Assembly (NCBI GenBank): GCA_017434885.1
Contig: JAFSGE010000050.1
Location: forward strand, 1 to 64,000
Direction: 5' to 3'
DNA: 64,000 nucleotides
Origin: Lachnospiraceae bacterium
Lineage (GTDB): Bacteria > Bacillota > Clostridia > Lachnospirales > Lachnospiraceae
The translations under genes were made by a program, and so were the position numbers. The notes beneath the pieces were generated by a model. It searched no databases. It was not told where the DNA came from and saw only the letters and a program-made list of their open reading frames with translations. Below, in pieces: positions 1 through 64,000 of the stretch. Position 1 is the stretch's first letter. Each line of letters opens with the position of its first letter.

Positions 1-1
1 T

Positions 2-1222
2 ATTACGAAGCGGATTGTAGGTCATTTATGTAATGTTGGCAGTACCGATGTATTGACAGAACCGGTTATTCTTGTCGCAGATGATTTGTCGCCGAGTGAG
101 ACAGTTGTTCTTGATAAAAGCAAAATACTGGCATTTGTTACAGTGCATGGTGCAACCAATTCGCATACAGCGATATTGGCCCGGACAATGAATATTCCTG
201 CATTAATTGGTGTGGATATGGATTTGACGGCTCTGACTTCGGGAATGGAAGCGGCAGTGGATGGCTTTGCAGAAGAATTTATTGTAGAACCGGACAGGGA
301 ATGCAGAGACGGACTTTTAGCGAGAATAGAGGAAGAAAAGAAACAAAAGCAGCTTTTACAAGAACTCATAGGAAAAGAAAACATTACATTAAGTGGTAAA
401 AAAATAAATCTATATGCCAATATCGGATCTACTGAGGATTTAAAATATGTAAAAGAAAATGATGCAGGCGGCATTGGCTTATTTAGAAGTGAATTTTTGT
501 ATATTGGAAAAGATCATCTTCCGGGAGAAGAAGAACAGTTTCGCATTTACAAGAAAGCCGCAGAGGAAATGGACGGTAAGAAAGTGATTATCCGTACATT
601 GGATATTGGGGCAGATAAGCAGGCTGATTATCTGGAACTTGGAAAAGAAGAAAATCCGGCATTGGGTTACCGGGCAATACGTATCTGTTTAACCAGGAAA
701 GATATTTTTAAAACGCAGCTTCGTGCTTTGTATCGTGCGGCAGTATATGGAAATATCTCCATCATGTATCCTATGATTATTTCGACGGAGGAAGTAGAAG
801 CCATTCAGAAAATATCTGCTGAGGTAAAACAGGAGTTGCGGGAAGAGAATATTCCATACAAAGATGTGGAAGAGGGAATTATGATTGAGACCCCGGCAGC
901 AGCTATGATTAGTGACGAATTGGCAAAAATGGTAGACTTCTTCAGTATCGGAACAAATGATTTGACGCAGTATACGCTTGCAATAGACAGGCAGAATGAA
1001 AAATTAGATGCTTTTTATAATCCACATCACAAAGCTGTTTTAAAGTTTATCCGGCTTGTCGTAGAAAATGCCCATAAGGAAGGAAAATGGGTTGGTATCT
1101 GCGGAGAGTTAGGAGCTGACACGGAATTGACGGAGACTTTTGTAAACATGGGAGTCGATGAATTGTCAGTCGCTCCGGGAGCGGTATTAAAGATTCGCCA
1201 GATAATACGGCAGATAAAATAG
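2..1222 (+). CDS. ptsI: PTS enzyme I (PEP-protein phosphotransferase), C-terminal part
   Basis: Enzyme I transfers phosphate from PEP to HPr, the first step of PTS sugar uptake, in the cytoplasm. The reading frame is open from the window edge (base 2), so the 5' end of the gene lies outside; an internal TTG at 53 is not a plausible start. The mobile phosphohistidine segment reads GATNSHTAILART (His codon 164-166). The PEP-binding TIM barrel follows, with GLFRSEFLY, RTLDIGADK, ENPALGYRAIR and the active-site segment GICGELGAD. The stop at 1220-1222 is 12 bases before the start of the next gene, a IIA protein, so the two are co-transcribed. HPr is not in the window. Identification is firm; only completeness is limited. 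Confidence 0.95.
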   Translation: MTKRIVGHLCNVGSTDVLTEPVILVADDLSPSETVVLDKSKILAFVTVHGATNSHTAILARTMNIPALIGVDMDLTALTSGMEAAVDGFAEEFIVEPDRECRDGLLARIEEEKKQKQLLQELIGKENITLSGKKINLYANIGSTEDLKYVKENDAGGIGLFRSEFLYIGKDHLPGEEEQFRIYKKAAEEMDGKKVIIRTLDIGADKQADYLELGKEENPALGYRAIRICLTRKDIFKTQLRALYRAAVYGNISIMYPMIISTEEVEAIQKISAEVKQELREENIPYKDVEEGIMIETPAAAMISDELAKMVDFFSIGTNDLTQYTLAIDRQNEKLDAFYNPHHKAVLKFIRLVVENAHKEGKWVGICGELGADTELTETFVNMGVDELSVAPGAVLKIRQIIRQIK

Positions 1223-1234
1223 GGGGTGTTAGAC

Positions 1235-1717
1235 ATGTTTTCATTTTTAAAGAAAAAAGAAGAAGGAATGGGAGTGGCCTCACCCATTAAGGGAAAAACA
1301 GTGGAGCTATCCCAGGTAAGCGACCCGACTTTCGGGGAGTGTATGCTTGGAAAGGGCGTTGCTATTTTACCGGAAGAAGGAAAAGTGTATGCACCGGCAG
1401 ACGGAGAAATCAGCATGATGTTTGAAACACATCACGCGGTCAGCATGGTAACAACGGACGGAATTGAACTGCTGATACATATAGGACTTGAAACCGTGGC
1501 CTTAAAAGGAGAAGGCTTTGAGGCTCATGTTCAGTCAGGCGATCAGGTAAAGAAGGGGGATTTGCTTCTTTCGATGGATTTGGAAAAAATCAAATCAGAA
1601 GGATATGATATTATTTCACCGGTTGTTGTTTGTAATACGGATGACTATACGGATGTTTTGGGTGTGCTTTTAGAGAAGGTAGAACCAGGAGATCAAATTA
1701 TTAAAATAGTAAAATAA
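1235..1717 (+). CDS. PTS glucose-family IIA protein
   Basis: Cytoplasmic phosphocarrier that passes phosphate from HPr to a glucose/N-acetylglucosamine-type IIB domain. About 160 residues, the usual size of a stand-alone IIA of the Glc superfamily. The core reads VELSQVSDPTFGECMLGKG, then HHAVSM and IELLIHIGLETVALKGEGF, where His82 of IHIGL is the expected phosphorylation site. The frame can be extended to GTG 1226, but that codon lies inside the ribosome binding site AGGGGG (1221-1226); ATG 1235 has the correct spacing and is preferred. It sits between ptsI and a IIBC permease that lacks its own IIA domain, which makes this protein its natural partner. Confidence 0.92.
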   Translation: MFSFLKKKEEGMGVASPIKGKTVELSQVSDPTFGECMLGKGVAILPEEGKVYAPADGEISMMFETHHAVSMVTTDGIELLIHIGLETVALKGEGFEAHVQSGDQVKKGDLLLSMDLEKIKSEGYDIISPVVVCNTDDYTDVLGVLLEKVEPGDQIIKIVK

Positions 1718-1729
1718 ACACAGGTATTT

Positions 1730-1747
1730 AACCGCGTGGGGCGGTTC
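1730..1747 (+). promoter_or_regulatory. Small hairpin in IIA-IIBC spacer
   Basis: AACCGC and GCGGTT arms face each other across a short loop in the 68-base spacer between the IIA and IIBC genes. There is no T tract, so it is more likely an mRNA processing or stability element than a terminator. No antiterminator target sequence is recognised. Confidence 0.3.
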
Positions 1748-1785
1748 AAATATAAAAAGGGATTAATACGAAGGGAGAGAAAGGT

Positions 1786-3255
1786 ATGAAATTCTTACAA
1801 AAATTAGGTAAATCGTTAATGTTGCCGGTGGCATGTCTTCCTATCTGCGGTTTGCTCATGGGTATTGGTTACGCTTTGTGTCCATCCACTATGCAGGGTG
1901 GTGATGTGACAGGCTTTGTTCAGTTACTTGGTCTGTTTCTGGTAAAGGCAGGAGCTGCTTTAATTGATAACATGGCAATTCTGTTTGTTATCGGTGTTGG
2001 TGTTGGTATGTCAGAGGACAATGATGGTACAGGTGGTGTTGCTGCATTAGCATCTTGGTTAATGATGACAACATTATTAAATACCGGATTTGTTACAACA
2101 ATTATGCCGTCAGTTGCAGAGAACGTAAACTCTACAATCGCATTTGACAAGATTGCCAATCCGTTTATCGGTATCTTAGCAGGTGTTATCGGTTCTACTT
2201 GTTATAACAAGTTCAAAGGAACTAAATTACCTGATTGGTTATCATTCTTCAGCGGTAAACGTAGTGTAGCAATTATCGCGGGTGTTGTATCAATTATCGT
2301 ATCTGCAATCTTATTATTTGTATGGCCGTTAATTTTTGGTGTGCTGATTTCAGCAGGTCAGGCTATTGCAGGAATGGGAGCTGTTGGTGCAGGTATTTAT
2401 GCATTCTTAAACCGTTTATTGATTCCTACAGGTTTACATCATGCGTTAAACAACGTATTCTGGTTTGATACGATTGGTTTAGGTGATCTTGGTAACTTCT
2501 GGGCAGGAAAAACAAGTGCAGATGTATCATGGGATTTAGGTATGTATATGTCAGGGTTCTTCCCATGTATGATGTTCGGTATTCCTGGTGCAGCATTAGC
2601 TATGATTCATACAGCTAAATCAAATAAGAAGAAAGTTGCTATCGGTTTAGTAGCTTCAGCAGCTGTTTGTTCATTTGTATGCGGTGTTACAGAACCTTTC
2701 GAATTTGGTTTCATGTTCCTTGCACCTGTATTATACTTAATCTATGCAGTACTTTATGGTATTTTCACTGTTATCACAGTATTAGTTGGATTCCGTGCAG
2801 GTTTCTGTTTCTCAGCCGGAGCTACTGACCTTGTATTCTCGTCTTCACTTCCAGCAGCGCAGAATACATGGATGATTATTCCTCTTGGTATCGCAGCATT
2901 TATCGTGTTCTACGCTGTATTCCGTTTTGCAATCGTAAAATTCGATTTAAAGACACCTGGTAGAGAAGATGATGATGAAGAAACTGAGAAGAAAGTAGTT
3001 CTTTCCAATGACAACTTTACAGAAGTTGCATCCATCATTTTAGAAGGTGTTGGTGGAAAAGGAAATGTTGCAAGTGTTGATAACTGTATTACAAGACTTC
3101 GTCTTGAAATCAAGGATTATACATTAGTAGACGAAAAGAAAATCAAGTCAGCAGGAGTTGCAGGTGTTATCAGACCCGGTAAGAATGCTGTACAGGTAGT
3201 TGTAGGCACGAAAGTTCAGTTCGTAGCTGATGAATTTAAAAAACTTTGCAAATAA
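1786..3255 (+). CDS. nagE: PTS transporter IIBC, N-acetylglucosamine/glucose type
   Basis: Membrane permease that imports and phosphorylates a hexose or amino sugar. Residues 1 to about 385 form the EIIC domain: multiple hydrophobic helices plus family motifs such as PTGLHHALNNVFWFD and VTEPFEFGFMF. An acidic linker (about 388-400) leads to the EIIB domain, where Cys434 in NCITRLRLE is the phosphorylated cysteine. There is no C-terminal IIA domain; the separate IIA gene upstream supplies it. The start ATG 1786 follows a GGGAGAGAAAGG ribosome binding site. Immediate linkage to nagA favours N-acetylglucosamine as substrate over glucose; that specificity is inferred from context. Confidence 0.88.
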   Translation: MKFLQKLGKSLMLPVACLPICGLLMGIGYALCPSTMQGGDVTGFVQLLGLFLVKAGAALIDNMAILFVIGVGVGMSEDNDGTGGVAALASWLMMTTLLNTGFVTTIMPSVAENVNSTIAFDKIANPFIGILAGVIGSTCYNKFKGTKLPDWLSFFSGKRSVAIIAGVVSIIVSAILLFVWPLIFGVLISAGQAIAGMGAVGAGIYAFLNRLLIPTGLHHALNNVFWFDTIGLGDLGNFWAGKTSADVSWDLGMYMSGFFPCMMFGIPGAALAMIHTAKSNKKKVAIGLVASAAVCSFVCGVTEPFEFGFMFLAPVLYLIYAVLYGIFTVITVLVGFRAGFCFSAGATDLVFSSSLPAAQNTWMIIPLGIAAFIVFYAVFRFAIVKFDLKTPGREDDDEETEKKVVLSNDNFTEVASIILEGVGGKGNVASVDNCITRLRLEIKDYTLVDEKKIKSAGVAGVIRPGKNAVQVVVGTKVQFVADEFKKLCK

Positions 3256-3286
3256 GTAAAACAAACATTTAATCCCTTTTATAGAG

Positions 3287-3328
3287 CAAGGGCACTGTTG
3301 TGGCTGGGGTGCCATAACGGTGCCCTTG
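3287..3328 (+). terminator. Hairpin between nagE and nagA
   Basis: Nine-base perfect arms CAAGGGCAC (3287-3295) and GTGCCCTTG (3320-3328) enclose a 24-base loop. Only a weak T run follows, so it may be a partial terminator or processing site that lowers nagA output relative to the PTS genes. Confidence 0.45.
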
Positions 3329-3359
3329 TTCGCTAAGAAAACAGAAAGAGGCATTGGGC

Positions 3360-4502
3360 ATGATTATTAAAAATGGAAAGATATTTGATGAAAGCGGACA
3401 GTTTCATGAAGGTGTTGTCGTAGTAGAAAATGGAAAAATTAAAGCGGTTGTGTATGGAGACGCTATCGAAGAAATCTGTAGGGATGAAGAGGTAATAGAT
3501 GCCGATGGTTTGTATGTGGTTCCGGGCTTTGTGGATATTCATTTTCATGGTTGCGTGGGATATGATTTTTGTGATGGAACAGAGGAAGCGTTTGATGCTA
3601 TTACAAAATATCAGGCTGAAAATGGTGTAACCGGCATTTCGCCGGCAACGATGACGTTGTCACGTGAAGAATTGACACGGATTTTTACGGAGGCGGGAAC
3701 ATATAAGAATCACACAGGAAGTACGATTCGCGGAATTACGATGGAAGGCCCCTTTGTATCAAAAGCCAAGAAAGGTGCTCAGAACGGAGCGTATATCCAT
3801 AAACCGGATGTGGATTTCTACAGGGAAATGCAGGCATTATGTGGAAATTTAATCAAACAGGTTGCAGTAGCTCCGGAAGAAGATGAAGACTTTGCGTTTA
3901 TAAAAGAGATAAGTCAGGAAACAGTTATTTCGGTTGCCCATACCATGGCAGATTATGATACTGCAAAAACAGCATTTGAATGTGGTGCCACACATGTAAC
4001 CCATTTATTTAATGCGATGCTTCCGTTTGTACACAGAGATCCGGCTGTAGTGGGAGCAGCTTTTGATAAAAAGGATGTATATGTAGAGTTAATATGCGAT
4101 GGAATTCATATTCATCCGTCCATGGTCCGGGCTATGTTTGGTTTATTCGGACCGGAAAGAATTTGTATGATTAGTGACAGTATGATGGCAACCGGAATGC
4201 CGGATGGAGAATATTCTTTAGGTGGGCAGGCTGTAAATGTGGTTGGTAAAAAAGCAACGCTGGCAGATGGAACGATAGCCGGTTCTGCCTCTAATTTGTA
4301 TGATTGTTTTAAAACGGCTGTATTAGACATGGGAATTCCATTAGAAAGTGCAGTAATGGCAAGTACGATTACGCCAGCTAAATCATTGGGATTTGACAAG
4401 GAGTGCGGAAGTATTTGTGAAGGAAAAGCGGCAGATTTTGTTTTGCTGGACCAGGATTTAAATATAAAGTACGTGATAAAAGATGGCAAATTGATTCGGT
4501 AA
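3360..4502 (+). CDS. nagA: N-acetylglucosamine-6-phosphate deacetylase
   Basis: Hydrolyses GlcNAc-6-phosphate to glucosamine-6-phosphate and acetate, the step after PTS uptake. Amidohydrolase-fold protein of 380 residues. Visible signatures are the metal-binding VDIHFHGCVGYD segment, TMEGPFVSKAKKGAQNGAY, the AHTMADYDTA and THLFNAM histidines, and the ISDSMMATGMPDGEY catalytic aspartate region. The frame extends to TTG 3354, but AAAGAGG (3345-3351) is spaced for ATG 3360. No nagB was found nearby, so the deaminase must be encoded elsewhere. Follows the PTS genes on the same strand after a hairpin. Confidence 0.95.
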   Translation: MIIKNGKIFDESGQFHEGVVVVENGKIKAVVYGDAIEEICRDEEVIDADGLYVVPGFVDIHFHGCVGYDFCDGTEEAFDAITKYQAENGVTGISPATMTLSREELTRIFTEAGTYKNHTGSTIRGITMEGPFVSKAKKGAQNGAYIHKPDVDFYREMQALCGNLIKQVAVAPEEDEDFAFIKEISQETVISVAHTMADYDTAKTAFECGATHVTHLFNAMLPFVHRDPAVVGAAFDKKDVYVELICDGIHIHPSMVRAMFGLFGPERICMISDSMMATGMPDGEYSLGGQAVNVVGKKATLADGTIAGSASNLYDCFKTAVLDMGIPLESAVMASTITPAKSLGFDKECGSICEGKAADFVLLDQDLNIKYVIKDGKLIR

Positions 4503-4527
4503 TTTTTGAGATTGGAGAGAAAAAGAT

Positions 4528-5286
4528 ATGGGGAATAAGTTTTTATTGGAATGTGCAACTGATTCGGTTGAATCAGCACTTGCGGCAGCAAAAGGCGGTG
4601 CAGATAGGTTAGAGTTGTGTGCTAATTTGATTATTGGAGGAACGACTCCGACGCTGGCATTATATGATGAGGTAAGAAGCCATAGTGACATTCCGCTTTT
4701 TATTTTGATTCGCCCGCGATTTGGGGATTTCCTTTATACAGATTATGAAGCAAATGTAATTTGCCGCGAAATAGAAATGTTTCAAAAGGCAGGAGCAGAG
4801 GGTGTTGTTATTGGAAGTTTAAATAAGGATGGTTCTTTAAATGCGGAACATATGAAACGTTTTATTGACAGTGCAAAAGATATGTCCGTTACCCTGCATA
4901 GGGCATTTGATATGTGCGCAGATCCATTTGAGACACTAAAGCAGGCAAAGGAATTAGGCGTAAATACGATATTAACATCCGGTCAGGCACCGAGCAGTCT
5001 CGAGGGCATTGATTTGTATGAAAAGCTGATTGAAAAAGCCAATGGAGAAATTTCAATTTTGGCAGGTGGAGGCATTAAAGCATCTACCATTGAGAAACTG
5101 TTGAAACAAACTTCGCTGACAGCTTTTCACATGTCAGGAAAAATAGTGGTTGAAAGCGGTATGGAGTTTCGTAATCCGGCTGTTTCCATGGGGCTTCCTG
5201 GAATTTCAGAATATAATATCTGGCTTACAGACGAGAACAATGTGCGTGAGGCAAGAAGGGTGTTAGATGAAGCAGCAAAGAAATGA
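4528..5286 (+). CDS. cutC: CutC family protein
   Basis: TIM-barrel protein of the CutC family, historically linked to copper homeostasis; its exact biochemical role is unsettled. It has 252 residues, normal length. The characteristic N-terminus ECATDSVESALAAAKGGADR, the RLELCANLIIGGTTPT segment, VTLHRAFDMC and ILTSGQAPSS are all present. A ribosome binding site GGAGAGAAAAAG precedes ATG 4528. It starts 25 bases after nagA and overlaps the next gene by 20 bases, so it is part of the same operon; in Firmicutes such placement beside sugar genes is common and suggests a metabolic rather than metal role (inference). Confidence 0.93.
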   Translation: MGNKFLLECATDSVESALAAAKGGADRLELCANLIIGGTTPTLALYDEVRSHSDIPLFILIRPRFGDFLYTDYEANVICREIEMFQKAGAEGVVIGSLNKDGSLNAEHMKRFIDSAKDMSVTLHRAFDMCADPFETLKQAKELGVNTILTSGQAPSSLEGIDLYEKLIEKANGEISILAGGGIKASTIEKLLKQTSLTAFHMSGKIVVESGMEFRNPAVSMGLPGISEYNIWLTDENNVREARRVLDEAAKK

Positions 5287-6055
5287 AATTAAAATTGCGT
5301 TTTTTGACATAGACGGTACGTTAAAAGATTTTAGTAAAGATGAGCTTTCGGATAAAACCTGCGAAGCATTAAATCGGCTGAAGGAAAAGGGGGTACTTCT
5401 CGCCATTGCAACGGGCAGAGCTCCATTAACCCTGCCGAAACTGGAAGGTGTTGAATTTGATGTGTATTTAACCTTTAACGGTTCGTATTGCTATAATCCA
5501 AAGGAGACTATTTTTAGTAAGTCAATACCGACAGAAGATGTTAAAAAAATCATTGAAAATGCGGCTGGAATAAACAGGCCGGTTTCTATTGCAACGCAGA
5601 AAAGAATAGTGGCAAATGGAAAAGACACTGATTTAGTAGAGTATTATGATTTGGCAAAACTTAAGATTGAGGTTGCGGATGATTTTGAGGAAGCAGCCCG
5701 GGATACGGTTTATCAAATTATGCTGGGATGCGTAAAAGAAGAATATCCCCTACTGATGAAGGATGTTAAGAATGCACGGATTACAGCATGGTGGGACAGG
5801 GCAGTGGACATCATACCGGCAGACGGTGGAAAAGGAGTTGGAGTAGAAAAAATTCTGGAATATTATCATTTAGACAGATCTCAGGCCCTTGCTTTTGGAG
5901 ACGGCTGCAACGACATAGAAATGCTGCAGACTGTTGGATTAGGGGTTGCCATGGGAAATGCATCAGAGGAAGTAAAAAAAGCCGCAGACATTGTCTGCGG
6001 CAATGTGGCAGAGGATGGAATCTACCATTTTTGTGTTTCGCATGGATTGATATAA
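5267..6055 (+). CDS. Cof-type HAD-IIB phosphatase
   Basis: Predicted cytoplasmic sugar-phosphate or nucleotide phosphatase of the haloacid dehalogenase superfamily. Motif I FFDIDGT gives the nucleophile and acid/base aspartates, motif II lies in LLAIATGRAP, and motif IV is GDGCNDIEMLQ with the metal aspartates. A IIB cap sits between motifs II and III. It is 262 residues, typical for Cof proteins. The ATG lies inside the end of cutC, so translation is probably coupled. The substrate cannot be read from sequence; the operon suggests a phosphorylated sugar. Confidence 0.9.
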   Translation: MKQQRNEIKIAFFDIDGTLKDFSKDELSDKTCEALNRLKEKGVLLAIATGRAPLTLPKLEGVEFDVYLTFNGSYCYNPKETIFSKSIPTEDVKKIIENAAGINRPVSIATQKRIVANGKDTDLVEYYDLAKLKIEVADDFEEAARDTVYQIMLGCVKEEYPLLMKDVKNARITAWWDRAVDIIPADGGKGVGVEKILEYYHLDRSQALAFGDGCNDIEMLQTVGLGVAMGNASEEVKKAADIVCGNVAEDGIYHFCVSHGLI

Positions 6056-6126
6056 GAAAGTTTTACAAGTTCATCAATGAGCTGGTTCACTTTTTCAGGT
6101 ACATCCGTATTGGAATTGTGACCAGC
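6056..6126 (-). pseudogene. Possible 3' scrap of an alpha/beta hydrolase gene
   Basis: Read on the minus strand, the sequence directly downstream of the HAD gene gives AGHNSNTDVPEKVNQLIDEL, which resembles the catalytic-histidine end of an alpha/beta-hydrolase (AGH...N.D.PE). A stop codon precedes it and no upstream portion is found, so if real it is a tail left by a deletion. Only about 24 residues support this. Confidence 0.3.
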
Positions 6127-6221
6127 TTATTTTTGGATTTGAGAAAATAAAATAGCAGTTCATTGCAACCACAAAGTGACATGATTGACATGTTTAGATG
6201 GTGGATGAAAGGATAAAGCAT

Positions 6222-6234
6222 TGCTATAATAAAG
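6222..6234 (+). promoter_or_regulatory. Extended -10 element before XRE gene
   Basis: TTGCTATAAT, an extended -10 (TGnTATAAT), lies about 65 bases before the XRE start. No good -35 hexamer sits at the right distance, though a TTGACA occurs further upstream (near 6186). Confidence 0.4.
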
Positions 6235-6299
6235 AAACAATCAAGTGGTACAAAAGTGGTGATAAAAGATAGGGTAAAGATAGCAAGGAGACAATTTAA

Positions 6300-6725
6300 A
6301 TGGAATTAAAGGATAAGTTACAACTTTTGAGAAAACAAAATGGTTATTCACAGGAACAACTTGCAGATAAAATTGGAATTGCCCGTCAAACCATCAGTAA
6401 ATGGGAAACAGGAACAGCGGTTCCGGAGAGTGAGAAGTTAGTTGCAATAAGTAACTATTTTGGTGTTTCAGTGGATTATCTCTTGAAGGATGATGAAGAG
6501 GGAAAAACGAAAGCAACAGATAGTGAAATAGAAGAAAAACCCAAAATGGTAGCAGGGATCATCATCTGTATTGCCGGAATTGTATCTATGGTTATTTGGG
6601 GATTGCTTTCGATTTTTAGCCCGGAAGCATCAGACCAGATTAGCGACTCATCCATGATAACGATTGATGGAAATGGTATATTTCTGATTTTATGTGTTGT
6701 GGCAATTATTGTAGGCGCAAGTTGA
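6300..6725 (+). pseudogene. Truncated XRE-family regulator with membrane tail
   Basis: The N-terminal 65 residues are a clear helix-turn-helix XRE domain (LRKQNGYSQEQLADKIGIA, QTISKWETG, YFGVSVDYLL). A short charged linker and two hydrophobic segments follow (about residues 81-102 and 125-140). The protein stops abruptly after CVVAIIVGAS inside the second hydrophobic segment, where relatives usually continue with a further charged tail. The following 140 bases carry no continuation and run into the remnant of an unrelated ABC-F gene, so a deletion has probably removed the end. The DNA-binding domain is intact and could still work. Ribosome binding site AAGGAG precedes ATG 6300. Confidence 0.7.
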
Positions 6726-6748
6726 ACCTCAGAGATGAGGGCATAAGT

Positions 6749-6785
6749 AAGCGCATGGTTAACATTGACTATGCGTTTTCTTTCA
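6749..6785 (+). terminator. Intrinsic terminator after XRE remnant
   Basis: Arms AAGCGCATGGT (6749-6759) and ACTATGCGTTTT (6768-6779) form a stem followed by further T residues. Confidence 0.55.
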
Positions 6786-6859
6786 TATAAAATATAAAAA
6801 TGAACAGAAAACACAGTTGTGTATTCCGTTAACCCCAGTAAAAACAATGGGTGCAGGGA

Positions 6860-7416
6860 TGGGGCTACATTTTATGGATGAGCCTACTAACGATTTGGAT
6901 ATTGCTACGCTTACAGTACTTGAGGATTATCTTGACAATTTTCCGGGAATTGTGATTACGGTATCTCATGACAGATATTTCCTTGACAGGGTAGCAAGAC
7001 GGATTTTTGCCTTTGGGGAAAACGGACAAATCAGACAGTATGAAGGTGGCTATACAGACTATAGGAATCGTTTGTTGGCAGAACAAGAAACGATTGTCTG
7101 CGAGAAACAGCATGCCGGAACCGGTAACGCAGAAAAAAGCAGTGAAGGGACCGGAAGAAATAGCTGGAAGCAGCCGTCAACCAAATTGAAGTTTTCTTAT
7201 AAAGAACAACGGGAATATGAGGTTATCGAAGATGAAATTGCTGCTTTGGAAGAAAAGATAGAGGACTTGGAGGCAAAAATTCTGAAAGCAGCCACGGACT
7301 TTGTAAAGCTCAATGAACTGACTGCTGAAAAAGAAAAAGCACAGCAGCAATTGGAAGAAAAGATGGACAGATGGATGTATTTGGAAGATTTAAAGGCAAA
7401 GATTGATGCACAGTGA
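6860..7416 (+). pseudogene. 3' remnant of an ABC-F ATPase gene
   Basis: The readable part begins at LHFMDEPTNDLD, which is the Walker B box of the second ABC domain, followed by the H-loop VSHDRYFLDRVARRIFAF, the linker YEGGYTDYRNR and the C-terminal coiled coil (AALEEKIEDLEAKI, EEKMDRWMYLEDL). The complete first ABC domain and the Walker A and signature motifs of the second are missing. ABC-F proteins act on the ribosome and are not transporters. The upstream GTG at 6817 opens the frame, but residues before LHF are not family-like. The fragment cannot bind ATP normally and is judged a pseudogene, contiguous with the truncated XRE gene across a deletion. Confidence 0.85.
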
Positions 7417-7473
7417 AAAAACAGGTACAGATAAACAGCGCGAAGGAGAAACGTAAACGAAAGGAACAGCAAA

Positions 7474-8025
7474 ATGAAACAGACAGCAGGAAGCAGAACA
7501 CTGAATATGGTATATATTGCATTGTTTGCAGTGGTTATGGCAATCTGTTCCTGGATAGTGGTTCCCATGACGGTGCCTTTTACATTGCAGACCTTCGGAG
7601 TATTTTTGGCAGTGCTTTTGCTTGGCGGAAAAAGAGGAACTTTGGCAGTGGTGCTGTATCTGCTGATGGGAGCAGTGGGACTACCTGTTTTTTCGGGATT
7701 TACAGGCGGTGTCGGTGTCTTACTTGGGTACACGGGCGGTTACATCGCAGGTTTTCTTTTACTGGCACTGACCATGTGGTTTTTTGAGGCTTTGTTTGGA
7801 AAGAGCGCATGCATACGCTGGATATCCATGGTGCTTGGACTTGTGCTTTGCTATGCTTTCGGTACGATTTGGTATGTGAGGGTTTATGCTCACAGCGTTG
7901 GGGAAATAGGTGCGGCAGCAGTACTTTCCATTTGCGTACTGCCTTTTGTTATCCCTGACATTATCAAAATGATGCTTGCCATGGCGGTAAGAAAAAGGCT
8001 TGCAAAGGCTATCAGGTCATCGTAA
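7474..8025 (+). CDS. bioY: Biotin transporter BioY
   Basis: Substrate-binding (S) membrane subunit of an ECF-type biotin transporter. 183 residues with about six hydrophobic segments. Family signatures: VVPMTVPFTLQTFGVFLAV near the N-terminus, LLLGGKRGTLAVVLYLLMGAV, and VGLPVFSGFTGGVGVLLGYT followed by GGYIAGFLL. No ECF ATPase or T-component is adjacent, so it must use a shared module or act alone. The last 14 bases overlap the 3' end of the convergent gene. No BirA operator was recognised upstream. Confidence 0.93.
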   Translation: MKQTAGSRTLNMVYIALFAVVMAICSWIVVPMTVPFTLQTFGVFLAVLLLGGKRGTLAVVLYLLMGAVGLPVFSGFTGGVGVLLGYTGGYIAGFLLLALTMWFFEALFGKSACIRWISMVLGLVLCYAFGTIWYVRVYAHSVGEIGAAAVLSICVLPFVIPDIIKMMLAMAVRKRLAKAIRSS

Positions 8026-8653
8026 GAAAGTAGGATAAAAGCAGACTGCCGTCTACGGTATCTGTTCTTTGATGGGTAAAGCACATTCTTTCAGGATGCC
8101 ATTGTACCCCGATAATAGGTAGATAAGTATGCGCAAGTCCTTCGATGACACCGTCGTTGCAGATTTGCGTATAGAGGATGTTTCTGCCGGGAGTATCCAC
8201 GCCCTGATGGTGGGCGCTGTTTACAGGAAATGTATGACCATAAAGACGGCAAAGAAGGGACCCGTCGGAAGCGGTCGTTTGATGTACCTTGTCATGGTCA
8301 TCATATTGATGGCTTTCATAAGTGGGAAGATGCTGAATGATATTGCCGCCGAAAAAGATATTAATCAGTTGCATCCCTTTGCAGATACCCAGAACCGGTT
8401 TTCCGTTACGGGCAAAGCACTTTAAGATAGCCAGTTGGATGCGGTCAAGAGCTGCGTCGATTACGCGGGAGCCATGGTTTAGCTGACCGAACAGTTTGGG
8501 GTCAATGTCGCCGCCGCCGGGCAGAATCAGTCCGTCGAAGGCGTCAGGGTCAGGGACGTTTAGCGTAGTTATGGGCGTAGCACCTAATGTATTTATGGCG
8601 GATTCATAATTGTGAGTCAGTTCCGGATATCCGGCAATTAAGATTTTTTTCAA
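8012..8653 (-). CDS. Class I glutamine amidotransferase-like hydrolase (PuuD-like)
   Basis: Predicted gamma-glutamyl hydrolase of the class I glutamine amidotransferase superfamily. The catalytic Cys is in LGICKGMQLINIFFGG, the catalytic His in GVQWHPERM, and LILPGGGDIDPKLFGQ forms the oxyanion region. It has 213 residues, slightly short for the family. The start is a TTG (8651-8653) with only a weak ribosome binding site; the nearby ATG is out of frame. Convergent with bioY and overlapping it by 14 bases. It could cleave gamma-glutamyl-GABA or another gamma-glutamyl compound; the substrate is not determined by the sequence. Confidence 0.88.
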   Translation of the reverse strand: MKKILIAGYPELTHNYESAINTLGATPITTLNVPDPDAFDGLILPGGGDIDPKLFGQLNHGSRVIDAALDRIQLAILKCFARNGKPVLGICKGMQLINIFFGGNIIQHLPTYESHQYDDHDKVHQTTASDGSLLCRLYGHTFPVNSAHHQGVDTPGRNILYTQICNDGVIEGLAHTYLPIIGVQWHPERMCFTHQRTDTVDGSLLLSYFLTMT

Positions 8654-8743
8654 GGCATATTTCCGATAAAAAAGGTGATTACTGATAATATATGAAGAAA
8701 CCTAAATTTATTGACAAAAATAATGATAAAAGAGAGGAAGAGA

Positions 8744-9292
8744 ATGATGAGAATCGGAATGGGTTATGATGTGCATAAATTGGTAGAAGGAAGAAAACTG
8801 ATTATCGGAGGAGTGGAAATTCCTTATGAAAAGGGACTTCTCGGTCATTCGGACGCGGATGTACTTCTTCATGCAATTTCAGATGCACTCCTTGGAGCAG
8901 CAGCGCTGGGAGATATCGGAAAGCATTTTCCCGATACAGACCCCGCGTATAAAGGGATATCTTCGATAGTATTGCTTGAACATGTAGGAAAATTATTGGA
9001 GGAAAATTGCTTCTTTATTGAAAATATAGATGCTACAATAATCGCTCAGGCGCCCAAAATGCGTCCGCATATTGATACCATGAGAGAGAATATTGCAAAG
9101 GCACTGGGGATTTCAGTAGAGCAGGTAAATGTAAAAGCAACCACCGAGGAAGGTCTTGGTTTTACCGGTACCGGGGAAGGAATTTCTTCCCAGGCAATCT
9201 GTCTTTTAACGAGTCCTGTGGGAGTAGGAAGCGTAGATGTGACGGAAGAAAGCAGCAAGTGTGAAGGTTGCAGGGGGTGTAGCAGAGCATGA
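8744..9292 (+). CDS. ispF: 2-C-methyl-D-erythritol 2,4-cyclodiphosphate synthase
   Basis: Fifth enzyme of the non-mevalonate isoprenoid pathway: cyclises CDP-ME-2-phosphate. The metal-binding segment [39 protein letters not shown] and the C-terminal [17 protein letters not shown] are all standard. ATG 8744 follows AGAGAGGAAGA; ATG 8747 is the alternative. IspF normally ends near ICLL, but here about 25 extra residues follow, including CEGCRGC, which is unusual. The stop overlaps the next start (ATGA at 9289-9292), so the two genes are translationally coupled. Confidence 0.95.
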
Positions 9293-11046
9293 ATGAAATT
9301 TATAATGAGATACAAAAGAAAAAGCTCCTGATGGACGGTGCTTTCGGCACTTATTATGCGCAACTTTACGATACCAAAGAATTGCCGGAGCTTGCCAATA
9401 CAAAATATCCGGAAAGAGTATTGCGCATCCACAGGGAATATATAGAAGCAGGCGCACAGATTATTCGTACGAACACCTTTGCAACGAATACGTACGCCAT
9501 GGATTTGTCATGGGAAGAAGTACAGAAAAATTTAAAAGAAGGATATCGTCTGGCGAAGAAGACTGCAAGACAGGCAGGTGTCTATGTGGCGGCAGACATT
9601 GGACAGATTACTTCGTATCAGCAAACAGACAGAGAACGGCTTTCGGAAGAATATGTGAATATATGCAACACTTTTTTGGAGGAAGGGGCAAATCTGTTTG
9701 TATTTGAAACGTTTTCTGACATAGAGGATATTAAGAAAGCTGTTTCTGTGATTGGGAAAAAGGCATTTGTGATTGTGCAGTTTTCGGTGAATCAGTTCGG
9801 ATATAGTCAATCGGGACTTAGTGCCAGAAAGCTTGTACAGTCTGCTGAAATGATAGAAGAAATTGATGCCATAGGATTTAATTGCAGCATCGGTCCCGGT
9901 CATATGCAGCAGATTCTTAAAAAACTGCATTTATCCGGCAGTAAAATATTGACGGCACTGCCCAATGCCGGTTATCCTCACATGGTCAGTAACCGCATGA
10001 TTTTTGACCATCGCAATATGGACTATTTTATTGATAAGGTAAGCAGTATTGCACAGGACGGTGCGGATATTGTGGGCGGATGCTGCGGCACAACACCGGA
10101 GTATATCCGTGGTATGAAAGAGAGAATTTCTTTTGAAAAGAATAAAAAGGCGGTGCCTTCGATTGAGGAAAGTGAAGAAAATCTGCCTTTCAAAGACCAT
10201 TCATTTTTTGCGGGAAAAGATGGAAAGAAGCTGATTGCGGTAGAACTGGCACCGCCTCTTGGAAGTGATGACGAGAATTTGATGGATGCGGCACACCTTT
10301 TACAAAAGAGTGGTGTGGATGTTCTGACGTTTCCCGATTCTCCTTCTGGAAGAACAAGAGCCGACTCTATATTGATGGCAGAGAAGGTGGCGCGTGAGAC
10401 CGGAATATGTGTCATGCCCCATATTTGTTGCCGTGATAAGAATGCTATTGCCATGCGTTCCCAGCTTTTGGGTGCGCATATCAATCATATTCATAATTTT
10501 CTGGTGATTACCGGAGATCCGATTCCCAGCATGGCACGCAGTAGTGTAAAGAGCGTGTTTAACTTTGATTCCGTGGGACTGATGCGTATTATGAATGATA
10601 TGAATGAGGAGCAGTTTGCAGAAGCGCCTGTATGCTATGGCGGCGCAATCAACCAGGGACGACGGAATCTTGAGGTTGAAATCAGCCGTGTATTAAAGAA
10701 GATGGAGGCGGGGGCGACATTCTTTTTAACCCAGCCTGTATCTACAAAAGAAAGTGCAGAGAGACTGCGCCGGATTAAGCAGGAGACGAGAGCACGGATA
10801 TTGTGCGGTATCATGCCTTTTGTAAGTCTGAAAAATGCTCTGTTTATGAAAAATGAAATGACAGGTATTGATGTGACAGATGAAGTGCTTGCGAGATACA
10901 GGGCAGATATGACAAGGGAAGAGGGCGAAGCGGCAGGTATCGCTTTAGCTAAAGAAATGATGGCCCTGACTGACGATTTCGCAGACGGATATTATTTTTC
11001 ATTTCCGTTTAACAGAGTGAGTATGTTGGAGAAGATACTCTTGTAA
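9289..11046 (+). CDS. yitJ: Homocysteine S-methyltransferase / methylenetetrahydrofolate reductase fusion
   Basis: Two-domain enzyme linking one-carbon metabolism with methionine synthesis. Residues 1 to about 285 are a homocysteine S-methyltransferase barrel ([29 protein letters not shown], and the zinc-binding [15 protein letters not shown]). Residues about 305-585 are an MTHFR (MetF) barrel ([42 protein letters not shown]). No cobalamin-binding MetH domain is present. 585 residues is normal for the YitJ fusion. Starts inside the ispF stop codon. No SAM riboswitch was seen upstream, unlike many methionine genes of Firmicutes. Confidence 0.93.
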
Positions 11047-11107
11047 ATTTATTATTAAAAATTGAAAAAAAGCTTGCAAAAATATTTAATTTAGTATATT
11101 CTTTGAT

Positions 11108-11205
11108 TACAGATAAATATCTGATGCGTATCATTTCAATGAACGTAATTGGGCTGGTCGAAAGACCCGGGTCCAACCTAATCGGCGGGGAGACTCCCCG
11201 CCATT
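11108..11205 (+). ncRNA. Hairpin-rich leader RNA upstream of DUF3800 gene
   Basis: Four hairpins are packed in under 100 bases: CAGATA/TATCTG (11110-11123); TGCGT/ACGTA (about 11125-11147) with inner CATT/AATG; a GNRA-capped stem GGTC-GAAA-GACC (11156-11167) inside a TTGG/CCAA pairing; and a strong stem GGCGGGGA/TCCCCGCC (11184-11202). From memory, several RNA motifs have been reported next to DUF3800 genes in comparative surveys, and this fits that context; the specific motif class is not verified. Confidence 0.5.
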
Positions 11206-11210
11206 TTAAA
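11184..11210 (+). terminator. GC-rich hairpin ahead of DUF3800 gene
   Basis: Eight-base perfect arms GGCGGGGA (11184-11191) and TCCCCGCC (11195-11202) with a three-base loop, followed by ATTTTAAAT. The weak T tract allows either a terminator for the upstream operon, a leaky attenuator, or the last stem of the leader RNA. Confidence 0.5.
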
Positions 11211-11247
11211 TCTTATAATTCATCCTACATATTTCGGGAGATTTCCA

Positions 11248-11922
11248 ATGAGTAAACTTAGTATTTTTGTGGACGAGTCAGGAGATTTTGGTCCATATGA
11301 AAAGCATGCACCGTATTATATAATTGCGATGGTTTTTCATAACCAATCAGATGATTTGACAAGTGATATGAAAAAACTGGATAGAGAATTACAGTATATG
11401 GGATATTATCATCATGTAGTACATACTGAACCGCTAATTAGGAGAGAAGAAGATTATAAAAATTTATCGCCTAATGAGAGAAGAAGTATTTTTACAAAGC
11501 TTTTTTATTTTTTTAAAAGATGTATGATAAAGTATAAAACTTTTATCTTTATAAAAAGGGATTATGAAGATACAGAGATGATGGAAGCAAAAATGGTAAG
11601 AGAACTGGCAAGGTTTCTGAAAGAGCATTTGACATATTTCCAAGCATTTGAAGAAATTGTGCTCTATTATGATAACGGTCAGAATGAATTAAGCAAAATT
11701 CTACATGCCGTTTTCACTAAAGAACTGCCAAAGTGTAAAGTTCGAAAAGTTTTAAGCTGTAATTATAAATTGTTTCAAGTAGCAGATTTGGTATGTACGT
11801 TGGAATTATTGAAAGTAAAAATGGAAACAAAGGAATTAAGCCGTTCAGAACAGTTAATATTTCATAATAAGAAAGCATTGAAAAAAGACTTTCTGAAAGG
11901 ACTAAAAGAGAAAGAGTTTTAG
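11248..11922 (+). CDS. DUF3800 domain protein
   Basis: Protein of unknown function carrying the two DUF3800 hallmarks: an N-terminal acidic segment LSIFVDESGDFGPY and a C-terminal LFQVADLVCTLELL. These aspartates suggest a metal-dependent nuclease-like (RNase H-like) fold, which is an inference. 224 residues. ATG 11248 follows GGGAG (11236-11240). The gene is more AT-rich and lysine-rich than its neighbours, consistent with acquisition by transfer. It stands alone behind a structured RNA leader. DUF3800 genes are often found in accessory and defence-like regions, but no partner gene is present here. Confidence 0.85.
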   Translation: MSKLSIFVDESGDFGPYEKHAPYYIIAMVFHNQSDDLTSDMKKLDRELQYMGYYHHVVHTEPLIRREEDYKNLSPNERRSIFTKLFYFFKRCMIKYKTFIFIKRDYEDTEMMEAKMVRELARFLKEHLTYFQAFEEIVLYYDNGQNELSKILHAVFTKELPKCKVRKVLSCNYKLFQVADLVCTLELLKVKMETKELSRSEQLIFHNKKALKKDFLKGLKEKEF

Positions 11923-12009
11923 ATAAACGACAAGAAATAACAGTTGACAAAATCGCCTCTTTTGCATATGCTGATTATGTAAAAACTTTTGAATAAGAAA
12001 CAAATGCAA

Positions 12010-12260
12010 GGAACGGAAAGAGTATATTGTCACGCATCATTGATGCTACAGTTACAGAGAGGGAGTGCCGTCGGCTGAAAGCAGTCCCATTGTAAGATAA
12101 TAGAAGTGCATCCGGGAGCAGATTTTGTGAACAAAAGTATTGTTTTTAGTAGCAGAATCCGTATACGGCACGTTACGCCGGTTAAGTGGAGGCAAGAGAA
12201 TGCCTCTAATAGAGTGGAACCGCGGATAACTTCGTCTCTTAGACTTAGTTATCCTTTTTT
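12010..12260 (+). promoter_or_regulatory. T-box riboswitch, cysteine type
   Basis: The T-box consensus AGAGTGGAACCGCG is at 12211-12224, preceded by the antiterminator arm region (GGAGGC/GCCTCT) and the stem III-like segment ACGCCGGTTAAG. The terminator GGATAACT (12224-12231)/AGTTATCC (12246-12253) plus six T follows. In the specifier region around GAAGTGCATCC, TGC at 12107-12109 reads as a cysteine codon. The downstream genes are cysE and cysS, which independently agree with sensing uncharged tRNA-Cys. The 5' limit is approximate. Confidence 0.9.
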
Positions 12261-12263
12261 CGT

Positions 12264-12385
12264 GATAAGCAGACTGAGAAGCATCTTGGCAATCATGCGC
12301 ATGCTTGCATGAGCGTATTGAGGGGCAAGATGCTTTGAAGGAGCAACGCGAACGAGAAATACGAAGTATTTCGAGTCTGCTTATC
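12264..12385. repeat. Long imperfect palindrome between T-box and cysE
   Basis: Outer arms GATAAGCAGACT (12264-12275) and AGTCTGCTTATC (12374-12385) are perfect over 12 bases; inner arms AGCATCTTG (12280-12288) and CAAGATGCT (12326-12334) pair; a third hairpin GAAATAC/GTATTTC lies at 12356-12372. It is not part of a normal T-box and has no coding potential. It resembles a small palindromic insertion (MITE-like) or an added mRNA stability structure. With the T-box it accounts for the 486-base gap between the DUF3800 gene and cysE. Confidence 0.65.
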
Positions 12386-12408
12386 CGATATTTATAAAGA
12401 GGTAAAAT

Positions 12409-13077
12409 ATGGGATTTGTCAAAAATATCAAAGAAGAAATTGCAATCATCAGAGAGCGTGATGCGGCCATTCATTCTTCCATGGAAGTGTTTCTCTATCC
12501 CAGTTTTAAGGTCATGATTCATTACAGACTGGCTCATAGGCTTTACCTGAAAAAGCATTATTTTTGGGCAAGGTGGGTATCACAAAGAGCTGTGCGTAAG
12601 ACCGGAATCGAAATTCATCCCGGTGCACAAATCGGTAAGGGATTTTTTATCGACCACGGAAACGGTGTTATTATCGGAGAAACGACCATAATCGGAGATA
12701 ATGTAACTTTATATCAGGGAGTTACGTTAGGCGGTACTGGTAAAGAGCAGGGCAAGCGTCATCCTACTTTGGGAAATAATATTATGGTGGGAGCAGGTGC
12801 CAAGGTATTAGGTTCCTGTACCATCGGGGATAACTGCAAAATTGGGGCCGGAAGTGTGGTACTTTCGGATGTGCCGCCGGGCTCAACGGTAGTAGGTGTT
12901 CCGGGCAGAGTAGTAAAAAGATTAAAACAGAATCTGCCACAGGAAGAACTGGACCAGATTCATCTTCCCGATCCGGTTATGGAGGCTATTACCGAACTGC
13001 AAAGGGGTAATTCGCAGCTGACAAACAGGCTGCTTGAGCTGGAACAGCAGATGCGCAATATGAGTCGCGATAAATAG
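12409..13077 (+). CDS. cysE: Serine O-acetyltransferase
   Basis: Makes O-acetylserine from serine and acetyl-CoA, the committed step of cysteine synthesis. 222 residues, the short EpsC/CysE form. After an N-terminal helical region (IRERDAAIHSSMEVFLYPSF) comes the left-handed beta-helix with catalytic His in IDHGNGVIIGETTIIGDN, then VTLYQGVTLGGTGKEQGKR and IGAGSVVLSDVPPGSTVVGVP. A C-terminal tail of about 40 residues (ELEQQMRNM) may be coiled coil. ATG 12409 follows AAAGAGGT. It is nine bases ahead of cysS and under the Cys T-box. Confidence 0.95.
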   Translation: MGFVKNIKEEIAIIRERDAAIHSSMEVFLYPSFKVMIHYRLAHRLYLKKHYFWARWVSQRAVRKTGIEIHPGAQIGKGFFIDHGNGVIIGETTIIGDNVTLYQGVTLGGTGKEQGKRHPTLGNNIMVGAGAKVLGSCTIGDNCKIGAGSVVLSDVPPGSTVVGVPGRVVKRLKQNLPQEELDQIHLPDPVMEAITELQRGNSQLTNRLLELEQQMRNMSRDK

Positions 13078-13086
13078 GAGGAAAAC

Positions 13087-14496
13087 ATGAAAATTTACAA
13101 CACATTATCCAAAAGAAAAGAAGAATTTGTTCCCATTGAAGAGGGGAAAGTTAAAATGTATGTCTGCGGACCTACCGTTTACAATCTGATTCATATCGGC
13201 AATGCCCGTCCCATGATTGTATTTGATACCGTAAGACGTTATATGGAGCATAAGGGCTACGAGGTAAACTATGTGTCAAACTTTACCGATGTAGATGATA
13301 AGATTATTAAAAAAGCAATCGAGGAAGGCGTAGATGCTTCCGTGATTTCCGAGCGTTACATTGCCGAGTGCAAAAAGGATATGGAGGCTATGAACGTAAA
13401 GCCTGCCACCACGCACCCCAAGGCAACCGAAGAAATTTGCGGTATGCTTGATATGATTGGCACCTTGATTGAAAAAGGTCATGCATATGTGGCAGCAGAC
13501 GGTACTGTTTATTTCCGCACCAGAAGTTTTAAGGAGTACGGTAAGCTTTCACACAAGAATTTAGATGATTTACAGGGCGGAAATCGTTCTTTACTGGTAA
13601 CAGGCGAAGACCAGAAGGAGGATTCTCTTGACTTCGTTCTTTGGAAACCTAAGAAAGAAGGGGAGCCTTACTGGGAGTCACCCTGGTGTAACGGTCGTCC
13701 CGGCTGGCATATCGAATGTTCTGTAATGAGCAAAAAGTATCTGGGTGAAGAAATTGATATTCATGCAGGCGGCGAAGATTTGGTATTCCCTCACCATGAA
13801 AATGAAATTGCACAGTCAGAGGCAGCTAACGGAAAGACTTTTGCAAAGTATTGGATGCACAATGCATTCTTAAATATTGATAATAAGAAGATGTCAAAAT
13901 CCGCTGGGAACTTCTTCACGGTAAGAGACATCAGTGAAAAGTACGACTTACAGGTACTTCGTTTCTTTATGCTTTCCGCACATTACAGAAGTCAGTTGAA
14001 TTTCAGCGCTGATTTAATGGAAGCGGCGGCAAACGGGTATGAGAGAATCGTGACCAGCGTAAGTAATTTGAACTATTTGCTTAAGAGCGCTGTTTCTGAT
14101 ACAATGAGTGCAGAGGAAGAAGCACTTGTGAAGGACGCAGAAGGATTTATCGCTAAGTTTGATGAGGCAATGGATGACGATTTCAATACAGCTGATGCGA
14201 TTTCTGCTATTTTTGAGTTGGTAAAATTTGTTAATACCAATACAAGCGAAAGCAGCAGCAAGGCATTCCTTGAAGCGCTCAAGGCAGAGATTATGCTTCT
14301 TTCCGATATCTGCGGTTTGATTGTAGAGAAACAGGAAGAAATGCTGGATGCAGACATCGAGGCATTAATTGCAGAGCGTCAGGCGGCAAGAAAAGAAAAG
14401 AACTTTGCACGTGCCGATGAAATCAGAGATGAGCTTTTAAGCAAAGGTATTATTTTGGAAGATACTCGTGAAGGAGTAAAATGGAAGAGAGCGTAA
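13087..14496 (+). CDS. cysS: Cysteinyl-tRNA synthetase
   Basis: Class I synthetase charging tRNA-Cys. 469 residues, normal length. Zinc/cysteine-binding start [20 protein letters not shown] contains the HIGH motif as HIGN; other zinc ligands are in WHIECSVMS and [21 protein letters not shown] is the KMSKS loop. The C-terminal anticodon-binding region ends with [12 protein letters not shown] 13087 follows AGGAGG. The last 16 bases overlap mrnC, indicating coupling. Controlled with cysE by the T-box that senses the product tRNA of this very enzyme. Confidence 0.97.
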
Positions 14497-14921
14497 GTTT
14501 ATTAGGACAACTGAAACAGAGTTTTGCATTAAAAGAGGTGGATATCAGGACATATTCACCTCTTACGCTTGCTTATATCGGAGACTGTGTGTTTGATTTA
14601 CTTATTCGCACAGTAGTGGTAGAACGTGGCAATGAGCCAGCAAACAAACTGCATCGCAAAACGGTTACTTATGTAAAAGCAGAAACCCAGGCAGCTATGA
14701 TAGAAGCACTTCTTGATGACTTGACACAGGAAGAACTTGCGGTGTATAAAAGAGGCAGAAATGCCAAATCCTATACCAGTGCCAAGAATGCGTCCATTGG
14801 AGATTATCGCAAGGCTACCGGACTTGAGGCATTGGTAGGGTATTTATACTTACAGGATAATGTGCCGAGAATTATTGAACTTTTACAAAATGGTTTACAT
14901 AAATTGGGGATGAAGTTATAG
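14481..14921 (+). CDS. mrnC: Mini-ribonuclease III
   Basis: RNase III-like nuclease without a double-stranded RNA binding domain; in B. subtilis it matures 23S rRNA ends. 146 residues. The catalytic signature is PLTLAYIGDCVFDLLIR, with a second acidic site in GLEALVGYLYL. It overlaps cysS and precedes rlmB, another 23S rRNA modification gene, an arrangement shared with many Firmicutes. Confidence 0.95.
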   Translation: MEESVSLLGQLKQSFALKEVDIRTYSPLTLAYIGDCVFDLLIRTVVVERGNEPANKLHRKTVTYVKAETQAAMIEALLDDLTQEELAVYKRGRNAKSYTSAKNASIGDYRKATGLEALVGYLYLQDNVPRIIELLQNGLHKLGMKL

Positions 14922-14988
14922 ACATGATGCTGTAAACATAGTGATACGGCAGATTTATAGGGAAAAGGTTGCAAAGCGGAGAACAGGT

Positions 14989-15750
14989 ATGAGTATGGAA
15001 GAATTAAAGACAGGTTATAATGAATTTACCATAGAAGGAAGGAACGCGGTAATTGAAGCATTCCGTTCCGGCAAGGAAATCGATAAAGTATATATTTTGG
15101 ACGGATGTCAGGATGGTCCGGTGATGACTGTTAAGAGAGAAGCAAAAAAGCACGATACTATGATAAAGTATGTGACAAAGGAACGCCTTGACCAGTTATC
15201 CGAAACCGGAAAGCATCAGGGGGTAATTGCCGTTGCCGCAGCCTATAAATATGCGGAAATTGAGGACATGTTTGCACTGGCAGAAAAGAAGGGAGAAGCG
15301 CCTTTTCTTTTCCTGCTTGATAACATTGAAGATCCTCACAACTTAGGGGCTATTATCAGAACTGCCAATCTGGCAGGAGCTCACGGTGTTATTATTCCAA
15401 AGAACCGTGCAGTGGGACTTACCGCGACGGTGGCAAGAACTTCTGCAGGAGCTCTGAATTATACACCAGTGGCAAAAGTAACTAATATGGCAAAGACCAT
15501 TGAGGATTTAAAGAAGCAGGGACTTTGGTTTGTATGTGCGGACATGGGCGGCACAACCATGTATCAGCTTGATTTAAAAGGACCTATCGGTCTGGTGATT
15601 GGTAACGAAGGGGAAGGCGTGGGACGTCTTGTGAAAGAAAAGTGTGACATGGTGGCGTCCATTCCCATGAAAGGGGATATTGATTCCCTGAATGCTTCTG
15701 TGGCGGCAGGAGTTCTTGCCTATGAAATTGTCCGTCAACGGCTTGCATAA
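14989..15750 (+). CDS. rlmB: 23S rRNA 2'-O-methyltransferase, TrmH/SpoU family
   Basis: Methylates a ribose in 23S rRNA; the protein has a SPOUT knot. An N-terminal substrate-binding domain (IEGRNAVIEAFRSGKEIDKV) is followed by the catalytic motifs LLDNIEDPHNLGAIIRTA (motif 1), GLVIGNEGEGVGR (motif 2) and IPMKGDIDSLNASVAAGVL (motif 3). The frame opens at GTG 14941, but ATG 14989 has a ribosome binding site (CGGAG) at good spacing and gives the family-like N-terminus. Lies between mrnC and the GDSL gene in the T-box operon. Confidence 0.92.
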   Translation: MSMEELKTGYNEFTIEGRNAVIEAFRSGKEIDKVYILDGCQDGPVMTVKREAKKHDTMIKYVTKERLDQLSETGKHQGVIAVAAAYKYAEIEDMFALAEKKGEAPFLFLLDNIEDPHNLGAIIRTANLAGAHGVIIPKNRAVGLTATVARTSAGALNYTPVAKVTNMAKTIEDLKKQGLWFVCADMGGTTMYQLDLKGPIGLVIGNEGEGVGRLVKEKCDMVASIPMKGDIDSLNASVAAGVLAYEIVRQRLA

Positions 15751-15766
15751 ATAATAAGGAACAGTT

Positions 15767-17134
15767 ATGAATAATATTAACAAAGTTTTACTGATGCTGA
15801 TTGCCATGGTGGCAATCATGCTGATAGCGGTAGGCATTGACAAAGGGTATGATTATTATCAGGATGTGAAATGGGAAAAAGAAAGAGTGGCGGCGTATGA
15901 GGAAGCAAAAGCAGATGTGGAAGCTATGCAATCCACGATTGCCACACTTTCGGAAGATCCGGATGCCCTGATTGCTTACATTGAAGAAAATGAATTGAAT
16001 TACGTAGAAGTGGATGCAGAAAATGCATTTGAAAGTGTGTACGGTAATGACGCAGACAGCAGTAGCTCTGCCAGTATGTCAGAAGGCAGTATTTCTGATA
16101 ATGCGTCGGAAGTATCTCAAGGTGGAGACGGAAGTGTTTCCGATAACAGTGTATCAGGTGAAGGAGGAAGTGTTTCCGGAAATGAACTGGCGGAAGGCAG
16201 TGTGTCTGATAACAGTGTATCCGGTAACAGTGTATCCGATAATAGTGTGTCTGATAACAGCGTGTCTGATAACAGCGTGTCCGATAACAGTGTGTCCGAT
16301 AACAGTGTATCTGATAATAATATAATAGAGGAGCAGCCCGCTGTGTCAGCCAATACCTCGAAAGAAAAGAAGCTTTGTGCATCTTACGAAGAAACTATGC
16401 AGATTAATAAGGCAGATAAGCAAATGATTGCACAGAACAGTATTGATTTTTCGGGTATGAAAATAGCTTGTCTGGGTGACAGTATTACAGAGGCAGCAAA
16501 TTTGACCGATGAAGAAGGTTATGAACAGATGACGTATCCCTATCAGCTTTCGCAGCTTCTCGGCGCAAGAGAAGTAGTGAATCTCGGAATCGGCGGTTCT
16601 TCCATCGGAAGGTATTGGGATCAGGCATTTGTAGACAGATATCAGGAGATTCCGCAGGATACAGATTTGATTATTATCATGGGCGGAACTAATGACGGAT
16701 TTTGTGCATCTGAAGAGGAACTTGGTTCTTTGGAAGAGAGAGAGGCACGTACTTTTGCGGGAGATTTGGATGAACTTCTAAGGGGACTGAAAGAAAATTA
16801 TCCGGATGCGGAAATTGTATTGGTGTCGCCGCTTTCTAACGTGTTACATGATATGCTAAGGAAAGAACGCGAGCATTTGTTGCCGCAGTCTGCATTTGTA
16901 GCCATTATGAAAGAACTGGCCGCTGAGTATGATGTGCATTTTATTGATTTATATCATTCCAATCTGCTTGACACACATGATGCGGCAATTATTCATAATT
17001 TTATGCCGGATGGTGTGCATGGCAATGCTGCCGGATATAAGATTTTAGCAGAGCATATGGCAGCGGAAATCATTGGGCTGTACGAGGAAATGGCAGAAGC
17101 AGAAATGCAGAAGGAAGCAGAAAATGAGCAATAA
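15767..17134 (+). CDS. Membrane-anchored SGNH/GDSL hydrolase with SVSDN repeat linker
   Basis: Probable extracytoplasmic esterase or acetylesterase. Residues 5-25 are an uncleaved signal anchor (VLLMLIAMVAIMLIAVGI). A linker (about residues 105-185) is made largely of SVSDN/SVSGN pentapeptides. The SGNH domain (about 225-440) has block I CLGDSITEA (nucleophile Ser), block II Gly in NLGIGGSS, block III MGGTNDGF, and block V PDGVHGNAAGY with the Asp-His pair. No peptidoglycan- or lipid-specific signature is seen. It is the one odd member in an operon of tRNA/rRNA genes, inserted between rlmB and sigH where many relatives have none. Confidence 0.88.
   Translation: MNNINKVLLMLIAMVAIMLIAVGIDKGYDYYQDVKWEKERVAAYEEAKADVEAMQSTIATLSEDPDALIAYIEENELNYVEVDAENAFESVYGNDADSSSSASMSEGSISDNASEVSQGGDGSVSDNSVSGEGGSVSGNELAEGSVSDNSVSGNSVSDNSVSDNSVSDNSVSDNSVSDNSVSDNNIIEEQPAVSANTSKEKKLCASYEETMQINKADKQMIAQNSIDFSGMKIACLGDSITEAANLTDEEGYEQMTYPYQLSQLLGAREVVNLGIGGSSIGRYWDQAFVDRYQEIPQDTDLIIIMGGTNDGFCASEEELGSLEEREARTFAGDLDELLRGLKENYPDAEIVLVSPLSNVLHDMLRKEREHLLPQSAFVAIMKELAAEYDVHFIDLYHSNLLDTHDAAIIHNFMPDGVHGNAAGYKILAEHMAAEIIGLYEEMAEAEMQKEAENEQ
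16131..16317 (+). repeat. Tandem 15-bp repeats encoding SVSDN/SVSGN
   Basis: Units close to AACAGTGTATCCGAT repeat with few changes; the last seven or eight are contiguous. They encode Ser-Val-Ser-Asp/Gly-Asn and form the linker of the GDSL hydrolase. All frames stay open over the repeat, which explains the long false ORFs on both strands here. Confidence 0.9.
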
Positions 17135-17744
17135 TTATGAGCAGTTTGCAGATGAAGAGCTGATTGTGCGGTTACGTGACGGTGAGGAGCGCATTACGGA
17201 TTATATTATGGAGAAATACAAGAATCTGGTGAGAAGTAAGGCCGGTTCTATGTATATTTTAGGAGCAGACAGGGATGATCTGATACAGGAAGGCATGATT
17301 GGACTGTTCAAGGCTATCAGGGACTATGATATCGGAAGAGATGCCAGTTTTTTTACTTTTGCGGATTTGTGCATTTCCAGACAGATGTACACGGCAGTTC
17401 AGGCAGCAGACAGACAAAAACATGCACCTTTGAACACCTATATTTCTCTGTATGCAAGTGCCGGTGAAAAAGGAGACGGAGAGGAATGGGAATTGATTCA
17501 TTCCCTGATTTCCCATGAAGACAAAAATCCGGAGGACTTGCTGATAGACAAGGAAAACTTGGAAATACTGGAAAAAATCATAGAGCGTGAACTCAGCGGA
17601 TTTGAGAAGCAGGTATTTGACCTATATATTACGGGAATGAAGTATACGCAGATTGCAAAAGTGCTTGGAAAAGATGAAAAATCAACAGACAATGCATTAC
17701 AAAGAATTAAAAGTAAGCTGAAAAAACAAGTAAACAAAGATTAA
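17124..17744 (+). CDS. sigH: RNA polymerase sigma factor, SigH (sigma-30) type
   Basis: Alternative sigma factor; in Bacilli and Clostridia SigH drives early-stationary and sporulation-initiation genes. Region 2 is seen in IMEKYKNLVRSKAGSMY, DRDDLIQEGMIGLFKAI and FFTFADLCISRQMYTAVQ; region 4 in LSGFEKQVFDLYITGMKY and KVLGKDEKSTDNALQRIK. ATG 17124 overlaps the upstream stop, which is better than the upstream GTG-like opening at 17073 because it gives the 206-residue length usual for SigH. Position after rlmB matches SigH in other Clostridia. Last gene of the T-box operon. Confidence 0.9.
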   Translation: MSNNYEQFADEELIVRLRDGEERITDYIMEKYKNLVRSKAGSMYILGADRDDLIQEGMIGLFKAIRDYDIGRDASFFTFADLCISRQMYTAVQAADRQKHAPLNTYISLYASAGEKGDGEEWELIHSLISHEDKNPEDLLIDKENLEILEKIIERELSGFEKQVFDLYITGMKYTQIAKVLGKDEKSTDNALQRIKSKLKKQVNKD

Positions 17745-17772
17745 ATATAAAATAAGTATAAAGAAAAAGGGA

Positions 17773-17813
17773 AGTATATTGACAAGAGGATTTTTTGTCA
17801 ATATACTTTTTTT
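17773..17813 (+). terminator. Terminator of sigH operon, perfect 12-bp palindrome
   Basis: AGTATATTGACA (17773-17784) and TGTCAATATACT (17796-17807) are exact reverse complements, followed by seven T (17807-17813). It overlaps a consensus promoter. Confidence 0.85.
17779..17807 (+). promoter_or_regulatory. Consensus sigma-A promoter nested in the terminator palindrome
   Basis: TTGACA (17779-17784), 17-base spacer, TATACT (17802-17807). Because the arms are symmetric, the minus strand carries the same TTGACA-17-TATACT arrangement. The plus-strand start site would fall close to 17814, directly before the TetR-type operator. Confidence 0.8.
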
Positions 17814-17818
17814 GGTGT

Positions 17819-17836
17819 CGGCCGACCGGTCGGTCG
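17819..17836. promoter_or_regulatory. TetR-type operator
   Basis: CCGACCGGTCGG (17822-17833) is a perfect 12-base palindrome flanked by a further CGGT repeat. It resembles GACCGGTC-centred operators of TetR-family regulators. It sits just after the predicted transcription start of the RND gene, whose operon ends with a TetR gene, so autoregulation is likely. Confidence 0.75.
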
Positions 17837-17880
17837 GTGACGCTGAGATTAGTTTGACCAAGGTAACAAGGAGCACACGT

Positions 17881-20800
17881 ATGTTAGGAAAAATGAGTGT
17901 AAAGAAACCGTATACCGTATTGGTGGCAGTGGTATTGGTAGTGGTATTGGGAATCGTGTCATTTACGAAAATGACAACAGATTTACTTCCCAATATCAGT
18001 CTTCCCTATATTATTGTTATGACCACATATCCGGGAGCCAGTCCTGAAACGGTAGAGATGGTGGTGACCAAGCCGGTAGAGGCTACTATGGCAACGGTCA
18101 GCAATGTGGAAGGAATCAGTTCTGTTTCGGGTGAAAACTATTCCATGGTTATGCTGGAGTTTTCACAGGGCGCAGATATGAATGCGGCATCATTGGAAAT
18201 CAGGGAAAATCTGGACCAGATTAAGAGTTATTGGGATGATTCTATCGGAAGTCCCATTATTATGAAAATGAATCCGGATATGTTGCCGGTTATGATTGCG
18301 GCAGTGGGTTATACGGGAATGGATTCGGCACAAATCAGTGAAATGACACAGAATGACATTATACCTGAACTGGAGAGTATCGAAGGCGTGGCGTCGGCCA
18401 GTGCTACCGGACTTTTGGAAGAAAGTGTGCATGTTATTATCCGTCAGGAAAAGATAAATAAAATCAATGAGCAGGTTTTTGGTGCCATTGATGAGGAAAT
18501 GAAGGAGGCAGAGGATGAGCTTGCAGAGGGACGTCAGGAAATTTATGACGGACAGGCAGAGCTTGCCGATGCAAAGAATGATATAGAAGAATCCAAACAG
18601 GATTTGGTTGACAGCCAAACTGAGTTGGATGAAAGCCGTCAGGAAATTTTGGATGGGCAGCAGGAACTTGCAGACGGAAGAGCAGAACTGGAACAGAGCA
18701 AGATTGATTTAGAAGAAGGCAAGCAGGAGCTGGAAGATAAGAGGGATGAAACAGCGGAAAAACTTGCCGAAGCGGAAAAGGAAATTTTGACGGCAAAGGC
18801 AGACCTTGAAGCAACTAAAATGCATATTACCATGGAAATTTCCACGATAAAGGCCAATGCAGAAGGTCTTTCAAAAGCCAAAGACGGTCTTTCACAGATT
18901 GAATCCAAGGCAAGTGAGTTCGGAATATCCGATGCATCGGAAATTTCGGGAAAAGTGGATGGATTAAATCAGTTAAAATCTGAACTGCAGGGGATAAAAG
19001 ATACTTTAAATGCCATGAACGGAAGCAGTGGTGGAAGTGGCGATGGAAGTAGTGACGATGACAGCAGTGACAACGACAGTAATGATGTAGTAATCGGGGA
19101 TGCAGTATTAGCAGGGCAGATTAATACCGTGCTGTCCATGGTCGGCGTTTCTACAAATTTGACGGAAAGCAGTTCGGTAGTGGATGCAGTGGATGCCATT
19201 GAACGGGGAATTTCAGCGGCAGAAAGCAATGTGTCATCATTAAATACGTTAAAATCTACCTGGGACAGTACTGCGTCCATGGTGGAAAAAATGGAAGACA
19301 GTTTAAATGCCAATACTATGGGAATTGGTGCAGATGCTTATATTTCACAGCTTAATTCTACATTAGAAGACATTAATAATAATATTACTCAGCTTGACAG
19401 TGCGCTTACAGAGCTTTATCAGGGAAATCTGATGGCAGCTATTGAGTTTGCCAATGCGCAGACTACGATTACATTAGGAGAAACACAGATAAAGTCAGCC
19501 GAAACCCAGCTTGACTCTTTGGAAGAGCAACTGGAATCCGGTTTAGAGCAGCTTGATGCGGGACAGGAACAGATTGATGCAGGATGGGAACAGATAGAGT
19601 CCGGTCTTGAGCAGCTTCGTGACAGCGAGGAACAGTTAGCGGATGCCCTGCAGCAGATTTTAGATGGCGAAGATGAATTGGAGCAGGCAAGAGAAGATGC
19701 TTATAATCAGGCTGACATGCATGGTATCCTTACTGTGGAAACTATAGAAGCACTTTTGGCAGCACAGAATTTCTCTATGCCCGCAGGCTATGTAACGGAA
19801 AATGGTATTGATTATCTGGTGAGAGTAGGTGATAAACCGGATAATGTGGAAGCATTGAAAGCAATGCCGCTGATGAATGTGGAAATGGACGGCGTGGATG
19901 TAATTACGCTGGGCGATGTGGCTGACGTATTTATGACGGACAATTCTGCCGATATTTATGCCAATGTAAACGGAGAACCCGGTATTATGATAACCATGCA
20001 GAAGCAGACCGGATATTCTACCGGTGATGTTTCTGATAAAATATTGGATAAATTTGAAGAATTACAGGAAGCAGACCCCAATTTGATGCTGATTACACTG
20101 ATGGATCAGGGTATTTTTATTGACCTTGTTATGGATTCCATTATTAACAATGTGTTATTTGGTTCACTTCTTGCAGTGATTATTTTGATTATTTTCCTGA
20201 AGGATTTGCGCCCTACCGCGGTAGTGGCATGTTCCATTCCTATCAGTTTGATTGCTGCAGTAGTGTGCATGTATTTCAGCGGCGTTACCTTAAACGTAAT
20301 TTCCTTATCAGGTCTTGCACTTGGTATCGGTATGCTGGTAGATAACTCAATCGTAGTAATCGAAAATATTTACCGACTGAAAAATGAAGGTTATTCTGCA
20401 AAAGAAGCAGCGATTGAAGGCGCAGGAGAAGTAGCCGGTGCAATTCTGGCATCGACCCTTACCACTGTCTGTGTATTTTTGCCCATTGTATTTACAGAAG
20501 GTATTACCAGACAGATATTTACCGATATGGGACTTACCATTGCTTATTCCTTGCTTGCTTCGTTAGTTGTGGCGTTGACTGTTGTACCTGCCATGGCATC
20601 TAAGACCATGAGAAAAGCGAAGCCGCAGAAGGAAGGAAAAATCTTTGGATTTTTGATGAAGGGGTATGAAAAAATTTTGGCATTATCCCTTCACATTAAG
20701 CCGGTAATACTTTTGGTGGTAGTTGCGGCACTTGGACTTAGTGCAAAGATTGCCATGTCAAAGGGAACGGCTTTTATGCCGGAAATGGACAGCACCCAGA

Positions 20801-22287
20801 TGACACTTACATTGACAATGCCGAAGGATACACCGCTTTCCGATACGGCAGTTGTCAGTGATGAAATCGTAGCACGTCTTATGGCAGTGGAGGAAGTGAC
20901 GGATGTTGGTGCAATGGCAACCACATCTTCCATGTCATCACTTACAGGAGGCGGAGATGCGGCTACCAATTCGACAACGGTTTATGTGACTTTAGACGAA
21001 GAAAAACAACGTGATAACAAAGAAATTGCGAGAGAAATTGATGCAAATTTCGCAGATTTAAAAGAAAAGTATCAGGCAGAGATTTCCATTCAGACGTCAA
21101 CTATGGATATGAGTGCGCTGGGAGGAAGCGGTATCTCTATTCAGGTGCAGGGACGTGAACTGGATACGCTGCAGCGCCTTGCAAAAGAGGTGGCGGCAAT
21201 CGTGGAAACTGTGGAAGGAACTACAGAGGTTTCCGATGGCTTAGAAGAGTCCACAGGCGAGCTTCGTATTATGATTGACAGAGATAAGGCGATTGAGTAC
21301 GGGCTTACCGTAGCAGAGATATTCCAGCAGATAAATGCAAAGCTTTCTGATGCTACCAGTGCAACTTCACTTCAAACAGAGATAAAAGAATACGATGTTT
21401 ATGTTAAAAATGCGGCAGACATGACACTTACCAGAGAACTTGTCAAGGAACTGCAAATTGAACGTAAAAATAAAGAAGGACTTACAGAAAAAATTAAGCT
21501 TTCGGATATAGCAACGTTTGAATCTTTAGAATCACCTGATGCTGTAAACAGAGTTGACCAAACGAGATACATTGCGGTATCCGCATTAATTGCCGACGGA
21601 TACAATGTGGGTCTGGTATCAGCTGATGTGGAAGAAGCACTTGAGAGTTATGAAGCGCAGATGCCAAGCGGATATAAACTGGTGATGACCGGAGAAAATG
21701 AAACCATTAACGAGGCACTTGAGCAGCTTGTTTTGATGCTGGTGCTGGCTATTGTATTTATGTATTTGATTATGGTTGCGCAGTTCCAGTCACTGCTGTC
21801 ACCGTTTATCATTATGTTTACCATTCCCCTTGCGTTTACCGGAGGATTTTTGGGACTTTATTTAAGCAACAGTGAAGTTAGTGTTATTGCCATGATAGGC
21901 TTTGTTATGCTTGCCGGTGTCATTGTTAATAACGGTATCGTGCTTGTGGATTATATTAATCAGCTTAGGAATGATGGCATGCCGAAACGGGAGGCAATTA
22001 TGGAAGCGGGACGTACCAGAATGCGTCCGGTTCTTATGACCGCACTTACAACGATTCTGGCTTTAAGTACCATGGCATTCAGTGAGGGTATGGGTGCTGA
22101 CCTTTCTAAGCCGATGTCTGTGGTAACTATCGGTGGTCTGATATACGGTACTTTAATGACTTTAATTGTAATTCCCTGTGTATATGACATTTTCAATCCT
22201 GAGAGAAAGAAAAAGGTCAGAAGAGTAAGAAAAGTAAAGAAGGTTAAAAAAGTAAAGAAAACAAATGGAGAAAATGAAAATGAATAA
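17881..22287 (+). CDS. RND-family transporter with large coiled-coil insertion
   Basis: Proton-driven exporter of the AcrB/SwrC type in the single membrane. 1468 residues against about 1030 for a usual RND pump. Residues 1-40 contain TM1, followed by the porter start LLPNISLPYIIVMTTYPGAS. An insertion of about 440 residues follows: heptad-rich ELAEGRQEIYDGQAELADA-type helices (about 205-330), a Gly/Ser/Asp-rich stretch (about 380-403) and a second set of helices (about 520-605). TM helices return with IDLVMDSIINNVLFGSLLAV; the proton-relay helix LALGIGMLVDNSIVVIENI is intact, and the second repeat has VMLAGVIVNNGIVLVDYIN. The C-terminus is Lys/Arg rich. ATG 17881 follows AAGGAG. Upstream TetR operator and downstream TetR gene indicate substrate-induced expression. 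Confidence 0.93.
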   Translation: MLGKMSVKKPYTVLVAVVLVVVLGIVSFTKMTTDLLPNISLPYIIVMTTYPGASPETVEMVVTKPVEATMATVSNVEGISSVSGENYSMVMLEFSQGADMNAASLEIRENLDQIKSYWDDSIGSPIIMKMNPDMLPVMIAAVGYTGMDSAQISEMTQNDIIPELESIEGVASASATGLLEESVHVIIRQEKINKINEQVFGAIDEEMKEAEDELAEGRQEIYDGQAELADAKNDIEESKQDLVDSQTELDESRQEILDGQQELADGRAELEQSKIDLEEGKQELEDKRDETAEKLAEAEKEILTAKADLEATKMHITMEISTIKANAEGLSKAKDGLSQIESKASEFGISDASEISGKVDGLNQLKSELQGIKDTLNAMNGSSGGSGDGSSDDDSSDNDSNDVVIGDAVLAGQINTVLSMVGVSTNLTESSSVVDAVDAIERGISAAESNVSSLNTLKSTWDSTASMVEKMEDSLNANTMGIGADAYISQLNSTLEDINNNITQLDSALTELYQGNLMAAIEFANAQTTITLGETQIKSAETQLDSLEEQLESGLEQLDAGQEQIDAGWEQIESGLEQLRDSEEQLADALQQILDGEDELEQAREDAYNQADMHGILTVETIEALLAAQNFSMPAGYVTENGIDYLVRVGDKPDNVEALKAMPLMNVEMDGVDVITLGDVADVFMTDNSADIYANVNGEPGIMITMQKQTGYSTGDVSDKILDKFEELQEADPNLMLITLMDQGIFIDLVMDSIINNVLFGSLLAVIILIIFLKDLRPTAVVACSIPISLIAAVVCMYFSGVTLNVISLSGLALGIGMLVDNSIVVIENIYRLKNEGYSAKEAAIEGAGEVAGAILASTLTTVCVFLPIVFTEGITRQIFTDMGLTIAYSLLASLVVALTVVPAMASKTMRKAKPQKEGKIFGFLMKGYEKILALSLHIKPVILLVVVAALGLSAKIAMSKGTAFMPEMDSTQMTLTLTMPKDTPLSDTAVVSDEIVARLMAVEEVTDVGAMATTSSMSSLTGGGDAATNSTTVYVTLDEEKQRDNKEIAREIDANFADLKEKYQAEISIQTSTMDMSALGGSGISIQVQGRELDTLQRLAKEVAAIVETVEGTTEVSDGLEESTGELRIMIDRDKAIEYGLTVAEIFQQINAKLSDATSATSLQTEIKEYDVYVKNAADMTLTRELVKELQIERKNKEGLTEKIKLSDIATFESLESPDAVNRVDQTRYIAVSALIADGYNVGLVSADVEEALESYEAQMPSGYKLVMTGENETINEALEQLVLMLVLAIVFMYLIMVAQFQSLLSPFIIMFTIPLAFTGGFLGLYLSNSEVSVIAMIGFVMLAGVIVNNGIVLVDYINQLRNDGMPKREAIMEAGRTRMRPVLMTALTTILALSTMAFSEGMGADLSKPMSVVTIGGLIYGTLMTLIVIPCVYDIFNPERKKKVRRVRKVKKVKKVKKTNGENENE

Positions 22288-22903
22288 TCGCAAAGAATTC
22301 TCCCCAAAGGAAATAGCAATATTTCAGGCTGTATTGGAGCTGTTTCGGGACGGTGCGGATATAAACAGCTTTACAGTGGCAGATATTACCAGGCAGGCAG
22401 GTATCGGTAAAGGGACGGCATACGAGTATTTTTCTGATAAGGATGAAATGATAGCCAAAGCAATTTTTTATCATGCAGAACAGTTCTGCCTGAGCCTTTT
22501 CGAACAAATGCTGGATGAAAAAACAGTTTACGACAGAATTATGCTTGTTTTGAAAAGAATAGAGACGGAGATTGCCGAGGCAAACTGCATTTTCCGTTTG
22601 ATACAGGTTTCGTGCAATAAATCGGGGCTTGGACAGAAAATGCAGGAGATAGAAGGGCTGAAATCTGTTTACGGCTTAAAACCTGATGAAATTTTGGGCA
22701 GAATCATCGGAAGTGATTTCGGAGTGTCTGTATCCATATCGGAATATAAGCAGGAGTATTTAATGCTTGCGGTAATTTCCAAGCTTTGCTGCTACGGCAT
22801 CTATTTGCAAAAAAATGCAGATTTGGAAGTGGCAAAGAGAGAGACCATGCGTGAAATGATATGTGTGGGAATTTGCAGAGAGATAGAGGAAGCGCTGATA
22901 TAA
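22280..22903 (+). CDS. TetR-family transcriptional regulator
   Basis: Probable repressor of the RND pump. The N-terminal helix-turn-helix is AVLELFRDGADINSFTVADI followed by TRQAGIGKGTAYEYFSDKDEM, the classic TetR recognition helix region. The ligand-binding domain (residues 60-207) is not assignable. The reading frame overlaps the end of the RND gene; ATG 22280 has GGAG nine bases upstream and is preferred over ATG 22265 and 22274. The palindrome at 17822-17833 is its likely binding site. Confidence 0.92.
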   Translation: MNNRKEFSPKEIAIFQAVLELFRDGADINSFTVADITRQAGIGKGTAYEYFSDKDEMIAKAIFYHAEQFCLSLFEQMLDEKTVYDRIMLVLKRIETEIAEANCIFRLIQVSCNKSGLGQKMQEIEGLKSVYGLKPDEILGRIIGSDFGVSVSISEYKQEYLMLAVISKLCCYGIYLQKNADLEVAKRETMREMICVGICREIEEALI

Positions 22904-22905
22904 AC

Positions 22906-22934
22906 AAAAAACCCTTGAATCTTCAAGGGTTTTT
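22906..22934. terminator. Bidirectional intrinsic terminator
   Basis: AAAAACCCTTGAA and TTCAAGGGTTTTT are perfect arms around a two-base loop. It serves the RND-TetR operon on the plus strand and the tRNA-Thr on the minus strand. Confidence 0.9.
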
Positions 22935-22937
22935 ACG

Positions 22938-23010
22938 AGCTGCTGACGGGAATCGGACCCGTGACCTCCGCACTACCAATGCGACGCTCTACCGACTGAG
23001 CCACAGCAGC
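22938..23010 (-). tRNA. tRNA-Thr (anticodon GGU)
   Basis: On the minus strand the acceptor arms GCTGCTG and CAGCAGC pair, the D arm contains GGCTCAGTCGGTAGAGC, the anticodon stem TCGCA/TGCGG encloses loop TTGGTAG with anticodon GGT, and the T arm is ACGGG-TCCGATT-CCCGT. The 3' CCA is not encoded. Confidence 0.95.
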
Positions 23011-23037
23011 CTGTGATGTTTTACATCAACGAATGCT

Positions 23038-23067
23038 ATTATAGCATGGTAAAATTATGTTTGTCAA
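23038..23067 (-). promoter_or_regulatory. Promoter of tRNA-Thr
   Basis: On the minus strand TTGACA (23067-23062), 18-base spacer and TATAAT (23043-23038), with a TGC extension before the -10. Confidence 0.75.
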
Positions 23068-23139
23068 CTCTATTTATAAAGGAATTAAATTAACCTTAAA
23101 AAACTTTTTTATGAGAAATAAGAATATTGGGAGGAAGCA

Positions 23140-25515
23140 ATGAAACTGTATTACAACGAACCTGCAAAGGATTTTTTTGAATCTATTCCTATCGGAAACG
23201 GACGACTCGGTGCAATGATTTCCGGTGATATTTTGCGTGAGGAAGTGGTGCTGAATGAAAGTTCCATGTGGTCGGGCAGTTATGAAGACTCTGACAGGGA
23301 GGATGCTGCAGAGTACTTGCCGCAGATACGTGCGTTGTTGAAAGAAGGAAAAAACTATGAGGCGGAGAAGTTGTTCGGTGAGCATTTTACCTGTAAAGGT
23401 CCGGGAACTGCTTATGCAAACGGTGCCAATGCACCCTTTGGTTGTTACCAGCTTTTGGGCAGATTACATATTTCTTATTTGCAGGCTGTTTCGCCCGGAA
23501 GACAGGATTCTTGCGGAAGCAGAAAATATGAGCGATATCTGGACTTGGACACCGGTATTGTGACTGTAAGTTTTGAAGCCGGTGGCAAGAAATATAAGAG
23601 AGAGTATGTTGCGGTGAAGGAGCAGGAGGCGATTTACATTCACCTTACCTGTGATGAGCCGGGACAGGTTCATTTTTCTTGCGGAATTGGCAGAGATGAA
23701 CATTTCAGTGTAGAAAAAACAGATGCGGATTATCCCGCCCTTTTGATGAAGGGGCAGCTTAGCAACGGCAGAGACTGGGAGGGCGGGATTTGCTACGGTG
23801 CGGCACTTTCGGTTGTGGCAAAGGGCGGCAGTGTGCGTAGCGAGTCACAGAGACTTCATGTAAAAGATGCTGATGAAGCGTGGATTGTGTTGACAGCGAG
23901 AACAGACCTTTCCGGTTTTATGGGACGGGAAAAAACAGATGCAGTCCTGGTGGCAACAGAGGAACTTGCAAAGGCAAGAGCATGCGCGTGGGAACAGGTA
24001 AAAGAAGATTGGAAAAGGTGGTATGAAACACAGTACCACAGCTTTGTTTTGCATTTGGGAGAAACAAAACAGTTAAAGACAGAGGAAACGATATCGGTAA
24101 CGGAGAGACTTGCCCGTGCAAAGAAGGGAGATTTAGACAGAGAGCTGGTTGAACTTTACGTGCAGTTTGCAAGATATCTGATGATAACATCCTCACAGAA
24201 AGGAGAACTTCCGGCAAACCTTCAGGGAATCTGGGCGGAAGAAATTCAGACACCTTGGAACGGAGACTGGCACTTAAATGCACAGCAGATGATTTACTGG
24301 TTGTCAGAAAAGGCGAATTTGTCAGATACCCATATGCCTTATCTGGAACTGACTAAGGAACTGGTAGAGCCGGGACGCAAAACCGCAAGTAAGTATTACG
24401 GTGCCCGTGGCTGGCTGGTACATACCTGCACCAATCCGTGGGGCTTTACCTCACCCTGTGAAGATGCTGCGTGGGGTTCTACAACGGGAAGTCCTGCGTG
24501 GCAGTGTCACCATCTTTGGGAGCATTATCTTTATACCAAAGATAAAGAATATCTGGCTGAAATCTATCCGGTTATGAAGGAGGCTGCAGAGTTTTACATT
24601 GATATGCTTGTGGAGAATGAAAAGGGATATCTGGTGACATCCCCGTCTTCTTCTCCTGAAAATTCATTTTTGGATGAAAAAGGCAGGGTTTGCTCCTTGT
24701 GTGAAGGTCCTGCTTATGACAGAGAGTTGATTTTGGCACTTACGGATTATTGTTTGCAGGCGCAGTATGTGCTTGATAATGATAAGCAGTTTGCAGATGA
24801 GTTATGTAAACTAAGAGAAAGGCTTGCACCGGTGGAAATTGCTTCTGACGGACGTATTATGGAATGGGGAGAGGAATACAAGGAGCCATTTCCGTATCAC
24901 AGACATGTTTCCCATCTTTGGGGAGTGTATCCGGGCAGTCTTATTTCTTTGGAGCAGACACCGGAGCTTGCAGAGGCGGCAATTAAGTCTTTGCAGAAGA
25001 GAGGAAGAACCACAGCGGGATGGGCGATTTCCTTCCGCATGTGTTTGTGGGCAAGGCTTAAGAACGGCGAAGAGGCTTATAAGTGTCTGCAGGATGCGTT
25101 TTTGTTTGCAACTGCCCGTAACCTGTTTAATCTGGCATACCACAGTAATGAAACCTGTCAAAATCCGGTGATGCCGGAAGATGATAACGAAACTTATCCG
25201 TTCCAGATTGACGGCAATCAGGGAAATGCATCCGGTGTTCTGATGATGCTGATGGACGATTATGCGGTGATAAAAGAAGACGGTAATATGGAGATACATA
25301 TCTATTTATTACCGGCGTTACCTGAGCAGTTTGCAATCGGCTATGTGAAAGGGATGAAAACCAAAGGTGACATGGAGCTTTCCATGGAGTGGAAGGACGG
25401 AAAGCTCTTGTGGGTAGAAATTACAGGATGTAAAGGAACGAAAGCGTTTGTGCATTATCAAGGCAAGAGTGAAGAAATCTGTCTTGACACAGGAAGATTT
25501 AAAAAGGAATTTTAA
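23140..25515 (+). CDS. Glycoside hydrolase family 95 (alpha-L-fucosidase/galactosidase type)
   Basis: Predicted exo-glycosidase that removes fucose (or alpha-L-galactose) from glycans. 791 residues. The N-terminal domain has the family start PIGNGRLGAMISGD and LNESSMWSG. The alpha/alpha barrel contains QTPWNGDWHLNAQQMIYWL, SPSSSPENSF with EGPAYDREL, and YPFQIDGNQGNASG, the region that carries the general acid/base and Asn-Asp catalytic residues in characterised GH95 enzymes; family members usually read QIDGNFGG, so GNQGN is a variation. No signal peptide, so it probably acts in the cytoplasm on imported oligosaccharides. ATG 23140 follows GGGAGG. Confidence 0.9.
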   Translation: MKLYYNEPAKDFFESIPIGNGRLGAMISGDILREEVVLNESSMWSGSYEDSDREDAAEYLPQIRALLKEGKNYEAEKLFGEHFTCKGPGTAYANGANAPFGCYQLLGRLHISYLQAVSPGRQDSCGSRKYERYLDLDTGIVTVSFEAGGKKYKREYVAVKEQEAIYIHLTCDEPGQVHFSCGIGRDEHFSVEKTDADYPALLMKGQLSNGRDWEGGICYGAALSVVAKGGSVRSESQRLHVKDADEAWIVLTARTDLSGFMGREKTDAVLVATEELAKARACAWEQVKEDWKRWYETQYHSFVLHLGETKQLKTEETISVTERLARAKKGDLDRELVELYVQFARYLMITSSQKGELPANLQGIWAEEIQTPWNGDWHLNAQQMIYWLSEKANLSDTHMPYLELTKELVEPGRKTASKYYGARGWLVHTCTNPWGFTSPCEDAAWGSTTGSPAWQCHHLWEHYLYTKDKEYLAEIYPVMKEAAEFYIDMLVENEKGYLVTSPSSSPENSFLDEKGRVCSLCEGPAYDRELILALTDYCLQAQYVLDNDKQFADELCKLRERLAPVEIASDGRIMEWGEEYKEPFPYHRHVSHLWGVYPGSLISLEQTPELAEAAIKSLQKRGRTTAGWAISFRMCLWARLKNGEEAYKCLQDAFLFATARNLFNLAYHSNETCQNPVMPEDDNETYPFQIDGNQGNASGVLMMLMDDYAVIKEDGNMEIHIYLLPALPEQFAIGYVKGMKTKGDMELSMEWKDGKLLWVEITGCKGTKAFVHYQGKSEEICLDTGRFKKEF

Positions 25516-25516
25516 G

Positions 25517-26266
25517 GTGAACAGAAAAATTGGTTTAAAAAAAGAATATGTTAAGGTCTGTCGCAAAAAGGGGGAGGAAGTTACCTTTGGCGGTGACCAG
25601 AATTTATTTGCATTTTCCGGAGCATCAAAAGAAGATGAGCGTAAAGTAAAGTGTGGCTGCGGAATCATAGCTTTTGCTGATTTGCTGCTTTATTTAGGTG
25701 GTTCTGAAAGTGCGTTTCGCGTGAAAGAAAACTTGAGTTATGTAAACCAAAAACTGTCCGAGGATGACTATAGGAATTACTATAATACTATCTATACTTA
25801 CATGGGTGGTATTTCAGGTAAAGTTGGCATCAGCGGCTTAAAGATTTGGCGATGCTTTAACCGGATGGCAAGAAGAGAAGGCTGGAGACTGCGTGCTAAG
25901 TGGGCATTTAGCGGAAAAAAGCTAAATGGAAGAATTGAGGAGATGCTGCAAAATGATATCCCGGTGATTTGCTGTATTCCCATGATGTTGCTAAAGAAAG
26001 ATAAAAAGGACCGCCTGCCGTTGTATCTGCAAGTGACAGCAGATGAGCAGGAGACAGCAGAGAGAAGCCTGTGGAGAGTAGGCGCGTCAACCTGTGCCCA
26101 TTATGTGATGATAACCGGTATCCTACAGGAGCAGGAAGAAGAATTTTATGAGATTTCTACCTGGGGTAAAAAAATGTATATGAGCCGGAATGAATATGAT
26201 GCATTCATACATAATCATTTTATGGGAACAATATTAGGAAATATTTTATATGTTTATGCCCGGTAA
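25517..26266 (+). CDS. Unknown protein, papain-like (C39-like) fold suspected
   Basis: About 249 residues, not assigned to a family by recognition. A cysteine cluster CGCGIIAFADLLLYLGG (Cys about residue 47) followed by CAHYVMITGIL (His about 195) and EISTWGKKMYM has the order and spacing of the Cys-His-Asp/Asn set of C39-like papain-fold peptidases. The start GTG 25517 has AAGGA at good spacing; the longer frame to 25448 lies inside the GH95 gene. It begins two bases after the GH95 stop and is followed by a MATE gene. No signal peptide. It could be an inactive structural relative. Confidence 0.6.
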   Translation: MNRKIGLKKEYVKVCRKKGEEVTFGGDQNLFAFSGASKEDERKVKCGCGIIAFADLLLYLGGSESAFRVKENLSYVNQKLSEDDYRNYYNTIYTYMGGISGKVGISGLKIWRCFNRMARREGWRLRAKWAFSGKKLNGRIEEMLQNDIPVICCIPMMLLKKDKKDRLPLYLQVTADEQETAERSLWRVGASTCAHYVMITGILQEQEEEFYEISTWGKKMYMSRNEYDAFIHNHFMGTILGNILYVYAR

Positions 26267-26278
26267 AGCGGGCATAAA
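26253..26278 (+). promoter_or_regulatory. Hairpin at the stop of the papain-like gene
   Basis: TTTATGCCCG (26253-26262) and CGGGCATAAA (26269-26278) form a perfect ten-base stem with a six-base loop. It spans the stop codon and ends two bases before the first possible MATE start, so it may limit read-through or translation of that gene. Confidence 0.6.
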
Positions 26279-26280
26279 TT

Positions 26281-27663
26281 ATGCAAAATAAAAGGATGAG
26301 CGGAAGTATGAAAAAATATAATATGATAACGGACAGTCCGGGAAAGGCGCTTTTCTTTTTTGCGGTGCCTTTGATACTGGGAAATATGTTTCAGCAATTT
26401 TATACCACGGTTGACTCGGTGATTGTAGGACAATTTGTGGGAGAAGATGCCCTTGCGGCAGTAGGGGCTTCGTATTCGTTAACGTCGGTGTTTATTATGA
26501 TAGCTATCGGTGGCGGAATCGGTGCCGGTGTCATTACATCGCAGTATCTGGGTGCCGGAAATTATGGCAAAATGAAAACCTCAGTGTTTACGGCACTGAA
26601 CAGTTTTCTTGGACTTAGTATTGTTCTTGGAATCATTGGTTTTATGGCAAATGAGCAGATACTGAGAGCGCTGAATACACCGGAAAATATTATGGCAGAT
26701 GCCGTGTTGTATCTGAAAATCTATTTTGTGGGACTTCCCTTTTTATTCATGTACAATATTTTGTCATCGGTGTTTAATGCGTTGGGAAATTCCAAAACGC
26801 CGCTGTATCTGCTTATCTTTTCTTCCCTGCTGAATATTGTACTTGACCTTGTTATGGTAAAAGTATTCGGGCTTGGTGTAGCGGGTGTTGCTGTTGCAAC
26901 TCTGTTTGCACAGGGATTGTCTGCGGTGATCTCGTTTCGTCTTCTGATGAGGCAGTTAAAGAGTTATCAGACGAAAGAAGAGAGGTATAGATTGTTTGAC
27001 CCGGCTATGCTCGGTAATATGTTTAAAGTAGCGTTACCGTCCATGCTGCAGCAGTCGATTGTTTCTATCGGAATGTTACTTGTGCAGTCTGTTGTGAATG
27101 GATTTGGTTCTTCTGTTTTGGCAGGTTATACCGCAGGGATGAGAATTGAGTCCATTTGTATTGTACCGATGATTGCTTTGGGAAATGCGGTGTCTACTTT
27201 TACGGCACAAAATTTAGGGGCAGGAAAGCCGGAGCGTGTGAAAAGAGGTTACGTGGCAGGCATGAAGATAGTGGCAGCCTTTGCTGTTTTGATTTGTTTG
27301 TTCTTAACGTTGCTTCATGACCCCATTATCAATGCCTTTTTGGAGGAAGAAAGCGATATTACTGCTTATGAGACCGGAACAAGCTATTTATCTTTTATTG
27401 CCTTTTTCTTTGTATTTATCGGCTTAAAGGCGATTACAGACGGTGTGCTTCGCGGTGCAGGTGATGTAGTGGTATTTACCCTTGCCAATCTTGTGAATCT
27501 GGGAATCCGCGTTACGTTTGCTTTTACCATGGCGGGAATCCTTGGTGTAAAGGCGGTATGGTTTGCAGTTCCTATCGGCTGGGCAACCAATTACCTGATA
27601 TCTTTTATCAGGTATTTATCGGGAAAATGGAGCAGAAAGAAACTGATAGAAGCAAAAGCGTGA
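26281..27663 (+). CDS. MATE family efflux transporter
   Basis: Multidrug/toxin exporter with about 12 membrane helices, 460 residues. Family features: SPGKALFFFAVPLILGNMFQQ and TTVDSVIVGQFVGEDALAAVG in the first half, and the repeat VALPSMLQQSIVSIG with MIALGNAVSTFTAQNLGAGK in the second. The start is uncertain: ATG 26281 has no ribosome binding site and follows a hairpin, while ATG 26296 and 26308 lie nearer the conserved region. Probably co-transcribed with the two genes upstream. The substrate is not indicated. Confidence 0.93.
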   Translation: MQNKRMSGSMKKYNMITDSPGKALFFFAVPLILGNMFQQFYTTVDSVIVGQFVGEDALAAVGASYSLTSVFIMIAIGGGIGAGVITSQYLGAGNYGKMKTSVFTALNSFLGLSIVLGIIGFMANEQILRALNTPENIMADAVLYLKIYFVGLPFLFMYNILSSVFNALGNSKTPLYLLIFSSLLNIVLDLVMVKVFGLGVAGVAVATLFAQGLSAVISFRLLMRQLKSYQTKEERYRLFDPAMLGNMFKVALPSMLQQSIVSIGMLLVQSVVNGFGSSVLAGYTAGMRIESICIVPMIALGNAVSTFTAQNLGAGKPERVKRGYVAGMKIVAAFAVLICLFLTLLHDPIINAFLEEESDITAYETGTSYLSFIAFFFVFIGLKAITDGVLRGAGDVVVFTLANLVNLGIRVTFAFTMAGILGVKAVWFAVPIGWATNYLISFIRYLSGKWSRKKLIEAKA

Positions 27664-27721
27664 AGCATGAAAATGAATACAAGAGAAAGAAGTGAAAACG
27701 TGCGTTGCCAGGCGCACAAAG

Positions 27722-27765
27722 AAAGCCACAAATTCGGAAATCCGAATTCATGGCTTTTTTTATTT
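27722..27765. terminator. Strong convergent terminator
   Basis: AAAGCCA/TGGCTTT and inner AATTCGGA/TCCGAATT arms form a long stem with a short loop and T run on the plus strand and A-rich lead on the other, between the MATE gene and the convergent PBP gene. Confidence 0.85.
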
Positions 27766-27809
27766 CAATAAGACTGCTCGTAAAGAATGGCGTCGTTTGG
27801 TTGTAATCG

Positions 27810-30599
27810 TTAACCTTCTGTAGCAGGAGCCTGTGCAGCGGCTTCGGCAGCCTGAGCAGCAGCGGCTTGTGCAGCGGCAATCACTGCGGCAATTTCGCTT
27901 CGTTGCTGTTCCACAATGGCTTCAATGCCGGGCTGGGACATGTATTCGGCCGTGTGCATACAGTAGTTGGTCTGTGTCTGAGGTACGGTAATGGTAGTAA
28001 CAGTTCCGTCTTCGTTTACAATTTCCTGTGTAATCGGAACGGTAGTGCTTACTGCGGGTTGGCCGGTTGCACCGTCAGGTGCTGCCATGGCAGCGGCAGA
28101 CTGCGTACCCTGCTGTAAGGAAGGGTCTTCCATAGGCGTCATTTCCAATACGCCGCTAACCTTGAAAGGACAGGTTTCACAAGCGGGTAGCTGAGGATTA
28201 CTGTACTGGCAAATCATACCCTGATAATGGACATCACAGGTTGCGGTGGGAACGGTTCCCTCTGCGAAATATTCTGTTGTCAGTGTACCGTCACAGACAC
28301 CGGGTATCGGTAATTTTCCGGATTTGGAACATACCGTTGCTGTTACAATACCGCCGTTAACGGGCATCTCAAAGGATTTGCTCGGGAGCTCTTCATGAAT
28401 CTGCGCCATAGTGGCACGCCACAATTTTTTGGCAAGATTACGCTCGCCGTTATCCTTTCTGAGTTTGGTGTTGTTATCATAACCGGTCCATACGGATGCA
28501 GTATAGTAAGGCGTGTATCCTGCAAACCATACGTCGTTGTAATCAGAGGTGGTACCTGTTTTGCCGGCAATGGCCATATTACCGAAGTTTACGGAAGTAC
28601 CGGTACCGGATGTTACTACATCCACCATGGCATCGGTAAGAAGCCATGCGGTGGTTTCTTTGATAACCTGTCTTGACTGAGGCTGTGTGTTGTCCAGGAT
28701 AACGTTGCCGTCATGGTCTAAAACCTTGGTGTAAAGCTTGGGTTCAATATAAGTACCACCGTTTGCAATGGCTGCATAGGAAGCGGTTAATTCTTCGTTG
28801 GTAACGCCACGGGTAACACCACCGAGAGCCAGAGACTGCTGGATATCGGAGAAAATCTGTGTTTGTCCGTTTACGGTAATCTCTTCGCGGTCAACTAAAG
28901 TAGTGAACCCAAAGTTCTTGAGGTAGTCAAAACCAAGTTGGGGTGTAATTTGTGTCAGTGTTTTTACAGCTACAATATTCATGGAATCAGCAATTCCCTT
29001 TCTTATGGAATTGAGTCCTCTGTATTCTGCGCCCCACCAGTTGCTTACGGGACGGCCTTCATTGTAGTTGAAAGGTGCATCGTTCATCACGGTGGCAAGG
29101 GTAAGTCCTGCACTGTCAAGTGCCGGTGCGTAAACACCTACAACCTTAAAGGTGGAGCCGGGCTGACGTTTGGTGTCGGTTGCACGGTTTAAGGTACGGC
29201 TTCCTTCCTTCTGACCGCGTCCGCCTACCATGGCAACCACATAACCTGTAGCATGGTCCTGCACCACGATGGATACCTGCGGCTGAGGGGTTAAGGTAAT
29301 ATTTTCACCATATACCTCATCACCTGAGGCCATTACTGCAGCCTTGTATTCTTCAATCGCTGTATAAGCCTCGTCTTTGGAATTATAAAGCAGATTGAAG
29401 GAGGGGTTTAATTCTCTGTAGTAAGTACGATACATTTCCGTACTGAAGTTTTCATAATCCCCGTTTGCTTTTTTGATGGTAAGTTCATATGCCAGCTGCC
29501 ATCTGGTGCCTTCGGGATAATTCTCCTCGTTGGAGAAAACATCGTCACAAATTGCCTGAATATTAGGGTCCTGTGTTGCGTATATCTTAAGTCCGCCGCT
29601 GTAAAGAAGGGTATATGCCTGTGTTTCTGTATAACGGCCGGTTGCCATTAAGTCTTCCATAATGTCATCAGTTAATGCGTCTACAAAGTATGTATTAACC
29701 GAATCCTGTTCGACTTCTGCGTTAACTGTCTGAATACGGGAATAAACGTCATCTGCCATGGCTTCATCATATTCTGCCTGAGTAATGTAGCCTTGTTCTA
29801 ACATATTATTTAAAACCTTGGTACGTCTTTTGGCATTATCCTCCGGGTGGGAAATCGGATTAAATCTGGACGGATTCTGCGTAATACTTGCAATAACCGC
29901 ACACTCGGAAAGGTTCAGTGTGTTTACCGATTTGTTAAAGTAGCGCAGGGAAGCAGCTTGTACACCGAGGGTATTCTGTCCTAAGTTAATGGTGTTCATA
30001 TAGTTAAGAAGCACTTCTTCCTTGGACATAGTCTTGCTCAATTCGATGGCAAGATACTGCTCTTGTATTTTACGCTTTAAGCTTTCGGCAAAGCTGCTTT
30101 CGGAGGTCCAACCGGTAAATACGTTGTTTTTCAGAAGCTGCTGGGTAATGGTACTTGCACCTTCGGAAAAGTCAAAACCGTTGGATATACCGACATAAGC
30201 AGCTCGGATAATACCTTTGATGTCAATACCGTTATGTTCATAAAAACGTTCGTCTTCAATTGCCACAAAAGCATGAGCGAGGTCTTCGGGAATCATATCC
30301 TGTGCAACGGGAATACGGTTGGAATCGGCAGCAATCAATTTGCCGATTTGGTTTCCTTCCAAATCGTAAACAAAGGTGGAAAAGCCGGTAGGGGTAACGT
30401 CGATGTTTTCGATGCTGGGTGAGGTGTCAATAATGCCTTTAAAAACACCGATTCCTGCGCTTGCAACGATAATTGCCAAAGCGACGCATCCCAAAAGTGT
30501 TAAGTTTGTCAGGGCAAGCAGAAGCTTTCGGCTCCACTTGGTTCCTGTAGCATGCAGGGCTTTCTGTTTGTCACGAATGCCCTTTTTACTGTAGTTCAT
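27810..30599 (-). CDS. Class A penicillin-binding protein (PBP1A-like)
   Basis: Bifunctional peptidoglycan glycosyltransferase/transpeptidase anchored by one helix (residues about 27-52). The GT51 domain shows AFVAIEDERFYEHNGID and GASTITQQLLKN with EQYLAIELSKTMSKEEVLLNYMN. The transpeptidase has QPGSTFKVV (Ser nucleophile), SMN and KTGTTSDYND. A cysteine-containing segment (SGKLPIPGVC, CETCPF) follows and the last 90 residues are Ala/Gln/Thr rich with AAAQAAEAAAQ. 929 residues, long because of this tail. A single gene, divergent from the hydrogenase-like gene. Confidence 0.95.
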   Translation of the reverse strand: MNYSKKGIRDKQKALHATGTKWSRKLLLALTNLTLLGCVALAIIVASAGIGVFKGIIDTSPSIENIDVTPTGFSTFVYDLEGNQIGKLIAADSNRIPVAQDMIPEDLAHAFVAIEDERFYEHNGIDIKGIIRAAYVGISNGFDFSEGASTITQQLLKNNVFTGWTSESSFAESLKRKIQEQYLAIELSKTMSKEEVLLNYMNTINLGQNTLGVQAASLRYFNKSVNTLNLSECAVIASITQNPSRFNPISHPEDNAKRRTKVLNNMLEQGYITQAEYDEAMADDVYSRIQTVNAEVEQDSVNTYFVDALTDDIMEDLMATGRYTETQAYTLLYSGGLKIYATQDPNIQAICDDVFSNEENYPEGTRWQLAYELTIKKANGDYENFSTEMYRTYYRELNPSFNLLYNSKDEAYTAIEEYKAAVMASGDEVYGENITLTPQPQVSIVVQDHATGYVVAMVGGRGQKEGSRTLNRATDTKRQPGSTFKVVGVYAPALDSAGLTLATVMNDAPFNYNEGRPVSNWWGAEYRGLNSIRKGIADSMNIVAVKTLTQITPQLGFDYLKNFGFTTLVDREEITVNGQTQIFSDIQQSLALGGVTRGVTNEELTASYAAIANGGTYIEPKLYTKVLDHDGNVILDNTQPQSRQVIKETTAWLLTDAMVDVVTSGTGTSVNFGNMAIAGKTGTTSDYNDVWFAGYTPYYTASVWTGYDNNTKLRKDNGERNLAKKLWRATMAQIHEELPSKSFEMPVNGGIVTATVCSKSGKLPIPGVCDGTLTTEYFAEGTVPTATCDVHYQGMICQYSNPQLPACETCPFKVSGVLEMTPMEDPSLQQGTQSAAAMAAPDGATGQPAVSTTVPITQEIVNEDGTVTTITVPQTQTNYCMHTAEYMSQPGIEAIVEQQRSEIAAVIAAAQAAAAQAAEAAAQAPATEG

Positions 30600-30779
30600 G
30601 TATATGCCTCCATATTATTTCGCAAAAATAATTTTTTTCATACATAGAGAGTATACCAAAATGTGAAACTGAAATAAAGTTTTTTTATTGTTTATTAAGA
30701 ATTGTTCACAAATTGATACATTTTATTCAAAAAATGTGAGAAAAAAACTTAAAAAGAGTGTTAAAATTGCACAATTCTG

Positions 30780-30808
30780 TTGTCATAAGTAATGAATTCT
30801 GTTACAAT
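30780..30808 (+). promoter_or_regulatory. Promoter of hydrogenase-like sensor gene
   Basis: TTGTCA (30780-30785), 17-base spacer, TACAAT (30803-30808), about 75 bases before the start. The rest of the 286-base divergent spacer is AT-rich with no other recognised element. Confidence 0.55.
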
Positions 30809-30885
30809 ATTAACAAACTATTATATATATATTAGGTAGATAGGGTTTTTCGGATTTGGATTAAGACGACAAAGGAGAAGGTAAT

Positions 30886-32802
30886 ATGTTGGCGAAAGGG
30901 TTAGTATTTACAAATGAAAACTGTCAGGGATGTAACCGGTGTATTTCGGTTTGTCCGGTTATGACAGCAAACCAGTCTACAGAGGTAGACGGTAAAAATG
31001 TAATTTGGGTAAACGGTGATGCATGTGTGCATTGCGGAGCCTGTATGGATGTATGCCATCATAAGGCAAGAAGTTATCAGGATGATGTAGATAAATTCCT
31101 GGATGATTTAAAGAGAGGAGAAAAAATCAGTCTGCTTGTTGCACCGGCATTTATCGCCAATTACAAAAAGCAGTACAGACAGATTCTCGGTTATTTAAAG
31201 AGTCTCGGAGTAAACCGTATTATCAGCGTAAGCTTTGGTGCAGATATTACATCATGGGGATATTTGAATTATATTACCAAGTATAATTTTACAGGCGGTA
31301 TTTCACAGCCTTGTCCCGCAATTGTAGATTACATTGAGAAATACATACCTGATTTGGTTGATAAATTAGTGCCGGTACACAGTCCTATGATGTGTAGTGC
31401 CATTTATGTAAAGAAATACATGAAGGTTCCGGATAAACTTGCATTTTTAAGTCCTTGTATTGCAAAGAAGTCAGAAATTACCCGTGACGGAAACAAAGAT
31501 TACATTCAGTACAATGTAACCTTTAATCATTTGATGGATCGTCTGAAAGGTATGAATCTTAGCGGCTATGATGCAGGAGATGAGATTGAGTATGGTCTCG
31601 GAAGTGTATATCCTCAGCCCGGCGGATTAAAGGAAAACGTAGAATATTTCCTTGGAAAGGATGTAATGATTCGTCAGATTGAAGGCGAAAAGCATGCATA
31701 TCATTTCCTGGAAACTTATGCAAAGCGTGTGCGCGAAGGAAAGAAGCTTCCTTTCATGGTGGATGCACTGAATTGTGCAAGCGGCTGTATTTACGGTACG
31801 GCAACAGAACCTGAGAAGGAAGAAGATGAAGATATCTTATTCGAAATTCATAACGAGAGAGTCAGAAAGTCTCAGGATAAGAAGAACCCTTGGAACAAGG
31901 ATTTACCGTTTGAGAAGAGATTAAATAATCTGAATGAACAGTTTAAAGACCTGAAGCTGGAAGACTTTATTTGTACCTACAATAAGCATGCGGCAGTAAA
32001 GACCAAAGAGGTCAGCGAAGCAGAGATTCAACAGGTACTGCGCAGCATGAATAAGGTGACAAAGGAAGAACAGAGTGTTGACTGCGGTGCCTGCGGATAT
32101 GAAGGATGCCGTCAGATGGCGAAGGCAGTTGTTCTCGGCGTAAACCGTAAGGAAAATTGTGTTCATTACTTAAAGGGCGAGTTGGAACTTGAAAAAGCTG
32201 AAATGAATCGCATGCATGATGAACTGAAAGAAAAGCAACAGCAGAAAGCAGTTCTTTACGCAGAGATTACAGAAGCCTTTGAGAAGATTAAGACTTCCAT
32301 GGAAGAACTTGCAAAAGGAAATCAGAGTTCTGCAGAGGATGCAGGAGCTATGGCGGAAGCAGTCAGCGAGATGAGCGGATTTACCGATAAGCTGAATGAT
32401 TCCATGATGCAGTTTAAAGAAGCGGTAAGCGGTTATGATATTGTAAATGAATCCATTATCAAGATTTCCAACCAGACCGGTATGCTTGCGCTGAATGCAG
32501 GAATTGAAGCGGCAAGAAGCGGTGAGGCAGGCAAAGGATTTGCAGTAATTGCAAACCGTGTAAGAGATTTGTCCGACCAGACCAAGGAAACCGTGATTGT
32601 AGGTAAGACCAAGAGTGATGAACTTCTTCCTGCAATTGAAAGACTGGAAAATGAAGTGGAAATTTTCCTGAACGATGTTTATAAGGTAAATGAGAAAACT
32701 GCTGCACTTGCGGCAAGCAGTGAAGAAATTGCTGCACAGGCCGGTGTGATTGAAGATATCATGAACCGTGTTGCAGATCAGATGAAGGAGCTTATAGATT
32801 AA
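30886..32802 (+). CDS. [FeFe]-hydrogenase-like iron-sulfur protein fused to a methyl-accepting signalling domain
   Basis: Probable cytoplasmic redox or hydrogen sensor. Two 4Fe-4S ferredoxin motifs (Cys 13/16/19/23 and 47/50/53/57) lead into an H-cluster domain: QPCPA (Cys143), SPCIAKKSE (Cys191) and NCASGC (Cys297, Cys301) supply the four cubane ligands. The cysteine that normally precedes the first ligand and relays protons is Pro142, which argues against fast catalysis. A further four-cysteine cluster follows (Cys 400/403/408/425, DCGACGYEGC). Residues about 455-638 are a chemoreceptor signalling hairpin with tip ISNQTGMLALNAGIEAARSG and GEAGKGFAVIANRVRDLS. No membrane helix. Start ATG 30886 follows AAAGGAG. 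No CheA/CheW or hydrogenase maturation genes are nearby. Confidence 0.88.
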   Translation: MLAKGLVFTNENCQGCNRCISVCPVMTANQSTEVDGKNVIWVNGDACVHCGACMDVCHHKARSYQDDVDKFLDDLKRGEKISLLVAPAFIANYKKQYRQILGYLKSLGVNRIISVSFGADITSWGYLNYITKYNFTGGISQPCPAIVDYIEKYIPDLVDKLVPVHSPMMCSAIYVKKYMKVPDKLAFLSPCIAKKSEITRDGNKDYIQYNVTFNHLMDRLKGMNLSGYDAGDEIEYGLGSVYPQPGGLKENVEYFLGKDVMIRQIEGEKHAYHFLETYAKRVREGKKLPFMVDALNCASGCIYGTATEPEKEEDEDILFEIHNERVRKSQDKKNPWNKDLPFEKRLNNLNEQFKDLKLEDFICTYNKHAAVKTKEVSEAEIQQVLRSMNKVTKEEQSVDCGACGYEGCRQMAKAVVLGVNRKENCVHYLKGELELEKAEMNRMHDELKEKQQQKAVLYAEITEAFEKIKTSMEELAKGNQSSAEDAGAMAEAVSEMSGFTDKLNDSMMQFKEAVSGYDIVNESIIKISNQTGMLALNAGIEAARSGEAGKGFAVIANRVRDLSDQTKETVIVGKTKSDELLPAIERLENEVEIFLNDVYKVNEKTAALAASSEEIAAQAGVIEDIMNRVADQMKELID

Positions 32803-32806
32803 TTCT

Positions 32807-33460
32807 ATGAACAAAAAGAAGCTTGCTTTGGAAATAATAGAACGTTTAGCTAAAGAGTACCCGCTTGCAGGGTGCTCTTTAGAATATAATGAGGCTTGGA
32901 AACTTTTGGTAAGCGTACGGCTTGCGGCACAGTGTACGGATGCGAGAGTAAATGAAATTGTTCCGAAGCTGTACGAAAAATTTCCAACGGTAGATGCACT
33001 GGCACAGGCTGATGTAGATGAGATAGAGCAGATAGTGCGCCCCTGCGGACTTGGCAGAAGCAAGGCGAGGGATATCAGTGCCTGTATGAAAATGCTAAAG
33101 GATGAATATGACGGTGAAGTGCCGGATGATTTTGATGCACTTTTGAAGCTCCCGGGGGTAGGCAGAAAAAGTGCAAACCTGATTATGGGCGATGTGTTTG
33201 GTAAGCCTGCCATCGTAACGGATACCCACTGCATACGATTGGTGAATCGTATGGGACTGGTGGATGATATCAAAGAACCCAAGAAGGTGGAGATGGCGCT
33301 TTGGAAAATTATTCCTCCAAAGGAAGGCAGTGACTTTTGCCACAGGCTTGTATTTCACGGCAGAGATGTATGTACGGCGAGAACCAAACCATATTGTGAT
33401 AAATGTTGTCTGAATGATATCTGTGCCAAGGCAGGTGTCGAAAAAGGAAAGAAAAAATGA
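32807..33460 (+). CDS. nth: Endonuclease III
   Basis: DNA glycosylase/AP lyase for oxidised pyrimidines. The helix-hairpin-helix LLKLPGVGRKSANLI carries the catalytic Lys, and IVTDTHCIRLVNRMG the catalytic Asp. The C-terminal iron-sulfur loop has CTARTKPYCDKCCLNDIC; ligand spacing appears as C-X7-C-X2-C-X5-C, one residue longer than the usual X6 at the first gap. 217 residues. Starts four bases after the sensor gene. Its stop overlaps the next start (ATGA). Confidence 0.95.
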   Translation: MNKKKLALEIIERLAKEYPLAGCSLEYNEAWKLLVSVRLAAQCTDARVNEIVPKLYEKFPTVDALAQADVDEIEQIVRPCGLGRSKARDISACMKMLKDEYDGEVPDDFDALLKLPGVGRKSANLIMGDVFGKPAIVTDTHCIRLVNRMGLVDDIKEPKKVEMALWKIIPPKEGSDFCHRLVFHGRDVCTARTKPYCDKCCLNDICAKAGVEKGKKK

Positions 33461-34104
33461 AAAAAGTAATTGTAAAAGTGCTTATTTTATTTATCGGTCT
33501 TACCATAGCTCATTTGGGAGTAACCTTATTTCTTCTTGCTGATTTGGGAGCAGATCCCTTTAACGTATTGATTCAGGGATTGTTCAGAACATTATCGGTG
33601 GCGAGCGGATGGGAAGTGTTAACCCATGGGTATACCCATGTAGCGGTAAGCCTTTTGATTATTCTGGTATTACTGTTTACAGACAGAAGCTATGTAAAAA
33701 TCGGTACGGTTATCTGTATGGTATGCGGCGGTCCGATTATTGATTTCTTTACTCTGATATTAGGCGGAATGATTCATTCGGGAAATCCTTTTGCGGTGAG
33801 AATTATAGTGCTTGCACTGGGCTGTGTGATTCTGGCATTTGGCATGACGATTGTAATTAAATCGGATTGCGGTACAGGGCCGAATGATTTGGTTGCCATT
33901 GTAATCAGCGACAAAATAAAGAAGCCTTTCGGAATTGTCAGAATTGTGGTAGATGTGTGCTTTGTTCTTTTTGGTTTTTTCCTTGGCGGCATCGTGGGAA
34001 TCGGTACTCTGATTTGTGCCGGACTGGTAGGACCGGTTGCGGGCATCTTTTTGCCGCGAAGTGAAAAGCTGGTACATGGCATTATGAAAAAATGTGGAGT
34101 CTGA
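33457..34104 (+). CDS. YitT/YczE-like membrane protein
   Basis: Integral membrane protein of 215 residues with about five or six hydrophobic segments. The segments LADLGADPFNVLIQGL and IKSDCGTGPNDLVAIVIS match the repeated motif of the YczE/YyaS/YitT group, whose function is unknown. It overlaps nth by four bases and the yigZ-like gene follows after two bases, so all three are co-translated. No signal for a substrate. Confidence 0.82.
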   Translation: MKKVIVKVLILFIGLTIAHLGVTLFLLADLGADPFNVLIQGLFRTLSVASGWEVLTHGYTHVAVSLLIILVLLFTDRSYVKIGTVICMVCGGPIIDFFTLILGGMIHSGNPFAVRIIVLALGCVILAFGMTIVIKSDCGTGPNDLVAIVISDKIKKPFGIVRIVVDVCFVLFGFFLGGIVGIGTLICAGLVGPVAGIFLPRSEKLVHGIMKKCGV

Positions 34105-34106
34105 AT

Positions 34107-34769
34107 ATGAGCGATAAAGCAGAAAAAGAGCAGAAATTTCCGCCTTACAGAATCGTATGTGAAGGCGGAGTGGGAGAAATAGTAGAAAAGAAATCCCGTT
34201 TTATAGCAACTATAAAACCGGTGGAGAGTGAGCAGGAAGCGGTCGCCTTTATTGAATCGGTGAAAAAGAAATATTATGATGCCAGACATAACTGTCCGGC
34301 ATTTGTTATTGGGAAAAATAAAGAATTGACCAGATGCAGTGATGACGGAGAACCCAGCGGAACTGCGGGAAAGCCGATTCTAGAGGTGCTGCTTGGAGAG
34401 GGACTTACTAATGTGGCAGTGGTGGTGACCAGATATTTCGGAGGGACTCTGCTTGGTACAGGCGGGCTTGTGCGCGCTTATACACAGGCAACGCAGGAGG
34501 GTCTTGCCGCATGTCAGACGGCAACTATGCGTTACGGTGTTACAATCCGAATTGAAACAGACTATACGGATTTGGGAAAAATCCAGCATTTACTCGGAAA
34601 TAAGGAAATTCCCATTGTTTCTTCAGAATATACGGACAAAGTGGCACTTACCGTGCAGCTTCCCAAAGAGGAGGCACAGGGGCTTATGAAAGAACTGACA
34701 GAAGCTACAGCTGCACGTGCACTTGCTGAAATTACAGAGAGCGGATATTACAGGGAGAAAGACCGCTGA
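34107..34769 (+). CDS. YigZ/IMPACT family protein
   Basis: Cytoplasmic protein of unclear function related to the eukaryotic IMPACT translation regulator. The UPF0029 domain shows KKSRFIATIKPVES, ARHNCPAFVIG, CSDDGEPSGTAGKPILEVL and VVVTRYFGGTLLGTGGLVRAY; the last 70 residues form the DUF1949 ferredoxin-like domain. ATG 34107 with GGAG at good spacing is chosen over the in-frame codon at 34092. 220 residues, normal. Confidence 0.9.
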   Translation: MSDKAEKEQKFPPYRIVCEGGVGEIVEKKSRFIATIKPVESEQEAVAFIESVKKKYYDARHNCPAFVIGKNKELTRCSDDGEPSGTAGKPILEVLLGEGLTNVAVVVTRYFGGTLLGTGGLVRAYTQATQEGLAACQTATMRYGVTIRIETDYTDLGKIQHLLGNKEIPIVSSEYTDKVALTVQLPKEEAQGLMKELTEATAARALAEITESGYYREKDR

Positions 34770-34844
34770 CAGTCGGAAAAAGTGTTTGATGATGATGTCC
34801 CTTGTGTGGAACTACAGGTTGTTAAGAAAATATAAAGAAAAGCG

Positions 34845-34873
34845 TTGACAAAAATTTGTCAAAAAGATAAAGT
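34845..34873 (+). promoter_or_regulatory. Promoter of mgtE
   Basis: TTGACA (34845-34850), 17-base spacer, TAAAGT (34868-34873). TTGACA and TGTCAA at 34857-34862 form an inverted repeat that could also be an operator. Confidence 0.6.
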
Positions 34874-34923
34874 GAGTTTGTAAAAAAGATTGCATAGCAG
34901 TTTTCAGAGAGGTGGTGGTTTTT

Positions 34924-35034
34924 ATGACAAAGAGTATACAGACAAGTAATTCTGACATTCCTCCCCACGGGCGGAGCATAAAAATCACATATAAAGGAGA
35001 ACTGCTATGGAAGAAATCAGAGATGCAGAAGTAA
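34924..35034 (+). CDS. Short upstream ORF overlapping mgtE start
   Basis: 36 codons beginning at ATG 34924 behind a strong GAGAGGTGGTGG ribosome binding site. The product begins MTKSIQTSNSDIPPHGRSIK and ends out of frame 28 bases inside mgtE. It may be a leader peptide that couples or gates mgtE translation; a short hairpin (CTCC/GGAG) lies over codons 12-18. No homologue is recognised, so it might be a chance ORF. Confidence 0.45.
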   Translation: MTKSIQTSNSDIPPHGRSIKITYKGELLWKKSEMQK

Positions 35035-36356
35035 TCAGAGAATTACTGGAAACGAAGCAGTACACCAGCCTCCGTCAGAAAATTGCCGATATGAATACCG
35101 CCGATATTGCGGCTGTCATGGAGGAAATGGAGGAAGAGGAACTGCTTAAAATTTTCCGGATTTTGCCTAAAAGCATGGCAGCGGATGTTTTTTCCTATTT
35201 GGAAGTGGACAGCCAGCAGTATATCATTACCAGGCTTTCTGAGCGTGAAGCAGGTAATATCATTGATAATCTGATGGCCGATGATGCTACTGACCTTTTG
35301 GAAGAAATGCCTGCCAATGTGGTCAAAAAATTGCTGGCCAGTGCCAGTGCGGAAACAAGAAGGGATATTAACCATTTGTTGCAATATCCCGAAGATTCTG
35401 CCGGAAGCATTATGACGGTGGAGTATGTTGATTTAAAAGAAAACATGACGGTGGAAGATGCCATTGCCCGTATCAGACAGGTGGGGCTTGACAGCGAAAC
35501 CATTAATATTTGCTATGTACTGGATTCCACGCGTAAACTGCTCGGAACAGTAGCGCTTCGTTATTTGTTAATCAGTCCGTCGGATGCTGTTATCGGCGAA
35601 ATCATGCATGAGAACGTAGTGTATGTAAATACCCTGATGGATCAGGAAGAGGTTGCAAGGCAATTCCAGAAGTACGACTTTATTGCAATGCCTGTAGTAG
35701 ACAATGAGGAGCGTCTTGTCGGTATTATTACTGTCGATGATATCGTGGACATTTTACAGGAAGAGGCTACCGAAGATATCGAAATGATGGCAGCGATGAT
35801 GCCTTCTGATAAGCCTTATATGAAAATGGGGATTTTTGAAATTGCCAAGCAGCGTATGCCATGGTTATTGCTCTTGATGATTTCGGCTACCCTGACAGGA
35901 AGTGTTCTGACTAAGTTTGAGAATGCACTGCTTGCGTATAGTGTGTTGCTGGCCTATATACCAATGCTGATGGGTACCGGCGGTAATGCCGGCGGTCAGA
36001 CAAGCGTTACCATTATCCGTGGTCTTTCGTTGAATGAAATTGAATTTGAAGATGCTTTCCGTGTGATTTGGAAGGAAATCCGCATTGCAGTGGTGTGCGG
36101 TGTAATCTTGGCGGGAGCCAATTTCTTAAAACTGTTGTGGTTTGATAAAGTGGGATTTTTAGTGGCGGCAGTGGTATGTCTGACACTGATAATTGTAGTA
36201 TTGCTTGCAAAAGTGGTAGGGTGTGTTTTACCTATTCTTGCAAAGAAAATCGGCTTCGACCCGGCGGTTATGGCAAGTCCGTTTATTACTACCATATTGG
36301 ATGTGCTGTCTTTGCTTGTTTATTTCCAGATGGCAAGCGTGTTACTTGGCATATAA
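35007..36356 (+). CDS. mgtE: Magnesium transporter MgtE
   Basis: Mg2+ channel of the inner membrane gated by cytoplasmic Mg2+. 449 residues. The N-terminal superhelix (ELLETKQYTSLRQKIADMN to ETRRDINHLLQYPEDSAGSIM), two CBS domains (about 130-255, ending VDDIVDILQEEATEDIEMM) and five C-terminal helices are in the normal order. The pore helix signature MLMGTGGNAGGQTS and FDPAVMASPFITTILD are intact. ATG 35007 follows AAAGGAG. Monocistronic, behind a 130-base leader with a short ORF. Confidence 0.96.
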   Translation: MEEIRDAEVIRELLETKQYTSLRQKIADMNTADIAAVMEEMEEEELLKIFRILPKSMAADVFSYLEVDSQQYIITRLSEREAGNIIDNLMADDATDLLEEMPANVVKKLLASASAETRRDINHLLQYPEDSAGSIMTVEYVDLKENMTVEDAIARIRQVGLDSETINICYVLDSTRKLLGTVALRYLLISPSDAVIGEIMHENVVYVNTLMDQEEVARQFQKYDFIAMPVVDNEERLVGIITVDDIVDILQEEATEDIEMMAAMMPSDKPYMKMGIFEIAKQRMPWLLLLMISATLTGSVLTKFENALLAYSVLLAYIPMLMGTGGNAGGQTSVTIIRGLSLNEIEFEDAFRVIWKEIRIAVVCGVILAGANFLKLLWFDKVGFLVAAVVCLTLIIVVLLAKVVGCVLPILAKKIGFDPAVMASPFITTILDVLSLLVYFQMASVLLGI

Positions 36357-36364
36357 GAGAATCA

Positions 36365-36431
36365 TTGCAACAGCGCAAAGCCTATAAAACTTTTTATAAA
36401 AGTTTTAAAAGGCTTTTTGCACTTGTTGCAA
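36365..36431. terminator. Long terminator hairpin after mgtE
   Basis: TTGCAACA (36365-36372)/TGTTGCAA (36424-36431) outer arms, then GCAAAGCCT/AGGCTTTTTGC and AAAACTTTT/AAAAGTTTT, form one extended imperfect stem between convergent genes. Confidence 0.75.
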
Positions 36432-36436
36432 TTTGA

Positions 36437-36770
36437 TTATGTTGTTGATCCGGCTAAACGTTTTCGTGCTTCGTCAACAACCTCCTGCGTGCATTCCGCG
36501 ATTGTCATGATAAGTTCGTCAGCTATGTTTTGACGCAACATGTTTTCGATAACTGATATTTTGCAAGAGTTGAAGCCATCTCGTTTTCCTTCTCTATACC
36601 CAGCTTTTTTATGGTCATCAAATGCTTTACACATGTTGTAAGTCTCCCTTCCGTTTTCGTATTGTTTAATATCTTCTAAGTTTGCATGAATTCCTGCAAT
36701 TCCTAAGATTGCGTTAATACTGTCTCTGTCCATTCTGTTGCACAGGGGGGCCCATTTGGCACCTCCTCTT
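36437..36770 (-). pseudogene. C-terminal remnant of an Rpn-family (PD-(D/E)XK) nuclease/transposase
   Basis: The readable product, KWAPLCNRMDRDSINAILG then YNMCKAFDDHKKAGYREGKR and a helical tail, resembles the C-terminal third of Rpn-family recombination-promoting nucleases, which are abundant in Lachnospiraceae. The N-terminal catalytic PD-(D/E)XK part is absent; homology-like reading continues upstream of the first ATG (36733) to about 36770 without a start. It is therefore a decayed mobile-element relic. The rest of the gap to typA (36771-36973) shows nothing recognisable. Confidence 0.6.
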
Positions 36771-36973
36771 ATTTAATTTTTATATAAGGGAGTACCAAGC
36801 AGAATAAGAAAGAAGAATTGTTCCAAAGATATGCAAGAGAATTCCCATATATGTGTTTAAATATTTGAATATACATTACCATGTACGTGAAATTTTGTCA
36901 AATAATAACATGATTAGTTCTAAATGAAAATTTGTAGATGAATCTAATTTCAAGACAGTAGGTGATAATAATA

Positions 36974-37026
36974 CCCCCACAATGTTTTGTTCGCATGCCC
37001 AAGAACAAATATTGTCGGGGGATTTT
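36974..37026 (-). terminator. Terminator of typA
   Basis: CCCCCACAAT...TTGTTC and GAACAAATATTGTCGGGG arms form a long imperfect stem just after the typA stop, followed by TATTATTAT on the minus strand. Confidence 0.65.
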
Positions 37027-37033
37027 CATTTTT

Positions 37034-38866
37034 TTATTTCACCTTCATCGCAGCACGTTTTCTCATGGTGGGGTCCAAAATCTTCTTTCTGATTCTAAGG
37101 GATTTCGGTGTTACCTCCAAAAGTTCATCCGTATCAATAAATTCCAGTGCCTGTTCCAGACTTAAAACCTTGGGAGGTGTTAAACGAAGCGCCTCATCTG
37201 CACTGGAGGAACGTGTATTGGTAAGCTGTTTTTTCTTGCAGACATTTAACTCAATGTCTTCTCCGCGTCCGTTCTGACCTACGACCATACCGGAATATAC
37301 CTTTTCACCGGGACTGATAAAGAGAGTACCTCGTTCCTGTGCATTATAAAGACCGTAGGTAATAGCTTCTCCGGCTTCAAATGCAATTAAGGAACCCTGT
37401 TTACGGTACTGGATATCCCCTTTGTAAGGACCGTAGCCGTCAAAAATACTGTTCATGATACCGTTACCCTTGGTATCAGTCATAAATTCACCGCGGTAGC
37501 CGATTAAACCTCTGGAAGGAATGGAAAATTCAAGTCTGGTATAACCGCCGCTGGCAGCTCCCATATTTTGAAGTTCTCCTTTTCGCTGGCTTAATTTCTC
37601 AATAACAGAGCCGGAAAATTCTTCCGGTACATCAATATAGCAGAGCTCCATGGGCTCTAGTTTTTTGCCGTTTTCATCTGTTTTGTAAAGAACCTCTGCC
37701 TTGCTGACCGCAAATTCATAGCCTTCGCGTCGCATGTTTTCGATTAATACGGACAAGTGTAATTCACCGCGTCCTGAAACCTTAAATGCTTCGGTAGTGT
37801 CTGTTTCTTCCACACGGAGAGACACATCTGTATTTAACTCGCGGAACAGTCGCTCGCGCAGATGTCTGCTGGTGACATATTTCCCTTCCTGACCTGCCAG
37901 AGGAGAATCATTTACAATGAAATGCATGGCAATGGTAGGCTCCGATATTTTTTGGAACGGAATGGGAGTGGGATTTTCAGGAGAACACAGGGTATCACCG
38001 ATGTGAATATCGGAAATACCGGAAATCGCAACAATGGAACCGACGCCTGCCTGAGTTACTTCCACTTTATTCAATCCGTCAAATTCATACAATTTACTGA
38101 TTTTTACTTTTTGGCGTTTGTCAGGGTCATGATGGTTTACGATGACAACTTCCTGATTAACCTTCACAATACCGTTGTCAACCTTGCCAACACCGATTCG
38201 TCCCACATATTCATTGTAATCAATGGTACTGATTAAAACCTGGGTTCCGGCATCAGGGTCACCTTCCGGTGCAGGAATATAGTCGAGAATGGTTTCAAAC
38301 AGGGGAACCATGTTTGTTCCCTGCTCGTTGACATCAAGAGAAGCAATGCCTGATTTAGCAGATGCAAAAATAAAGGGACAGTCAAGCTGTTCTTCACTTG
38401 CATCTAATTCAATGAAAAGTTCAAGAACTTCATCGATAACTTCGTTTGGACGTGCTTCCGGTCTGTCAATTTTATTGATACATACAATAACAGGAAGCTG
38501 AAGCTCTAATGCTTTACGGAGTACGAATTTGGTCTGAGGCATAGCACCTTCAAAGGCATCTACAACCAGAACTACACCGTTTACCATTTTCAGAACACGT
38601 TCCACTTCGCCGCCGAAGTCCGCATGTCCCGGTGTATCTATAATGTTAATCTTTGTATTTTTATAAGTAACTGCAGTGTTTTTGGACAGGATAGTAATAC
38701 CGCGTTCTCTTTCGATATCGCCGGAGTCCATAACACGCTCTGCCACATCCTGATTTTCGCGGAATACACCACTTTGCTTTAACAGCTCATCCACCAAAGT
38801 TGTTTTACCGTGGTCAACATGAGCAATAATTGCAATATTTCTTACGTCTTCTCGTTTTTGGTTCAT
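37034..38866 (-). CDS. typA: GTPase TypA/BipA
   Basis: Ribosome-associated translational GTPase linked to stress adaptation and 50S assembly. G1 [16 protein letters not shown]2 ERERGITI, G3 DTPGHADF, G4 NKID and G5 ASAK are present, followed by EF-G-like domains II, III and V and the BipA-specific C-terminal domain ([34 protein letters not shown]). 610 residues, normal. Transcribed divergently from the SSB-like gene. Confidence 0.97.
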
Positions 38867-39055
38867 AATTTTACCTTTCCATACTATATTTACATCATCT
38901 CAAAACTGTATCAGTATAGCACCACAAATGAGTATTGTAAATAAGCAGAGTGCAAAAAAACGCGATACTTAACAGTTCTGAAAAGGAATAAAAAGTGATA
39001 TAAATAATAATGCATACAGGAAAAAATTCTTAAAGTGTAAGAAGGGAGAACAACA

Positions 39056-39709
39056 ATGACAGATAAGGTGATTGAAAACAACCAGGTGGTGATTATGGGA
39101 GAAATCGTGAGTGATTTCGTATTCAGCCACGAAATTTTCGGAGAAGGCTTTTACATGGTAGATGTAAAAGTGGCGCGTCTTAGTGATTCCAGCGATATTA
39201 TTCCGCTGATGGTATCGGAGCGTCTTTTGGATGTGGATGCAGATTATAAAGGAAGAAACATTATGGTTTCCGGTCAGTTCCGCTCCTACAACAGACATGA
39301 GGAGAGAAAGAACAGGCTTGTCCTTTCCGTGTTTGCAAGAGAAATTGAATTTGTGGAAGAAATTGAAGAGAGTGCAAAATCCAACCAGATTTATCTGGAT
39401 GGTTATATTTGTAAAGAGCCTGTTTACAGAAAAACACCTCTTGGAAGGGAAATTGCGGATTTGCTCCTTGCAGTAAACAGACCTTACGGAAAAAGCGATT
39501 ACATTCCCTGCATTTGCTGGGGAAGAAACGCAAGATATGCCAATAACTTTCATGTAGGAACCCGATGCGAAATTTGGGGAAGAATTCAGAGCAGAGAATA
39601 TATGAAAAAGCTTTCCGAAGAACAGGTGGAAAAAAGAGTGGCATATGAAGTGTCTGTGAGTAAATTAGAGTTATCCGAAGATTTTGACGAGAATCCGATT
39701 CGGGCATAG
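39056..39709 (+). CDS. SSB-like protein with two OB-fold segments
   Basis: Probable single-stranded nucleic-acid binding protein. Residues 8-105 (NNQVVIMGEIVSDFVFSHE, IMVSGQFRSYNRH) and 113-205 (NQIYLDGYICKEPVYRKT, EIADLLLAVNR, DYIPCICWGRNARYANN, VGTRCEIWGRIQSREY) each look like an OB fold; the second matches bacterial SSB best. 217 residues with no acidic C-terminal tip of the DDDIPF type, so it is not the main replication SSB. Ribosome binding site AAGGGAG. Confidence 0.8.
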   Translation: MTDKVIENNQVVIMGEIVSDFVFSHEIFGEGFYMVDVKVARLSDSSDIIPLMVSERLLDVDADYKGRNIMVSGQFRSYNRHEERKNRLVLSVFAREIEFVEEIEESAKSNQIYLDGYICKEPVYRKTPLGREIADLLLAVNRPYGKSDYIPCICWGRNARYANNFHVGTRCEIWGRIQSREYMKKLSEEQVEKRVAYEVSVSKLELSEDFDENPIRA

Positions 39710-39850
39710 GGCGGTTTGCGACTGCTGCCGACATTAAGTAAACAAGTAGGTACTGTGTCATATATTGCTTTTTAAGCACTTCTATGATATGATAGACAAC
39801 GGATATGTAACTATTTTTTGGTTGAAAAATATTCATATGAGGTGTAGCGT

Positions 39851-40348
39851 ATGGGACAGGGTCTGGTACATATTTACAGTGGGGACGGACATGGAAAATC
39901 GCCGGCAGCGCTTGGGCAGGCAGTGATGTCTGCAGCGGCAGGTGAAGCAGTTGTAATTATTCAGTTTTTAAAAGAAAAAGGATTGAACGACTCAGAGTTT
40001 ATCAGCAGGCTGGAACCGGAAGTTAAGATTTTCCGTTTTGAAAAATCGGAAGGAAATTTTGATGAACTTTCCGAGGAAAAGAAAGCTGAGGAAATCATTA
40101 ATATCAAAAACGGGCTCAATTTTGCAAAAAAAGTGCTTACTACCGGGGAATGTGATTTGCTGATTCTGGATGAGGTGCTTGGTCTTGTGGATAATCATAT
40201 TATTACCGTTGAGGATTTGAAGAATCTGATTGATGCAAGAGACGAGGAAACCGATATTATTATGACCGGCATTGCTATGAATGATGAGCTTTGCATGATG
40301 GCGGATGAAATATCCAAAATCGAAACAATGAAATTTAAGTGTTGGTAA
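39851..40348 (+). CDS. cobO: Cob(I)yrinic acid a,c-diamide adenosyltransferase
   Basis: ATP:corrinoid adenosyltransferase of the CobA/CobO/BtuR type, used in B12 synthesis or salvage. 165 residues. The P-loop is YSGDGHGKSPAALGQAVMSA (the usual form has GKGKTTAA), followed by VVIIQFLKEKG and the Walker B-like DLLILDEVLGLVD. No other cobalamin gene is nearby, so salvage is the more likely role. Confidence 0.9.
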   Translation: MGQGLVHIYSGDGHGKSPAALGQAVMSAAAGEAVVIIQFLKEKGLNDSEFISRLEPEVKIFRFEKSEGNFDELSEEKKAEEIINIKNGLNFAKKVLTTGECDLLILDEVLGLVDNHIITVEDLKNLIDARDEETDIIMTGIAMNDELCMMADEISKIETMKFKCW

Positions 40349-40354
40349 GAAATC

Positions 40355-40410
40355 AAATAATCATGGTATCTATGCATTGACAGCGGTCTTGCAAGATGCT
40401 ATGATTATTT
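40355..40410 (+). terminator. Terminator of cobO overlapping the dapA promoter
   Basis: AAATAATCATGGTATC (40355-40370) and GATGCTATGATTATTT (40395-40410) pair over 16 bases with two G-U wobbles, ending in T residues. Confidence 0.75.
40377..40405 (+). promoter_or_regulatory. Promoter of dapA operon, nested in the cobO terminator
   Basis: TTGACA (40377-40382) lies in the hairpin loop, a 17-base spacer follows, and TATGAT (40400-40405) lies in the 3' arm. It is about 25 bases before the lysine aptamer. Confidence 0.8.
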
Positions 40411-40427
40411 TAATGTAACAATTACAT

Positions 40428-40603
40428 AGACGAGATAGAGGTTGCGTGTTTTATGAGTAATTTTTTGGATGTGGCAGTCACATGAGAAGAAAAATGAAAG
40501 GAAAAAACGCCGAAAGGATTTGACGTACTGCAGGCAGGTTCTTGGGCATACAGTTAAGAGCTGTATGACTGTCATCAAAAGTTTTTTGATGTTGCGCTAT
40601 CCG
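40428..40603 (+). promoter_or_regulatory. Lysine riboswitch (L box)
   Basis: The aptamer landmarks occur in order: GAGATAGAGGTTGCG, ATGAGTA, GAAAGGAAAAAACGCCGAAAG, GCAGGTTCTTGGGCA, GACTGTCATC with hairpin CATCAAAA/TTTTTGATG, and the closing GCGCTATC that pairs with GATAG of P1. This matches the B. subtilis lysC L box layout. It precedes dapA-dapB and, with the terminator, fills the 383-base gap. Lysine is expected to switch the operon off. Confidence 0.93.
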
Positions 40604-40621
40604 ATGAAGATGTAGGTATGG

Positions 40622-40652
40622 TCGGTGCGCGTAGTGTGTGCCGATATTTTTT
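40622..40652 (+). terminator. Lysine riboswitch terminator
   Basis: TCGGTGCGC (40622-40630) pairs with GTGTGTGCCGA (ending 40644), including G-U pairs, followed by TATTTTTT. Confidence 0.75.
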
Positions 40653-40731
40653 CGTACTTTTATACGAAGATTCATTAGAAAGCTTATCGTTATATGTAAA
40701 ATAACTTATCACCCATAAGGAGGAGAAAATT

Positions 40732-41616
40732 ATGGCAGTATTTAAAGGAGCAGGTGTTGCGATTGTTACACCTTTCAAAGCAAACGGAGAAGTAAACTAT
40801 GAGAAGTTCGCGGAATTAATTGAGTTCCAGATTGCAAACGGTACAGATGCGATTATCGTTTGCGGTACAACAGGAGAATCTTCCACGCTCACACATGAAG
40901 AGCATTTGGATGTTATCAAATATTGTGCAGAGAAGGTTGCAGGCAGAGTACCTGTTGTGGCAGGAACCGGTTCTAACTGTACAGAGACAGCTATTTATCT
41001 TTCTACAGAAGCAGAAAAGTATGGCGTGGACGGATTACTTCTGGTATCCCCTTACTACAACAAGGCAACACAGAAAGGCTTATATGCACATTACAAAGCA
41101 GTAGCTGACTCAGTAAAGATTCCTTGTATTCTTTACAATGTGCCCAGCCGTACAGGATGTAACATTCTGCCTGAAACAGTAGTAAAGCTTTGCACGGAGG
41201 TGGAGAATATCGTAGGTGTGAAGGAAGCAAGCGGCAATATTTCCCAGATTGCAAAACTGATGCATCTTGCGCAGGGCAAGGTAGATTTATATTCCGGTAA
41301 CGATGACCAGATTGTACCGATTATGTCCCTTGGCGGAATCGGTGTTATTTCCGTACTTTCCAATGTAGCACCCAGGCAGACACATGACATTTGTGCAAAG
41401 TTTTTTGAAGGCGATATTGCGGGTAGTGTGGCAGAACAGCTTCGTGCGATTCCTCTGTGTGATGCATTGTTCTGCGAGGTTAACCCTATCCCTGTAAAGA
41501 AAGCCCTTAACCTGATGGGAAAGGAGGCAGGACCTATGCGTATGCCTCTTACCGAGATGGAAGATGCTAATGCCGCTAAATTAGAAAAGGCTATGAAGGA
41601 TTACGGTATTTTATAA
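40732..41616 (+). CDS. dapA: 4-hydroxy-tetrahydrodipicolinate synthase
   Basis: Condenses pyruvate with aspartate semialdehyde, the first committed step towards DAP and lysine. 294 residues. Signatures: GVAIVTPFKANGEVNY, CGTTGESSTLTHEEH, VSPYYNKATQKGLYAHY, ILYNVPSRTGCN (catalytic Tyr) and VGVKEASGN (Schiff-base Lys). ATG 40732 follows AAGGAGGAG. Under the lysine riboswitch and followed by dapB. Confidence 0.97.
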   Translation: MAVFKGAGVAIVTPFKANGEVNYEKFAELIEFQIANGTDAIIVCGTTGESSTLTHEEHLDVIKYCAEKVAGRVPVVAGTGSNCTETAIYLSTEAEKYGVDGLLLVSPYYNKATQKGLYAHYKAVADSVKIPCILYNVPSRTGCNILPETVVKLCTEVENIVGVKEASGNISQIAKLMHLAQGKVDLYSGNDDQIVPIMSLGGIGVISVLSNVAPRQTHDICAKFFEGDIAGSVAEQLRAIPLCDALFCEVNPIPVKKALNLMGKEAGPMRMPLTEMEDANAAKLEKAMKDYGIL

Positions 41617-41664
41617 GTAACAGATGGCACGTGCATATGGCACGGTGCATCAGGAGGGATGACA

Positions 41665-42420
41665 ATGACAAAAGTAATTATGCATGGTTGCAACGGAAAA
41701 ATGGGAAAGACCATTGCCGGATTAATTGCAACAGATGACAGTATAGAACTGGTAGCAGGTGTAGATGCATTTGATGACGGAAGCAATGCATTCCCTGTAT
41801 TTAAGACTATCGCGGATTGCGATGTGGAGGCGGATGCCATTATTGATTTCAGCGCTGCGCCGGCAGTGGACGGACTGCTTGACTACTGCGTGGAGAAGCA
41901 GATTCCCTGTGTGCTTTGTACCACAGGTCTTTCCGAGCAGCAGCTTGCAAGAGTAAATGAGGCATCCGGAAAGGTGGCAATTTTGAAATCCGCCAATATG
42001 TCACTTGGAATCAATATGCTTCTGAAATTGTTAAAAGAGGCAACACAGGTGCTTGCGCCTGCAGGATTTGATATTGAAATCGTTGAAAAGCATCACAATT
42101 TAAAAGTAGATGCACCCAGCGGTACAGCACTTGCACTTGGTGATTCCATAAATGAAGTGCTTAATAATGAATATGAATATGTATATGACAGAAGTGCAAG
42201 AAGAGAAAAACGTCCTGTTAAGGAAATCGGATTTTCCGCAGTCAGAGGCGGTACGATTGTCGGTGACCACGATGTAATCTTTGCAGGTGCCGACGAAGTA
42301 ATCACTTTCTCACATACAGCATATTCCAAGGCGGTATTCGGAAAAGGCGCTATTCAGGCAGCTAAATTCCTTAAGGGTAAGCCTGCCGGACTTTATAATA
42401 TGAGTGATGTAATTGGTTAG
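41665..42420 (+). CDS. dapB: 4-hydroxy-tetrahydrodipicolinate reductase
   Basis: NAD(P)H-dependent reductase following DapA. The dinucleotide fold starts MHGCNGKMGKTIAG; the catalytic and substrate-binding segments are EIVEKHHNLKVDAPSGTALA and GFSAVRGGTIVGDHDVIFAG. 251 residues. An in-frame ATG at 41659 abuts the ribosome binding site AGGAGGG, so ATG 41665 is preferred. Ends 13 bases before fbp, so fbp may be partly under lysine control as well. Confidence 0.96.
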   Translation: MTKVIMHGCNGKMGKTIAGLIATDDSIELVAGVDAFDDGSNAFPVFKTIADCDVEADAIIDFSAAPAVDGLLDYCVEKQIPCVLCTTGLSEQQLARVNEASGKVAILKSANMSLGINMLLKLLKEATQVLAPAGFDIEIVEKHHNLKVDAPSGTALALGDSINEVLNNEYEYVYDRSARREKRPVKEIGFSAVRGGTIVGDHDVIFAGADEVITFSHTAYSKAVFGKGAIQAAKFLKGKPAGLYNMSDVIG

Positions 42421-42433
42421 AGGATAAATTGTT

Positions 42434-44395
42434 ATGAGCGAAATGGACTTAATGCAGCAAAAATATCTGAAGCTTTTGGCGGAACAGTATCCGAATATTG
42501 CGGCAGCATCCACGGAAATCATCAACCTGCAGGCAATTCTGAATCTGCCTAAAGGAACAGAGCATTTCCTTACGGATATTCATGGTGAGTATGAACAGTT
42601 TAATCATGTACTCAAAAACGGCTCCGGTGCCGTAAGGCGTCAGATAGACGAAGAATTCGGAAATACCTTAAGTAACAAGGATAAAAAATCTCTTGCAACA
42701 CTGATTTATTATCCTCATGAGAAACTGGATATTGTGGCGCAGGAAGAGGACAATATTGAGGACTGGTACAAAATTACGCTTCACAGACTGGTGCAGATAA
42801 CCAAAAAGGTAGCGTCTAAATATACCCGCTCCAAGGTGCGTAAAGCACTTCCTAAGGATTTTGCTTATATTATTGAGGAATTGATAACCGAAAAAGCAGA
42901 GGTTTCCGACAAGGAAGGCTATTACAATGAGATTGTGCATACTATTATCCGAATCGGAAGAGCCAGAGAGTTTATTACAGCATTGTGCTATCTGATTCAG
43001 AGACTGGTAATCGACCACCTTCATATAGTGGGAGATATTTATGACAGAGGTCCCGGTCCCCATATGATTATGGATACTCTGATGAACTACCATTCTGTGG
43101 ATGTTCAGTGGGGAAATCATGATATTGTGTGGATGGGAGCAGCCTGCGGACATTTACCTTGTATTGCAACGGTAATCCGAATTGCGGCCAGATACGGCAG
43201 TCTTGATACATTGGAGGAAGGGTACGGAATTAACTTAATTCCTCTTGCCACCTTTGCACTTGAGACTTATAAGGATGTAAATTGTGATGCATTTGCGATT
43301 AAGTTTAATACCGATTATAACACCAAAGACTTGAGCCTTGATATGAAAATTCACAAGGCAATCGCCATGATTCAGTTTAAACTGGAAGGTCAGTTGATTA
43401 AAAAGCATCCTGAATTTATGATGGATGACAGACTGCTTCTTGACAAAATAGATTATGACAAAAAGACAGTGGTTGCTTACGGCAAAGAATATGAAATGAA
43501 GGATACGCAGTTCCCTACCGTTGACCCGGCAGACCCTTACAATCTGACGCCGGATGAAGAACAGGTAATGGAGCGAATCCGTCAGGCGTTTTTGAAATGT
43601 GAAAAGCTGCAGCGACACGTACGTTTTATGTTTTCCAACGGTGGACTTTACAAGGTTCACAATTCCAATCTGCTTTACCATGGATGTGTGCCTCTTGATG
43701 AAAACGGTAATTTTAAGTCTGTAAACGTGGACGGCAAGGAATATAAAGGAAGAGCACTGTACGATGTGCTGGATAATTATGCCAGAAAGGGTTATTATGC
43801 CAAGAATGACCCCATGGATATGCGTAATGCTCAGGATTATATTTGGTATATCTGGGCAGGACCCAATTCTCCGGTATTCGGCAAGGACAAAATGACTACC
43901 TTTGAACGATATTTTATTGCAGACAAAGAGGCTCACAAGGAGACAAAGAACAGCTATTATTCCATGATGGATAACGAGGATATTCTCAATAAAATCCTGA
44001 AAGAATTTGGGCTTGATACAGGAAAATCCCATATCATTAACGGGCACGTTCCCGTAGAACTGAAAAAAGGAGAAACACCTATTAAATGTGACGGAAAGTT
44101 GCTTGTTATCGATGGTGGTTTTTCCAAGGCTTATCAAAATAAAACGGGAATTGCAGGATATACTCTTGTGGCCAATTCCCATGGCATGCGTCTGGTTGCA
44201 CACGAACCATTTGAATCCATGGAATCTGCGATTATCCATGAATCGGATATTTTTTCTGATTCTACGATTGTGGAGACAGCAGCTACCAGAATACGGGTAG
44301 CGGATACGGATATCGGGCGTGAACTCAAAGAAAGCATCAAGCAATTGGAACAGCTTTTGCAGGCGTACAGAGACGGTATTATTGTAGAAAAATAA
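42434..44395 (+). CDS. fbp: Fructose-1,6-bisphosphatase, class III
   Basis: Gluconeogenic phosphatase of the Firmicute class, built on a metallophosphoesterase core and unrelated to class I enzymes. The metal motifs are LTDIHGEYEQFNHVL, VGDIYDRGPGPH and WGNHDIVWMG, with later histidines in INGHVPVELKKGE and LVANSHGMRLVAHEPF. 653 residues, normal. It overlaps no neighbour but follows dapB closely without an obvious promoter. Confidence 0.95.
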   Translation: MSEMDLMQQKYLKLLAEQYPNIAAASTEIINLQAILNLPKGTEHFLTDIHGEYEQFNHVLKNGSGAVRRQIDEEFGNTLSNKDKKSLATLIYYPHEKLDIVAQEEDNIEDWYKITLHRLVQITKKVASKYTRSKVRKALPKDFAYIIEELITEKAEVSDKEGYYNEIVHTIIRIGRAREFITALCYLIQRLVIDHLHIVGDIYDRGPGPHMIMDTLMNYHSVDVQWGNHDIVWMGAACGHLPCIATVIRIAARYGSLDTLEEGYGINLIPLATFALETYKDVNCDAFAIKFNTDYNTKDLSLDMKIHKAIAMIQFKLEGQLIKKHPEFMMDDRLLLDKIDYDKKTVVAYGKEYEMKDTQFPTVDPADPYNLTPDEEQVMERIRQAFLKCEKLQRHVRFMFSNGGLYKVHNSNLLYHGCVPLDENGNFKSVNVDGKEYKGRALYDVLDNYARKGYYAKNDPMDMRNAQDYIWYIWAGPNSPVFGKDKMTTFERYFIADKEAHKETKNSYYSMMDNEDILNKILKEFGLDTGKSHIINGHVPVELKKGETPIKCDGKLLVIDGGFSKAYQNKTGIAGYTLVANSHGMRLVAHEPFESMESAIIHESDIFSDSTIVETAATRIRVADTDIGRELKESIKQLEQLLQAYRDGIIVEK

Positions 44396-44403
44396 GTAGA
44401 TTG

Positions 44404-44434
44404 AGAGCTGCTCTTAAAAAAGGGCAGCTCTTTT
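44404..44434. terminator. Terminator after fbp
   Basis: AGAGCTGC (44404-44411) and GCAGCTCT (44424-44431) arms followed by TTTT. Confidence 0.85.
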
Positions 44435-44459
44435 ATGCATGTTGGTGCGTGTAAATTAT

Positions 44460-45023
44460 TTATCTTGTTGTTGTGCCGTTTGCAGTATTATCGTTTGAAG
44501 TATTGTCTTTTTCTGTGTTACCGGTGGCATCATCTGCCATATTTGTGACACCGTCGGTAACATCTTCTACGATATTGGTTACGGCATCTCCGGCATCTTC
44601 AAGAATGGAACCGTTATCATTACCGGTATTAGCAGTGGCATCGTTGAGCACACCGTCAGTATTGTCCATAGTAGCATCAGTACCGTCTATGGCGGCATCG
44701 TTCATACCGTCAGTGGCATCATTCATACCGTCTGTGGTATTATCAGTCAGGCCAAGTGTTTCGTCGGTAGTAGTACCCATGCTGTCATCACCTGTCATAC
44801 CGGCATCAGTGCCTGTTCCTGTATCGCCGGTAGTTCCGTCATCGGTGGTAGTTCCGGTTGTATCACCGGCAGTGGTATCACCGGTAGTAGTATCGGTAGT
44901 TGTATTGCCGGTATTTCCTGCCATATCATTGGCATCCTGCTGTGTATTGCAGCCGCAGGCAGCAAGAGTAAACAGCATGGTAAGCATAGCAACAAGAGTA
45001 ATGATTTTTTTACTGTTTTTCAT
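44460..45023 (-). CDS. Thr/Asp/Asn-rich low-complexity lipoprotein
   Basis: Signal peptide of lipoprotein type: MKNSKKIITLVAMLTMLFTL then AACGC, with the lipidated Cys at about residue 23. The remaining about 165 residues are almost entirely Thr, Asp, Gly, Asn and Ala (TTTDTTTGDTTAGDTT, DGMNDATDGMNDA), with no fold visible; the last 50 residues have VTNIVEDVTDGVTNMADDA-like imperfect repeats. ATG 45023 has AGGAGGT six bases upstream; the longer frame is not supported. Function unknown; likely an unstructured surface or wall-space protein. Confidence 0.8.
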   Translation of the reverse strand: MKNSKKIITLVAMLTMLFTLAACGCNTQQDANDMAGNTGNTTTDTTTGDTTAGDTTGTTTDDGTTGDTGTGTDAGMTGDDSMGTTTDETLGLTDNTTDGMNDATDGMNDAAIDGTDATMDNTDGVLNDATANTGNDNGSILEDAGDAVTNIVEDVTDGVTNMADDATGNTEKDNTSNDNTANGTTTR

Positions 45024-45147
45024 ATAGACCTCCTTATTTTTTCTGAGAATGAACCGCATAATATCAGTTCTGTTGCTATTATGCGCATTGTGAGGTAAAA
45101 TATTCGAGAAAGGTAAATTAAGGAGTTTTTTAGAAACGGAGCATAAG

Positions 45148-45924
45148 ATGAAGTTCAGACCATGTATTGATATTCATAACGGACAGGTAAAGCAGATTGT
45201 AGGCGGAAGTCTTTGCGATGTAGGCAATCAGGCAAAAGAAAACTTTGTATCTGAGCAGACAGCGGCTTTTTTTGCCAATTTATATCAGGATAAAGGACTA
45301 AAGGGCGGACATATTATTTTATTGAATCCTGCATCCAGTGAGTTTTATCAAAAAACAAAAGAACAGGCAATTAAGGCTTTAAAGGCATATCCCGGAGGAC
45401 TTCAAATCGGCGGTGGAATTACACCGGAAAATGCAGGAGAATATTTGGATGCCGGTGCAAGCCATGTGATTGTAACCTCATATGTTTTTAAAGACGGAAT
45501 GATTCATTATGAACGTCTTGGCGAAATGGTAAGAGCTGTTTCCAAGAAGCGCCTGGTACTGGATTTAAGCTGTCGCAAAAAAGACGGTTTGTATTATATT
45601 GTAACAGACAGGTGGCAGAAATATACGGATGTGGTATTAAATCAAAAGACTATAGAGGAACTGGCCGGATATTGTGATGAATTTTTGATTCATGCAGTGG
45701 ATGTGGAAGGAAAGGCAAGCGGAATTGAGAGGGAACTGGCAGCACTTTTGGGAGATACATGCAAAATTCCAACTACCTATGCGGGCGGTGTTCACAGCTT
45801 TGAAGATTTGGAAGGTCTCAAAGAACTGGGAAAGAATCATATTGATGTCACAATCGGAAGTGCACTTGATTTATTTGGCGGAAATATGAAATTTGAAGAT
45901 GTTTTAAACTATGTCAATCAATAA
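45148..45924 (+). CDS. hisA: ProFAR isomerase, eukaryotic-type HisA
   Basis: Histidine biosynthesis isomerase (phosphoribosylformimino-AICAR-P isomerase) with a (beta/alpha)8 barrel. MKFRPCIDIHNGQVKQIVGG gives the first catalytic Asp; LQIGGGITPENAGEYLDAGA and TTYAGGVHSFEDLEGL are the phosphate-binding ends. Length (258) and features such as LVLDLSCRKKDGLYYIVTDRW fit the plant/fungal HIS6-type subfamily better than the usual bacterial HisA. It stands alone, with no other his genes in the window, which also fits acquisition by transfer. Confidence 0.85.
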   Translation: MKFRPCIDIHNGQVKQIVGGSLCDVGNQAKENFVSEQTAAFFANLYQDKGLKGGHIILLNPASSEFYQKTKEQAIKALKAYPGGLQIGGGITPENAGEYLDAGASHVIVTSYVFKDGMIHYERLGEMVRAVSKKRLVLDLSCRKKDGLYYIVTDRWQKYTDVVLNQKTIEELAGYCDEFLIHAVDVEGKASGIERELAALLGDTCKIPTTYAGGVHSFEDLEGLKELGKNHIDVTIGSALDLFGGNMKFEDVLNYVNQ

Positions 45925-45941
45925 CAGTGAAATATGAGCAA

Positions 45942-45973
45942 AAAAATAACCTATCTTGCGATAGGTTATTTTC
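45942..45973. terminator. Terminator after hisA
   Basis: AAATAACCTATC and GATAGGTTATTTT arms around a TTGC loop, with A and T tracts on either side. Confidence 0.85.
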
Positions 45974-46083
45974 TTAATCCGTTAAAACAATACTGCAAAT
46001 TCTAAATAAAATGAATAAAGTCATATAGCATTTATATTAAGAAAAGGCACATCTTGTTACTGAATTAAAGTGTTATAATTTAA

Positions 46084-46284
46084 TTATAACTTTGTTACGT
46101 TTACGGCCTGAGGTCCTTTTTCTCCGTTAACTACGTCGAATTCTACGGAAGCGCCTTCTTCAAGAGACTTGAAACCTTCCATGTTTAATCCTGAGTAGTG
46201 TACGAATACATCGTTACCGGATTCGTCAGAGATAAAGCCGTATCCCTTTTGGTTGTTAAACCACTTAACTGTACCTTTGTTCAT
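46084..46284 (-). CDS. Cold-shock protein, CspA family
   Basis: 66-residue RNA chaperone consisting of a single cold-shock domain. RNP1 is KGYGFIS and RNP2 is [16 protein letters not shown] starts the fold. The real start is ATG 46284 with GGAGGT seven bases upstream; the frame continues upstream only by chance. An AT-rich leader of about 60 bases precedes it, as is usual for cold-shock mRNAs. Confidence 0.95.
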
Positions 46285-46499
46285 TTTAGATACCTCCAAA
46301 AAAATAAAAAAATATATGTTTGTTAAGCCCCTAAGCTTACAACACATTCAGAATAGCACAGGTAGGTGTAAAAGTAAAGAAAATTCCAAATTTTGTTTGA
46401 AAATTTTGTCAGTATTCAGACTTTTATCAGGTTGAATTAAAATTGCATTTAAGGTAAGATATCAATGGAAAACAGATATTTGATGTGAGGTACATAGAA

Positions 46500-47567
46500 A
46501 TGAAAAGAATAAAAGAGCTGTTAAACGAAATTTTTATTGAAGGATTAAGCGGTATGGCGTCAGGTCTTTTTGCTACGCTGATTATCGGAACCATTATCCA
46601 GCAGATTGGCGGATTGATTCCGGGACCCATAGGGGAATACATCTTTATGATGGGCAAGGTGGCGGCGGCAGTGACGGGAGCAGGTATCGGTTGCGGGACT
46701 GCGATTAAGCTGAAAGCAAGTCCCTTGGTGGTGCTTTCTGCAGCAACCACCGGTATGACGGGGGCTTTTGCAAGCAAAATTATTGCAGGAAGCGTACTTG
46801 TTGACGGTGCTATGGTGCTTGCCGGCCCCGGTGAACCGCTTGGTGCATTTATTGCGGCGATTGTGGGAATTTATGTAGGAAGAGCAGTTTCCGGCAAGAC
46901 AAAAGTGGACATTTTGGTAACGCCTTTTGCCTGCATTGTATCAGGCTCTGCGGTAGGACTTATTTTAGGACCTCCCATTTCTGCTTTTATGACATGGCTG
47001 GGAAGTATCATTAACTGGGGAACGGTACAGGCACCTTTCCTGATGGGAATTATTGTATCTGTGCTGATGGGAATTATTCTGACACTGCCCATAAGCTCTG
47101 CAGCCTTGGGAATTATTCTGGGACTTGACGGAATCGCAGCAGGGGCGGCAACTGTGGGATGCTGCGCAAATATGGTTGGCTTTGCAGTGGCTTCTTTCAG
47201 GGAAAATAAGGTGAATGGTTTGCTGGCACAGGGACTTGGTACCAGTATGCTGCAAATCGGTAATATTGTAAAAAAACCGGTTATCTGGCTTCCTGCCATT
47301 ATCACAAGTGCAATTCTGGGTCCGGTATCGACGATTGTGCTGCAAATGACCAACAATGCTACCGGTTCCGGCATGGGAACGGCAGGATTGGTAGGACAGA
47401 TTAATGCCTATCAGACCATGGTGGCAAGCGGAATGGCACCTGCGACGGTGCTTATCCAGATTGCGGTAATGCATTTTCTTTTGCCGGCGATACTGGCACT
47501 TGTTATTTCCGAGTTTATGCGTAAAAAAGGCTGGATAAAAGATGGAGATATGGCTTTGAAAGTGTAG
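46500..47567 (+). CDS. PTS IIC-like membrane protein (PTS_EIIC_2 type)
   Basis: Integral membrane protein of 355 residues with about nine hydrophobic segments and many Gly residues: GMASGLFATLIIGTIIQQIG, GAGIGCGTAIKLKASPLVVL, TKVDILVTPFACIVSGSAVG, MLQIGNIVKKPVIWLPAI. It resembles the PTS_EIIC_2 family, which lacks IIA/IIB partners and whose transport role is uncertain. No phosphorylatable domain is attached. ATG 46500 is preferred over GTG 46485, which lies within the ribosome binding region. Confidence 0.8.
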   Translation: MKRIKELLNEIFIEGLSGMASGLFATLIIGTIIQQIGGLIPGPIGEYIFMMGKVAAAVTGAGIGCGTAIKLKASPLVVLSAATTGMTGAFASKIIAGSVLVDGAMVLAGPGEPLGAFIAAIVGIYVGRAVSGKTKVDILVTPFACIVSGSAVGLILGPPISAFMTWLGSIINWGTVQAPFLMGIIVSVLMGIILTLPISSAALGIILGLDGIAAGAATVGCCANMVGFAVASFRENKVNGLLAQGLGTSMLQIGNIVKKPVIWLPAIITSAILGPVSTIVLQMTNNATGSGMGTAGLVGQINAYQTMVASGMAPATVLIQIAVMHFLLPAILALVISEFMRKKGWIKDGDMALKV

Positions 47568-47631
47568 AAAGTTGCTTTATTTCGTCATCTGTGGTAAAAT
47601 GATTAGAATTAATCGGAGGTGACAACCAACT

Positions 47632-48342
47632 ATGGAGCAGCAAAGTAAGAGAAAAAACAAATTTGCCCTGCTTTTGGTAACCCAGAAAGAGGACGGTGCC
47701 ATAAGGCAGCATACAATCAGTTCCGCGCTTGTCGAAGTAATTGCTATTTTTCTGTTTTTAATTGTTGTGGGGGTTGTTTGCAGATTGGTTTATTTGCAAA
47801 TCACTCTGGAAGATGCTCAAAAAGAAATCGTAAATCAAATGGTGTTGATTACGAATCTGACAGATGAAAATGAAGCCTTGTCGGTAGAAAATTCTACCCT
47901 GACAAGTAAAGTTACGGTATTAAGTGAAACGGTAAGCAAGAAAGCTGCCAATGAAGATGCGATTTCTTATGAAGCAGTGGAAAATGCATTGCCGAAAGGA
48001 TTTCCTTTAAGCGGCTCAGCAACCATGGAAGAAGCGGCAGAAGGAGACCCTATGTTGAAGTTTACGGCAGCACAGGGAGTAAATGTAGTGACTACAGGAA
48101 CAGGAACCGTAAGCAGCGTGGATGCGGACGAGACATACGGAACCAAAATTATTATCGACCACGGAAACGGATATCAGTCTATTTACAGAAATAACGGAAT
48201 TTCTCTTGTAAAGACGGGAGAAGAACTGGGAAAGGGATATATCCTTTTTACAGTGGGAGAGGAAAATCAGGAACTGGGATATCAGATTATGAAGGACGAA
48301 GCATATATTGACCCGATGGTAATTATTGATATCAACGGATAA
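47632..48342 (+). CDS. Membrane-anchored degenerate LytM/M23-like protein
   Basis: Residues 33-53 form a membrane anchor (VIAIFLFLIVVGVVC), then a coiled coil (about 58-100), then a C-terminal lysostaphin-type fold recognised from GTGTVSSVDADETYGTKIIIDH, HGNGYQSIYRNNGISLVKTGE and GYILFTVGEE. The zinc-binding His of the first motif and the HxH pair are missing (QELGYQI instead of PHLHFE), so it should not be an active peptidase. It may regulate a hydrolase or act as a scaffold, as SpoIIQ- or EnvC-like proteins do. Ribosome binding site GGAGGTGAC. Confidence 0.75.
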   Translation: MEQQSKRKNKFALLLVTQKEDGAIRQHTISSALVEVIAIFLFLIVVGVVCRLVYLQITLEDAQKEIVNQMVLITNLTDENEALSVENSTLTSKVTVLSETVSKKAANEDAISYEAVENALPKGFPLSGSATMEEAAEGDPMLKFTAAQGVNVVTTGTGTVSSVDADETYGTKIIIDHGNGYQSIYRNNGISLVKTGEELGKGYILFTVGEENQELGYQIMKDEAYIDPMVIIDING

Positions 48343-48352
48343 AGATATGAAG

Positions 48353-48383
48353 AAAGCGGATTGGCTCATACCAATCCGCTTTT
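48353..48383. terminator. Convergent terminator
   Basis: AAAGCGGATTGG (48353-48364) and CCAATCCGCTTT (48371-48382) are perfect 12-base arms between the LytM-like gene and yerC. Confidence 0.9.
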
Positions 48384-48397
48384 AAAGTCTGATTCAG

Positions 48398-48688
48398 TTA
48401 TTCTTTGTTTATTCTTCCGAAAACTAATTCATAACCGTCGTTTCCGTAGTTTAAAGAACGGTTTACGCGGCTGATAGTGGCAGTGGAAGCGCCGGTTTTT
48501 TCTGCGATTTCCAAATAGGTCTTTTTGTCCTTTAGCATAGAAGCTACTTCATAGCGTTGGGATAAAGAAAGTAATTCGTTTACGGTACATAAGTCTTCAA
48601 AAAAACTGTAACATTCTTCTTTATTTTCAAGGCATAAAATTGCTTCAAATAAATGGTCAACAGCAGATGTCTGAATTTTTTTATTCAT
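48398..48688 (-). CDS. yerC: YerC/YecD family TrpR-related regulator
   Basis: 96-residue DNA-binding protein with a TrpR-like helix-turn-helix: CTVNELLSLSQRYEVASMLK, then KTYLEIAEKTGASTATISRV and NRSLNYGNDGYELVF. In B. subtilis YerC is linked to histidine gene control; a eukaryotic-type hisA lies 2.5 kb away, but a functional tie is only a guess. Ribosome binding site AGGAGG. Confidence 0.92.
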   Translation of the reverse strand: MNKKIQTSAVDHLFEAILCLENKEECYSFFEDLCTVNELLSLSQRYEVASMLKDKKTYLEIAEKTGASTATISRVNRSLNYGNDGYELVFGRINKE

Positions 48689-48847
48689 AACAAGCCTCCT
48701 GAAATATACTTATTCACACAGTAACATTTTACCATATTAAAGTTTTAAAGTAAAGTGAATAAATATTTATTTTGGATACGGTCACCTCTTGCCATGTGGT
48801 TTTAAATACTATATACTGTAATAAGATGGTGAGAGGGAGAAACAAGG

Positions 48848-49480
48848 ATGACAATTGATAAAAATGATTTATTAAACAGCATTATGGAAAGTCTTGACCG
48901 CTTTCAGCATATTAAAGCGGATGACATTCCCAACATTGACTTATATATGGATCAGGTGACAACGTTCATGGAAAGTAAGTTAAAGAGTTCTCTGCGTAAT
49001 CCGCAGGAGGACAAGATATTGACCAAAACCATGATTAATAATTATGCCAAAAATGATTTGTTGCCACCACCCATTAAAAAGAAATACAGCAGAGAACATG
49101 TAATTATGCTGATATTTATTTATTACTACAAAGGACTTTTATCAATCAATGATATTCAGGCGCTTTTGAATCCTCTGACAGAGAAATATTTCCAAACAGA
49201 GGGCGGACTGAATTTGGCAATGATTTATGAAGAGATTTTCGGTCTTGAGAATACACAGATGAATGTTCTGAAAGAAGATATTTTAAATAAATTCGAAACA
49301 GCACAGACTGTTTTTTCGGATGCGAAGGAAGAAGATAAAGAAGCATTACAACTGTTTACTTTTATCTGTCTGCTCAGCTTTGATGTTTATATCAAGAAAC
49401 TTTTGATTGAGAAAATGGTGGACAGCTTCGGAGGAAATGCAACGGCGACGGAATCTGAAAAGAAGAAAAAGGAAAAATAG
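48848..49480 (+). CDS. DUF1836 domain protein
   Basis: 210 residues. The central segment KTMINNYAKNDLLPPPIKKK followed by YSREHVIMLIFIYYYKGLLS is typical of DUF1836, a MerR-like winged-helix DNA-binding group; the C-terminal half is helical with no known domain and ends in a Lys-rich tail. Probably a transcription regulator of unknown target. Divergent from yerC. Confidence 0.85.
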   Translation: MTIDKNDLLNSIMESLDRFQHIKADDIPNIDLYMDQVTTFMESKLKSSLRNPQEDKILTKTMINNYAKNDLLPPPIKKKYSREHVIMLIFIYYYKGLLSINDIQALLNPLTEKYFQTEGGLNLAMIYEEIFGLENTQMNVLKEDILNKFETAQTVFSDAKEEDKEALQLFTFICLLSFDVYIKKLLIEKMVDSFGGNATATESEKKKKEK

Positions 49481-49504
49481 CAGGAAAGTATATGCATTAT
49501 AGAA

Positions 49505-49534
49505 AAGAGAACGGCAGAAACCGTTCTCTTTTTT
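49505..49534. terminator. Convergent terminator
   Basis: AAGAGAACGG and CCGTTCTCTT arms with a six-base loop and T run, between DUF1836 and GH9 genes. Confidence 0.9.
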
Positions 49535-49543
49535 ATAGAGGTA

Positions 49544-51181
49544 TTATGGGTTTAAGTTAAAGAACGCTGTCATAAATACGGCAGGAGAGTTCCAGTAAAT
49601 GGTAATCTCGTTGGTGGAGTAGCTTTCTACTTCATCCACAAAGCATTTCATGGGAGCGGTTCCTTTCGGAATCAGCTCTATCGCTTTGGGATCACAGGGT
49701 GTTTTGAAAGGACCGCCGCTGACCCAGCCCGGCATGGGAAGCTCAATGCCGTCCGCAAATGTAGGACGATTGTGAGGATTCTTATATGCATTGTCACCGT
49801 GACCTGTTACATAGCTGATACCCAGCGCGTTTTTACCGAGAAGGTAATGCAGATGCTCTAAGGCTGCGTTTTTGTAGGCCGAGGCGTGGTCTGCATCCGA
49901 TAAAAGGGAAGCAAGGATGAGCAGCATGGAACGGTTACAAACCACCATATTACTGCCCCATACATAATCTTCCGGTTCCATTCCAAGACGATAACCGCCG
50001 GCATCTATCAGGGAACATAATTTGTCCGCATCGGTAAACAGGGCAGCTTTTAATGCATTTTCAATTTTCTCTCCTGCGCTGTGCTTTGCATCAAATAAGG
50101 TACAAAGAAGTGTCAGACCGGAAACGTCCGTCCACCCGAAGTCTGTTTTATTAATGTCGGAAAGTACATATTCCGTGAGTTTTTCCAAATAAGTATTATC
50201 AAATCCGAAGTCCGTGCGGAGCATTTCGGCACTTGCCCACATTCTCTCATCGAGATCACAGGTATCGTCGTATTCACCGGTGTTGCTGCCTTCCGGATTG
50301 TGGAAACCGATATAAGGATTATTTAACAGCCACTTCCAGGATTTACGTGCTGCCTGCAGGGCAGTTTCGGAAAATTCCGGCTCAAAAGGCTTATAAACGC
50401 GGGATGCAAGTGCCATGATTGCAGCAAAATCCGCAACTGCCATGGAAGATACCGGATAAATCAGAAACTGGCTGTGGTCATCCTGAGGCATAATGAAATC
50501 GGCATGACTGAAAGAAGTCAGCTTGTGGTATACGCCGCCGTCCTCTGCCTGCATTTTAAGAAGCCATTTCAGTTCATAAAGACATTCGTTTAAAATATCC
50601 GGCAAGTGGTTGCCGCTTTCCGGAATGTTTAAGGAATCCTGAAAACTTTCCGGGAATAATTCGTAGGCATAGAGAAGATGTGCCAGTGCCACGCTGGCAG
50701 CGGTGGAATATCTTCCGTAGTCTCCGGCATCATGCCAGCCGCCGGTCATATCAAAGCTTGCCGGATTCGGTGTTTTGTTTATGTAATCTTCCAAAAAGAC
50801 AGAAGGGGCGGTATGACATGCAGGATGTGTGTATTCTCCGGCATATTCTTCCGTAAGAGCGCAACCGCACCTTTGATAATAAAATGCCTTCATCAAATCT
50901 TTTTGTAAACTGCGGTATACTTCGTTTCCGATAGTAAAAGTGGGGGACTTTTGTTTGTCTCCGCTTAAAATATAGTAGCTTCCGGGGATGGTAAGTGCGG
51001 AAAAATCAATGTGATAAGTCTGTTCACCGGAAGAAGCGTCAAAGCCGCCGTCCGTGGTGATTCCGTCAAATACACTGATTTGGTCTACTGTTCTGATAAT
51101 CTGAAAATTGCAGGGTGTGGTGGTAACAGCGATTTTGGGCGCGTTAACAGTATAGCCTGCCTGATTTAAAAAAATTCCCAT
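49544..51181 (-). CDS. Glycoside hydrolase family 9 without signal peptide
   Basis: Beta-glucan-active glycosidase. An N-terminal Ig-like domain (residues about 1-85, IFLNQAGYTVNAPKIA) precedes the alpha/alpha barrel. Catalytic motifs: GGWHDAGDYGRY with the two Asp residues, NPHNRPT (His) and FVDEVESYSTNEITIYWNSP with the general acid Glu. 545 residues. The protein begins MGIFLNQAG, with no signal peptide or anchor, so it should act inside the cell on imported cello- or gluco-oligosaccharides, unlike most secreted GH9 cellulases. Single gene. Confidence 0.92.
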   Translation of the reverse strand: MGIFLNQAGYTVNAPKIAVTTTPCNFQIIRTVDQISVFDGITTDGGFDASSGEQTYHIDFSALTIPGSYYILSGDKQKSPTFTIGNEVYRSLQKDLMKAFYYQRCGCALTEEYAGEYTHPACHTAPSVFLEDYINKTPNPASFDMTGGWHDAGDYGRYSTAASVALAHLLYAYELFPESFQDSLNIPESGNHLPDILNECLYELKWLLKMQAEDGGVYHKLTSFSHADFIMPQDDHSQFLIYPVSSMAVADFAAIMALASRVYKPFEPEFSETALQAARKSWKWLLNNPYIGFHNPEGSNTGEYDDTCDLDERMWASAEMLRTDFGFDNTYLEKLTEYVLSDINKTDFGWTDVSGLTLLCTLFDAKHSAGEKIENALKAALFTDADKLCSLIDAGGYRLGMEPEDYVWGSNMVVCNRSMLLILASLLSDADHASAYKNAALEHLHYLLGKNALGISYVTGHGDNAYKNPHNRPTFADGIELPMPGWVSGGPFKTPCDPKAIELIPKGTAPMKCFVDEVESYSTNEITIYWNSPAVFMTAFFNLNP

Positions 51182-51350
51182 TTAAGTAACCTCCCATACA
51201 TGTTAGTATTAGTATGTATATCATACAATGCGGGACTTAAAAGAGCAAGAAAATAAGTACTGCTAAAAGATGAAAAATTTTTTTGAAAACTTTTTTTTTA
51301 TTAATTTAAAAAAAGTTGAAGATAAATAAAAACTTATTTCGTTATAGATT

Positions 51351-51923
51351 ATGAAAGCAAGGGAAAATGCAGTAAAGGAGGTGGGGAAAATAAGCATAGT
51401 GACAACAAAAAAGAAATGCTCGCAAAGCCGGCTTTGTGAGCTGATGGATGCCTACGATAAGCTGGTTTTCTCCATCTGCTATAAGATAACGGGCGACTAT
51501 TTTATTGCAGAAGACCTTGCCCAGGAAACTTTCTTAAGTGCTTATCAGAAATATGAAACCTTTGACGAGCAGAATGAGAAAGCGTGGTTATGCCGCATTG
51601 CCACCAATAAAAGTATTGATTACATACGAAGCAACGGTCAAAGAGCAGTACCTACACAGGATACGTTTTTCGAAAGTCTTACGGAGCAGAAAGCATCACC
51701 GGAAGAGGCATGTGTAGAGCAGGAGGCAAAAAGCAGAATTTATCAATATTGCAGCAGCTTAAAGCCGCCCTATGATGAGATTGCCAGAGAATATTACCTG
51801 GAAGAGATGACAGCAGCACAAATTGCCAAGAAGCGGCAGACGAACCTAAAAACCGTACAGACGCAGATCTACAGGGCGAGAAGTATGTTGCAGAAGCTTT
51901 GCAGGAAGGAGGAAGAAGAATGA
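51351..51923 (+). CDS. ECF-type RNA polymerase sigma factor
   Basis: Group 4 sigma factor. Region 2: LMDAYDKLVFSICYKITGDY, FIAEDLAQETFLSAYQKYE, AWLCRIATNKSIDYIR; region 4: LKPPYDEIAREYYLEEMTAA and QIAKKRQTNLKTVQTQIYRAR. The start is unclear. ATG 51351 has no ribosome binding site. A strong AGGAGGTG (51376-51383) sits inside the frame, ideally spaced for ATA 51390 and about 16 bases before GTG 51399. The true protein may therefore be 13-16 residues shorter. Overlaps the next gene by ATGA, forming a sigma/anti-sigma pair. Confidence 0.88.
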   Translation: MKARENAVKEVGKISIVTTKKKCSQSRLCELMDAYDKLVFSICYKITGDYFIAEDLAQETFLSAYQKYETFDEQNEKAWLCRIATNKSIDYIRSNGQRAVPTQDTFFESLTEQKASPEEACVEQEAKSRIYQYCSSLKPPYDEIAREYYLEEMTAAQIAKKRQTNLKTVQTQIYRARSMLQKLCRKEEEE

Positions 51924-52330
51924 ACGGATATCCCACAGACGAAGAACTGAGCAGGCTGATAGAGGAATTGGAGAAACAACCGCTATATGCGCCTGCCCAT
52001 TTGCAGGAATCGGTGTTATGTAAACTGCAGAAAGAAGAACAAAAAAAGCGGGAAGCGTCCGAAAAAGTTTCCTTTTTTCTGTATAGTTTCAAGATGGCGG
52101 TAGGTATGGCCGCCGCAATTGTGCTTTTGTTTGCCATTCCTGCAAACGACGGCAGCAATAAAAGCTATGCTTCTGAGCTGCGAAGGGAGAGCGAGGCAGC
52201 AGAAGAGAAATTAGATATGCATTTTGAAAATGGAAGAGAGAAGCTCTCACAGCTATCGGAAAAATTAAACACGATGGTAGATAAATTGTTTCAAAGAGAA
52301 GATTTAGGAGGATATTATCATGAAAGCTAA
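51920..52330 (+). CDS. Putative anti-sigma factor (single membrane helix)
   Basis: 136 residues, no recognised family. A cytoplasmic N-terminal part (YPTDEELSRLIEELEKQPLY and LQESVLCKLQKEEQKKREA) is followed by one hydrophobic segment (about residues 62-78, AVGMAAAIVLLFAIPA) and an outer helical part (SEAAEEKLDMHFENGREKLS). This shape and the translational coupling to an ECF sigma gene suggest an anti-sigma factor. No zinc-binding HxxxCxxC motif. ATG 51920 follows GGAGGAAG. Confidence 0.6.
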   Translation: MNGYPTDEELSRLIEELEKQPLYAPAHLQESVLCKLQKEEQKKREASEKVSFFLYSFKMAVGMAAAIVLLFAIPANDGSNKSYASELRRESEAAEEKLDMHFENGREKLSQLSEKLNTMVDKLFQREDLGGYYHES

Positions 52331-52961
52331 GAAAAAAAACAGATTTTTAACATTTTGTTTTTCCTGTATGCCGGGGGCAGGGGAAATGTATATGGGATTT
52401 TTGAAAACGGGCTTAAGCCTGATGAGTATTTTTTTGTTAAGTGTTTTTGGATTGTCATATTTCCGGTTTGAGGAATTTGCAGTGGTAATTGGTGTGACAA
52501 TGTGGTTTTACAGTTTTTTCCATGCCAATCATCTGGCATCCCTTACGGACGAAGAATTTGCAGAAGTGAAAGACGGATATCTGTTTGCGGATGGGGAACT
52601 TTCCGGACAAGTGGCGTGGGCTTCTAAATATCAGAAAGTAATTGCAGGACTTTTAATTGCAGCAGGTATCATTATGCTTTGGAATACCGCCACGGATATG
52701 GCAAGAAGCTTTTTGCCGGAGTATGTTTGGCGCATTATGTATACTGTGGGAGATTACGTCCCCAGAATTGCAGTAGCTTTCCTGATTATTGTTGTGGGTG
52801 TGAAGCTGATTATGGGCAGAAAAGCACAGCTTTTGCAACAGGAAAATAACGAGAATTATGAAGAAACTTTTGCACAGATTCCGATAGTGGTGCAGCCGGA
52901 AGATGCAAAAGAAAGCGTAAAGAGTGAAGTGACAGAGGGAGATGCGAAGGAGGAAGCATAA
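52320..52961 (+). CDS. Unknown membrane protein of ECF sigma operon
   Basis: 213 residues. Starts with FSCMPGAGEMYMGFLKTGLS, reminiscent of TM2-domain proteins (PGxGxxYLG), followed by hydrophobic segments at about 30-65, 105-125 and 145-165 and an acidic C-terminal tail. Overlaps the genes on both sides (11 bases upstream, one base downstream), so it is translated with the sigma operon. No function assigned. Confidence 0.7.
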   Translation: MKAKKKNRFLTFCFSCMPGAGEMYMGFLKTGLSLMSIFLLSVFGLSYFRFEEFAVVIGVTMWFYSFFHANHLASLTDEEFAEVKDGYLFADGELSGQVAWASKYQKVIAGLLIAAGIIMLWNTATDMARSFLPEYVWRIMYTVGDYVPRIAVAFLIIVVGVKLIMGRKAQLLQQENNENYEETFAQIPIVVQPEDAKESVKSEVTEGDAKEEA

Positions 52962-53308
52962 TGAGCGGACAGACAATCAGAATCAGAAGAGTGGGTTCTG
53001 TTACTTTTGGAACGGTACTTGTTGTGTTGGGATGTTTGCTGCTGATACAGACGCTTTTTCCGCAGTTTAGCTATTACATGATTTACAGATTCTGGCCGGT
53101 GATGCTGATTACGTTGGGAATTGAGGTGCTTGCCGGAACAAGAGGAAAGAATTATGAAGTGCTTGACGAAAAAGGAAAGATTGTAGAGCAGAACAAAACG
53201 GTATATGACTTTCCGGCAATTCTTATGATGACGGTAATTCTCGGATTTGCTGTTTTTATGGCAATGGTATACCGGGTATATGAAACCAACGGTTATTTTA
53301 TATATTAG
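52961..53308 (+). CDS. LiaF-like transmembrane (DUF5668-type) protein
   Basis: 115 residues with two N-terminal hydrophobic segments (GSVTFGTVLVVLGCLLLIQ and IYRFWPVMLITLGIEVLAG), the arrangement of the LiaF/LiaI-like transmembrane region, and a third near the C-terminus (AILMMTVILGFAVFMAMVY). The cytoplasmic stretch between is short. Such proteins belong to cell-envelope stress modules, which suggests that the whole sigma operon responds to envelope stress (inference). Confidence 0.72.
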   Translation: MSGQTIRIRRVGSVTFGTVLVVLGCLLLIQTLFPQFSYYMIYRFWPVMLITLGIEVLAGTRGKNYEVLDEKGKIVEQNKTVYDFPAILMMTVILGFAVFMAMVYRVYETNGYFIY

Positions 53309-53323
53309 AAAGCGGCGTGAATG

Positions 53324-53366
53324 AAAGTGCAGAACATCCTGCTAATGAGGGTGTTCTGCACTTTTT
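53324..53366. terminator. Convergent terminator
   Basis: AAAGTGCAGAACA (53324-53336) and TGTTCTGCACTTT (53352-53364) are perfect 13-base arms with a following T run. Confidence 0.92.
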
Positions 53367-53391
53367 GAAGTTTTTGTATTTTTTGTAAAGA

Positions 53392-54417
53392 TTATTTCGT
53401 AGCTTCTTTTGCAAAATCAGTTGTGACGAGGGCTTCATAGGGAACGCGTTCAGGCAGTTCTCCGGCTTCCTCCAGAATATTTTGAAGAAGTGTAAAAGCA
53501 TCTTCCTCAAAAATCAGATTATCCTTCCAGGTATCCTGTTCATAATATCGGGTAATGATAGTAGTTATGGTTGCTTCAGGGGTTTCTGCAAACTGAGGTG
53601 CAATGACCTTGGCAATTTCTTCCGGTGAATGGCTGTTTACATAGTCCATACCTTTTTGAAGAGCATTGGTGAAAGACTGAATGACTTCAGGGTTTTCTTC
53701 AATGAAACTCTTTTTTGCACTGAAAGCTGTGTAGGGAACATAACCGGAATCTTCTCCGAGAGAAGCAACTACATAGCCGTCGCCTTTTTCCTCAAGAGAG
53801 GTGGCATGAGGCTCAAATTCCACGGTAAAGTCACCCTGACCGCCGGAGAAAGCAGCGGCAGTGGAACCGAAATCAATACTCTGGTCGATGGAAAGGTCTG
53901 CTTTGGGGTCAATATTATTTTTTTTCAGAATATATTCAAATACCATCTGAGGCATACCGCCGGCTCTGCCGCCAAGGACTTCCGTACCTTTTAACATATC
54001 CCAACTGAAATCACTGACAGGCTCTCTGGAGACAAGGAAGTTTCCGGCCCGCTGGGTAAGCTGCGCAAAATTCACCACATAATCCTGGGAGCCGCCTGCA
54101 TAAGTATAGATAGTGGACTCGCTTCCCATAAAGCCGATGTCGGCTTCATCTGTCAGTACGGCAGTCATGGTCTTATCGGCACCGAAGCCTGTTACCAGCG
54201 TAAGGTTAATGCCTTCTTCTTCGAAGTAACCTTCTTCAATGGCAACATATAAAGGTGCATAGAAAATGGAGTGTGCCACTTCGTTTAAGGTGACTTCCAC
54301 ATTGCCGCCTGCGTTGCCGGAAGTATCTTTTGCGGCATTACAGCCTGCCAGTATACCCGCAAGAAGCAGAAAGGAAAGACTAAGACATATTATTTTTGTT
54401 CTTAAAAATTTTTTCAT
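53392..54417 (-). CDS. ABC transporter substrate-binding lipoprotein, NMT1/SsuA type
   Basis: Lipoprotein signal (SLSFLLLAGILAGC, lipidated Cys about residue 26). The mature part matches the NMT1/THI5-SsuA group: VTLNEVAHSIFYAPLYVAIE, EGYFEEEGINLTLVTGFGAD, DIGFMGSESTIY, and GGRAGGMPQMVFEYIL. Substrates in this group include thiamine precursors, sulfonates and nitrate; none is singled out by sequence, and no TPP riboswitch is present. No permease or ATPase is adjacent, so it is an orphan. ATG 54417 has GGAGG nearby; the longer frame is not supported. Confidence 0.88.
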   Translation of the reverse strand: MKKFLRTKIICLSLSFLLLAGILAGCNAAKDTSGNAGGNVEVTLNEVAHSIFYAPLYVAIEEGYFEEEGINLTLVTGFGADKTMTAVLTDEADIGFMGSESTIYTYAGGSQDYVVNFAQLTQRAGNFLVSREPVSDFSWDMLKGTEVLGGRAGGMPQMVFEYILKKNNIDPKADLSIDQSIDFGSTAAAFSGGQGDFTVEFEPHATSLEEKGDGYVVASLGEDSGYVPYTAFSAKKSFIEENPEVIQSFTNALQKGMDYVNSHSPEEIAKVIAPQFAETPEATITTIITRYYEQDTWKDNLIFEEDAFTLLQNILEEAGELPERVPYEALVTTDFAKEATK

Positions 54418-54496
54418 AAAATCCTCCGTTTTGATTTGATGGTTTATCATATGAAAAGTGCGGGGGAAGGGTGCAAAATATAGGCAAATCTGCTTA

Positions 54497-54525
54497 TAGA
54501 CAATATCTGACAAAAAAGATATAAT
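54497..54525 (+). promoter_or_regulatory. Promoter of the SPFH operon
   Basis: TAGACA (54497-54502), 17-base spacer, TATAAT (54520-54525), 39 bases before ATG 54565. Confidence 0.65.
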
Positions 54526-54564
54526 CAAAGCATAGTAAAACTATATAAACGGAGGATTGAAAAG

Positions 54565-55902
54565 ATGGGATTAATTAAGGCAATTACCGGTGCTATCGGT
54601 GGTGTGGTATCTGATCAGTGGCTTGAGTATTTCTACTGTGACTCTTTGGATGAAGACATTTTGGTGACCAAAGGCCAGAAGAAGGTAAAGGGACGCGCTG
54701 CCAATAATAACGGAGAAGAAAATATTATTTCCAACGGTTCCATTATCGCAGTAAACGAAGGTCAGTGTATGATTATCGTTGACCAGGGTAAGGTAGTGGA
54801 TTTCTGTGCAGAAGCAGGTGAATTCAGATATGATGCATCCACAGAACCCAGTTTACTTTACGGAAGTCTCGGTGAAAATATTAAGAAGACCTTCAGCACC
54901 GTAGGTAAGCGTTTTACATTCGGCGGTGACACAGCGAAGGATCAGAGAGTATACTTCTTTAACACCAAAGAAATTATGGGTAACAAGTACGGAACAGCAA
55001 ATCCCGTACCTTTCAGAGTGGTTGACCAGAATATCGGTCTTGACATTGATATTTCCATTCGTTGTAACGGTGAATATTCTTACAAGATTGTTGACCCTCT
55101 TCTTTTCTACAAAAATGTATGTGCCAACGTCAGAGATGACTTTGAGAGAAGAGAAATTGACAGCCAGTTAAAGACAGAACTGATGACAGCACTTCAGCCT
55201 GCATTTGCAAAGATTTCCGCAATGGGAATCCGTTACAGTGCAGTACCTGCACACACCATGGAACTTGCAGATGCGCTGAATGAAGTATTATCCGAAAAGT
55301 GGGCACAGCTTCGCGGTATCGAAATCGTATCCTTTGGTATCAATGCCATGAAGGCATCCGAAGAAGATGAAGCAATGATTAAGGAACTGCAGAAGAGCGC
55401 AGTGCTTCGCAATCCCAATATGGCAGCAGCTACTTTGGTTGGTGCACAGGCAGAAGCAATGAAGGCAGCAGCTTCCAACACAGCAACAGGACCTATGATG
55501 GCATTTGCAGGAATGAATATGGCAACTCAGGCAGGCGGTATGAATGCACAGCAGCTGTTCCAGATGGGTGCGGCTCAGCAGGCTCCCATGCAGCAGACTG
55601 CCTCTGCAGCAGCTCCCGCAGCGGCTCCCGTTGACGGATGGACCTGTACTTGCGGCAAGAGTGGTAATACAGGTAAGTTCTGTGGAGAATGTGGTGCACC
55701 GAAGCCTGCAGCAGATGGTTGGACTTGTTCCTGCGGTGCAGTAAATAAGGGTAAATTCTGTTCTGAATGCGGTTCTAAGAAGCCTGCAGGAGAACCTTTA
55801 TACAAATGTGACAAGTGTGGATGGGAACCTGAAGATCCTAAGAATCCGCCCAAGTTCTGTCCCGAGTGCGGTGACCCTTTTGACGAGAGCGATGTGCAGT
55901 AA
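54565..55902 (+). CDS. SPFH-domain protein with three C-terminal zinc ribbons (YdjI-like)
   Basis: 445 residues. Residues 1-300 form an SPFH (virion core/YdjI-type) domain: FYCDSLDEDILVTKGQKK, SNGSIIAVNEGQCMIIVDQG, KVVDFCAEAGEFRYDASTEP and ELMTALQPAFAKISAMGIRY. An Ala/Gln/Met-rich linker (about 300-352) leads to three zinc ribbons: CTCGK...CGEC, CSCGA...CSEC and CDKCG...CPEC. No membrane helix. With the next two genes it reproduces the set ydjI, ydjG, ydjH of B. subtilis, where a PspA-type protein (YdjF) is also present. A membrane-stress role is inferred from that parallel. Confidence 0.85.
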   Translation: MGLIKAITGAIGGVVSDQWLEYFYCDSLDEDILVTKGQKKVKGRAANNNGEENIISNGSIIAVNEGQCMIIVDQGKVVDFCAEAGEFRYDASTEPSLLYGSLGENIKKTFSTVGKRFTFGGDTAKDQRVYFFNTKEIMGNKYGTANPVPFRVVDQNIGLDIDISIRCNGEYSYKIVDPLLFYKNVCANVRDDFERREIDSQLKTELMTALQPAFAKISAMGIRYSAVPAHTMELADALNEVLSEKWAQLRGIEIVSFGINAMKASEEDEAMIKELQKSAVLRNPNMAAATLVGAQAEAMKAAASNTATGPMMAFAGMNMATQAGGMNAQQLFQMGAAQQAPMQQTASAAAPAAAPVDGWTCTCGKSGNTGKFCGECGAPKPAADGWTCSCGAVNKGKFCSECGSKKPAGEPLYKCDKCGWEPEDPKNPPKFCPECGDPFDESDVQ

Positions 55903-55938
55903 TCGTCTGTTGATTGTGGACTAACGGGGAGAAAAAGT

Positions 55939-57039
55939 ATGAGTGAATTTGAAAGTAACTTGGATGCGAAAGTAGTATCCACAATAGAAGAAACCGATAA
56001 AAAGTGTCCTCAGTGCGGCGGAGTCATGGACTATGACCCCGCCACCGGCGGTTTAAAATGCCCGTACTGTGATTATGAGCAGGAGATTAAGAAAGCAGAA
56101 GAAGCACCGGAGAGTGCGCAGGAGCTTGATTTTTCACAGGCAGAGAATACAGCCAATTGTGATTGGGGCGCTGAAAAGAAAACAGTTCTTTGTAAAGCCT
56201 GCGGAGCAGAGTCGGTTTATGATGCATTGGAAATTTCGGCAGTTTGTCCTTTCTGCGGTTCTAATCAGGTTATGGAGGCATCCGACCAGAAGACTATGGC
56301 ACCCGGTGGTGTAATTCCTTTCAGAATTACCGACGAGAAGGCTTCTGAGTTGTTTAAAAACTGGATTAAGAAAAAATGGTTTTGCCCCAAAATGGCAAAG
56401 GAGAGTGCCAAGGCAAAGCATTTTAAGGGTGTGTATCTGCCTTATTGGACTTTTGATACAAAAACAAGTTCCGATTATACCGCGCAGTATGGTAAAGAGC
56501 GGAGAGTGAAAAGAGGCGACCAGACAGAAACAGTGGTTGACTGGTATAACACCAAAGGTAGCTACAGCGCTGTCATTGATGATGAACTGGTATGCGCTAC
56601 TACCAATCAGAATCAGTCCATGTTAGCAGGACTTGAGCCTTACGATACTGCAGATAACAAGAGCTACAAGCCTGAGTATGTGGCAGGATTTGCAGCAGAG
56701 CGTTATGCAATCGGTGTGAAGGAAGGTTGGGAAATAGCCAAGTCCAGTATCAAAACGAAACTGTACAGCAGTATTTCGAAGAAGATTCGAAATGAAAAAA
56801 ATGCAGACCGTGTCAGAAACTTACAGATACAGACAGTATATAGAGATATTACATACAAGTATCTGCTTTTGCCGGTTTGGATTTCCAGCTACAAATATAA
56901 AGATAAAGTATACAAATTTATGGTAAACGGACAGACCGGTAAGGTTTCCGGTAAGATACCGATTTCCATTCCGAAGGTAATTCTGACAATAGTAGCAGCA
57001 CTTGTGGCTCTCGGTATTCTTGTCTGGTTAACTTCGTAG
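55939..57039 (+). CDS. Zinc-ribbon membrane protein (YdjG-like)
   Basis: 366 residues. Two N-terminal zinc ribbons of TFIIB-like appearance (KCPQCGGVMDY...CPYCDYEQ and LCKACGAESVY...CPFCGSNQV), then a beta-rich domain with KGVYLPYWTFDTKTSSDY and LLPVWISSYKYKDKVYKFMV, NGQTGKVSGKIPIS, and one C-terminal membrane helix (about 345-364). The order ribbons-domain-helix matches YdjG. Starts 37 bases after the SPFH gene; ribosome binding site near GGGGAG. Confidence 0.8.
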   Translation: MSEFESNLDAKVVSTIEETDKKCPQCGGVMDYDPATGGLKCPYCDYEQEIKKAEEAPESAQELDFSQAENTANCDWGAEKKTVLCKACGAESVYDALEISAVCPFCGSNQVMEASDQKTMAPGGVIPFRITDEKASELFKNWIKKKWFCPKMAKESAKAKHFKGVYLPYWTFDTKTSSDYTAQYGKERRVKRGDQTETVVDWYNTKGSYSAVIDDELVCATTNQNQSMLAGLEPYDTADNKSYKPEYVAGFAAERYAIGVKEGWEIAKSSIKTKLYSSISKKIRNEKNADRVRNLQIQTVYRDITYKYLLLPVWISSYKYKDKVYKFMVNGQTGKVSGKIPISIPKVILTIVAALVALGILVWLTS

Positions 57040-57053
57040 GTAAGGAGGAACAT

Positions 57054-57806
57054 ATGGCACAGATAGGAACCATTATTATTCTGGTCCTGATTCTGGTAAT
57101 TTTCGGATGTATAGCTTATGCGGTATACCGTGTGAAAAATGCGGTGCGTTCTTTCTCTCGTGCAGCTTTCGGAACAGATTCCCTGAAAGAAGGCTTTGAA
57201 CAGGTGGAGCAGGAGTATGCAAGTACCCCTAAGTCTGTATCCGCAATGACCAGTCTGTACCTTCCAAACATTAAAAGAGAGTTTCCGGAATTTCAATACG
57301 ATGAGATGAAAGTCAGGGCAGAAAATGTCCTGACTTCTTATCTGATGGCAGTAACTGCCGGAGATGCTTCGAGATTAACGGAGGGAAGCAGGGAATTAAA
57401 GGATCAGCTTGAAATGTATATCACCCAGTTAAAAGGTCAGGGTGAAAAAGAAAGATATGAAAGCATTAAGCTTCACAGAACAGAAATAGCAAATTATCAG
57501 AAGAGAAACGGCCGTTGTACCATTACCTTTCAGATAGCTTTGCAGTATCGTTACAGTAAGTGGGATGAAAACGGTAAGGCAGTGAAAGATAGCGGTATGA
57601 CGCAGGATCGCTTTAATGTGGAAGTGGTTTATATTCAGGACAGAAGCCTTGTGGAGGACGAGAGAGATTTCTCCCTGGGTATTAACTGTCCCAATTGCGG
57701 TGCGCCGGTTTCAGGGCTTGGAAGCAAGGTTTGCGAGTATTGTGGTACACCGGTTGTAGAGTTAAATATTTATGCATGGACCTTCCATAAGGTGAGTAAA
57801 GCATAG
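57054..57806 (+). CDS. Tim44-like membrane protein with zinc ribbon (YdjH-like)
   Basis: 250 residues. An N-terminal membrane helix (residues 5-25, IIILVLILVIFGCIAYAVY) is followed by a Tim44-like domain (FPEFQYDEMKVRAENVLTSY, GRCTITFQIALQYRY) and a single C-terminal zinc ribbon (NCPNCGAPVSGLGSKVCEYC). This combination matches YdjH. Fifteen bases after the YdjG-like gene with AAGGAGG. Third member of the module; no pspA gene follows, the next gene being pcrA. Confidence 0.8.
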   Translation: MAQIGTIIILVLILVIFGCIAYAVYRVKNAVRSFSRAAFGTDSLKEGFEQVEQEYASTPKSVSAMTSLYLPNIKREFPEFQYDEMKVRAENVLTSYLMAVTAGDASRLTEGSRELKDQLEMYITQLKGQGEKERYESIKLHRTEIANYQKRNGRCTITFQIALQYRYSKWDENGKAVKDSGMTQDRFNVEVVYIQDRSLVEDERDFSLGINCPNCGAPVSGLGSKVCEYCGTPVVELNIYAWTFHKVSKA

Positions 57807-57851
57807 GTTACAATGCATAAATGAGAAGCATGAATGGAGTAACAGGTTAGA

Positions 57852-60197
57852 ATGAGTATTTATGATACACTGAACGAACAACAGAAGAAAGGTGTCTTTA
57901 CGGTGGAGGGACCGGTGCTTTTGCTTGCAGGCGCGGGCTCCGGTAAGACCAGAGTACTGACACACAGAATTGCATACTTGATAGAAGAAATCGGCATTAA
58001 TCCTTGGAATATTATGGCAATTACTTTTACCAACAAGGCAGCCGGAGAAATGAAGGAACGTGTAGAGGATTTGGTAGGCTTTGGTTCAGACAGTATTTGG
58101 GTTACCACGTTTCATTCTACCTGTGTGAGAATTCTTCGAAGATTTATCGACAGGCTTGGTTATGACAACAATTTTGTGATTTATGATACGGATGACCAGA
58201 AATCTTTGGTAAAGGATATTTGTAAGAGATTAAATATCGATACCAAAATGTTCAAAGAACGTGCAATTATGTCGGCGATTTCTTCCGCAAAGGATGAGCT
58301 GATTCTACCCAATGAATACAGCATGAGTTGCGGCGGAGATTATCGCAGGCAGAAGATTGCACAGATTTATCAGGAATATCAGGCGGCGTTAAAAAAGAAT
58401 AATGCGGTGGACTTTGATGATCTGATTATGCTGACAGTAGAGCTGTTTAAGAGTTGTCCTGATGTACTGGAGAACTATCAAAAACGTTTTAAATATATTA
58501 TGGTGGATGAGTATCAGGATACCAATACGGCGCAGTTTGAATTAATCAGACTTCTTGCAGCGGCAAACCGTAACTTATGTGTGGTAGGTGATGATGACCA
58601 GTCCATTTACAAATTCAGAGGGGCTAATATCCGCAATATTTTGGATTTTGAGCATCATTATCCGGAAGCTGCAGTGATTCGTTTAGAGCAGAATTACCGT
58701 TCTACCCAAAATGTGCTTGACGCAGCCAATGCGGTAATCCGCAATAACTCCCGTCGTAAGGAAAAAGCCCTTTGGACGGATAAAGGAGCCGGAAACCGGA
58801 TTCATTTCAGACATTTTGATAATGCTTACGAGGAAGCTGAATTTGTGGCAGATGATATTTCCCGCAAGCAGCGGGAAGGTATCGTAGAATACGGGGAATG
58901 TGCGGTATTATTCCGTACCAATGCCCAGGCCAGACTTTTGGAAGAACGTTTTGTAGTAGACGGTATTCCTTATGATGTAGTAGGTGGTGTGAACTTCTAT
59001 TCCAGAAGAGAAATTAAAGATTTGCTGGCCTATTTAAAAACAGTAGATAACGGAAGAGATGATCTTTCGGTTAAGAGAATCATCAATGTGCCTAAGCGCG
59101 GCATCGGTGCCACTACCATTGCCAAGGTGCAGGACTATGCGGACATGCATGAAATCAGCTTTTTTGATGCATTGACAGTAGCGGAAGATATTCCGGGACT
59201 TGGCAAAAGTGCATCCAAGCTGACAGCCTTTGTTTCCATGATTCGCGTGTTCCGCGGAAAACTGGAATTTGCAGGATTGGAAGCATTGATAAAAGATATT
59301 CTGGAAACTACAGAGTATATTAAGGAAATGGATGCTGCTGATGAGGAAGATGCCCTTGCAAGAGCTGAGAATGTTGACGAATTGATTAGTAAAATAGTTG
59401 CTTATGAGGAAACCCATGATGAGCCTTCCCTAAGTGAATTTTTGGAAGAGGTTGCGTTGGTTTCTGATGTGGACAGATTAGATGATGATAATAACAGGGT
59501 GTTGCTGATGACCCTTCACAGTGCTAAAGGACTTGAATTTGCCCATGTGTATCTGACCGGTATGGAGGACGGTGTTTTTCCCAGTTATATGACCATTACT
59601 GCAGATGATACAAGTGAGATTGAAGAAGAGCGACGTCTTGCATATGTGGGAATTACCCGTGCTAAGGAAGACTTGACGCTCTGTGCGGCCAAGATGCGTA
59701 TGCTTCGAGGGGAAACCCAGTATAACGCTGTCAGCCGTTTTGTAAAAGAGATTCCTGCAGAGCTTTTGGATAATAAGCCGCCGATGCCCAGGCAGTATGA
59801 TGGGGATATGGATATGGGAATGGAGAATCGCGTGTCCAAGTATAACCCTATGTATAACACCATGATGCGAAATAAACCGGTGGCAACGTTAGCACCGAAG
59901 CGCACTGCGGCAGAGAATAAGCCGTACATTGCAAGGAGTATGGGGAATTCCGGCGGATTGGAAATGGGGAAAGGTGTAACAGATTTCGGTAAGCTTGGTA
60001 TCGTGAAAGGCGCAGGAACTGCCGCAGGCAGCAAACCGGATTATGATGCAGGGGATCGCGTCAGACATATCAAATACGGTGACGGAACCGTAATTGACCT
60101 TGAGCCGGGACCGCGTGATTACAAAGTAACAGTGGATTTTGATGATATGGGACAGAAAATTATGTATGCTGCCTTTGCGAAGCTGAAAAAAATATAA
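57852..60197 (+). CDS. pcrA: UvrD/PcrA-type DNA helicase
   Basis: 3'-5' superfamily 1 helicase for repair and replication restart. 781 residues. Walker A LLAGAGSGKTRVLTHRIAYL, motif Ia AITFTNKAAGEMKERV, motif II VDEYQDTN, motif III VGDDDQSIYKFRGA, motif IV LEQNYRST, motif V LMTLHSAKGLEF and motif VI AYVGITRAKEDL are present. The C-terminal tail ends with a Tudor-like RNA polymerase-binding segment (GDRVRHIKYGDGTVIDLE), as in PcrA. Confidence 0.97.
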   Translation: MSIYDTLNEQQKKGVFTVEGPVLLLAGAGSGKTRVLTHRIAYLIEEIGINPWNIMAITFTNKAAGEMKERVEDLVGFGSDSIWVTTFHSTCVRILRRFIDRLGYDNNFVIYDTDDQKSLVKDICKRLNIDTKMFKERAIMSAISSAKDELILPNEYSMSCGGDYRRQKIAQIYQEYQAALKKNNAVDFDDLIMLTVELFKSCPDVLENYQKRFKYIMVDEYQDTNTAQFELIRLLAAANRNLCVVGDDDQSIYKFRGANIRNILDFEHHYPEAAVIRLEQNYRSTQNVLDAANAVIRNNSRRKEKALWTDKGAGNRIHFRHFDNAYEEAEFVADDISRKQREGIVEYGECAVLFRTNAQARLLEERFVVDGIPYDVVGGVNFYSRREIKDLLAYLKTVDNGRDDLSVKRIINVPKRGIGATTIAKVQDYADMHEISFFDALTVAEDIPGLGKSASKLTAFVSMIRVFRGKLEFAGLEALIKDILETTEYIKEMDAADEEDALARAENVDELISKIVAYEETHDEPSLSEFLEEVALVSDVDRLDDDNNRVLLMTLHSAKGLEFAHVYLTGMEDGVFPSYMTITADDTSEIEEERRLAYVGITRAKEDLTLCAAKMRMLRGETQYNAVSRFVKEIPAELLDNKPPMPRQYDGDMDMGMENRVSKYNPMYNTMMRNKPVATLAPKRTAAENKPYIARSMGNSGGLEMGKGVTDFGKLGIVKGAGTAAGSKPDYDAGDRVRHIKYGDGTVIDLEPGPRDYKVTVDFDDMGQKIMYAAFAKLKKI

Positions 60198-60346
60198 TTT
60201 ATTTGTTGGAATTTTTTATAAAAAATTTTCATTTTCAGGTAGTAAATTCTTGCGTAAAATGTTATATTATTAATCAAGAAGGAAACAATGTAAGAGACAA
60301 TGAATTTTGGAATCTGACATAGTAAAGAGAAAGAGAGGACAGAATT

Positions 60347-60676
60347 ATGAATACATGGAGCAAGGTTGAGGATTTGATGGATTTTGTGAAGCATCACGAT
60401 ATTAAGGAGATGAAGAATCTTTTGAATAAAAAAGAAGAAGAGAAAAGCAAAAATGTTTTGTTATGGATTTTTGCAGCAATTGGTGTAGTAGTTGCTGTGG
60501 CGGCTATCGCTTATGCAGTATATCGCTACATGACACCTGATTATTTAGAAGATTTCGAAGATGATTTTGATGATGACTTCGAAGACGATTTCTTTGAAGA
60601 TGAAGAAGATGAAGAACCCGAACCGGTTGTTATCAAGGCTGAAAATCCTGCCGGTGAAGAGGATTTTGCGGAATAG
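60347..60676 (+). CDS. Small membrane protein with acidic tail
   Basis: 109 residues, family not recognised. A basic-amphipathic N-terminus (LMDFVKHHDIKEMKNLLNKK), one membrane helix (about 39-60, NVLLWIFAAIGVVVAVAAIA), and a very acidic C-terminus (DFEDDFDDDFEDDFFED). Good ribosome binding site (GAGAGGAC). Similar small proteins are common in Lachnospiraceae, but nothing is known to me of their role. Confidence 0.75.
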   Translation: MNTWSKVEDLMDFVKHHDIKEMKNLLNKKEEEKSKNVLLWIFAAIGVVVAVAAIAYAVYRYMTPDYLEDFEDDFDDDFEDDFFEDEEDEEPEPVVIKAENPAGEEDFAE

Positions 60677-60745
60677 TCAGTGCTGTGATTTTGACGGCAT
60701 AGTGCTATGCTTAGAGTGTGTCTGTGATTGACAGAAAAGGAAGAT

Positions 60746-60779
60746 ACGGGATGTACAGAATGTGTGCATCCCGTTTTTA
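60746..60779 (+). terminator. Terminator after the acidic-tail protein
   Basis: ACGGGATG (60746-60753) and CATCCCGT (60767-60774) arms with a T run, 18 bases before rlmD. Confidence 0.85.
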
Positions 60780-60796
60780 TGTTAGGAGTTTGAAAG

Positions 60797-62167
60797 ATGA
60801 AAAAAGGACAGGTTGTTACAGGAATTGTAGAGAGAGTTGATTTCCCCAATAAGGGAATCGTAAAGACAGAAGATGGCGTTTGTGTGGTAAAAAATGCTCT
60901 GCCCGGTCAGAAGATAAGAGCAGGAATCAATAAGGTGCGGAAAGGAAAGGCAGAAGGAAGACTGCTTGAAGTGGAAGAAAAGTCACCTGTTGAAATTGAA
61001 AGTCCCTGCCCTCATTTTGGACTTTGCGGCGGATGTACTTACATTTCGCTGCCTTATGAAGAACAGCTTGCTGTTAAAGAAGGACAGGTAAAGAGGCTGC
61101 TTGACAGTGTGCTTTGCAGACAGGATACCCCTTGGACATTTGAAGGAATCAAGGCAAGTCCGGTGCAGTTTGGCTATCGGAATAAAATGGAATTTTCTTT
61201 TGGAGATGAAGTGAAGGACGGTCCGCTTTCTCTTGGTATGCACAAGAGAGGCAGCTTTTATGATATTGTGTCCGTAACGGATTGTCAGATTGTGGATGCA
61301 GACTACCGTGCGATTCTGACCTATACCAGAGATTATTTTGAAAAAGAAGGTCTGCCTTTTTATCATCGCTTACGTCATGAAGGTTTTCTTCGCCATCTGT
61401 TGGTGCGTAAGGCGGTAAGAACAGGTGAAATACTGGTGGCACTTGTTACCACTTCTCAAATGGCACCTGAGTTGCAGCCGTGGGTAGATGGATTGCTTTC
61501 GCTTTCTTTGAAAGGAAATTTTGCGGGGATTTTGCATATTATCAATGATTCTGTGGCTGATGTGGTAAAGAGTGACGAAACACGGATTCTTTACGGACAG
61601 GATTATTTTTATGAGGAACTTTTAGGACTGAAATTTAAGATTTCCACGTTTTCTTTTTTCCAGACCAATTCACTCAGTGCAGAAGTGTTGTATGAAACGG
61701 CAAGAGAGTATGTAGGAGATTTAAACGGAGCGGATAAAATTGTCTATGATTTGTACAGCGGCACAGGTACCATTGCACAGCTTATGGCACCTGTGGCAAA
61801 GAAGGTAATCGGTGTGGAAATCGTAGAGGAAGCGGTGGAAGCAGCAAAGAAAAATGCAGAGCTGAACGGTTTACATAACTGCGAATTTATTGCAGGAGAT
61901 GTGCTTAAGGTTCTGGATGATATCGAAGAAAAGCCGGATATGATTATTTTAGATCCGCCAAGAGACGGTATTCATCCCAAGGCACTTGGAAAGATTATTG
62001 GTTACGGAATTGACAAGCTGGTTTATATTTCCTGTAAGCCTACCAGTCTGGTGAGAGATTTGGAGACCTTTTTGGATAGCGGCTATGTGGTGGAGAAGGC
62101 GGTTGCCGTTGACCAGTTCCCTTGGACAACGGGGATAGAAACAATTGCGGTTTTGAAACGACTTTAA
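60797..62167 (+). CDS. rlmD: 23S rRNA (uracil-5-)-methyltransferase, RumA/RlmCD type
   Basis: SAM-dependent rRNA m5U methyltransferase. N-terminal TRAM domain (VVTGIVERVDFPNKGIV), iron-sulfur cysteines in CPHFGLCGGC, SAM motifs VYDLYSGTGTIAQLMAP and VIGVEIVEEAVEAAKKNA, then DMIILDPPRDGIHPKAL and the nucleophile Cys in LVYISCKPTSLVRDL. 456 residues. Firmicute enzymes of this group may modify one or two uridines; which applies here is not known. Confidence 0.95.
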   Translation: MKKGQVVTGIVERVDFPNKGIVKTEDGVCVVKNALPGQKIRAGINKVRKGKAEGRLLEVEEKSPVEIESPCPHFGLCGGCTYISLPYEEQLAVKEGQVKRLLDSVLCRQDTPWTFEGIKASPVQFGYRNKMEFSFGDEVKDGPLSLGMHKRGSFYDIVSVTDCQIVDADYRAILTYTRDYFEKEGLPFYHRLRHEGFLRHLLVRKAVRTGEILVALVTTSQMAPELQPWVDGLLSLSLKGNFAGILHIINDSVADVVKSDETRILYGQDYFYEELLGLKFKISTFSFFQTNSLSAEVLYETAREYVGDLNGADKIVYDLYSGTGTIAQLMAPVAKKVIGVEIVEEAVEAAKKNAELNGLHNCEFIAGDVLKVLDDIEEKPDMIILDPPRDGIHPKALGKIIGYGIDKLVYISCKPTSLVRDLETFLDSGYVVEKAVAVDQFPWTTGIETIAVLKRL

Positions 62168-62253
62168 ACAAAAATAGAGAGAGTTTTATAGGACTCTGAA
62201 AATGTTATCTTAATATCAGAACAAGTGATACGTTTTGATTAGGAGGTAACATT

Positions 62254-62355
62254 ATGAAGGGATATACAACAGCAAGCGGATACATGGGATATGTAGATGG
62301 CGATTACATTTTATTTGCAAGCGAGGAAGATTATAGGGAATATGTGGAAGCATAA
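62254..62355 (+). CDS. Conserved-looking 33-residue protein
   Basis: A short ORF with a perfect AGGAGGT ribosome binding site (62241-62247) seven bases upstream. The product starts MKGYTTASGYMGYVDGDY and continues ILFASEEDYREYVEA. I recall similar 30-40 residue proteins (MKGY...GYMG.VDG.Y.LFASE.DY.EY) in other Lachnospiraceae genomes, so it is judged a genuine small gene. No hydrophobic segment; Tyr and acidic residues dominate. Function unknown. Confidence 0.75.
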   Translation: MKGYTTASGYMGYVDGDYILFASEEDYREYVEA

Positions 62356-62396
62356 ATCTGGTAAAAGTAAGTAATTGTAATATAGACATAATCCCA

Positions 62397-62425
62397 TTGA
62401 CAATCTTATCTTACGGTAGTATGAT
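62397..62425 (+). promoter_or_regulatory. Promoter of GNAT unit
   Basis: TTGACA (62397-62402), 17-base spacer, TATGAT (62420-62425). Confidence 0.8.
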
Positions 62426-62449
62426 TAGTAAAAATTTAGGAGAACCCAA

Positions 62450-62512
62450 ATGATGCAGAACTTACATTTCGCACAGCATAATACTTATTATTACAGACGT
62501 ATTTGTCTGTGA
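62450..62512 (+). CDS. Leader peptide upstream of GNAT gene
   Basis: Twenty codons with TTAGGAG (62436-62442) seven bases upstream. The peptide contains FAQHN followed by TYYYRRICL and stops. It lies just after a consensus promoter and before a set of competing hairpins (GATGCAC/GTGCAT at about 62524-62568; terminator 62630-62664). This is the layout of ribosome-mediated attenuation. The region explains most of the 405-base gap before the GNAT gene. Confidence 0.65.
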   Translation: MMQNLHFAQHNTYYYRRICL

Positions 62513-62629
62513 CTGTAAACATCCGAGGATGCACGGTCGCAGCAGGTAGGTCTGATGTGTCTGTGCATGAAATCGGGAAATGTAGGTTTGGCTTTTATGA
62601 TAAAGTTTTAATAGTACCACATGGAAGAG

Positions 62630-62664
62630 ATGCACCGGCACATCGTTGTCTGGTGCATTTTTTT
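62630..62664 (+). terminator. Attenuator terminator before GNAT gene
   Basis: ATGCACC (62630-62636) and GGTGCAT (62652-62658) arms, inner GGCAC/TGTC pairing, then seven T. Confidence 0.85.
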
Positions 62665-62686
62665 GTTCTGTAGGAAAAGGTTAAAA

Positions 62687-62737
62687 GCGGAATCTGCAAG
62701 TGGATTTTTTTACTATCTATTTTTGCAAATTCTGCGT
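62687..62737 (+). promoter_or_regulatory. Second imperfect hairpin before GNAT gene
   Basis: GCGGAATCTGCAA and TTGCAAATTCTGCG can pair with wobble positions around a T-rich loop, immediately before the ribosome binding site of the GNAT gene. Confidence 0.45.
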
Positions 62738-62760
62738 AACAGAAAAGGAGGAGAAAGAAA

Positions 62761-63231
62761 ATGGTACGATTTGCGGAAGAAAAGGATTTGGAAAGAGTGA
62801 ATGAGCTGCGGGCGCAGGTAAATGATGTTCACGTAAAGGGACGTCCCGATATTTTCAAACCGGGATTTTGTCAGGAACTTAAGGATGTTGTATACGAGAT
62901 GTGCAACGATGAGAACAAGAATATTATTGTGGCAGAACGGGACGGCACGGTTTGCGGCATGGTCTGTGTGGAATACATTATTAAGCCGGAATCCCCATAC
63001 AACCTGGAAAGAAAGTTTTATCATATTGTGGAAGTTGCGGTAGATGAAGCATTCCGCAGACAAGGCGTGGCAAGAGAGATGTTTGAATTTATCAAAAAGG
63101 ATGCAAAAGAAAGAGGTTTTACCAGAATTGAACTGGATGTGTGGGGCTTTAATGAATCTGCCCAAGAATTTTACGAGTCAGTAGGATTTAAGACATTTAG
63201 AAGATTTATGGAATTTACATGTGAGGGATAG
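62761..63231 (+). CDS. GNAT-family N-acetyltransferase
   Basis: 156 residues, one GNAT domain. Acetyl-CoA binding motif A is VEVAVDEAFRRQGVAREMFE, motif B ELDVWGFNESAQEFYESVGF. Substrate unknown; candidates include amino acids, small amines or an antibiotic. ATG 62761 follows AAGGAGGAG. The upstream leader-peptide attenuator suggests induction by slowed translation, which would fit a drug- or stress-related function (inference). Confidence 0.9.
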   Translation: MVRFAEEKDLERVNELRAQVNDVHVKGRPDIFKPGFCQELKDVVYEMCNDENKNIIVAERDGTVCGMVCVEYIIKPESPYNLERKFYHIVEVAVDEAFRRQGVAREMFEFIKKDAKERGFTRIELDVWGFNESAQEFYESVGFKTFRRFMEFTCEG

Positions 63232-63556
63232 AGCGGTAAAGACAATTTTGTACAGTCATTGTGACCCGAATCATACTATGGGAATGCGCGTCATAGAGCA
63301 GCTTAGAATGGACTGGCTTTCCGTTTCTGTAGGAAAGGTGTGTGAAAATCCGATAACGGTTGCAGATAATCCTTTGCGGGAGGAGCTATTTACCATGGAG
63401 GAAGTGATTGCTCTGAGAGATAAGTATAGAATAGGTGAAATAATCATCACCCATTTGGAAGAGGACTGGGGTAAATCTTATGATGATTACAGAGAATTGG
63501 AAAAACAATACGAAAATGTGAGATTTGCCTATGACGGACTTGAATTGTGTCTTTAG
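63221..63556 (+). CDS. Unknown 111-residue protein coupled to GNAT gene
   Basis: The frame begins at GTG 63221, eleven bases before the end of the GNAT gene, so translation is coupled. The product has YSHCDPNHTMGMRVIEQLRM, EELFTMEEVIALRDKYRIGE and IITHLEEDWGKSYDDYRELE. The His/Asp/Cys-containing ends (HCDPNH, THLEEDW) resemble scraps of a metallo-hydrolase, but the protein is too short for one and no family is claimed. Confidence 0.6.
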   Translation: MRDRAVKTILYSHCDPNHTMGMRVIEQLRMDWLSVSVGKVCENPITVADNPLREELFTMEEVIALRDKYRIGEIIITHLEEDWGKSYDDYRELEKQYENVRFAYDGLELCL

Positions 63557-63557
63557 C

Positions 63558-63587
63558 TTGACAAATCAATTATCAGGCTCATATAAT
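63558..63587 (+). promoter_or_regulatory. Promoter of MutS2-like unit
   Basis: TTGACA (63558-63563), 18-base spacer, TATAAT (63582-63587). Confidence 0.8.
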
Positions 63588-63599
63588 AATAAAAGATAA

Positions 63600-63830
63600 A
63601 TTTTTAGGAGAGAGTGCTGTTTGTTAATTGTAACGGTAAAAATTGCAAAATAAATATTGCAGGGCGACCTTATCGGGCGAGGCGGTTTAGAGTAATTGCC
63701 TTATGTCAGTAGTATAAGTATGCCCATTTGCAGATAGTGAGATGCTATCCGCATTTTTACCCTACAATTTGCTTAATGATATGAACTTTTCGCAAAGCTA
63801 AGCATGACTGTATGGTCATGCTTTTTTTGT
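63600..63830 (+). promoter_or_regulatory. Candidate leader-peptide attenuator before MutS2-like gene
   Basis: After the promoter comes TTAGGAG (63604-63610) and short frames: from GTG 63614 a 32-codon ORF rich in Arg (AGRPYRARRFRVIALCQ), or from TTG 63621 a 10-codon ORF. A hairpin TGCAGATAG/CTATCCGCA (63729-63753) and the terminator (63801-63828) follow. No single leader start is certain. This accounts for the 346-base gap before the last gene. Confidence 0.5.
63801..63828 (+). terminator. Attenuator terminator before MutS2-like gene
   Basis: AGCATGAC (63801-63808) and GTCATGCT (63815-63822) perfect arms, six-base loop, then seven T. Confidence 0.88.
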
Positions 63831-63902
63831 GGCAAATCAAGCGAGAGAGATTCGTGTTTGTGCAGATTTTATGTGCACGTCATAAGGAAAGGACAAACAG
63901 TA

Positions 63903-64000
63903 ATGAATATAGAAAAACAAATCGAATTTGACAAAGTAAAAGAAATATGGATGAATCTGGCAGTGACAGAAGCTGCCAAAGAACAGATAAGAGAAAAAAG
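63903..64000 (+). CDS. MutS2-like MutS-family ATPase, N-terminal fragment
   Basis: Only the first 32 codons are in the window: MNIEKQIEFDKVKEIWMNLA followed by VTEAAKEQIREK. The pattern EFDKVKE...A.TE.AKE resembles the N-terminus of MutS2 and MutS2-like proteins. MutS2 of B. subtilis acts on collided ribosomes as well as on DNA. ATG 63903 follows AAGGAAAGGA. The identity is tentative because the ATPase and other domains lie outside the window. Confidence 0.55.
   Translation, partial: MNIEKQIEFDKVKEIWMNLAVTEAAKEQIREK

Follow-up and report, generated by a model that had tools for sequence, protein, structure and literature searches.

The window is a 64,000-nucleotide stretch of contig JAFSGE010000050.1 from a Lachnospiraceae bacterium. 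An open reading frame on its forward strand (30886..32802) encodes a 638-residue protein in which hydrogenase-like domains are fused to the signalling hairpin of a methyl-accepting chemotaxis protein (MCP). The open reading frame, its translation, and the cysteine positions bore out the coordinates and residue numbers of the original prediction. A ribosome-binding-site-like sequence, AAAGGAGAAGG (30871-30881, forward strand), lies just 5' of the open reading frame, and a sigma-70-type promoter-like site, TTGTCA-17-TACAAT, was found at 30780..30808 of the same strand. The latter matches the consensus at 10 of 12 positions, and TG precedes the second hexamer; as the promoter of the fusion gene it is suggestive only, as the region around the gene contained 12 sites of this type vs. 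a shuffle mean of 7.2 (sd 2.7). No sigma-28-type promoter (TAAA-N-CGATAW) was found near the fusion gene, and four matches were present elsewhere in the window (1.69 expected). An open reading frame at 32807-33460, endonuclease III-like by eye, begins 4 bases past the fusion stop codon and is perhaps co-transcribed with the fusion gene, with an unrelated function. An operon or neighbour tie to che or hydrogenase genes was considered and dropped: inspection by eye showed no such gene beside the fusion in the window, and none among the genes that recur around the 59 homologue loci described below; these recurring genes appeared to have unrelated housekeeping roles.

Domain Organization and Conservation

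The Pfam matches of the 638-residue protein comprise, from the N to the C terminus, two [4Fe-4S] ferredoxin motifs, a Fe_hyd_lg_C H-domain, a Cx2Cx4Cx16C cluster, and an MCP hairpin, all on the forward strand. The first (C13, C16, C19, and C23; 30922..30954) and second (C47, C50, C53, and C57; 31024..31056) ferredoxin motifs matched Fer4, and the Fer4 dicluster models cover residues about 7-61. The H-domain (PF02906, E 2e-30) spans residues 81-304 (31126..31797) and contains the four cubane-binding cysteines of the [FeFe]-hydrogenase superfamily. The C-terminal cluster (C400, C403, C408, and C425; 32083..32160) corresponds to the FeS model PF04060 (residues 399-426, E 8e-8), and the hairpin (residues 489-634; 32350..32787) to the MCPsignal model PF00015 (E 8e-17; 62 bits against a cut-off of 34.6). 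Sixteen of the 18 cysteines belong to the four cluster motifs, the other two being C170 and C363. No membrane helix is indicated, because the highest 19-residue Kyte-Doolittle mean was 1.13, and no PAS domain model was among the Pfam matches at E 0.1. Pfam, the cysteine positions, and the hydropathy thus agree with the prediction that one polypeptide joins two ferredoxin clusters, the cubane ligands, an extra four-cysteine cluster, and an MCP hairpin without a membrane helix.

A scan of genome contigs gave 59 homologue loci that were 44-94% identical to the window protein, 52 of them titled Lachnospiraceae, Roseburia, or Acetatifactor and 58 encoding 638-652 residues. The nearest named relative (L022), from a Lachnospiraceae bacterium, was 94% identical. 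These loci, a paralogue from the window's own genome (L008), and the window protein form a set of 61 sequences, of which 43, picked for spread, were used for alignment A1. The eight ferredoxin cysteines and C425 were invariant in A1. C400, C403, and C408 were present in 60 of the 60 rows that reach them, and all four C-terminal cysteines were invariant in A1 and in 84 of 84 non-enzyme heads of the head alignment. This conservation of cluster residues across homologues indicates that the fusion is real rather than a product of chance or of misassembly. L067, which is 73% identical over its first 366 residues and then broken in the assembly, ends short of the C-terminal cysteines and was omitted from A1 and from the 113-row hairpin set.

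When 392 genomes from the class of the window were searched with A1 (E 1e-60), 20 had a match, distributed over nine family codes; one of the 20 (G347) had no MCP tip in the stretch examined. Two distinct MCP fusions, sharing 47% and 33% identity with the window protein, lie head to tail at L108 (G091 contig 4). In a single case, L173 (G099 contig 8), the gene of a canonical TSCCP hydrogenase immediately precedes that of an MCP fusion.

Pocket Residues of the H-domain

The pocket positions are given in CpI numbering. The L1 motif, S140-Q-P142-C143-P (31303..31317, forward strand, as are the motifs below), supplies the first cubane ligand, C143, and places P142 at the position of the proton-relay Cys299. 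The L2 motif, S189-P-C191-I-A-K194-K-S-E (31450..31476), supplies C191, and the L3 motif, D293-A-L295-N-C297-A-S-G-C301-I-Y-G304 (31762..31797), supplies C297 and C301 and has L295 at the M497 position. K194 presumably sits at the cyanide-contact position of the H-cluster pocket. An extra conserved cysteine, C170, lies in M168-M169-C170 (31387..31395). The four cubane ligands, Pro142, Cys170, Lys194, D293, Leu295, and G304 were each found in 61 of 61 sequences, and C170 was kept in 64 of the 69 rows of the wider MCP-type set in the head alignment.

The predicted replacement of the relay cysteine by Pro142 was confirmed, as the group A-like and group B enzymes of the same genome have Cys at this position; comparison with the same two enzymes assigned Leu295 to the M497 position. 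Ser189 occupies the M353 position when the motifs are compared directly (S-P-C in the fusion, M-P-C in group A, and G-P-C in group B), a statement that rests on motif reading because the group A row is shifted in the head alignment, where S and G are shown for the enzymes. With P142 and L295, the fusion protein lacks the prototypical group A/B signature (the relay cysteine of TSCCP and M497), and it scored below the cut-offs of the NCBIfam group A (81 vs. 405.95 bits) and B1 (141.4 vs. 450 bits) models. The relay Cys, M497, and M353 positions are all replaced, as in the low-activity sensory enzymes of the literature. Of the sensory sequences in HydDB, 17% have Cys at the relay position, about 43% Ala, and about 10% Pro (PMC10055695), and in prototypical enzymes M497L leaves the di-iron site not properly integrated (PMC10055695). 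The Cx2Cx4Cx16C motif after the H-domain is that of sensory groups C and D (motif definition in PMC8163306), and the PAS domain of the group C subclass M2f is absent.

Signalling Hairpin and Co-occurrence with CheA

The hairpin tip, LALNAGIEAARSGEAGKGF (32485..32541, forward strand), which we take to be the CheA/CheW-contact region, was intact. Its core positions were identical in at least 90% of 113 rows, and it resembles the MCP tips of its own genome among the matches listed. The PF00015 match together with this conserved tip marks the protein as an MCP. The segment AASSEEIAAQA (residues 609-619; 32710..32742, forward strand) resembles a methylation site at E613/E614, according to what we take to be the methylation consensus; E613, E614, and A617 were present at 90% or more in A1. 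The fusion has 97 residues after the tip Glu, vs. 123-170 in all but one of the 13 MCP rows compared from its own genome (155-161 in nine of them), which derive from 12 of 29 MCPsignal matches; the outlier, L020, has 266. This short hairpin suggests that the fusion may not enter the main arrays and may form a separate or mixed array. In the paralogue L008, the tip reads ATHSGE vs. AARSGE in the window protein, the conserved tip Arg being exchanged for His.

The window's genome (3.1 Mb, 58 contigs, 94.5% complete) gave five places in a CheW-domain search, two of them within CheA, and thus encodes two CheA and three further CheW-domain proteins as candidate partners of the fusion. MCPsignal gave 29 matches, two of which share one frame. 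Four Fe_hyd_lg_C genes were found, namely a group A6-like hydrogenase (759.2 bits, slightly under the 765 of the A6 model and above the general group A cut-off), a group B hydrogenase, and two MCP fusions, the second of which, L008 (G000 contig 37, 1252-3177), is 47% identical to the window protein. The maturase genes hydE, hydG, and hydF are clustered on contig 43, all above cut-off. The original prediction would have been refuted by a genome lacking hydEFG or by a tip unable to bind CheA/CheW; since CheA, CheW, HydEFG, and an intact tip are all present, these tests do not refute the receptor reading.

The survey covered 298 genomes from the same family as the window, which we take to be Lachnospiraceae. 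Matches to the head family at E 1e-60 were found in 59 of these genomes, and the CheA dimerisation domain in 152. All 51 genomes with a full-length MCP-type fusion had CheA, vs. 101 of the 247 others (Fisher p 9e-18, kinship ignored); two of the 51 full-length matches (G105 and G084) carry one internal stop. The co-occurrence became 54 of 54 when G022, G279, and G072 were added, in which the MCP portion is fragmentary, split, or carried by a more distant copy. CheA was missing from only two of the 59 head-bearing genomes (G042 and G069), in which kinase-type fusions alone (L094, L096, and L098) were found at E 1e-60. Co-occurrence and tip conservation support a coupling of the fusion to CheA, although any MCP would tend to follow CheA.

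Output Domains Attached to the Head

The head was also found on histidine-kinase outputs in eight proteins (L091, L092, L094, L096, L098, L099, L101, and L107) and on GGDEF-EAL outputs in six (L093, L095, L097, L100, L102, and L103), with 30-54% identity over the head. L107 is cut within the head, and L092 has HisKA, receiver, and Hpt domains with no HATPase match. A GG[D/E]EF-type motif was absent from all six GGDEF-EAL relatives, and the EAL signature and the DDFGxG loop were present in five, so the output of these relatives is probably c-di-GMP breakdown. HydDB, in the part of PMC5037454 that gives its classes, has no GGDEF/EAL-type [FeFe] class, and no fusion of an [FeFe] hydrogenase to GGDEF/EAL was found, by title and start of abstract, among the papers listed in a literature search.

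A quick maximum-likelihood tree was calculated for 86 heads with SH-aLRT support only, omitting 58 contig-scan rows, the cut loci L104 and L107, and the repeats L108-L110, L192-L195, and L197. The fewest output changes for the three labels were seven, and the starred branches force at least five for the MCP label. The labels were more clustered than in all 200 shuffles, five of the six GGDEF-EAL heads falling into one group whose exact placement is unsure owing to long branches. This clustering indicates that output swapping was repeated but not free.

The 16 cluster cysteines were kept in all kinase-type and GGDEF-EAL rows; the MCP rows kept them too, apart from one Tyr and some gaps. Lys194 was kept in 68 of 69 MCP-type and seven of seven kinase-type heads. 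In the GGDEF-EAL heads, position 142 was P in three, T in two, and S in one; position 194 was K in three, R in two, and I in one; and position 86 was A in three and D in three.

Distribution of the Maturases

HydG was found at a cut-off of E 1e-100 in 133 of the 298 family genomes, in a search that did not score every first-look candidate in every genome; the same applies to one of the HydF (E 1e-60) and HydE (E 1e-20) searches, and the other scored all candidates. Across the family, the fusion and HydG occur independently of each other (HydG in 23 of 51 fusion genomes vs. 110 of 247 others, p = 1.0). Among the 28 fusion genomes without HydG, HydE was missing in 25, HydF in 25, and all three maturases in 24. 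Strong canonical hydrogenase matches were also present in 21 of these 24, and in G195, G212, and G287, all without HydEFG, the fusion was the sole Fe_hyd_lg_C gene at E 1e-10. The cluster ligands and pocket residues were similarly well conserved in 25 rows from maturase-less genomes (exceptions: one Asp at position 170 and one row gapped at the first ferredoxin motif) and in 26 rows from HydG-bearing genomes (exceptions: one row gapped over much of the head and one Tyr at position 142).

A strong Fe_hyd_lg_C match (E 1e-45) was found in 274 of the 298 genomes, of which 141 were without HydG; HydG was found in none of the 24 genomes lacking such a match (20 listed and four by elimination). Within the family, canonical hydrogenases seem often to be unaccompanied by recognisable maturases. 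Of the 13 single-contig genomes with a strong canonical match, five (G160, G194, G235, G267, and G286) are without HydG. In regards to the catalytic motifs, 21 hydrogenase rows from 20 stretches of 15 HydG-lacking genomes had the L2 motif and the L3 cysteine pair in 21 of 21 and the L1 CCP in 19, L172 and L176 being unmatched by the simple expression. Either the H-cluster is matured in HydG-lacking lineages by a route outside these models or their hydrogenases are idle. That 28 of the 51 fusion genomes lack HydG was first read as enough to show a head without an H-cluster; we rejected this as too strong and count the lack as evidence short of proof: hydrogenases were present in 274 of 298 genomes vs. 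HydG in 133, and since the HydG-lacking lineages keep hydrogenases with catalytic motifs, the absence of maturases cannot alone strip the fusion of its H-cluster. A literature search for [FeFe] proteins in the absence of HydEFG found no relevant paper.

Four genomes (G069 contig 16, G098 contig 67, G218 contig 10, and G238 contig 119) each have an extra low-scoring Fe_hyd_lg_C gene, in a frame of 438-503 residues, at a distance of about 6 kb from a group A-grade match. By size and place, these genes resemble TamHydS-like stand-alone sensors.

Discussion

The observed domain make-up, ligand conservation, CheA co-occurrence, and output swapping are best accounted for, in our view with good probability, by a soluble receptor that is coupled to CheA and senses H2 or low-potential redox with an exchangeable iron-sulphur head. 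The original prediction of a cytoplasmic receptor rather than an enzyme stands in so far as CheA/CheW, the tip, and the occurrence of CheA in 51 of 51 genomes favour a soluble receptor over a prototypical enzyme; H2 as the stimulus does not share this support. The fusion protein would be a soluble, presumably dimeric chemoreceptor in which the N-terminal head of about 430 residues acts as a putative sensory group C-like [FeFe] module unsuited to fast turnover. Either H2 or reduced ferredoxin may supply electrons that alter the state of the head clusters, and the change could be relayed through the C-terminal Cx2Cx4Cx16C domain, seated directly on the coiled coil. A shift in CheA activity would then allow the cell to move or adapt to intracellular redox or H2.

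The putative stimulus is about equally likely to be H2, acting through a full H-cluster, or redox state, read without a di-iron site. In the H2-specific form, which is the HydDB C2 proposal and which we hold only tentatively, HydEFG would install a complete H-cluster and H2 would act at the di-iron site. This is plausible for the window protein, whose genome contains HydE, HydF, and HydG, and the cubane cysteines, A86-P87, and K194 (68 of 69) are conserved in MCP-type heads; group C/D relatives with altered pockets also accept a synthetic di-iron site (PMC8163306, PMC10055695). Against it, the fusion is distributed independently of HydG, 24 of 51 fusion genomes have no HydE, HydF, or HydG, three of which have no other Fe_hyd_lg_C gene at E 1e-10, and Leu at the M497 position is a change that harms di-iron integration in prototypical enzymes (PMC10055695). 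The same independence from HydEFG with the cluster cysteines kept is what would be expected of a redox receptor that needs no di-iron subsite and reports the redox state of ferredoxin through four [4Fe-4S] clusters, namely the two ferredoxin ones, the cubane alone, and the C-terminal one, a reading to which we give equally cautious credence. The six GGDEF-EAL relatives, which keep all 16 cysteines while the positions of P142, A86, and K194 drift, point in this direction. However, MCP-type heads hold K194 and A86-P87 as though the di-iron site mattered, the strong canonical hydrogenases in 21 of 24 maturase-less genomes imply that missing HydEFG may mean an unseen maturation route, and the C-terminal cluster of TamHydS is not reduced under H2 (PMC13104023).

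A broader proposal, that a swappable [FeFe]-derived redox-sensing head functional without a di-iron site feeds MCPs, hybrid histidine kinases, and c-di-GMP breakdown (EAL) alike, appears rather doubtful at present; if it were true, the label "sensory hydrogenase" would be wrong for much of the family. Nar1/NARF has a hydrogenase-like fold that is said to function without a di-iron site, with a role in Fe-S assembly and no signalling domain. In regards to the output, the MCP part might make no contact with CheA and serve merely as a coiled-coil dimeriser or scaffold, as the short arm unlike the own-genome MCPs among the matches listed, the lack of a che neighbour, and the His for tip Arg in the paralogue would allow; given a tip conserved over 113 rows and CheA in every one of the 51 fusion genomes, we consider this unlikely. 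Still less probable is a slow but genuine hydrogenase that the MCP tail only regulates or localises. The H-cluster cysteines are intact and both TmHydS and TamHydS keep low activity (PMC10055695 for TmHydS), but Pro and Leu stand where prototypical enzymes have the relay Cys and M497, two canonical hydrogenases are already encoded in the genome, and the head is repeatedly paired with signalling outputs.

H2 is a central currency of fermenting communities. If a soluble receptor of this kind directs H2 or redox taxis, it would let fermenters position themselves by their own electron balance. Because the same head occurs in genomes with and without HydEFG and with three kinds of output, the choice between H2 and redox is directly testable.

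Comparison with Known Systems

Fusions of this kind are already known, as the putative HydDB group C2, to which the window protein would belong by its features. HydDB distinguishes histidine kinase-linked (C1) and putative chemotactic (C2) [FeFe]-hydrogenases, the latter being linked to methyl-accepting chemotaxis proteins with H2 sensing proposed (PMC5037454), and the window protein has MCPsignal on the same polypeptide. The C2 description in the part of PMC5037454 consulted makes no mention of HydEFG independence or c-di-GMP outputs. One source behind the classification is the ISME J paper PMC4817680, according to the reference list of PMC9431212, a Clostridium survey that dropped its C2 hits at validation. 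No experimental study of a C2-type protein was found in the open-licence literature searched, and the portions of PMC3543383 and PMC10787695 consulted do not describe such a fusion.

The putative group C sensor of Ruminococcus albus is likewise a putative H2-sensing [FeFe] protein, but it has a PAS domain and a putative Ser/Thr phosphatase and is clustered with its presumed target hydrogenase (PMC6776011). TmHydS of Thermotoga maritima (group C, M2f) shares with the window protein the N-terminal two-cluster domain, the H-domain, the C-terminal four-cysteine cluster, and the replacement of the relay Cys and M353 (PMC10055695, PMC8163306). It differs in its PAS domain and in Ala131 and Ser267, which occupy the C299 and M497 positions, whereas the window protein has no PAS domain, a directly attached MCP hairpin, and Pro/Leu (PMC10055695). 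TamHydS of Thermoanaerobacter mathranii (group D, M2e) shares the Cx2Cx4Cx16C cluster and has Ser or Thr at the M353 position, but carries no output domain on its polypeptide and has Ala at the C299 position; E252/E289 are its proton-path residues (PMC8163306, PMC13104023, PMC10407848). The C-terminal cluster of TamHydS stays unreduced under H2, which argues against reduction of this cluster as the signal, and H2 alters the secondary structure of the protein (PMC13104023).
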